Of a stretch of DNA of 24,700 nt, positions 1-24,700 are shown in pieces. Origin of the DNA: a virus; IMG/VR virus record IMGVR_UViG_3300024185_000040, positions 1-24,700 of that record; one strand, 5' to 3'. The position numbers and the translations under genes were made by a program. The first letter of the stretch is position 1; each line of letters starts with the position of its first letter. The notes below the pieces were generated by a model. That model saw nothing but the letters and a program-made list of their open reading frames with translations. It did not search any database and was not told the origin of the DNA.

Positions 1-180
1 GTTTAGAACCAGCCCATTGTCGGTCTCGTTGAAGTAGACGATGGGCTTGTCGATCACTGTTCCGTTGGCTGATTTCTCAGCGTTCGGTGGCGTCACTGAC
101 TTGATGGTCAATGTCGCGTCCTTTCCTGTGACGCATAGTGCGTCTATGTAGTTGCCTTCAAAGGCGTCTGTTACTTTCAT
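1..180 (-). CDS. Conserved phage early protein, partial (N-terminal 60 residues)
   Basis: The reading frame opens with ATG at 180 and stays open to the left edge, so only the first 60 residues are visible and the C-terminus is missing. The start lies one base after the stop of the preceding gene (TAA-T-ATG), so the two are probably translated together. The visible part begins MKVTDAFEGNYIDALC and has alternating polar and hydrophobic residues typical of a small beta protein, with a segment KPIVYFNETDNGLVLN. This resembles small conserved proteins common in phage early and replication regions that carry a 'KPVLYF...LVLN' type motif. That resemblance is from memory; no function can be assigned. 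It is the last visible gene of the leftward early operon. Confidence 0.7.
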   Translation of the reverse strand, partial: MKVTDAFEGNYIDALCVTGKDATLTIKSVTPPNAEKSANGTVIDKPIVYFNETDNGLVLN

Positions 181-181
181 A

Positions 182-361
182 TTAGTTAGTTTCTTCTTTC
201 GCGTGCCAGTGCCAGATGACCTGATCTATTTCATTTTTAATGGCCGATTTTTGGTAGTGGCCTTCATTCTGATAGCCGATTTTCGGGGCGGCTGTGCTGA
301 TGTCGAAGTCGCGTCCGTGGAACTTGCCACCTTCGCAGACGTTCTTTTTTACCTGATCCAT
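182..361 (-). CDS. Hypothetical early protein, 59 residues
   Basis: A short complete gene read directly from the minus strand. ATG at 361 lies inside the last codons of the upstream gene (stop at 349-351), an overlap of 13 bases, and the TAA stop at 182-184 is followed after one base by the next ATG. The product begins MDQVKKNVCEGGKFHGRDF and ends in a Trp/His-rich segment (VIWHWHAKEETN). It has no signal peptide or membrane segment. I do not recognise the family. The compact packing between two overlapping neighbours is the main support that it is translated. Confidence 0.6.
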   Translation of the reverse strand: MDQVKKNVCEGGKFHGRDFDISTAAPKIGYQNEGHYQKSAIKNEIDQVIWHWHAKEETN

Positions 362-489
362 TGGTTGCTCTTTTTGTCTGCCTGGCGCTTCATCTCACCG
401 AGGCGTTTTGATTCGAGTTTGATATTCACCGCACGGATGGCGATAATCACCGCAAGAGCGCCGGCGGTTGCTATGGTGGCGGCGGTCAT
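349..489 (-). CDS. Small single-span membrane protein, 46 residues
   Basis: The ATG at 489 overlaps the TGA of the upstream gene (ATGA), which argues for this start over the longer frame beginning at 561. The product starts MTAATIATAGALAVIIAI, a single hydrophobic span of about 17 residues. A basic, hydrophilic tail follows, with KLESKRLGEMKRQADKK near the end. The arrangement predicts an inner-membrane peptide with a cytoplasmic or periplasmic charged tail. No family is recognised. It sits with another small membrane protein gene in the early operon; a role in superinfection exclusion or host takeover is possible but is pure inference. Confidence 0.55.
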   Translation of the reverse strand: MTAATIATAGALAVIIAIRAVNIKLESKRLGEMKRQADKKSNQWIR

Positions 490-626
490 ACGTTCAGAAT
501 GGCTAGGGTTGCGACTGCGAGAACGAACCCGACATGCACTGCGAGTATCACCGCCATGCAACGTGCAATCGGGTCTCTGCGTGCGTGAAGTGCCGCCACT
601 CTAATCTTCCGTTTCAGTTCCCTCAT
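486..626 (-). CDS. Small membrane protein, 46 residues
   Basis: The preferred start is the ATG at 626, giving a product beginning MRELKRKIRVAALHARRDPI followed by a hydrophobic span of about 22 residues to the C-terminus (AVILAVHVGFVLAVATLAIL). The N-terminal half is strongly basic, so a cytoplasmic N-terminus (positive-inside rule) is expected. A longer start at 668 would add 14 residues but overlap the previous gene more. The gene overlaps its upstream neighbour by 26 bases, and its TGA overlaps the next ATG. Function unknown; the pair with the next membrane peptide is notable. Confidence 0.5.
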   Translation of the reverse strand: MRELKRKIRVAALHARRDPIARCMAVILAVHVGFVLAVATLAILNV

Positions 627-756
627 CGTCCTGTTGCGTTTGTGGTTTTTGATTTGATAAAACATCATGTATTGCTTTTAGGTTTTCGTTCATCAGAGTG
701 GCCTCTTGCCAGTCTTGGATTTCCATTCGTCTGCTGTAGTCTTCTGAATAGCTCAT
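601..756 (-). CDS. Hypothetical early protein, 51 residues
   Basis: A short gene found by reading the minus strand after the stop of the upstream HTH gene. Its ATG (756-754) overlaps that gene's TGA in an ATGA junction, and the TAG is at 601-603. The product begins MSYSEDYSRRMEIQDWQEA and is hydrophilic and acidic, ending in TETED. It is probably helical throughout. No family is recognised. The ATGA coupling and the lack of any other gene in this interval support it. Confidence 0.55.
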   Translation of the reverse strand: MSYSEDYSRRMEIQDWQEATLMNENLKAIHDVLSNQKPQTQQDDEGTETED

Positions 757-956
757 CGGGCGAGTTGGTATTGCGCGAACTTCTTGCCCTCGCGTTCGAT
801 CATCTTGGTGCGAATATCAAAGCCTGCGTTGCGTAGGTCATTGATCCGGCTTGCAAGTCGCCAGCATCCGTATTTGTGGAACGCGTCTGACTGTGTGATT
901 TTCCAGCCACGTTTGAGGTGGCTCAGGATTGCTGCTGTTTGTGTTTTTGTTTTCAT
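753..956 (-). CDS. Winged-helix/HTH early protein (HTH_39-like)
   Basis: A 67-residue protein beginning MKTKTQTAAILSHLKRGWKI. The order 'ILxHLKRGxxIT - - A(F)HKYGCWRLASRINDLRNAGFDIRT - KxFAQYxL' matches small phage and plasmid helix-turn-helix proteins of the HTH_39 type (PF14090 as I recall it). The recognition helix would be in GCWRLASRINDLRNAG (about residues 30-45), with a beta wing near the C-terminus. Members commonly lie in early regions and their DNA targets are usually unknown. The gene follows the 965-1201 gene by 8 bases and overlaps the next by ATGA, so it is mid-operon. A regulatory or DNA-binding role is inferred. Confidence 0.75.
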   Translation of the reverse strand: MKTKTQTAAILSHLKRGWKITQSDAFHKYGCWRLASRINDLRNAGFDIRTKMIEREGKKFAQYQLAR

Positions 957-964
957 ATTGTTGG

Positions 965-1201
965 TTATTGGAAATGTTTCAGTTCAGAGGCTGGGATTAG
1001 CTTCTTGTAGATATTGGGGACACGCTTAATGGTGCCGGCAGAGAGGTGGCGATAAACGTATTCGGGCGACAGGTTGGTCGCGGCGGCGAACTCGGAAACG
1101 GTGAGTGGCTTCGAGTGTGTCGTCATCTCAGAGAGGCGAAGTGCGACCGCGTCTGCGAGTGCTGCCTCTTGCTCTTCGGTAAGCTCAAGAGAGATGATCA
1201 T
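965..1201 (-). CDS. Excisionase-like helix-turn-helix protein
   Basis: A 78-residue product. Residues 1-30 form an acidic helix (LTEEQEAALADAVALRLSEM). Residues 33-78 have the layout of a MerR/Xis-type HTH: LTVSEFAAATNLSPEYVYRH, followed by a basic segment and a C-terminal strand (KKLIPASELKHF). The 'LTVxEFAxxxxLSxxxVYRxLxxGxIxxV' pattern is that of small excisionase/DNA-binding domains that bend DNA or act as transcriptional regulators. It lies 1 kb from the integrase and the attP-like region, so it is a candidate recombination directionality factor; equally it may only regulate the early operon. Its ATG overlaps the upstream TGA (ATGA). Confidence 0.7.
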   Translation of the reverse strand: MIISLELTEEQEAALADAVALRLSEMTTHSKPLTVSEFAAATNLSPEYVYRHLSAGTIKRVPNIYKKLIPASELKHFQ

Positions 1202-1359
1202 TGTGCGACCTCCTCTGCTGCTGCGTTGAGTGTTTCGCGGATCACTTCGGCAACGGATTTTGTTCCGATTGCATGAGTGATTAAGAAGTCCTTAGTTCTT
1301 TCTGGAAGTCCTTGGAGGATGATCTCTGGTAGTGTGCTTGGAGCTGCGTCGCTTGGCAT
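1198..1359 (-). CDS. Small putative RHH-type DNA-binding protein, first gene of the early operon
   Basis: The ATG at 1359 gives a 53-residue protein starting MPSDAAPSTLPEIILQGLPE. A longer frame from 1422 would add 21 Cys-rich, unlikely residues and run through the presumed operator, so the shorter start is chosen. The C-terminal half has the pattern of a ribbon-helix-helix segment (LITHAIGTKSVAEVIRETL: helix, Gly-Thr-Lys-Ser turn, helix). This is similar to CopG-like 'GxSxAEVIREAL' sequences, but the similarity is weak. As the promoter-proximal gene it could be an autoregulator (Cro-like role). It overlaps the next gene by ATGA. Confidence 0.55.
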   Translation of the reverse strand: MPSDAAPSTLPEIILQGLPERTKDFLITHAIGTKSVAEVIRETLNAAAEEVAQ

Positions 1360-1461
1360 GTAATGGATATCAACACAAATTCCACACAGCGTCAACACAC
1401 AATTTGACTTTTTTCCACACATTTAATTTGCAAGAGGCCATAAACCCCTTAGATTTAATAC
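1360..1461. promoter_or_regulatory. Divergent operator/promoter region between early operon and repressor
   Basis: This 102-base spacer separates divergently read genes. It contains two near-identical direct repeats 22 bp apart, TCAACACAAATT (1370-1381) and TCAACACACAATT (1392-1404). CA-rich boxes TCCACACA (1381-1388) and TTTTCCACAC (1411-1420) are also present. The 22-bp phase (two helical turns) would suit cooperative binding by the divergently encoded HTH protein. On the minus strand TTGACG is followed after 17 bases by TGATAT, a weak sigma-70-like promoter ending close to the ATG at 1359. No strong promoter is visible for the plus-strand gene. Operator assignment is inferred from position and repeats. 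Confidence 0.4.
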
Positions 1462-1893
1462 ATGATCAATCCACACACACTGCCAAAAATCGAGGAGATT
1501 GAGCTCTGGCGCAAAGCTAATGGCATGACGCGAGACGAAATTGCAGCGTTGTTAGATGTGTCTCATTCAATGTATGAGAAGTGGTGCAGCCCAAAATCGA
1601 ACCGCGTAATCCCTCCCTATAAACAGGCAGAGATGAAGGAGCACATGTCTCCACCTAAAAACGATCTACCCGACCGCATCAGTATCAATGCCACATGGGA
1701 TGACGTGCAAGCTTGGTCAAAAGCGTTCAAACTATCACCCGACCCAGACTTACAGAGCTGGATGATTCGCGAGCTCAACAAAGCCGCCGCCGCGTGGTGC
1801 GGTAAACAGGAGTTCAACCCGCATCGGCCGCAGACGATTGCGGCTCCGGCTCAAAAACAATCAGGTGGCTCTTCTGAGCTGAACGCTGGGTAA
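1462..1893 (+). CDS. Helix-turn-helix protein, probable lysogeny repressor
   Basis: A 143-residue protein. Residues about 10-50 contain an XRE-like HTH: helix IEEIELWRKANGM, then TRDEIAALLDVSHSMYEKWC with the second helix as recognition helix. The middle (DRISINATWDDVQAWSKAF to AAAAWCGK) looks helical and may be a dimerisation region. The tail is Pro/Gln/Ser-rich. There is no LexA/CI-type self-cleavage peptidase domain, and the length is below that of lambda CI. It is transcribed away from the early operon, the usual position of a CI-like repressor, and lies upstream of the integrase on the same strand. The role as repressor is inferred from layout; another HTH regulator role is possible. Confidence 0.65.
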   Translation: MINPHTLPKIEEIELWRKANGMTRDEIAALLDVSHSMYEKWCSPKSNRVIPPYKQAEMKEHMSPPKNDLPDRISINATWDDVQAWSKAFKLSPDPDLQSWMIRELNKAAAAWCGKQEFNPHRPQTIAAPAQKQSGGSSELNAG

Positions 1894-2020
1894 CGCGTTC
1901 GAGGGTAACGGCAAATGCCCACACAGGATCAATAGTGAAATTACAGTCTTGGCAGATTACTTTGTGGGTTGCCCAGTCAACTTGGAGGGAGGAATGTTCG
2001 CACACAAATATAGAATACAA
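1814..2020 (-). CDS. Small zinc-ribbon-like protein (uncertain)
   Basis: This minus-strand frame has a TTG start at 2020 or GTG at 2005; no ATG is available. It gives a protein of about 68 residues. Its first half carries Cys7-x-His9 and Cys23-x2-Cys26 (CQDC) followed by IDPVWAF, a pattern seen in small phage proteins with 'C.H ... C..C ...(L/I)DP' zinc-binding motifs. The second half is antisense to the last 80 bases of the repressor gene and looks less protein-like. A non-ATG start, absent Shine-Dalgarno site and convergent overlap lower confidence. If real, it would need a promoter inside or next to the attP-like region. Confidence 0.4.
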   Translation of the reverse strand: MYSIFVCEHSSLQVDWATHKVICQDCNFTIDPVWAFAVTLERVTQRSAQKSHLIVFEPEPQSSAADAG

Positions 2021-2051
2021 ATCTAGCAGCCTAACGCAACTCTAACAGTCC

Positions 2052-2074
2052 ATGCACTACCTTATGCACTACCT
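2052..2074 (+). repeat. Left arm-type direct repeat pair (ATGCACTACCT x2)
   Basis: Two copies of ATGCACTACCT at 2052-2062 and 2064-2074, start-to-start spacing 12 bp, followed by AAGCG and then TGGA. The same paired arrangement and the AAGCG extension recur 209 bp downstream next to the integrase. Such pairing is typical of arm-type integrase binding sites. Confidence 0.7.
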
Positions 2075-2161
2075 AAGCGTGGAAAACGCACCTAACTTGG
2101 ACAATGTCCACACAATTCTTGCCCCTAGAAACCAAGGTTTTATAAGGGAAAACGAAATGAG

Positions 2162-2193
2162 ACAAGGGTTTAAGCGATTTAGGAAACCCTTGT
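2162..2193. repeat. Perfect 10-bp inverted repeat, candidate attP core
   Basis: ACAAGGGTTT (2162-2171) and AAACCCTTGT (2184-2193) are perfect inverted copies separated by 12 bases (AAGCGATTTAGG). The element is centred between the two arm-repeat pairs. There is no T-run on either strand, so it is not an intrinsic terminator. As core-type integrase sites the spacer would hold the crossover region; a hairpin with another role is possible. Confidence 0.5.
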
Positions 2194-2259
2194 TCTATCC
2201 GTTGAACTACGGGGGCGAAGCATTTATTATGAATGACTTACGTGATTTGCTGATTTTCC

Positions 2260-2283
2260 ATGCACTACCTCCATGCACTACCT
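2260..2283 (+). repeat. Right arm-type direct repeat pair (ATGCACTACCT x2)
   Basis: Two copies of ATGCACTACCT at 2260-2270 and 2273-2283, spaced 13 bp start to start, followed by AAGCG and then CGGA. The last copy contains an in-frame ATG (2273) that could be mistaken for the integrase start; because it is part of a repeated binding-site-like element, a downstream start is preferred. Confidence 0.7.
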
Positions 2284-2329
2284 AAGCGCGGAGTTTGACA
2301 TGATTAAGAGAATATGTTTGTGTAATAGC

Positions 2330-3382
2330 ATGAAAAAAGGCGTCTGGGAAAAAGTGGAACAGAACATGGTTCGGCATGTGCCGACGGGCAGCTTGTATCT
2401 CAGAGCCAAGGTCGGTGGCAAGCCGATTCGAAAAGCACTTGGTATGGATTCTGTGCGGCCTGCCAAGATTGTGCGTGACCGTATGCTCGCCGAGCTTCGT
2501 GCTGCTGCTGGAACCTTCAGCACTGAGACCGTCACTGTGGGCGATGCACTAGCTCTCACCCGCCAGTGGTATGAGAGCAGGCCGCTATCAGAACAGAAGA
2601 AATCCTCGCTTATCTATCGCAGGCAGATTCTCGACGTGTTGGCAAAGACATTGCCGCAGACCTCACCGCGGCAATGGACGCACGAAACGATTGAGACATG
2701 GTGGCAGAGCCCTATTATAAAGCGGTATTCTGCCACCAGGCGCAATGGAATGCTTGACACGGTGCGGAAGATGTTTGATCTGCTTATTGACCGAGGCGTG
2801 AGAGCAAACGACCCATCAGCGAGGATTAAGCGGGTGCGTGTCATTGTTAAAGCACCGAGCGTGCCTGGGCGGGGTGATCTTGAACGCGTGCTGGCTGACA
2901 TAGAGGCACAGAATAGCGACTATGCCACGGAAGCATCACACATGGTGGCGTTCCTTGCATATTCTGGATGTCGAATTGGCGAGGCTCGGCACGTCAAATG
3001 GGAAGATATCACCGACGAAACCATCACCATCACTGGTGGCACGTCAGGAACTAAGAACCGCGAGATTCGACATGTGCCAATCATTGAGCCTATGCGCGAG
3101 CTAATCGGCCAGATGCGCTATGATGGCGCTGCTGGCAATGTCTTTACGATGCACTCTCCGCGTTTTGCCATAGCGAATGCCTGCAAGCGTTGTGGTGTGG
3201 CACCATTCACGCCACACACATTGAGACACTTGTTCGTGACTGTGTGCCTAGAGTCAGGCGTTGACATACCGACCGTATCTAGATGGGCGGGCCACAAGGA
3301 TGGCGGAGCCTTAATTATGAAAGTCTATGGTCATCTCAGAGATGAACATTCACAAGCCCAAGCCAAGCGTGTGCGGTTTTAA
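2330..3382 (+). CDS. int: Tyrosine recombinase / phage integrase
   Basis: The chosen ATG (2330) gives 350 residues; in-frame starts at 2273 (inside an arm repeat) and 2300 are alternatives. From the start: an N-terminal strand-rich arm-binding region (GSLYLRAKVGGKPIRKALG), a core-binding helical domain (GDALALTRQWYESRPLSEQK through KRVRVIVKAP), and the catalytic domain. Visible catalytic residues, numbered from 2330, are Arg215 (SGCRIGEARH), Lys242 (SGTKNRE), His296 and Arg299 (HTLRH), His322 (WAGHKD) and nucleophile Tyr333 (VYGHLRD), a complete set. It would integrate the phage at attP just upstream. The stop overlaps the stop of the convergent membrane-protein gene by two bases. Confidence 0.95.
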   Translation: MKKGVWEKVEQNMVRHVPTGSLYLRAKVGGKPIRKALGMDSVRPAKIVRDRMLAELRAAAGTFSTETVTVGDALALTRQWYESRPLSEQKKSSLIYRRQILDVLAKTLPQTSPRQWTHETIETWWQSPIIKRYSATRRNGMLDTVRKMFDLLIDRGVRANDPSARIKRVRVIVKAPSVPGRGDLERVLADIEAQNSDYATEASHMVAFLAYSGCRIGEARHVKWEDITDETITITGGTSGTKNREIRHVPIIEPMRELIGQMRYDGAAGNVFTMHSPRFAIANACKRCGVAPFTPHTLRHLFVTVCLESGVDIPTVSRWAGHKDGGALIMKVYGHLRDEHSQAQAKRVRF

Positions 3383-3618
3383 TCTTTCTTCCTCGCGATC
3401 TCGACAGTGAGATCGTTGATTGCATCACTGAGCCGATTGAAACTCTTGTCATGCCGCTCGCTTTCCTTCTCCCTCTGATCCTCATGCTTACTGACGATTG
3501 TGCCGATAAGTTTGTCTTTCTTCTCTAGCGCAGCGAGAAACCACCGGCACACGCCAACGATGCAGCCAATAGCGAAACCCGCCACTCCGTATTCAACCAG
3601 GATGGACGGGTCAAACAT
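3379..3618 (-). CDS. Single-span membrane protein with coiled coil (holin-like or inner spanin candidate)
   Basis: A 79-residue protein. Residues about 8-30 form one hydrophobic span (YGVAGFAIGCIVGVCRWFL). A highly charged helix then runs to the C-terminus (KHEDQREKESERHDKSFNRL) with coiled-coil character. It follows the 3-span protein gene by two bases and is the last gene of the late operon. N-terminal span plus coiled coil fits either BhlA-type holin-like proteins or an inner-membrane spanin subunit; a lipoprotein gene three genes upstream could be the partner. No sequence-level proof of either role. Confidence 0.6.
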   Translation of the reverse strand: MFDPSILVEYGVAGFAIGCIVGVCRWFLAALEKKDKLIGTIVSKHEDQREKESERHDKSFNRLSDAINDLTVEIARKKD

Positions 3619-3620
3619 GG

Positions 3621-3941
3621 CTATTTGTTGAGGCGGGTTGTGGTCAGATAAAGGTGGATAGTGGTCAGCCCACTTGCTGAGAAAATGAACAGGCGCATTG
3701 CCGACTGCACTGCGACTGGCACGGTTGGAAGCATGTTAAGATATGCCAGTATAGCAAATACAAGCGTTCCCGCACCTAGCAACGCCTCGCCGATTAACTG
3801 CCACATGAGTGCCTTGCTGAGTCGTCTGCTGCCGTTTTTGAGGTGTTTTGATTGTTGCCTGAATTTAACGGCAACAAAGATTGACAGCACCACAGTGGAT
3901 GTGCCAAGGATGACGATTAGTAAGGTGAGATAGTCCATCAT
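3621..3941 (-). CDS. Three-span membrane protein, holin candidate
   Basis: A 106-residue hydrophobic protein with three predicted spans: about residues 4-26 (LTLLIVILGTSTVVLSIFVA), 47-68 (LIGEALLGAGTLVFAILAYL) and 78-100 (VQSAMRLFIFSASGLTTIHL). The loops are basic and the C-terminus is short. It starts in an ATGA overlap with the endolysin gene. Size, topology and adjacency to the amidase are those of a holin, which would form the membrane lesion at lysis. I do not recognise a specific holin family, so the role rests on context. Confidence 0.6.
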   Translation of the reverse strand: MMDYLTLLIVILGTSTVVLSIFVAVKFRQQSKHLKNGSRRLSKALMWQLIGEALLGAGTLVFAILAYLNMLPTVPVAVQSAMRLFIFSASGLTTIHLYLTTTRLNK

Positions 3942-4540
3942 AAATCTAAATGCTTTTCAATTCTAGCAACTCTCTGCTCTAGCGTCAATGCTGGTTTGTT
4001 GTCTGGCCCGAAGTGGTCAATGATTCCATCAGCAATTGCCTCAGCATGTTGCTGTTGTATCTCGTCGCTGGATATCCACTTTGCCTCTTCTGCGTTGCTG
4101 AGAAAACAGCACTCGACGAGAACTGCTGGCATGTTGGTGTGCTGTAACACGCTGAAGTTGGCTTCCTTCAATCCGCGTGCTGGGATTGTGAACCTGGCGG
4201 CGTATCGTTTGCCGATGCTGGCAGCCAGCGCATCAGCGTCGCCTGTGTCGCCCTTGCTAGTGAAGATCTCCCAGCCTGTCGCGCTGGTGCTGCTTGCACT
4301 GTTGCAATGTATCGAGACGAATGCAGCAACGTCGCCGAGGTTGTTGGCGTAGCTGCTGCGGTAGTTGAGTGATACGAAAGTGTCGCTGTCTCTGGTCATG
4401 TAGACGTCAAAGCTGTGCTTGAGTATGTCGCGCACCTTGTAAGCGATGGACAGCACCACGTCGCTCTCACGCAAGCCATCAATGCTGACTGCACCGCTGT
4501 CGGTGTCGCCGTGGCCTGGGTCTATGACGATGCGCTTCAT
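3938..4540 (-). CDS. N-acetylmuramoyl-L-alanine amidase (Amidase_3), endolysin
   Basis: A 200-residue single-domain zinc amidase that cleaves the bond between MurNAc and the stem-peptide L-Ala in peptidoglycan. It starts MKRIVIDPGHGDTDSGAV. Zinc ligands expected in Amidase_3 are present as His10 (DPGHG), Glu25 (GLRESD) and His78 (SIHCNSAS), and the catalytic Glu is Glu143 (AVLVECCFLSN). No signal peptide or wall-binding domain is seen, so release through a holin is expected. A short acidic/basic tail ends VARIEKHLDL. Its ATG overlaps the stop of the lipoprotein gene and its stop overlaps the next start, placing it in the lysis cassette. Confidence 0.93.
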   Translation of the reverse strand: MKRIVIDPGHGDTDSGAVSIDGLRESDVVLSIAYKVRDILKHSFDVYMTRDSDTFVSLNYRSSYANNLGDVAAFVSIHCNSASSTSATGWEIFTSKGDTGDADALAASIGKRYAARFTIPARGLKEANFSVLQHTNMPAVLVECCFLSNAEEAKWISSDEIQQQHAEAIADGIIDHFGPDNKPALTLEQRVARIEKHLDL

Positions 4541-4698
4541 TTAGCTGGCTCTATGATCTGAATGGCTTTAGGCGTCAGTATCAAGCCGCCTTTGCTGCTG
4601 TATGATCCTTCTAGCTTGTCGTTATTGATTCCAACGGTCAGCCCTTCGCATGATGCGAGAGCGAGCGTTGCCAGTGCTGTGATGATGTATTTAATCAT
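4537..4698 (-). CDS. Small lipoprotein (possible outer spanin)
   Basis: The start at 4698 gives 53 residues; a longer frame from 4803 would place a signal peptide internally, so it is rejected. The N-terminus MIKYIITALATLALASC is a signal peptide with lipobox L-A-S-Cys17. The mature part is only 36 residues (EGLTVGINNDKLEGSYSSKG onward) and Gly/Ser-containing, not Pro-rich like lambda Rz1. It overlaps DUF1353 by 8 bases upstream and the amidase by ATGA downstream. In a lysis cassette an outer-membrane lipoprotein can be an o-spanin, but small phage lipoproteins can also block superinfection. The lipoprotein call is firm; the role is inferred. Confidence 0.75.
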   Translation of the reverse strand: MIKYIITALATLALASCEGLTVGINNDKLEGSYSSKGGLILTPKAIQIIEPAK

Positions 4699-5092
4699 GA
4701 TGTGTATTGGTTTTGAATCGTGGAAAAGTGCGCCTCCACGAACGACGCCCGCCGATTCTGACGGAACGGAAAATTGTGTGCCTTGTGAACCAGCCGACAC
4801 CATAGAGTTTCATCCATGCTAAGAACAGCTTATCGGCTTGCTTGCGTGTAATCTTGCACGGGCGTATCTTGTAAAGCCAGTCGTGCAGAATGCCCGCGAA
4901 AATGTAGCTTGGTGACTTGCTAAACACGCTCTGGAAGATGCGAGGTATGCTCAGTCCATCACTGATGAAGTTGGACGGCACCACCACCAGGCTCTCACCA
5001 TTGTCAAATGCCATTGGCTCGCAAGCATAATACACACGCTCGCCGAGTTGCTCGTCGAAGTATGTGTGGAGCTCTGGTTGTGGTAGTTTCAT
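4691..5092 (-). CDS. DUF1353 family phage protein
   Basis: A 133-residue protein starting at the ATG of a TAATG junction with the LamG gene (a start 18 bases upstream is possible). The conserved core is FISDGLSIPRIFQSVF, then YIFAGILHDWLYK, then RKQADKLFLAWMKLYGV and a basic C-terminal segment (RSVRIGGRRSWRR). This 'DGxSIP ... HDWLY ... AD..F..xM' pattern is the DUF1353 family (PF07087), found in many phages beside tail-fibre and lysis genes and of unknown function. The paired His-Asp could be metal-binding or catalytic; that is inference. Confidence 0.88.
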   Translation of the reverse strand: MKLPQPELHTYFDEQLGERVYYACEPMAFDNGESLVVVPSNFISDGLSIPRIFQSVFSKSPSYIFAGILHDWLYKIRPCKITRKQADKLFLAWMKLYGVGWFTRHTIFRSVRIGGRRSWRRTFPRFKTNTHHD

Positions 5093-5856
5093 TAGATTGT
5101 TATCCCCCACTTGTCAGCAAGGTAGGTTTCGACTGCTTCTCTGTCTGCGGTTGATAGCTCGCTGTCATACACGATAATTTCGCAGACGTCTCCATTATAG
5201 TTTCCACCTGTGCCAGACTCGCCCACAACATATGATGCGCTCCTGTCAGAAAACGAACCATCTGTGCCACTTGTGCGTGTCACACTAGCTCCATCCAACC
5301 ACATGGATACAGCAGCGTATAGGTCGCCTGTCGCCGATTGGGTTAGGCTGATAATGCTTGCAGACGTTGTGGAGGCAGGTGTTGAGCTAACCCATTTTAA
5401 GGTATTTACCCTATATCCGACTTCAACACTGACAGCTCCACCTTGCCCCGCTGATGCGCCAGAGTTAGTATATAAGCAAAACGGGAAATCATTGCCAGTC
5501 ACGTCTGCCGCCACTACAACAAACACAGTCTTGTCGTCTGTCTGCCTCGCTGTGAGATCAGAAGCACCAAGCAACTCATCACCGCCACCATCAAAGTCTA
5601 TTGTGTCTAACCCATTCACCTCCGACACCCTGCGATCGGGTCGAAAGCTACTATTAGTCTGTATCGCATGATTAGCGTTTCCGCTCTTATCTTCCCATCG
5701 TGCCACTTTAGCGTCATCTGCTGGGGTGCTACCTCCTGTGGTTGCGTCAAACAAGGTGCTTGAATCGCTTGCATCCAGCCAAAGATCCAAGCCAGCGATG
5801 TCGGTTGGGTCGGTGAAACCAGCACCAGCGAAGCGATATGGGTTAATTATATTCAT
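5092..5856 (-). CDS. LamG/concanavalin A-like adhesin, putative tail-fibre or tail-tip lectin
   Basis: A 254-residue protein. After a short N-terminus (MNIINPYRFAGAGFTDPTDI) comes a LamG-like beta-sandwich, recognisable by GLDLWLDASDSSTLFD, WEDKSGNANHAIQ, NGLDTIDFDGGGDELLGAS, DKTVFVVVAA, and a C-terminal GDVCEIIVYDSEL - REAVETYLADKWGI. This 'WLDA(S/A)D - W.DKSGN - YL..KWGI' chain is common in LamG/Laminin_G_3 proteins of Verrucomicrobiota, Planctomycetota and marine phages. These domains usually bind glycans, so a receptor-binding accessory of the tail is likely. It starts immediately after the upstream stop and ends in a TAATG overlap with DUF1353. Confidence 0.8.
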   Translation of the reverse strand: MNIINPYRFAGAGFTDPTDIAGLDLWLDASDSSTLFDATTGGSTPADDAKVARWEDKSGNANHAIQTNSSFRPDRRVSEVNGLDTIDFDGGGDELLGASDLTARQTDDKTVFVVVAADVTGNDFPFCLYTNSGASAGQGGAVSVEVGYRVNTLKWVSSTPASTTSASIISLTQSATGDLYAAVSMWLDGASVTRTSGTDGSFSDRSASYVVGESGTGGNYNGDVCEIIVYDSELSTADREAVETYLADKWGITI

Positions 5857-6348
5857 TTAGCTGTGAAAGAGATTGTAACAATGTAAACCATACGCCACAG
5901 CGTCAGCGCGGAACTGCGTCACGGTGAGCGGATGAGATACGCCAAAGCAATCTTTAATCGCCACCATGTCGCCGTCTGCCATGCCTGCCTCATTCAGCAA
6001 TGTCATCATGTTGGAGAACGCTGCTTGTGATTGCAAGTCTGTCGCCATCTTAATGCCTCCGTCTGTCTCATAATGCTCTGGTGTGCGTGCGTCAATCTCA
6101 GCCTGTGTGAGTGCTGTCACGCTCCAGCCTTGCGTCGCTGTGCCTGCCTGCGCGTCGTAGACGATAGCAGCTTTCTCAAGCTTCTCCGTCCATTGGTCGA
6201 ATGTTGGCTTGTCTGCCCGCACCTCCTCAAGAAGCGCAACGTCTGCGTCTAGCTCCGGTGGTGTGCTTACCCCGTCAGCCGTGGGCCATGGTCGCCCTGT
6301 GGCGATAACTGTCTGCGTTGCTGTGTTGTAATATGTGTATCTTGCCAT
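5857..6348 (-). CDS. Tail-fibre-associated protein (unrecognised)
   Basis: A 163-residue protein beginning MARYTYYNTATQTVIATGRP, an N-terminus reminiscent of tail-fibre assembly and adaptor proteins. The middle is helical and acidic. The end (AIKDCFGVSHPLTVTQFRAD - AYGLHCYNLFHS) resembles the C-terminal segment of DUF4376-like fibre-associated proteins, but only loosely. It lies four bases after the second fibre gene and adjoins the LamG gene. It may be a fibre chaperone or a small structural component; no firm family. Confidence 0.6.
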   Translation of the reverse strand: MARYTYYNTATQTVIATGRPWPTADGVSTPPELDADVALLEEVRADKPTFDQWTEKLEKAAIVYDAQAGTATQGWSVTALTQAEIDARTPEHYETDGGIKMATDLQSQAAFSNMMTLLNEAGMADGDMVAIKDCFGVSHPLTVTQFRADAVAYGLHCYNLFHS

Positions 6349-6352
6349 GATT

Positions 6353-8575
6353 CTATGCTGTAATGTCGCCGATGAGATAAACTTTCAAGCCGTTAGCTGT
6401 GCCGTCGTCGATGCTGTCAACGTCGATGGTTAGCGCGTCGCCCTTTGTAAGCTGGTAGTTGCTCGCCGCGCCTGTGAAGGTGCTTGTCTCGGCGTTGTTC
6501 GCACCTGCGCTGATTGAGACAACTGCGTTGAGTATTGTCACGCCCTCGTCTTCAACGTCGATAGTGATTGCGCTTGTGCCACCTGCTGTGCCAACGCTGG
6601 CATACACTCGCTTCACGTTCATGCTCACAGGCATATCCGTGGCGATCTTTTGCCCTGTGGTCAATGCGCTTGTCTCGTCTGATAGTGCGAAGCCCATGAC
6701 GCTCTGAACGCCTAAGTTGGTTCGTGCTGTTGCTGCGTCGCTTGCTCCTGTGCCTCCGTTTGCAACTGGCAAGTCTCCAGTTACCTCGCTGGTTAAGTCA
6801 ACATCATGCAGTGTGAGCTGTTGGTTAGCGTTCTTTGTGATGTAGTTTGGAGATCCTGCAAGAGTAACTGCATCGTGATCTCTGTCACCAACATCTACGC
6901 CGTCAACTGTGCCTGTTACTGTGATGTCGCCTGCAACCTCGAGGCTTACATTGTTTATGAGTTTTAAAGCATCCCCTGTCTGGCGTGAAACTATTGTGTT
7001 TGTTCCATCAACAACAACGGCGGTTTCGATTAAACCATCTTCTGTGCCATTCGTAACATCCGATGTCTTGCCTGTAATCTTGGCATACAACTGATTGCCA
7101 CCAGTATCATTTTTGCCGTCAAATCTAATTTGCCCAAGGTAGTCTCCATCTGCAGGAGATGCGCTATCTCTCTTAAGAGACAATTCTGGAGATGCACCCG
7201 AACCAGTATCTAAGCTACAAATCTGGGTGTTGCCCTCAACATAAAAATCAGTGCCACTCCACGTAAAGTTTGCATCACCCTCAATCGTTCCGTCACCAGT
7301 CCAGACACCAACTTGGTTGTCCACTGGTGTGCCGACTTTGGTGACGTCACCACCGCCTGGTCCTCCGCCTGTTGATGCCTCCCATGCTGCATTGCCAGCG
7401 CCGTCTGATGTGAGAACGTATCCATCCACGCTTGCCTCTGCGTCTATGTCGCTGGCTGTGTGCGTGTGTGCCGTTGGCGTGCGTGCGTCGCTTGAGCTGT
7501 CGAGTGTTGCATCGCCCACAATGGCGTTGAGCTCTGCCAGCGTGTCGATGTCTGCCGATTGCAGTGCTGAGTTTGCCAGCGTGCCCTGTGCTGACGTTGC
7601 GTAGTCTGTTGCATCTGTGGTCGCCGCTGTGCCAAGTCCGAGGTTGGTGCGTGCTGTTGGGATGTCTGCTAAGTCGGAAAGGTTGGCTGTGCTGAGTAAG
7701 TCACCTGTGCCCGATACAGTTGAAGGTGCCCACTCTGTGCCGTTCCACGTTGGAATCTGCCCAACTGCTGCACCGCTCTGATTGATGTGATCCAAGTCAA
7801 TGGTGGCGTATCCTGGCAATGGTGTGGTGCTTGGCACTGTGTCCGGAATCACATCTTGTGATACTGTGACAGACACTTGCAGAACTGTCTCGCCGGCAAC
7901 GTCAGCCGTCGTCCAGCGAACGATCTCCATGGTTGCCTCGACGCTTGTCTCACCGTCCAGCAATGTCAGAATCTCCTCAACGTGTAAATCAAGCGTGCCT
8001 GTCTTGCCTACTCTGCTGGTGATGTTGTCAAGGTTGACGGTAATCGCGCCAACGTCTGCAAGCGATGATGCAAACTCAACATTGAAGTCTGTCGAGCTTC
8101 CTGTGATTGATACGCTGTCGGCTGTGATGCTGGCTAGTCCCTCAAGTTCGCATTTGATCGTGTCCAGCGATGCGTCAAGCGCGATGCTGTTCGTTGTCTC
8201 GCCTGCGATAGTCAGCGTATAGTTGCCAGCAAGTGCGTCAAGTATCTGCACACGCTGAAGCTCGTTGGTCGTGTTAAGCACGCCAGCGCGAATCTCTGTG
8301 ATTGTTGCGCTTGCGCTTGCTAAGTCGTCGGTCAGCTCAATGTATGCGCTTGGTGTTGCGTCTGCCAAGCTACCAACGCCAACGCGTATGCTTTGCCCTG
8401 TAAGCGTGACAGCACGCCAAGGGTTGTCAGCGTCGTTATGGTTCGGCTCAACCAGTTGCACGTTGACCGTTGGTTGGTCGCCGAATACTGGTGCAGGTGG
8501 CGCGCCAGCTTCGGTGCTGTCAAAGCCCGCAACAAGTCTGCGGTTCTCGATGTCGATTATAAGGTTATAGTCCAT
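6353..8575 (-). CDS. Tail fibre / receptor-binding protein, paralogue 2
   Basis: A 740-residue protein. Residues 1-70 (MDYNLIIDIENRRLVAGF; FGDQPTVNVQLVEPN; LTGQSIRVGVG) and about 75-255 (ELQRVQILDALAGNYTLTIA; VSITGSSTDFNVEFASSL; DVIPDTVPSTTPLPGYATID) align with the same segments of the 9314-11806 product. The middle has fibre-type repeats such as NLSDLADIPTARTNLGL and ARTNLGVQSV, typical of phage tail-fibre shafts. The C-terminus (ITIDVEDEGVTILNAVVSIS to VYLIGDITA) is unlike the paralogue's and is probably the receptor-binding tip. It starts in a TAATG overlap with the glycosyltransferase gene. No intramolecular chaperone domain is seen. Confidence 0.85.
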   Translation of the reverse strand: MDYNLIIDIENRRLVAGFDSTEAGAPPAPVFGDQPTVNVQLVEPNHNDADNPWRAVTLTGQSIRVGVGSLADATPSAYIELTDDLASASATITEIRAGVLNTTNELQRVQILDALAGNYTLTIAGETTNSIALDASLDTIKCELEGLASITADSVSITGSSTDFNVEFASSLADVGAITVNLDNITSRVGKTGTLDLHVEEILTLLDGETSVEATMEIVRWTTADVAGETVLQVSVTVSQDVIPDTVPSTTPLPGYATIDLDHINQSGAAVGQIPTWNGTEWAPSTVSGTGDLLSTANLSDLADIPTARTNLGLGTAATTDATDYATSAQGTLANSALQSADIDTLAELNAIVGDATLDSSSDARTPTAHTHTASDIDAEASVDGYVLTSDGAGNAAWEASTGGGPGGGDVTKVGTPVDNQVGVWTGDGTIEGDANFTWSGTDFYVEGNTQICSLDTGSGASPELSLKRDSASPADGDYLGQIRFDGKNDTGGNQLYAKITGKTSDVTNGTEDGLIETAVVVDGTNTIVSRQTGDALKLINNVSLEVAGDITVTGTVDGVDVGDRDHDAVTLAGSPNYITKNANQQLTLHDVDLTSEVTGDLPVANGGTGASDAATARTNLGVQSVMGFALSDETSALTTGQKIATDMPVSMNVKRVYASVGTAGGTSAITIDVEDEGVTILNAVVSISAGANNAETSTFTGAASNYQLTKGDALTIDVDSIDDGTANGLKVYLIGDITA

Positions 8576-9312
8576 TAGGTTGTTAAGAGTTTTTGACGGT
8601 ATTCAGCCACGTTTTCAAGGATTTGTCTGGAAGATTTTTTCATATATGCCTCACCCTTTTCCCGCAATTTGTGAAGGGCGCCCCATGTGTTGCACCTGTA
8701 TGTTGTGGCCTTGCGTTGCAAATAATGAAACTTGCCCCTCGAAGCCAACATTCCACGCAGAGCTGAGTCGCCCCATGCCATATCAAAGAACCATTGTGGC
8801 ATTGGGAACACGTCATCCTTTTTGAAGACGATGCTTGAGTTGGCTGCAAATGAGGGTGTTGTTATGACGTCATCACCATGCCAGTCTTTTTGTGTGCGAC
8901 AGTAGTTGCTCTCGAATCGTTTGTCAAAATACCCATGATACTCAATTTCTGCTTGTGTCACACTTGCAGAATAGCCCTTGTTTTTTTCAAGGAACGAAAC
9001 TTGATCTTGCAACTTGTGTTTACAGTTCCAAAAGTCATCGCCGTCCATTAGTGCTATGTATTCACCTTTAGCCAATGCCAATGATCTGGAAAGGTTGTGC
9101 TTGCCTCCAATTCTCTTGCTGGAGTATGCAACACGGATATTGTCGTAAAATTTGGCATATTGCAGAGCACCGTCCAGCGTTCTGTCATCGCTCACATCGA
9201 CACCAATCACAATCTCGTATTTGAAATTGGTTTTTTGCGCAAGTGCAGAGTCTATCGCGTCAGCCAGCCAACGCTGGTGATTATAGGCGATGATGACGAT
9301 GCTGGCTTTCAT
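8575..9312 (-). CDS. Family 2 (GT-A) glycosyltransferase
   Basis: The ATG at 9312, one base after the fibre stop (TAA-G-ATG), gives 245 residues. The N-terminus MKASIVIIAYNHQRWLADAI and the metal/nucleotide-binding motif MDGDDFW (DxD near residues 90-93) with GEYIALMDGDDFW define a GT2 fold. Later features are WFFDMAWGDSALRGMLASRG and an acceptor-side region with Cys/Arg. It transfers a sugar from a nucleotide-sugar to an unknown acceptor. Position between two tail-fibre genes, with 1-base spacing and a TAATG overlap, ties its expression to them. It may modify phage fibres or the host surface (serotype conversion). No membrane span is seen, so it is cytoplasmic. Confidence 0.9.
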   Translation of the reverse strand: MKASIVIIAYNHQRWLADAIDSALAQKTNFKYEIVIGVDVSDDRTLDGALQYAKFYDNIRVAYSSKRIGGKHNLSRSLALAKGEYIALMDGDDFWNCKHKLQDQVSFLEKNKGYSASVTQAEIEYHGYFDKRFESNYCRTQKDWHGDDVITTPSFAANSSIVFKKDDVFPMPQWFFDMAWGDSALRGMLASRGKFHYLQRKATTYRCNTWGALHKLREKGEAYMKKSSRQILENVAEYRQKLLTT

Positions 9313-9313
9313 C

Positions 9314-11806
9314 TTAGTAGTATTCTGTTGCGTTAGTGGTTTGAACTGTTTGAACACTTGCGACCCAGTTGATGTTCTCGCCCGTGTTACCGACCGCTTG
9401 TAGTCTTAGGCTTGTGCCTGTTGCTGATATAGTGACGTTCCATGCGGCATCGTCTTCATGTATTGCGGTAACTGTTGAAGCAAGCAACAATATGCCATTG
9501 GCGTCTTCATACTCAACTAAGCCCTCGATCTTATACCCAGCGCAGTCTTGTGTGGTGCCTCTGCGTGCAACCACTGTGCCAGTAAATGCCCATGTAGTGT
9601 CTGCTGACATTGTCATCTCTGCACTTGCCCCGTCAAGCGTCATGGTGACTGGTGTTGTGCTTGTTGTCTGGCATCGTAGAACGTAGCTGGCTGCTTGAGC
9701 GTCGCCCGCGGTAGAAAAATTGCCGTTGCGCTGAATGGTGGAGTTTGTGGTGCTTACAACGTCACCGGTGCCATTGGGTGATAGTTCCAGATTGTTATTG
9801 GATAGCGTCACAATAGCGTTACCGTTCGTGTCTAGGTCACCTCCTAGCTGTGGCGTGGTGTCGTTAATAACATCACCGCCAGCAACTGCCTGCCATGAGC
9901 AAGTGCCATCGCCGTCTTCACGTAAATACTTTGTGCCACCAGTCTCACCTGTGGAAAGAATGGCTGTGCCTTCTGGTGTGCCGCTTGGAGCGGCTACCCA
10001 TGAGCAAGTATTGTCACCATCGGCTTGCAGTAGCTTGCCGACTGTTTCACCTGTTGAAAGAATCGCTGTGCCCTCTGGTGTGCCTCCACCGCTCAAGTCT
10101 GCGATGCTTTGAGCTGTTACCGTCTTGAGGTTGTCACTGTCGTCAACGTCTTGCACTAGCACCTTGTCTGTGCCCGCTACGGTGACGCCCGTGAGAGTAG
10201 CTCCGTCAAGAGCTGCTGTGACGTTGGTTTCATCTGTTACATCTGCAAGGGCTTCGATGCCGTCAAGCTTCGTCTCGTCAGCATCAGTGAACGCATTGGT
10301 GTCTGCGTTCGCTTCGTATGCCACCTTGATGCTAGCGTTGTCTAAATCCTTATTCACGACCGTCCAGTCGGCATCAGTGGCTGGGCTGTCTGTCTCTGCG
10401 ATGATAACGTCGCCAATCTCGAGGGCTGTTGTCCAGTATGATGCGGCACCAGAGCCGGCAACGGTGACAGTGTAAGTGTCGCCAGTCTCGGCTGTGCCAC
10501 TTGGGTCGGCACTTGCGTCGTATGCACCTTTGTATTCCATCACACTGCCAAGCCCGCTGATCTGTGTGTCAACGTATGCTTTGACAGATTGCTGGCTTGC
10601 CACCTTCTCAGCGTCGTTGGATGCCATTGTGTCGTCATCGAGGAACCAGGCATTACCCACCAGGCTGGTGTCAGCGTTGAGCGTTGTGGCTGTGCCTAAG
10701 TCGGTAATATCGCTCTCTGTGTGCGTGTGTGATGCTGCCGCGTATGATGGGAATGGTGTGGCACTTGCTGGCGTGTCTGGAATCACATCCTGCCTGCAGG
10801 TGATATTGCCTTGATAAACTGTGTCGCTGGTGCTGTTGCCTGTGTTGTATTTTACAATCTCAAGCGTCGCTGTCGTGCTTGATGCGCCTCCTAAGAGCTC
10901 AAGAAACTGATTGGTGTTGAGGTCAATGCTTCCAGTCTTGCCGATGGCTCCTGTGAGGTTGGCAACGTCAATCGTTGCTGTGCCTACGTTGCCCAAGCTG
11001 GATGCAAATTGTATGGTGAAATCTAAGCTTGAACCAGTCACTGTCACGTTGCCTGCACCGATGCCTGTGATGCCCTCGATGGCTGTGGTGATGTCTGCAA
11101 GTGATGCGTCAACTGCGATGGCTGAGCTTGTGTTGCCTCCGATTGTGATTGCCCACGTGCCAAGGTAAGGATCGCCGTCGATCTCTACGCGTTGAAGCTC
11201 GCTGGTGGTGTCTGTCACGCCGTCTCGGACGACTGTCACCGTGGCTGATGGTGCAGCGATGTCTGTGGTAAGCTCAACATATGCGGCGTTGTCAACCTCA
11301 AGAGTTATCACCTGCACCTCGTTGGTGCTTCCATCGCCCGTGGTGGCTTCGTAGATGTATGCACTGGATGCGGGGAACAGACTGTCAGTCGTTGCTGTGA
11401 TAATTGCTTGATCGCCTGTGCTGTCGAATGTTACTTGATAGCCAGCTGATACTTGTGAAACAGTGCAACCACCAGCCGTCACCATTGATGCTAATGCGTT
11501 GAGTGCTGTGTCAACCTCTGCCGCTGTGGCGTTGTAGTTGAGTGCTGTCGTCGTGTCACCGCTGAAGGTAAGTGTAAATGTTCCGCTTGTAGGGTCGCCA
11601 CCTGGGTTGCCTATTGCCACACGGATGCTGGAGCCTGTCAAATCAACGTAGCGCCAAGGCAGGTCGACACCCTCATCATTGCTCTCAACGAATCGCACGT
11701 TGATGTCTGGCGTGTCACCAAAGACAGCAGATTCTGGCGTGCTTGTGCGCGTGCTTAAAAAGCTCGAAACTAGGCGCTTGTTCTCAACGTCAACAATGTA
11801 GTCCAT
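9314..11806 (-). CDS. Tail fibre / receptor-binding protein, paralogue 1
   Basis: An 830-residue fibre. Its N-terminus MDYIVDVENKRLVSSF matches paralogue 2. An insert of about 110 residues (SGTFTLTFSGDTTTALNYNA; GGCTVSQVSAGYQVTFDSTG) is absent from paralogue 2. A second similar beta repeat follows (GTWAITIGGNTSSAIAVDAS; VTVTGSSLDFTIQFASSL). The shaft has AYVDTQISGLGSVMEYKGAY, SPATDADWTVVNKDL, and a tandem 34-residue repeat beginning GTPEGTAILSTGET. The C-terminal domain (VEYEDANGILLLASTVTAIH to NWVASVQTVQTTNATEYY) is probably the tip. The leader contains the late element at 11810-11829, four bases from the ATG. Confidence 0.85.
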   Translation of the reverse strand: MDYIVDVENKRLVSSFLSTRTSTPESAVFGDTPDINVRFVESNDEGVDLPWRYVDLTGSSIRVAIGNPGGDPTSGTFTLTFSGDTTTALNYNATAAEVDTALNALASMVTAGGCTVSQVSAGYQVTFDSTGDQAIITATTDSLFPASSAYIYEATTGDGSTNEVQVITLEVDNAAYVELTTDIAAPSATVTVVRDGVTDTTSELQRVEIDGDPYLGTWAITIGGNTSSAIAVDASLADITTAIEGITGIGAGNVTVTGSSLDFTIQFASSLGNVGTATIDVANLTGAIGKTGSIDLNTNQFLELLGGASSTTATLEIVKYNTGNSTSDTVYQGNITCRQDVIPDTPASATPFPSYAAASHTHTESDITDLGTATTLNADTSLVGNAWFLDDDTMASNDAEKVASQQSVKAYVDTQISGLGSVMEYKGAYDASADPSGTAETGDTYTVTVAGSGAASYWTTALEIGDVIIAETDSPATDADWTVVNKDLDNASIKVAYEANADTNAFTDADETKLDGIEALADVTDETNVTAALDGATLTGVTVAGTDKVLVQDVDDSDNLKTVTAQSIADLSGGGTPEGTAILSTGETVGKLLQADGDNTCSWVAAPSGTPEGTAILSTGETGGTKYLREDGDGTCSWQAVAGGDVINDTTPQLGGDLDTNGNAIVTLSNNNLELSPNGTGDVVSTTNSTIQRNGNFSTAGDAQAASYVLRCQTTSTTPVTMTLDGASAEMTMSADTTWAFTGTVVARRGTTQDCAGYKIEGLVEYEDANGILLLASTVTAIHEDDAAWNVTISATGTSLRLQAVGNTGENINWVASVQTVQTTNATEYY

Positions 11807-11809
11807 ACA

Positions 11810-11829
11810 TTAATTATGGCGATTTCAAC
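11810..11829 (-). promoter_or_regulatory. Late intergenic element, copy B (before tail fibre 1)
   Basis: On the minus strand this reads GTTGAAATCGCCATAATTAA, 19 of 20 bases identical to copy A at 20937-20956. It ends four bases before the fibre ATG at 11806. If TTGAAA were a -35 box, a -10 box at 17-bp spacing would fall inside the gene, so an RNA-level signal or a non-canonical promoter is more likely here. Confidence 0.5.
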
Positions 11830-11839
11830 CATTCAAAAA

Positions 11840-12664
11840 TTAATACGTCCACGACTCAATGCCGTCTATTTGTGACGCAGCGGAAATACTGATGCTTTCT
11901 CCATTTTGCCCGGTAGCAGTTGCATTCAAGGTGCTGGCATCAGCGGATCGTGTCCCATTGCCAATCGCAACCGCTTCGCATATTACTGGATATTCATCGC
12001 TGTTCGTGGTGTTCGTCAGCGTAGTGATTGCGATATCATAGTCTGAGGATGGATTCGTCCATGGGGCACTGCGGTCAGCATCTTCGTAACCACCAATACA
12101 CACAGATGTGAAATTTCCCGTGCCAGCCCCTGCCTCTGCACCTACGGGCGCAAATCTTGCATTTGCGGATTGAATATAGCCAAGCCCATAACCGATGAAC
12201 TCGTCATCGAGATACATTGCCTCGAAGTCGCTCAAGTGTATAACCGTGCCAATAGTGGCGGGCCCAATAAAAAATCCACTATCTGGGTCGGATTTGAGTC
12301 GCTTAAAAGAAACCCTGCAAACCCGCTTTTTGGGTTGAATATCATCACCCTCCCAATCATCACCCCCCTTGTATATTAAATCCGTGACGATTCGCTGATA
12401 GTTGTTTGCAGGTTCTTCTGTGTCCGTGGCGGTAATAGTAGATGCACCTTTGATGGTGTGCCAGTTGTAATGCAAATCAAACATTCGCGTCCTAGAGATT
12501 CTAATGGATTCGTTTCTTTGATCTTCGGTTGGTGTTCCACTGTCTTTGTTGATCGTGCCGAGTGTTGTCCAAATGTGGAAATCATCAACATCAACGCGCG
12601 GCAAGCACCGAACGAGACCAGATCCGCGTCTAGCTATCGCAGTGAATGGTTGAGCTGTTGGCAT
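11840..12664 (-). CDS. Unrecognised tail protein, 274 residues
   Basis: The start is the ATG in a TAATG overlap with the upstream gene (12664); a longer frame from 12706 would overlap it by 43 bases. The product begins MPTAQPFTAIARRGSGLVRC, continues with DVDDFHIWTTLGTINKDSG, and has a Gly/Ala/Thr-rich C-terminal third ending IDGIESWTY. It contains no signal peptide or membrane span and looks beta-rich. Its place directly before the fibres and after two other unrecognised tail genes suggests a baseplate or tail-tip structural role. I do not recognise the family. Confidence 0.6.
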   Translation of the reverse strand: MPTAQPFTAIARRGSGLVRCLPRVDVDDFHIWTTLGTINKDSGTPTEDQRNESIRISRTRMFDLHYNWHTIKGASTITATDTEEPANNYQRIVTDLIYKGGDDWEGDDIQPKKRVCRVSFKRLKSDPDSGFFIGPATIGTVIHLSDFEAMYLDDEFIGYGLGYIQSANARFAPVGAEAGAGTGNFTSVCIGGYEDADRSAPWTNPSSDYDIAITTLTNTTNSDEYPVICEAVAIGNGTRSADASTLNATATGQNGESISISAASQIDGIESWTY

Positions 12665-13290
12665 TAATGAGGAGTGAATGTTGTTAAGTCTTGCCCGTTG
12701 TAGCATATTGGAACAACAACCAGATGAGATGTTGCCATTTGTTGAACTTCTAGCGTGGAGTCGTCCTTGTCTACGATCTTCGCCAACGGATAAAATGTCG
12801 CGGTAACAACTGCAGGGTCACCTGTTTCTTCTGTTGCCTCCCAGTCGGCGAAATCAACGCCAGCTGGTTGCACTGTAAACTTAATCGTGGCAGGGTTTCC
12901 GTCTGCTGCGTATGTGTATTTGATGCACACGACATCATTCACATCCACGGGGCTGTTCTGCCCGACGGCTTGAGCGACACCATCCACGACCTGTGTGTCG
13001 AATGCTATCTCATTGACAGATAATAATCCGTCAAAGATGCGCCCCTCGAGTATGCGTGCAGTGTAATTGCCTGCATCACTTGACAGGGAAACGCGCCAGG
13101 GGTGGGTTGTGCCTGCCTTGCTCCTGCGCCTGCGCTTTGGCGTGTGTATCGCGCCGCTTGGTGTCTGTATGATGCCGGTGGTAAGCGCTTGCCTCGGTGA
13201 TCGTTTGGCGACCTCCAGCTCTACGTCTGCAAATGATCCAAGGCGAAGACCTTGAAGCGGTGAGTTTCCGTTGTATTTTTTACTAGGCAT
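12664..13290 (-). CDS. Unrecognised tail-tip-position protein, 208 residues
   Basis: Begins MPSKKYNGNSPLQGLRLGSF. A strongly basic stretch (HTPKRRRRSKAGTTHPWRVS, about residues 49-68) is followed by a beta-rich body (NEIAFDTQVVDGVAQAVGQ; IKYTYAADGNPATIKFTVQP) and a short tail ending TFTPH. It is separated from the upstream gene by two bases and overlaps the next by TAATG. No family is recognised. Position after the tape measure and two genes before the fibres suits a distal-tail or hub component. Confidence 0.6.
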   Translation of the reverse strand: MPSKKYNGNSPLQGLRLGSFADVELEVAKRSPRQALTTGIIQTPSGAIHTPKRRRRSKAGTTHPWRVSLSSDAGNYTARILEGRIFDGLLSVNEIAFDTQVVDGVAQAVGQNSPVDVNDVVCIKYTYAADGNPATIKFTVQPAGVDFADWEATEETGDPAVVTATFYPLAKIVDKDDSTLEVQQMATSHLVVVPICYNGQDLTTFTPH

Positions 13291-13292
13291 TT

Positions 13293-14000
13293 TTAATCGT
13301 AGATTAGTGAACTAAATCCGTCTGGCCCGCTTCCAAGATACTGCTCGGTCACTTGAAAGAAACTTCCGACTTGGCGATATGGTGTATCGAGCAAGAGGAA
13401 ATTTTTCACATCGCTTGGCACTCGAAGCTGTGACGAGTTGATGCCTCTGATGTATGGATAAATCCTCATTCTGTTTTTCAATGACGGTGCTTTATCCGTC
13501 CAGTATGAAAGCGTGATATTTGTGGACGCAGACAAGTAATACTCAGTGCCTAATATCTCTGAATCTGAATCTGGATCAATAAAACCAATAAAGGCTTTGT
13601 AGTCAGCCTCACCTTCGTCTGTCACAAACTTTGCCCCGTTTAGTGGTGCATTATATGTGCCTCCTATTTTAGTTTCAAAATCCGGATGCGTCTCTATCGG
13701 CTCTTGGTTTTGCCCACCACTATATGTGATCACTGGATCTGTTGTTGATGCCACCAAGCCGAAGAATGACGCCGTTGCCGTCACCAGACCGTTGCTGTTA
13801 TATGTCCTGTTGATGTCGTAGCACTCAAGCCTGTCATCATCTGGATGCGGGTCGCCTAAGTCTGGCAACGATGAAATGTATGCCTTGTCGCATCTATAAA
13901 CGATCTGCCCCTCAAGCGTGCCGTCGTTCTTCTCGCTGACGCTCCTATCTGGCTGCATGATGACGTTGCCATCAATGTCTCCTTTGTCCACTCTGCTCAT
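13293..14000 (-). CDS. Unrecognised tail-tip-position protein, 235 residues
   Basis: First gene after the tape measure, where siphoviruses often encode the distal tail protein. Begins MSRVDKGDIDGNVIMQPDRS. It has acidic loops (DLGDPHPDDDRLECYDINRT; FIDPDSDSEIL), a beta-rich body (NGLVTATASFFGLVAS; YYLSASTNITLSYW) and a C-terminus PDGFSSLIYD. No characteristic Dit or Tal motif is evident. The gene has a 21-base A/C-rich leader (ACTTACAACAACAAGACAAT) without a Shine-Dalgarno site. The structural role is inferred from location only. Confidence 0.6.
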   Translation of the reverse strand: MSRVDKGDIDGNVIMQPDRSVSEKNDGTLEGQIVYRCDKAYISSLPDLGDPHPDDDRLECYDINRTYNSNGLVTATASFFGLVASTTDPVITYSGGQNQEPIETHPDFETKIGGTYNAPLNGAKFVTDEGEADYKAFIGFIDPDSDSEILGTEYYLSASTNITLSYWTDKAPSLKNRMRIYPYIRGINSSQLRVPSDVKNFLLLDTPYRQVGSFFQVTEQYLGSGPDGFSSLIYD

Positions 14001-14021
14001 GATTGTCTTGTTGTTGTAAGT

Positions 14022-15977
14022 TTATAGTTCTGGTGTCAGTAGCACTTCCTCGCCTCTGTTTTGATTCTCAATGGCTTGCTTGATGCCCTCTAAGACGGTG
14101 GTTTGCTTCTTGTTCTCGTTAAGCATCGGATCGTTGCCAAATGATGCAACGCCACCACCGCCACCAATGGCTGCCAGTGATGATGCAATGACGCCGGCTT
14201 GTGGGTCGCCAGGTTGTAAACCTTGCTCTAGTCCTTTAATCTCTGACTTGCGTCGCTCAATGTCGAGCTCGGCTTTGTTTCTGAATATCTCATCATCTTC
14301 ATCAACCTTACCATCATTGTTGGCGTCCTCGCCCAATGCTGCAAATGCTTCCTCGGCTTGTGCTAGTTCGGATTTTCTGCGTGCGAGTATTTCCTCGTCG
14401 GACATACCCATTTCTTCACGTCGTTTGCGCTCTGCTGCGATTTCGCTTTCTTGTGCCTCTGCTTCTTTAACCTTGCCTTTTGCTTTTTCTGATATGCCAC
14501 CTTTTAAGCCTTTGATTTCTTTTTTGAGGTTTTCAATCTCAAGCTCCTTCTCGCTTTTTAATTTATCAGCTTTGGCCACATCAGCCTCAGACATCACATC
14601 TGTGCTGTCACGTTGTTGGGATGCAATGAGATCTTGTTCCTTTTGTGCCAACTCTTTCTCTCTGCGGGCGAGTATTTCTTTGTCAGTCATGCCAAGCTCT
14701 TCTCGCTCTTGGCTAGTCTCGGCAATGTCTTTTTTGTTTGCCTCTGTTGCCTCTTTGTCTCTTTTAATTTGCGCGTCTTTGCGCTTGATGTTTGCCTCGT
14801 CGATTATTTGCTTTTTCTCGCTTATTTCAAGCTGTTTTGCCTGCTCTTCTGTTTGTAGTTTTTCCCACTTAGTTTGCATTTGTGCAAGCTTGAGTGACTC
14901 TTCTGCGGTGGCACCATCTTTAAATAACCTCTCCCCAAGAGACGCCATCTCTGCCTCTATTTTCAACTTTTCGTTTTGTATTCTAAGAAGCTTCTCCTCG
15001 TCATCCAATATTGCCCTTATTCGTTTCTCCTGTTCAGCCTTTTGTTTTGCCTCCTCTTTGAGTATTTCTGCACGGGCCTCACTTGCTTTTTTGATTGCTT
15101 CTTTCTCTTTTTCTGGATCAGTAATACCAGAGCCTTGATCGCTTTTACCTTTTTCTTCTGGTTTGGATTTTAGTGTGTATCCCTTACCAAACTCAAAATC
15201 GTAATCTTTAGACATATCTCTAGGCAAGCTTTTTGAATCTCCCCCTGCTTGCTTGTTGAGTTTGTCAAATATGATTCCAAGCTCTTTTGCCATTTGTGCA
15301 TATTTAGACATGATCTCGCCAACCATGATTTTGAATTTGTCCGTTAGATTTGTTATACCTCTTTCAGCAAACTCTAAACTATCGAGCTGCGATTGTGACA
15401 ATACATTGTAGCTGGCTGCCATCTCTTTGATTTTCTCGCTCCCTAATGATGCCATCTCTCCAGCTCTGAACATTTGGTCATTTATTTCGTCCAGTCCAAA
15501 CCTCGAGAGGTTGCCACCTGTCGCTTTTACTGCATCACTAAATGCATAAAATTGTTCGGTTGGTGTCATTTTCTTGACTTCCTCCATATTTAACCCAACT
15601 AAAGCAAAAACCTCGGCATATGATTTGGCGCCTAGTGCTCCGTCCGTAATCTTGACATTAAGATCTTTTATTGCGTCTCCAAGGTTTTCCGATGTGAGTC
15701 CAAACTGACCCGCGACCCTTGACAGCTTTTGGAACTCGACAGCGTTGACTCCTAGCATCTTTGCTTGCCTTGACATATTGGCGAACTCTTGCGTGATTGA
15801 TCTTAAACCACTGACACCCGCAAAAGCAAACGCACCCTTAATTGCGCCACTGATGCCTGTCATCTCACCCTTGACATCATTGCCGAACTTCTTTGTGTCA
15901 CCTCGCATTTTCTGCAAGGTTCTGACGTATCCCTTGCCATCGGCACGGATTTTGTAAACTACTTGGTTGTTGCTCAT
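14022..15977 (-). CDS. Tail tape measure protein
   Basis: A 651-residue protein that sets tail length. Residues 1-70 (MSNNQVVYKIRADGKGYVRT; KKFGNDVKGEMTGISGAIKG) and the following MLGVNAVEFQKLSRVAGQFG / FYAFSDAVKATGGNLSRFGL are typical of short tape measures of this kind. Residues about 285-560 are a nearly continuous charged coiled coil. Two similar blocks near residues 425 and 520 share the pattern EE(L/M)GM(T/S)D(K/E)EILARR. Between the second block and the next helix lies a canonical EF-hand-type loop (DANNDGKVDEDD, residues 551-562). The C-terminus is glycine-rich, then polar. Using about 1.5 angstrom per residue, a tail near 100 nm would be expected. Its ATG overlaps the upstream stop. 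Confidence 0.92.
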   Translation of the reverse strand: MSNNQVVYKIRADGKGYVRTLQKMRGDTKKFGNDVKGEMTGISGAIKGAFAFAGVSGLRSITQEFANMSRQAKMLGVNAVEFQKLSRVAGQFGLTSENLGDAIKDLNVKITDGALGAKSYAEVFALVGLNMEEVKKMTPTEQFYAFSDAVKATGGNLSRFGLDEINDQMFRAGEMASLGSEKIKEMAASYNVLSQSQLDSLEFAERGITNLTDKFKIMVGEIMSKYAQMAKELGIIFDKLNKQAGGDSKSLPRDMSKDYDFEFGKGYTLKSKPEEKGKSDQGSGITDPEKEKEAIKKASEARAEILKEEAKQKAEQEKRIRAILDDEEKLLRIQNEKLKIEAEMASLGERLFKDGATAEESLKLAQMQTKWEKLQTEEQAKQLEISEKKQIIDEANIKRKDAQIKRDKEATEANKKDIAETSQEREELGMTDKEILARREKELAQKEQDLIASQQRDSTDVMSEADVAKADKLKSEKELEIENLKKEIKGLKGGISEKAKGKVKEAEAQESEIAAERKRREEMGMSDEEILARRKSELAQAEEAFAALGEDANNDGKVDEDDEIFRNKAELDIERRKSEIKGLEQGLQPGDPQAGVIASSLAAIGGGGGVASFGNDPMLNENKKQTTVLEGIKQAIENQNRGEEVLLTPEL

Positions 15978-16615
15978 TTCTGTTTAGCTTTAAATTGTTT
16001 GTGCCAACGCTCGAAGTCTTGTTGGCTGAGGTTGCGTTTTGCTATTGTTACGGCTGTTTCTTCGTCAACCTCTTGCAACCGCTCTTTGATTTGTTCGTCT
16101 TCGTTCTCGTATGCGATGCGCAAGTCTGCGCCATTAAGTTCAGCTAGTGTCACGTCATACCAGCGAGCCTCTGCGATCCTCATGTTCCATGCTGCGTCAA
16201 GTGTCATGTTGCCCTTGCTTACTAGGCCTACAACGAGCGCGAACACGCTTGGAGATGACAATGATCTGCCTGTGTCGTTGTCTTCTTTCTGCCACAGCAC
16301 CGGTGATGACAGTTGTGCCTCAAGCCACTCTTTCAGCTTGTCTAGCTCGCGCAGTAATATCTTTGACTTTTTCAAGCGACGATACCAGAGGCGATCTTTC
16401 CAGGTTGCATTAAGGTTGGGCGTGTGTGGCCACTGGCAACTGACGACTTTTAAGAATAAAAGCAAATCGCCCGCATTCGTTTCCTCGTCGGGAACCAATA
16501 CGGGCGAGTTGAGAGCTTGTAGGATTAGGTGATGCCAAGGGCTAAGCGCATTTATCTCATAGCCGCAAACACGACTTGAGGCGCCAATGATTGCCTTGAA
16601 AAACCTGTCATCCAT
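15974..16615 (-). CDS. Protein in tail-assembly-chaperone position, 213 residues
   Basis: Lies between the tail-tube genes and the tape measure, the place of lambda G/GT-type chaperones. Begins MDDRFFKAIIGASSRVCGYE. The first half has Trp- and Leu-rich helices (LSPWHHLILQALNSP; WKDRLWYRRLKKSKILLREL). The second half (NMTLDAAWNMRIAEARWYDV; LAELNGADLRIAYENEDEQI) resembles the 'P..dAlW.mt..e.y...a' helix of small tail proteins. It is a single continuous frame, and no obvious slippery heptamer was identified near its end. It overlaps the tape measure start by four bases. The chaperone role is inferred. Confidence 0.6.
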   Translation of the reverse strand: MDDRFFKAIIGASSRVCGYEINALSPWHHLILQALNSPVLVPDEETNAGDLLLFLKVVSCQWPHTPNLNATWKDRLWYRRLKKSKILLRELDKLKEWLEAQLSSPVLWQKEDNDTGRSLSSPSVFALVVGLVSKGNMTLDAAWNMRIAEARWYDVTLAELNGADLRIAYENEDEQIKERLQEVDEETAVTIAKRNLSQQDFERWHKQFKAKQK

Positions 16616-16622
16616 TCCATCG

Positions 16623-16988
16623 TTACACGTTCGTGATGTATTCAGTCTTCTTGATGTTATAGGTAGTCTCGCGGAAGCCGTTGTTGGTGTGGCTGTCTGC
16701 GATGCCTGTAATAAAGAATACTACGTCGGCACCGGATGCACCAGCGCCTGGGAATGTGATATTTGAGCCAGCGGTGGCTGGTGCGAATGCTGCTTGATAT
16801 TGAAGTGTCACGGTGCCAGTCTCAACTGTGTCATCCATGCGCTTCTCGATCTCGTTACCTTGGAAGTTCACGACTGTCTGCACGTTGCCATATGATTTGG
16901 TTGTGCTGATGTTCGTGACGTTCGCGTTGGTAATTGTCTCGTCGGTTCCCCATACATAAACGGGTGTGCCTTTGGTAATTGCTGCCAT
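16623..16988 (-). CDS. Tail tube protein paralogue 2
   Basis: A 121-residue protein starting MAAITKGTPVYVWGTDETIT. It shares with the gene upstream the pattern MAAxxKG - YVxG - ExRMDDxxxTGxxxxQ - TNNGFxExxxN - Y. Small beta proteins of this size and place (after the terminator gene, before the chaperone and tape measure) are major tail tube or virion tail subunits. It lies 20 bases after the first paralogue, with an AT-rich leader. One of the two may form the tube and the other a specialised ring or cap; which is which cannot be read from sequence. Confidence 0.7.
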   Translation of the reverse strand: MAAITKGTPVYVWGTDETITNANVTNISTTKSYGNVQTVVNFQGNEIEKRMDDTVETGTVTLQYQAAFAPATAGSNITFPGAGASGADVVFFITGIADSHTNNGFRETTYNIKKTEYITNV

Positions 16989-17008
16989 TATATTAAATTA
17001 GGTTAAGA

Positions 17009-17377
17009 TTAGGGTGTTTCAGCGGCGTTGCTTGTGTGGTCAACATATTCAAAATTGAAGCTCATCTCAGCGAATCCGTTGTTCGTGCTGGTTTTCGTGA
17101 TCTCTGTGATATAGTAAGTCACGCCGTCGTATGTGAACTGATCCACGTTGCCTACGTCGGTCAAGTCCATTGTATTGGATGCTGTGAACTGCATTGAAGC
17201 ACTTCCAGTGGTTTGCAAGTCATCCATGCGCTCATGAACGATCTGCCCGTCTTCGTTAAGAACCTGGCCTGTGTTGGCAAATTCTGAGTTAAAATTGATG
17301 GATGTGAGAACTGCGTTTGTTACTGCACCGGATTCGATGCCGAAAACATAAGTTTCTCCTTTGATTACTGCTGCCAT
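17009..17377 (-). CDS. Tail tube protein paralogue 1
   Basis: A 122-residue protein beginning MAAVIKGETYVFGIESGAVT, with IVHERMDDLQTTGSASMQFT and TSTNNGFAEMSFNFEYVDHT aligning to the same parts of its downstream neighbour. The length and all-beta look fit a tail tube monomer. A 40-base leader carries copy C of the late element right after the upstream stop, then an A/C-rich stretch (AACACCAACCTTCAATTCAT). That is consistent with a highly expressed virion protein. Assigned by position, paralogy and size, not by a diagnostic motif. Confidence 0.7.
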   Translation of the reverse strand: MAAVIKGETYVFGIESGAVTNAVLTSINFNSEFANTGQVLNEDGQIVHERMDDLQTTGSASMQFTASNTMDLTDVGNVDQFTYDGVTYYITEITKTSTNNGFAEMSFNFEYVDHTSNAAETP

Positions 17378-17406
17378 ATGAATTGAAGGTTGGTGTTATT
17401 AAGAAG

Positions 17407-17418
17407 CGTGATTTCAAC
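17407..17418 (-). promoter_or_regulatory. Late intergenic element, copy C (before tail tube genes)
   Basis: On the minus strand GTTGAAATCACG directly follows the TA of the TAG stop of the tail terminator gene. The core GTTGAAATC is identical to copies A and B; the downstream AT-rich part diverges (CTTCTTAATAAC). It lies about 30 bases before the first tail-tube ATG. Confidence 0.4.
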
Positions 17419-17888
17419 TATTCGTCTATTTCCTGCACGACCAATGTCATTGATGCTGATCGTTGCCACATGGTGCCCTCGGTTTCATACTCTGTGCCGA
17501 AGTCGATTATTTCATGCAGATACACGCCACGAATCTTGCGCGAATCTTGACCGCTTGTTGGCGCGTTAAATTGTGTCTTCAGTCCATCCACCCAGTCGAG
17601 GCAAGTTTCCATGTCACCTGCGTATTTCTCACACTGTGATTCTGTCGTTTGCTCGCTGTCTGCGTAGAGTGTGACGTTGACCTCAGCATCACGCGCATAG
17701 AAGCCGATGATGTCCGCGTGACGCGGTGCAGACGAGCAATGCACTACGATGCAAGGTAGTTTGTCTGGAGCCTCTGAGGCGTCTCCTTTTGCGATTACAG
17801 CGCACCCTTTAAGCGCGGCATATTTCTTGAGATGTGCGACGATTGCCGTTTCGACGCTCCTGGTTGTCGGTTGTCTGATAGTTGCCAT
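17418..17888 (-). CDS. Tail terminator-like protein
   Basis: A 156-residue protein beginning MATIRQPTTRSVETAIVAHL. It has an alpha/beta pattern: a first helix, then LPCIVVHCSSAPRH, a central strand EVNVTLYADSEQT, helix CEKYAGDMETCLDWVDGL, and C-terminal strands IRGVYLHEIIDFGTEYETEG / ASMTLVVQEID. This helix-strand order and size are those of tail terminators and minor tail proteins (lambda gpU type) that cap the tube and join tail to head. It sits between the HK97 gp10-like neck protein and the tail tube, as expected. The leader is CAACCAAGTAAC without a Shine-Dalgarno site. Confidence 0.65.
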   Translation of the reverse strand: MATIRQPTTRSVETAIVAHLKKYAALKGCAVIAKGDASEAPDKLPCIVVHCSSAPRHADIIGFYARDAEVNVTLYADSEQTTESQCEKYAGDMETCLDWVDGLKTQFNAPTSGQDSRKIRGVYLHEIIDFGTEYETEGTMWQRSASMTLVVQEIDE

Positions 17889-17900
17889 GTTACTTGGTTG

Positions 17901-18704
17901 TTATTTGAATCTTTTTCTATGAACCGCCTGCATTTTGCGATTAATGTCTTTCATCATGATTTTTGTGCGACTGCGCCAAATGCCGTTCATGCCCGTGCGA
18001 CTAAATCCATAGTTGCCATAATGGGCGACTGTGAGTTCTGCCTTGTATCCCCTGCCTGTAACTTTGCCGAAGCCTCTTGTTCTGTGTCCCTCTCCGAATT
18101 TCCCGCTGCCTTGGGCGAACCATTTAGGCATCCCACGACCGCTTCCTTTGTGTCCTAGCATCTTAGCTGCTTTTGCCCAGCCGTGTTTTGCTGCACCAAC
18201 TCTAAGCTTTTTCTTGCGTATGTATTGGTTAAGCTTTTGAACCTCAAAAACAAGTCTGACGGGTGCTGTTCCCTTCTTGTTTATCCATCTGGTATGTGCG
18301 TTGCCTCCGTCCCATTTTGACGCCTTCACATCTCTGCCTTTGTAATAGAAGCCAATGTTGGCCTTGTCTATCATGTCTTGTGCCTTCCCAACGTCCCTGC
18401 GTCTAATGTAGCTTGCAAACTTTTGTCCTGCTTTCTGTCCCCATCGCTTGCTGATCAGAGGTATAGCTGTGCGAGCTGGTTTATATATGCGGCGAATTGA
18501 TGTTTCCACATCTTTCTTGTGCTTCTTGCCGACTGCCGCAGTGTCTCCATATCGCTCCGTGTATTTAGCCGCAGACACAGCAAACAGTCGCCCTTGCTGT
18601 TTGAGTATGCTCTCCACAGGTTTACCCGTCAAAGCCACAAGCTTTTCAATGTTACGACTGAAAGCGTTGAGTGTGTCTTGCTCGACTTCGATGGATACGT
18701 CCAT
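17901..18704 (-). CDS. Neck / minor tail component (HK97 gp10-like position)
   Basis: A 267-residue, very basic protein. It begins MDVSIEVEQDTLNAFSRNIE, with an N-terminal helical part (LVALTGKPVESILKQQGRLF; AAKYTERYGDTAAVG) that resembles the start of HK97 gp10/lambda gpZ-type tail completion proteins. A Lys/Arg/Gly-rich middle follows (LGHKGSGRGMPKWFAQGSGK; GFGKVTGRGYKAELTVAHYG), then a basic C-terminus MKDINRKMQAVHRKRFK. It is longer than typical gp10 proteins (about 110-150 residues). It overlaps the upstream stop by one base (TAATG-type junction). Assignment rests on order and N-terminal character. Confidence 0.6.
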   Translation of the reverse strand: MDVSIEVEQDTLNAFSRNIEKLVALTGKPVESILKQQGRLFAVSAAKYTERYGDTAAVGKKHKKDVETSIRRIYKPARTAIPLISKRWGQKAGQKFASYIRRRDVGKAQDMIDKANIGFYYKGRDVKASKWDGGNAHTRWINKKGTAPVRLVFEVQKLNQYIRKKKLRVGAAKHGWAKAAKMLGHKGSGRGMPKWFAQGSGKFGEGHRTRGFGKVTGRGYKAELTVAHYGNYGFSRTGMNGIWRSRTKIMMKDINRKMQAVHRKRFK

Positions 18705-19012
18705 TAGTCCTCGATTCTATTTGGCTCAATCAGCGTGACGGTTGTCATTGCTCGCCCGCGTTGGAATCTGTCGATTTTCCAGCTTCGGCGTTGCGCTTTA
18801 ACTGCCATGCCCTTTTTTAGTTTGAGCTTGTCGACTGTCGGGAACTGATACTCAATCTCCCTTTCTTCTCGACTGCCTCCCATTAGCTCTCGGTCGTGAT
18901 CAACTTCAGCCGGTATAGCTGAAATCTTCTCGCTTCCGATTGTGATATACTCGGCACCTAATTTGCCTAATACGTTGCCCATTACGGCTTTGACTTTGTT
19001 TTGGATGTTCAT
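18704..19012 (-). CDS. Head-tail connector (stopper-like) protein
   Basis: The start is the ATG at 19012; a longer frame to 19081 would run through a terminator hairpin and is rejected. The 102-residue product begins MNIQNKVKAVMGNVLGKLGA. It continues with beta-rich, basic segments (YITIGSEKISAIPAEVDHDR; KLKLKKGMAVKAQRRSWKID) and ends MTTVTLIEPNRIED. Size and place, between capsid-associated and neck genes, fit a small beta-barrel head-tail joining or stopper protein (lambda FII or PF05521-like role). No diagnostic motif, so function is inferred from synteny. Confidence 0.6.
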   Translation of the reverse strand: MNIQNKVKAVMGNVLGKLGAEYITIGSEKISAIPAEVDHDRELMGGSREEREIEYQFPTVDKLKLKKGMAVKAQRRSWKIDRFQRGRAMTTVTLIEPNRIED

Positions 19013-19018
19013 GATGAT

Positions 19019-19057
19019 TATAATAAAAGCGGGAGGCCCAGTTAAGAACCTCCCGCT
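19019..19057 (-). terminator. Intrinsic terminator inside the late operon
   Basis: Read on the minus strand, AGCGGGAGG (19057-19049) and CCTCCCGCT (19036-19028) form a perfect 9-bp GC-rich stem with a 12-base loop, followed at once by TTTATTATAAT. This is a good Rho-independent terminator. It lies between the two Lys-tailed small genes and the stopper gene, separating head from connector/tail genes. Partial read-through would give more capsid than tail transcript. On the plus strand no T-run follows the stem. Confidence 0.75.
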
Positions 19058-19087
19058 CTGGGTTATGCTATGAAACAACAAATATAG

Positions 19088-19291
19088 TTATTCAGAAGCT
19101 TTTTTCTTAGCCTTTTTTTTAGGCTTTGCAGGTGCCAGCTCTTGCTTGAACAATCGGCCACGGCGGTCGCACAATTCGATGGTGTCAAAGTCTGTATCCC
19201 TCCGCAGGGTTTCAAACTGTTTCTCCATGTCCTCGGGACTACCTTCAGCCGCCAGGATGCGGTTGCCGTCTTTGTTCTTTACGATAAGCAT
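19088..19291 (-). CDS. Small Lys/Ala-tailed capsid-associated protein, paralogue 2
   Basis: A 67-residue protein: MLIVKNKDGNRILAAEGSPE, then MEKQFETLRRDTDFDTIELC, DRRGRLFKQ and a Lys/Ala-rich tail (APAKPKKKAKKKASE). It shares the pattern R-x-L-x-A-x-G-x-P ... QF ... FxxxE ... GR and a poly-basic tail with the preceding gene. The terminator lies 31 bases past its stop. Lambda has gpFI and gpD in this interval, but no similarity to them is visible. The basic tail could touch packaged DNA or the acidic capsid interior. Function unknown. Confidence 0.65.
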   Translation of the reverse strand: MLIVKNKDGNRILAAEGSPEDMEKQFETLRRDTDFDTIELCDRRGRLFKQELAPAKPKKKAKKKASE

Positions 19292-19306
19292 GGTTGTCTG
19301 CGGTGA

Positions 19307-19534
19307 TTATTTCTTTGCCTTCTTGCTCGCCTTCTTGGCGGCTTTCTTGGCAATAGGTTTTGCGAATCTGCGGTGCCTGATTCTGCCCTGGTGCTTGTCG
19401 ACGACCTCGACCAATTCGAAGCCGTCGTCAGCACTTACATCTTTGAACTGTCTGCGGATTTCCACAGGCTGACCGGATGCGATCAGCGTCCTCTCAGCAC
19501 CATTGGTGCCGATTAATAGTGAGTAGCTCGCCAT
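19307..19534 (-). CDS. Small Lys/Ala-tailed capsid-associated protein, paralogue 1
   Basis: A 75-residue protein beginning MASYSLLIGTNGAERTLIAS. A globular part runs to RIRHRRFAKP, followed by a tail of alternating Lys/Ala (IAKKAAKKASKKAKK) resembling histone H1-like tails. It aligns with the next gene over its whole length (RTLIASGQP with RILAAEGSP; FELVEVVDKHQGR with FDTIELCDRRGR). It begins 19 bases after the capsid stop with no Shine-Dalgarno site. A role in head completion, decoration or DNA contact is possible, none proved. Confidence 0.65.
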   Translation of the reverse strand: MASYSLLIGTNGAERTLIASGQPVEIRRQFKDVSADDGFELVEVVDKHQGRIRHRRFAKPIAKKAAKKASKKAKK

Positions 19535-19553
19535 TGTATTATGCAGTTAAGGG

Positions 19554-20447
19554 TTAAGCAGATACCAAACGCTTGATTCCAGCTGCGAGGCCAGTCTCGT
19601 ATCCGTAGTTGGTTTCGATGACAATGCGGCGGTTGCCGTAGTCCTCTGAATACCAGTCACGTAGTCCGAGTGTCTGTCCACCTTCGCCAACGAGTGACTC
19701 AGCGCGGGAATACTTGTTGCCACCTTGTGGTGCGACATAACGGAAAGCAGATGCGATGCCGTTGCCGTCGGTAGCAAATCCAACAAGGTTCTCACCGTTG
19801 TCTGGGATTACGTTGGACATGATGATCTTGAAGCCGTGAAGCATTGGGATGTCACCGCTCTGAATGGCGTTGTAGCCATATCCGCTGGTGTCCTTGATTG
19901 CTCCAGCCTTGCGAAGTGCAGTGATGTAAGCAGGTGAAAGAACGAGGTAACGATCTTCTGGATTCCAGTCTGCGCTGTCGCAGTCTTCTGCAACGTCAGC
20001 AACATCATCTTCGTCGAATGTTGATGCAAGGCCAGTGAAGGAAGCAGCGCCGAAGTTGGCGTTGGTGACTTCGCTCCAGATGTCTTGAAGAACAGTCTTG
20101 GCAAGTAGGTTGCCCTTACGAACGCCGTAACGCTCAAGCACAAGTGCTGAGCTGTTCTCGACTTCGATGTCGTCTGCGCCCATAGAAACATACTTGTGAT
20201 TGCTAAGAACAACCTCAACGGCGTCTGAATCAATGTCTTGAACGGTGTATGCACCACCGACTGCTTTGTCGAGTGCTGCGTCGATAGCTGAGTTCAAACG
20301 AGGAACGCTTACGCGGTCGCCTGGGTTAGCTGCGGAGTCGCTGAAGTCTGTCGCAAAAGCGGCAAGTGGAGCGATTGTCTGGGTGTAGCCTTGCAAGACG
20401 GAACGTGCGATGATGTCGTCTTGGATGCCTGTTGTGCTATTAGCCAT
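19554..20447 (-). CDS. Major capsid protein (HK97 fold)
   Basis: A 297-residue protein beginning MANSTTGIQDDIIARSVLQG. Features in order: an N-arm (IAPLAAFATDFSDSAANPGD), a spine segment (GDRVSVPRL), an E-loop-like region (AYTVQDIDSDAVEVVLSNHK), a spine helix with ENSSALVLERYGVRKGNLLA, and P/A-domain sequence (DRYLVLSPAYITALRKAG; IPMLHGFKIIMSNVIPDNGE). It ends GNRRIVIETNYGYETGLAAG. 'YLVLSP..I..L...G' and '..Y..G...P....I..I.T.YG' are typical of HK97-fold coats. Position after protease and scaffold supports this. The leader is TACCTAATACATT with no Shine-Dalgarno site. Confidence 0.9.
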   Translation of the reverse strand: MANSTTGIQDDIIARSVLQGYTQTIAPLAAFATDFSDSAANPGDRVSVPRLNSAIDAALDKAVGGAYTVQDIDSDAVEVVLSNHKYVSMGADDIEVENSSALVLERYGVRKGNLLAKTVLQDIWSEVTNANFGAASFTGLASTFDEDDVADVAEDCDSADWNPEDRYLVLSPAYITALRKAGAIKDTSGYGYNAIQSGDIPMLHGFKIIMSNVIPDNGENLVGFATDGNGIASAFRYVAPQGGNKYSRAESLVGEGGQTLGLRDWYSEDYGNRRIVIETNYGYETGLAAGIKRLVSA

Positions 20448-20460
20448 AATGTATTAGGTA

Positions 20461-20913
20461 TTAGTTGTTAAGGTTAAGCAATGCGCCTTTGTTCTCATTC
20501 CAGAACTCAGTTGCTTGCTTGGGATTGGTTGATTGCAGTTTACGATACTGCGCGAAAATGTCAGTTTCTTCGTCGCTCTCTGCGACGGCTACTGGCTCAG
20601 AAACTCCTAGCTCTTGCATACGTGCAAGTGCGGCGTTGCTGACCTTCTCATCGAAGTCGACTTGTGCCTCTTTGCTTGCTTCAAGCTCGGCGGCAACTTC
20701 AGCTTTTTCAGCTTCAAGTAATGCGCTAGCGGCTTTGCTTTCCTCAAGCTCGGCTGTCAATGTTTCGATGCTGGCAGAAAGCTCTGCCAAGTTGGCGGTG
20801 ATGTCCTTGATGTCACCTTCGCGTTGAGCAACAAGCTCAGATAGCTCGGTGTTCTCGGTTGTGGCAGCCTCAAGACGTTCCTTCATTTCGTTGTCTGTAT
20901 TAAAGATCTTCAT
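20461..20913 (-). CDS. Capsid scaffolding protein
   Basis: A 150-residue acidic protein. Residues about 8-90 are an uninterrupted heptad-rich coiled coil (MKERLEAATTENTELSELVA; LAELSASIETLTAELEESKA; LEAEKAEVAAELEASKEAQ). A less ordered segment follows, then a C-terminal helix (AQYRKLQSTNPKQATEFWNE) likely to bind the coat. This coiled-coil plus C-terminal coat-binding design is that of scaffolds. In lambda the scaffold Nu3 is made in frame with protease C; here it is a separate gene 38 bases downstream. It would be removed or cleaved by the S49 protease during maturation. The leader carries copy A of the late element. Confidence 0.85.
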   Translation of the reverse strand: MKIFNTDNEMKERLEAATTENTELSELVAQREGDIKDITANLAELSASIETLTAELEESKAASALLEAEKAEVAAELEASKEAQVDFDEKVSNAALARMQELGVSEPVAVAESDEETDIFAQYRKLQSTNPKQATEFWNENKGALLNLNN

Positions 20914-20936
20914 GGATGTTGGTCTGTATAGTTACG

Positions 20937-20956
20937 TTAATTATTGCGATTTCAAC
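20937..20956 (-). promoter_or_regulatory. Late intergenic element, copy A (before scaffold/capsid)
   Basis: The minus strand reads GTTGAAATCGCAATAATTAA, with the protease stop TGA inside it. It differs from copy B at one of 20 positions. It lies 23 bases upstream of the scaffold ATG. TTGAAA followed after 19 bases by TATACA could be a weak sigma-70 promoter here, but that spacing is not shared by the other copies. Confidence 0.5.
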
Positions 20957-21746
20957 TTACTGCTGCCAATAGGATGTTATATGCACCCGCTTGACTGCCG
21001 ATTGCATCAACTAAACCAAGCTCGCCGGCACGTGTGCCGTGATACCATCCAGCGCGGAAAACCTCGCTATCAATGTTCGGGCGGTTAGCTGATACGTGTT
21101 GTTGAAATTCTTCGCCGATGCGGTTTGTCTCCTCTTGCAGGAACTCGCGCTGGCTGTCGGTCATCGGTGTGTCTCTGAATGTGCCCTTTAAGTCTGCACC
21201 CTCGTTTGTCATGACCTCATGGCTGTATCCGATTGACTCCATGAACGCGCTGTCGTCATACCATGAGAGAACGGTTCCAATGTTGCCAACGTCTGCGCTT
21301 GGGCTTGCAACGATGTTGTCTGCGCTTGCCGATAGGTGGTAAGCTGCTGAACAGCTCATGCCGTCACAGTATGCAACTGTTGGCACTGCACTGCTAGCAA
21401 TCGCTTCGCTGGCTTCCTCTAAACCCGCGACCGTGCCACCAGGTGAGTCGATATTAAACATGATTGCCTTGGCGTCTTGTGCTTCGGCGATCTCTTTGCG
21501 CAATGTGCGATAATCGGTTGAGCCAATCATCTCATAAATTGGCGCGGCATTGTCTAGCAATGATCCCTTGATATCAATGTGAGCGATGCCGTTGTCGTCA
21601 ATCGTCATGCTTCGACGTGTAACGAAAAAGTCGTCCATGTTCATGTTATTGTGTGCCATCTTGATGCTGTTAAGCAATGCACACATTCCTGGCTTGGTTA
21701 TCGCCCAAGCTCCGCGCAAGAATGCGCTGTTATTCGTTGGAATCAT
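20952..21746 (-). CDS. Prohead protease, S49 (SppA/lambda gpC-like) family
   Basis: The start at 21746 overlaps the portal stop by 17 bases; an ATG at 21776 would add ten residues. The 264-residue enzyme matures the prohead by cutting scaffold and portal/capsid N-termini. Motifs, numbered from 21746: IMFNIDSPGGTVAGLEEASE (about 95-114), catalytic Ser133 in MSCSAAYHLSASADNIVASP, and general-base Lys187 in NEGADLKGTFRDTPMT. All are typical of the S49 serine-lysine dyad. C-terminal VFRAGWYHGTRAGELGLVDA is the usual 'G....a.e.GLvD' segment. It lacks the long C-terminal scaffold extension of lambda C, consistent with the separate scaffold gene. Confidence 0.9.
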   Translation of the reverse strand: MIPTNNSAFLRGAWAITKPGMCALLNSIKMAHNNMNMDDFFVTRRSMTIDDNGIAHIDIKGSLLDNAAPIYEMIGSTDYRTLRKEIAEAQDAKAIMFNIDSPGGTVAGLEEASEAIASSAVPTVAYCDGMSCSAAYHLSASADNIVASPSADVGNIGTVLSWYDDSAFMESIGYSHEVMTNEGADLKGTFRDTPMTDSQREFLQEETNRIGEEFQQHVSANRPNIDSEVFRAGWYHGTRAGELGLVDAIGSQAGAYNILLAAVS

Positions 21747-23496
21747 TATTGTTTGTTTGTTCGGTGTTTGATGCAACTGGTGGCTCTGAGCTACCAGAAA
21801 CTAGCGTGATGGGTCGTCTAAATCCTTTGTCTTCAGTCCATGCGCCAATAACTGCTTCAGACATTGGTGGTAAGCCCCCCTCTGATCTGAAGACATCTTC
21901 GTCGTCTTTCGATGGTGTGATTGCGCCAGCTCTTACCGCGACGCCATAAGCGTCAAACTTGGCTTTCAGCGTCTCGAAGTTAGAGTCGTTATTTGCAACA
22001 ACATCTCCGTCCTCGTCTGTCTCGCCGTCTTGTGCTGGCGATGATGCGTTGGCTTGCTCGTTTGGTGTCAGCATTTGCATTTCCCTGTCGTCGATCTCAA
22101 CGCCGAACTTTGCTTCCATTTCTTCTTTGATTGATTTGCGCTCAATGATCTCCATACAACGCTCGCGAATATGCTCGCTGTGCGTCTTGCCCTTCTCTTG
22201 CAAGATGCCTGTCATATTTATAGCGCCCAACTTGTATTCATCCGCTTGCGTTTTGGAGTCGTTGCGCGGGTCGATTGACAGCTTTGGAGGCATTGTAAAA
22301 TCAAACTTATACCAGTCGTCGGATGCGGGTAGCAATCCAAGCTTGATGGCTTTGGATAGCGCCCAGCCTACGATGCGACGTGCTGGCTTGCGTAGAACGT
22401 CTTGACGTGCCTCGACGCTGGCGCGGGCGCGTGCTTGTATGTTGCGAATGGTTGTGCCTGTGACGTTCTCAGCTTTCCACACAAGCTCGACGGGCCATGG
22501 TATGCCTGCGAGTGCTTCGCGTATGATACGATCTTGGAAACGATCCCATAAGTCGCCTGGGCGTGAGTGGTCTATTGTTTCGAGCTTGCTTCCACTGTTG
22601 CTCTTAAAGTGGCGAACCATGCCCCCAGAATAAGATTGTATTGCTAGCCTGTTGTCGTCTGTGACTTCGCCTGTGAGTGATACGGATGGATCATCCAAGT
22701 CGATGCCACCTGTCTCTGAATATTCAATGAGTGCATGACTAGAAACCATCATCTGTGCCATGAGCTCCCATTCTTGAGATGTCTTGGCTTTGCGTAGTTC
22801 GTGAATGGCGTGGCTGAGTGCTGGAATGCCTCGGCTCTGGTTGTGCCATTGTGGGTCAGCAATATGCACCATGTCTTGTGCGTCGATGTATCTGTCGCCC
22901 TTTGCTTCGTCGCCTAGCACGCAATAGCCAACAGGTGAACCGTTGCGGTTCTCAATGACTCCATTGCATATGCGATTGCCACGATACGGGCCAACAATAA
23001 GAATGTCATCCTTGACGCTTGATTGACGTGTGCCAACTCTGTGCGCCGGTATGTGCTGAATTTGTGGGTAGCCTGTCTTCGTCTCAGTCAGTAAAACAAA
23101 AACGTCGCCGTCTCTGTCGATGGCAATGCTGTCGAGGTGTAAAAGTTTTCTAAAGTCAAAGAGCGAACCTTGCACAGAGCAAACGCTAAACCAGCTTTGT
23201 AGCCATTCTTTTGCTGCGTCTCCGAACTCGTTGTCAACTCCTTTGAACTCTGGCTCCCATGCGCGTCCGACTACGCCGTCGGCTTTCTGCATGATGGCAC
23301 CGCGTGGCACTCCAAAGTTGGAAAATATAACGCGCGACTGTGACATCGTTGCACGATGATCGTTCTGCGTAAATAGCTCATCAAGATCGCGTGAGAAGTC
23401 GGGCATCCATGGTGCTCCGCGTGTGTATCTGTCGCTACTGCTTACTAGCTTGCGCTGGTATTCTGTCGGGCGTCCGTTGCTGTCTAGTATCTGCAT
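21730..23496 (-). CDS. Portal protein, lambda gpB family
   Basis: A 588-residue portal forming the dodecameric DNA channel at one capsid vertex. Visible family features: SSSDRYTRGAPWMPDFSRDL and FSNFGVPRGAIMQKADGVVG near the N-terminus, then DSIAIDRDGDVFVLLTETKT, IQHIPAHRVG, DMVHIADPQWHNQSRGIPAL ('H......R.qsRGiP'), and AGIPWPVELVWKAENVTGTT with IQARARASVEARQDVLRKPA. These follow the lambda-type portal (phage_portal_2) pattern. The C-terminal 90 residues are acidic and Asn/Glu-rich. It starts three bases after the gpW-like gene and is slightly longer than lambda B (533). Confidence 0.93.
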   Translation of the reverse strand: MQILDSNGRPTEYQRKLVSSSDRYTRGAPWMPDFSRDLDELFTQNDHRATMSQSRVIFSNFGVPRGAIMQKADGVVGRAWEPEFKGVDNEFGDAAKEWLQSWFSVCSVQGSLFDFRKLLHLDSIAIDRDGDVFVLLTETKTGYPQIQHIPAHRVGTRQSSVKDDILIVGPYRGNRICNGVIENRNGSPVGYCVLGDEAKGDRYIDAQDMVHIADPQWHNQSRGIPALSHAIHELRKAKTSQEWELMAQMMVSSHALIEYSETGGIDLDDPSVSLTGEVTDDNRLAIQSYSGGMVRHFKSNSGSKLETIDHSRPGDLWDRFQDRIIREALAGIPWPVELVWKAENVTGTTIRNIQARARASVEARQDVLRKPARRIVGWALSKAIKLGLLPASDDWYKFDFTMPPKLSIDPRNDSKTQADEYKLGAINMTGILQEKGKTHSEHIRERCMEIIERKSIKEEMEAKFGVEIDDREMQMLTPNEQANASSPAQDGETDEDGDVVANNDSNFETLKAKFDAYGVAVRAGAITPSKDDEDVFRSEGGLPPMSEAVIGAWTEDKGFRRPITLVSGSSEPPVASNTEQTNNNDSNE

Positions 23497-23499
23497 AAC

Positions 23500-23772
23500 T
23501 TAGAATTGTCCGTAACTGCGACCAAGGCTTGTGATGTTGTTCTCGATCATGTGTAAAGCTCTGTCGAGTGCGCTTGCCCATTCGGCAACGGTCATGTTTG
23601 CCATCTGTGAGAATGACGCTCCATTGGCTGAGCCGCTCACAACATCGCCACCCTTGTTCTGGGCGATCTCCTCAATGGCTTCGTCAAGCCATGTTTCGAG
23701 TTGAGCCTTGTTTGCATCACTGCGGGCGCCATAACGCCTAAGTGTGCCGATGAATCCATTTGCAATCGCCAT
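23500..23772 (-). CDS. gpW-like head-tail joining protein
   Basis: A 90-residue protein between terminase and portal, exactly the place of lambda W. It begins MAIANGFIGTLRRYGARSDA, has a helix (QLETWLDEAIEEIAQNKGGD), then a short beta-hairpin-like loop (VVSGSANGASFSQMANMTVA) and a second helix (EWASALDRALHMIENNITSL). Helix - 'sGs.nG.sf' loop - helix is the gpW fold pattern; lambda W is 68 residues. gpW is added to the filled head so that the tail can attach. Homology is inferred from synteny and secondary structure, not from identical residues. Confidence 0.65.
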   Translation of the reverse strand: MAIANGFIGTLRRYGARSDANKAQLETWLDEAIEEIAQNKGGDVVSGSANGASFSQMANMTVAEWASALDRALHMIENNITSLGRSYGQF

Positions 23773-23785
23773 TATAAATGATAGT

Positions 23786-23794
23786 CATTTCAAC
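23786..23794 (-). promoter_or_regulatory. Late intergenic element, copy D (before gpW-like gene)
   Basis: The minus strand reads GTTGAAATG directly after the TA of the terminase TAG, followed by ACTATCATTTATA and the ATG of the gpW-like gene. It shares the GTTGAAAT core with the other copies but not the CGC. A TATAAT lies across the start codon, which may be chance in AT-rich sequence. Confidence 0.3.
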
Positions 23795-24700
23795 TACTCC
23801 TCCTCGACGTGTGCATCAAATGCAAATACTTTGTAAATAGCGGCGGCTATGATCTGCATTGTCTCACAATCCCAAAGGTGGTTTCCCACCCATGTCTTGC
23901 TTACCTTGTATCGCCATTTGCCTGGTGAAACTTCCACCTTGCGCTCGTTCTCCATCTGTTTGCGATATTCCTCGCGGTGGTTTGCTGGTATCTGCCAGCC
24001 TGCACCCTCGCCTCGCATCAATGCTGATAGCGTATCTTTTGCAAGTAAGTTTGAGAATTTACAATATTTATAATAAAGCCCTGCCGTTGTTCTAGCACGT
24101 TGAATTGAGCTGAATGGTTTCATTACTCGACGCTTGCCAACCTTGGAGGCGTAGCCGTTTGATTCCTCACCAAGCAAACAGTTCCACGGATTGGGATCGT
24201 TGGGCGTTTGTGATTTGCGACACTCAAGCGCGACTGTCTCGGGCCTGTATCCACGGTCAACAAAAACGCACCGATTAGGCACCTTCATTCTATCGCGTAG
24301 CATTCGCAATCCTTCCCACTCATCAATCTTGCCCTCGTAAAGCAAACGACTCTTGCCCTCGATGCTCCATGCTCTGATAACTGCCCAGAAGTGATCTTGC
24401 TGGACGTCAACTGTCATAAAGCGGAAGTTTTCTTCCTCCCACTTCTCACCGTTGAAATACTCCTTGAGCTGGTATGCGTCGGTCGCTCCCTTCAAGCTCA
24501 CCGTCTCACTCGGCTCCACCCATGACTGCGCCAGTCGCTTCTGGATGAACTGCCGCAATGGTGCCATGTTGAGTCGCTTGCGTGCGTCCTGTGCTGTGAT
24601 CCATTCCATGACCAACTTGCTCCAGTCAATCCACCAGACTGCCATTGCTGGGTAGGTTGCTGCGATGCGTCCTGGCTTGGCGTTATTGTTGCGGCTGATG
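23794..24700 (-). CDS. Terminase large subunit, GpA type, C-terminal part
   Basis: The frame is open to the right edge; the residues visible before the internal Met at 24645 (ISRNNNAKPGRIAATYPA) show the gene begins outside the window. About 302 residues remain, covering the nuclease half: FRFMTVDVQQDHFWAVIRAW ('VDVQxDxxxxxxxxW', the first metal-binding Asp), RCVFVDRGYRPETVALECRK, AKDTLSALMRGEGAGWQIPA, and C-terminal KTWVGNHLWDCETMQIIAAA ('NHxWDCE', final metal ligands). These are hallmarks of GpA/lambda-type large terminases (PF05876), which cut concatemers and pump DNA into proheads. The ATPase half is off the window. The C-terminus is acidic (DAHVEEE). Confidence 0.92.
   Translation of the reverse strand, partial: ISRNNNAKPGRIAATYPAMAVWWIDWSKLVMEWITAQDARKRLNMAPLRQFIQKRLAQSWVEPSETVSLKGATDAYQLKEYFNGEKWEEENFRFMTVDVQQDHFWAVIRAWSIEGKSRLLYEGKIDEWEGLRMLRDRMKVPNRCVFVDRGYRPETVALECRKSQTPNDPNPWNCLLGEESNGYASKVGKRRVMKPFSSIQRARTTAGLYYKYCKFSNLLAKDTLSALMRGEGAGWQIPANHREEYRKQMENERKVEVSPGKWRYKVSKTWVGNHLWDCETMQIIAAAIYKVFAFDAHVEEE

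Follow-up and report, generated by a model that had tools for sequence, protein, structure and literature searches.

The attP region beside the integrase gene

The window (the whole 24,700-nt stretch of viral DNA analysed) carries a tyrosine integrase gene and, immediately upstream of it, a region of ~230 bp in which two pairs of an 11-bp direct repeat, ATGCACTACCT, flank half of a tRNA gene. The features on which the analysis draws are as follows.

965–1201 (−): small HTH_17 protein, a candidate excisionase (directionality factor) by putative role only; HTH_17 E 1.4e-05, which narrowly misses the curated cut-off
2052–2062 (+): P-arm direct repeat 1, likely an integrase arm-type site; exact repeat, at the same place in relatives, ~130 bp from the core
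2064–2074 (+): P-arm direct repeat 2, likely an integrase arm-type site; exact repeat, ~115 bp from the core (compare L002 and G017)
2162–2171 (+): phage-side left arm of an inverted repeat; no counterpart in six other att sites, not conserved, possibly chance
2178–2216 (−): attP core, the tRNA-Arg(CCT) 5′ half, which stops just beyond the anticodon loop; 36 nt of it match 59 loci exactly
2179–2185 (−): anticodon loop TTCCTAA, putative crossover (overlap) region; tRNA identity ends here, as do the duplicated halves of relatives
2228–2240 (+): IHF-consensus-like box with one mismatch, between the core and the P′ arm; ~51 bp from the crossover, enriched there in relatives
2260–2270 (+): P′-arm direct repeat 1, likely an integrase arm-type site; exact repeat, relatives have pairs at this place
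2273–2283 (+): P′-arm direct repeat 2, likely an integrase arm-type site; exact repeat; 23 of 80 related loci share its pair spacing of 13
about 2330–3382 (+): tyrosine integrase gene; PF00589 E 1e-14, phrog_1 E 1e-41; start codon predicted from alignment with relatives

The site is flanked on each side by phage genes, which encode an endolysin, portal, head protease, major capsid protein, tape measure and terminase. Among the other genes, the small protein at 753–956 (−) matches phrog_4973 (E 1.8e-19), a phage family of no known function; a family 2 glycosyltransferase gene (PF00535) at 8575–9357 (−) sits between the long virion-region ORFs 6353–8575 and 9314–11806, which are alike at their starts. 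A search of a sequenced-phage collection with the integrase found no close relatives, the only matches being two entries of Staphylococcus phage 42E, with 29% identity over part of the protein.

The four copies of ATGCACTACCT that a sequence-only reading had reported are exact, and the window holds no further exact copies. Allowing one mismatch, there are five matches, against a mean of 0.28 in dinucleotide shuffles, none of 100 of which reached five. The spacing within pairs is 12 bp on the P arm and 13 bp on the P′ arm, and AAGCG directly follows the second copy of both pairs, as also claimed. The reported perfect inverted repeat, ACAAGGGTTT-12-AAACCCTTGT, is likewise present at 2162–2171/2184–2193, midway between the arm pairs. 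By itself it is weak evidence, because ~0.65 perfect 10-bp inverted repeats with a spacer of ≤50 are expected by chance per shuffled window; the window has two.

A tRNA-Arg(CCT) 5′ half as core

Read on the minus strand from 2216 to 2178, the DNA is GCCCCCGTAGTTCAACGGATAGAACAAGGGTTTCCTAAA, the exact 39-bp 5′ half of tRNA-Arg(CCT), and it diverges from the tRNA just beyond the anticodon loop. Rfam and ARAGORN runs on the window left the half unreported, as expected of a half, and there is no complete tRNA on the contig. A 36-nt stretch of the core matched exactly at 59 loci in the genome collection, mostly in Verrucomicrobiota and some in Hymenobacter; ARAGORN found a complete tRNA-Arg(cct) at 54 of these, the rest being displaced halves or cut by the end of the available DNA. 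The full acceptor sequence GCCCCCG is common mainly to the phage half and Akkermansiaceae tRNAs. The host inferred from the tRNA agrees with the portal protein, which is 43% identical to a relative encoded in a genome (G174) of the same family group as the Akkermansiaceae locus L030 described below, and the contig is probably that of a temperate tailed phage of Verrucomicrobiota with an Akkermansiaceae-like host.

Since phage/tRNA identity runs to just past the anticodon loop, the right arm of the inverted repeat (2184–2193) is simply tRNA anticodon-stem sequence. The phage-side arm was looked for in six other att sites of the family and found in none, and the inverted repeat was accordingly rejected as the crossover core. 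The sequence-only reading, which put the core within 2162–2193, is thus partly supported: it was right about the kind of site and wrong about the core, which is the tRNA half at 2178–2216.

Junctions in integrated relatives

In a Verrucomicrobiaceae MAG (G017, contig JAIXPW010000077.1), an integrase 42% identical to the window's adjoins a complete tRNA-Arg(CCT) and two copies of TTTGACCATG (L063). At 71.7 kb away on the same contig (L051), two copies of TTGACCATGTC lie within the element ahead of a displaced tRNA 5′ half; the TTTGACCATG and TTGACCATGTC pairs at the two ends match. Uninterrupted tRNA-Arg(CCT) genes with closely similar flanks occur at L027 and L056. A viral contig (L002) whose integrase is 33–35% identical has two AGAGGGACGACCG-type repeats either side of another tRNA's 5′ half, and the Akkermansiaceae locus L030 has an integrase remnant (57% identical over 60 residues, with an internal stop) divergent from an intact tRNA-Arg(CCT).

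A core common to the host and both junctions was seen in the integrated relatives G017, G177, G071, G137 and G118, and the duplicated segments in integrated relatives begin at the anticodon loop, not at any inverted repeat. Displaced 5′ halves ending at the anticodon loop occur in 11 relatives (G017, G177 and nine tRNA-Met genomes); displaced 3′ halves occur in G071, G033 and G052, of which the last two have the same integrase. Relatives thus split the region into attL and attR at the same point, as had been predicted for prophages with this integrase, and the shared part is a tRNA half. Exact searches of viral contigs for the window's arm pair and of genome contigs for the phage-side core junction found nothing; this phage itself was thus not seen in integrated form.

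Several other loci turned up beside these. In the MAG CSMAG_116, a different, 428-aa recombinase-like ORF (L039:3285-4721) and a complete tRNA-Arg(CCT) are divergently oriented, with a displaced 5′ half on another contig (L021:6562-6856); an unrelated integrase may here use this site, also in 5′-half mode. At L019:390-425 and L057:2879-2914 a tRNA-Arg(CCT) 5′ half runs into non-tRNA DNA, probably the end of another integrated element in each case. One contig carries two displaced tRNA-Met 5′ halves separated by 18 kb (L212 and L223; G375:C46:12036 and 30258); their left flanks are identical, perhaps because elements integrated in tandem or because the flank itself is repeated. Another has complete tRNA-Arg(CCT) genes at two places 57 kb from each other, with the integrase beside one of them (L238 and L241; G069:C37:4766 and 61623); no displaced half is present, so the explanation is either a duplicated gene or an element bearing an entire tRNA. 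Very small elements with this integrase type in tRNA-Met genes, of 6.3 kb (G137:C1:119465-125798) and 7.8 kb (G157:C25:31358-39160), are perhaps satellites or reduced islands.

The arm layout is conserved

Repeat positions relative to the core (bp) recur as follows.

Window: −130/−115, +40/+53
L002: −132/−119, +61/+75
G017: −129/−115, +60/+73
G071: −140/−128, +55/+67; G177 similar

Elsewhere among the att sites, G137 has one arm-repeat match and G118 none. Scoring as a repeat pair any two copies with ≥10/11 identities beside the integrase gene at 80 distinct loci, pairs at offsets of 12, 13 and 14 bp were found at 6, 23 and 1 loci, i.e., 30 of the 80, where shuffles gave ≤0.1 pairs at each offset (<1 expected overall). 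The 11-bp repeat layout is thus conserved beside homologous integrases. Closer relatives have in common a TGACCACC-like repeat theme, of which the window's TGCACTACC looks, by eye, like a variant. An IHF-consensus-like box ~52 bp from the crossover is present in 25% of relatives versus 3.7% of shuffles; that in the window has one mismatch.

Proposed mechanism and comparison with known systems

We take 2052–2283 to be the attP of the integrase at ~2330–3382, with the host tRNA-Arg(CCT) 5′ half as its core and strand exchange within the anticodon loop or at its edge (probability roughly 0.93). The repeats and the tRNA identity can be read directly from the DNA, and the junctions, layout and target from relatives; the protein bound at each site, the exact cut positions and the promoter we infer. 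The integrase would bridge arms and core: its N-terminal domain most likely contacts the four direct repeats, a pair on each arm, and its catalytic domain would act at the core, assisted by an IHF/HU-like bend near 2228–2240. Integration would join the phage 5′ half to the host 3′ half to give a complete tRNA gene divergent from the integrase gene; the 5′ half native to the host would end up, together with its promoter, at the opposite end of the prophage. Transcription of the restored tRNA would then have to come from phage DNA. A simple sigma-70 scan gave no support for an E. coli-type promoter there, such sites upstream of restored tRNAs showing no enrichment over shuffles; host promoters may differ from this type. 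Because the anticodon stem-loop is roughly symmetric, one enzyme type could plausibly use it in either polarity.

The site resembles the lambda-type attP of heterobivalent tyrosine integrases in that arm repeats flank a core, the span is ~230 bp, the integrase gene is adjacent and a candidate IHF-like box lies between the core and the P′ arm. It differs in having two equally oriented repeats per arm and a tRNA half as core, and the integrase is only distantly related. Paired direct arm repeats and tRNA targets are features of P2/HP1-type attP sites, whose layout, with two direct arm repeats on each side, is similar as a layout only; here, unlike there, the element carries the tRNA 5′ half. Islands of the Islander survey that use the anticodon loop (the 'A' site) likewise have an anticodon-loop crossover and, at their ends, a complete tRNA and a displaced fragment (PMC4383910). 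As in the pTN3-like archaeal integrases, the att site is a tRNA 5′ half and the restored tRNA depends on element-side transcription, but those integrases are archaeal and of another kind, whereas this is a bacterial phage integrase with its att outside the gene and between arm repeats (PMC8371274).

Alternative explanations

The perfection of the inverted repeat at 2162–2193 and its place midway between the arm pairs would fit a crossover core with the two arms as core half-sites. With one arm accounted for by the anticodon stem, the other lacking a counterpart in six att sites, and the duplications of relatives starting at the anticodon loop, this is very unlikely. It is scarcely credible that the repeats are due to chance or belong to a coding gene: a 77-aa ORF (2052–2285) does span the whole site, but it had no match in a family search and was taken as chance, and the DNA that bears the same repeat layout next to related integrases is non-coding. 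An attP whose paired repeats bind an excisionase or a regulator rather than the integrase deserves more weight, while still being improbable. Excisionase sites, too, can be direct repeats one helix turn apart, as those bound by Apl of phage 186 are (PMC7498355), and the HTH_17 protein at 965–1201 is a candidate. Against this, the same repeat is paired on both arms at fixed distances, as integrase arm sites would be. Excisionase sites are usually on one arm.

The state of the contig raises a separate question. Its tRNA is only a half, both arms are present and phage genes flank the site, so it is the unintegrated form of the phage or else the internal attP of a tandem lysogen. Tandem insertion leaves an intact attP between copies, and the record is classed as linear, with no terminal repeat when one was looked for, which would suit a contig from a double lysogen. 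There is no complete tRNA on the contig, nor any host-like gene among those examined, which makes this origin decidedly unlikely. For the proposal of a virion or excised circular genome, the unintegrated form is therefore borne out by the half tRNA, both arms and flanking phage genes, and circularity is not.

A clade that mostly replaces tRNA 5′ halves

A profile built from three integrases and run on 387 genomes of the order found integrase relatives in 74. A complete tRNA lay ~75–195 bp 5′ of the integrase gene at 59 of 82 related loci, the targets being Arg, Leu, Met, Thr, Val, His, Pro, Ala and Ser tRNAs. The tRNA was divergent from the integrase gene (5′-half mode) at 46 of the 59, with displaced halves confirming 11 elements, and codirectional (3′-half mode) at 13, proportions that are not independent counts because the 82 loci are mutually related. 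On an integrase tree there are at least 6 changes of polarity and at least 28 of target; this is a quick tree with weak branches, and counting starred branches only, the 3′-half label must have changed at least 3 times. In the Islander survey, 5′ fragments were found in 159 of 3919 islands (4%) (PMC4383910), and a review describes the 5′-half situation as seldom encountered in bacteria (PMC8371274). The habit of this clade, in which 5′-half replacement is the majority mode, is unusual by comparison. The site is thus a known kind of attP with an unusual clade preference for tRNA 5′ halves.

Taken together, these data make it fairly likely that a large clade of Verrucomicrobiales integrases uses the anticodon stem-loop of many tRNAs in both polarities, in most cases exchanging the 5′ half that carries the promoter and so bringing host tRNAs under element-side control, and that polarity and target have repeatedly changed while the arm layout stayed fixed. 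The attP itself is of a textbook type, now with a defined host target, and with its integrase could be the start of an integration tool for Verrucomicrobia. More broadly, the clade makes a question that has been little studied testable: what sets whether an integrase replaces a 5′ or a 3′ half, and how a tRNA stays expressed once element DNA replaces its promoter.
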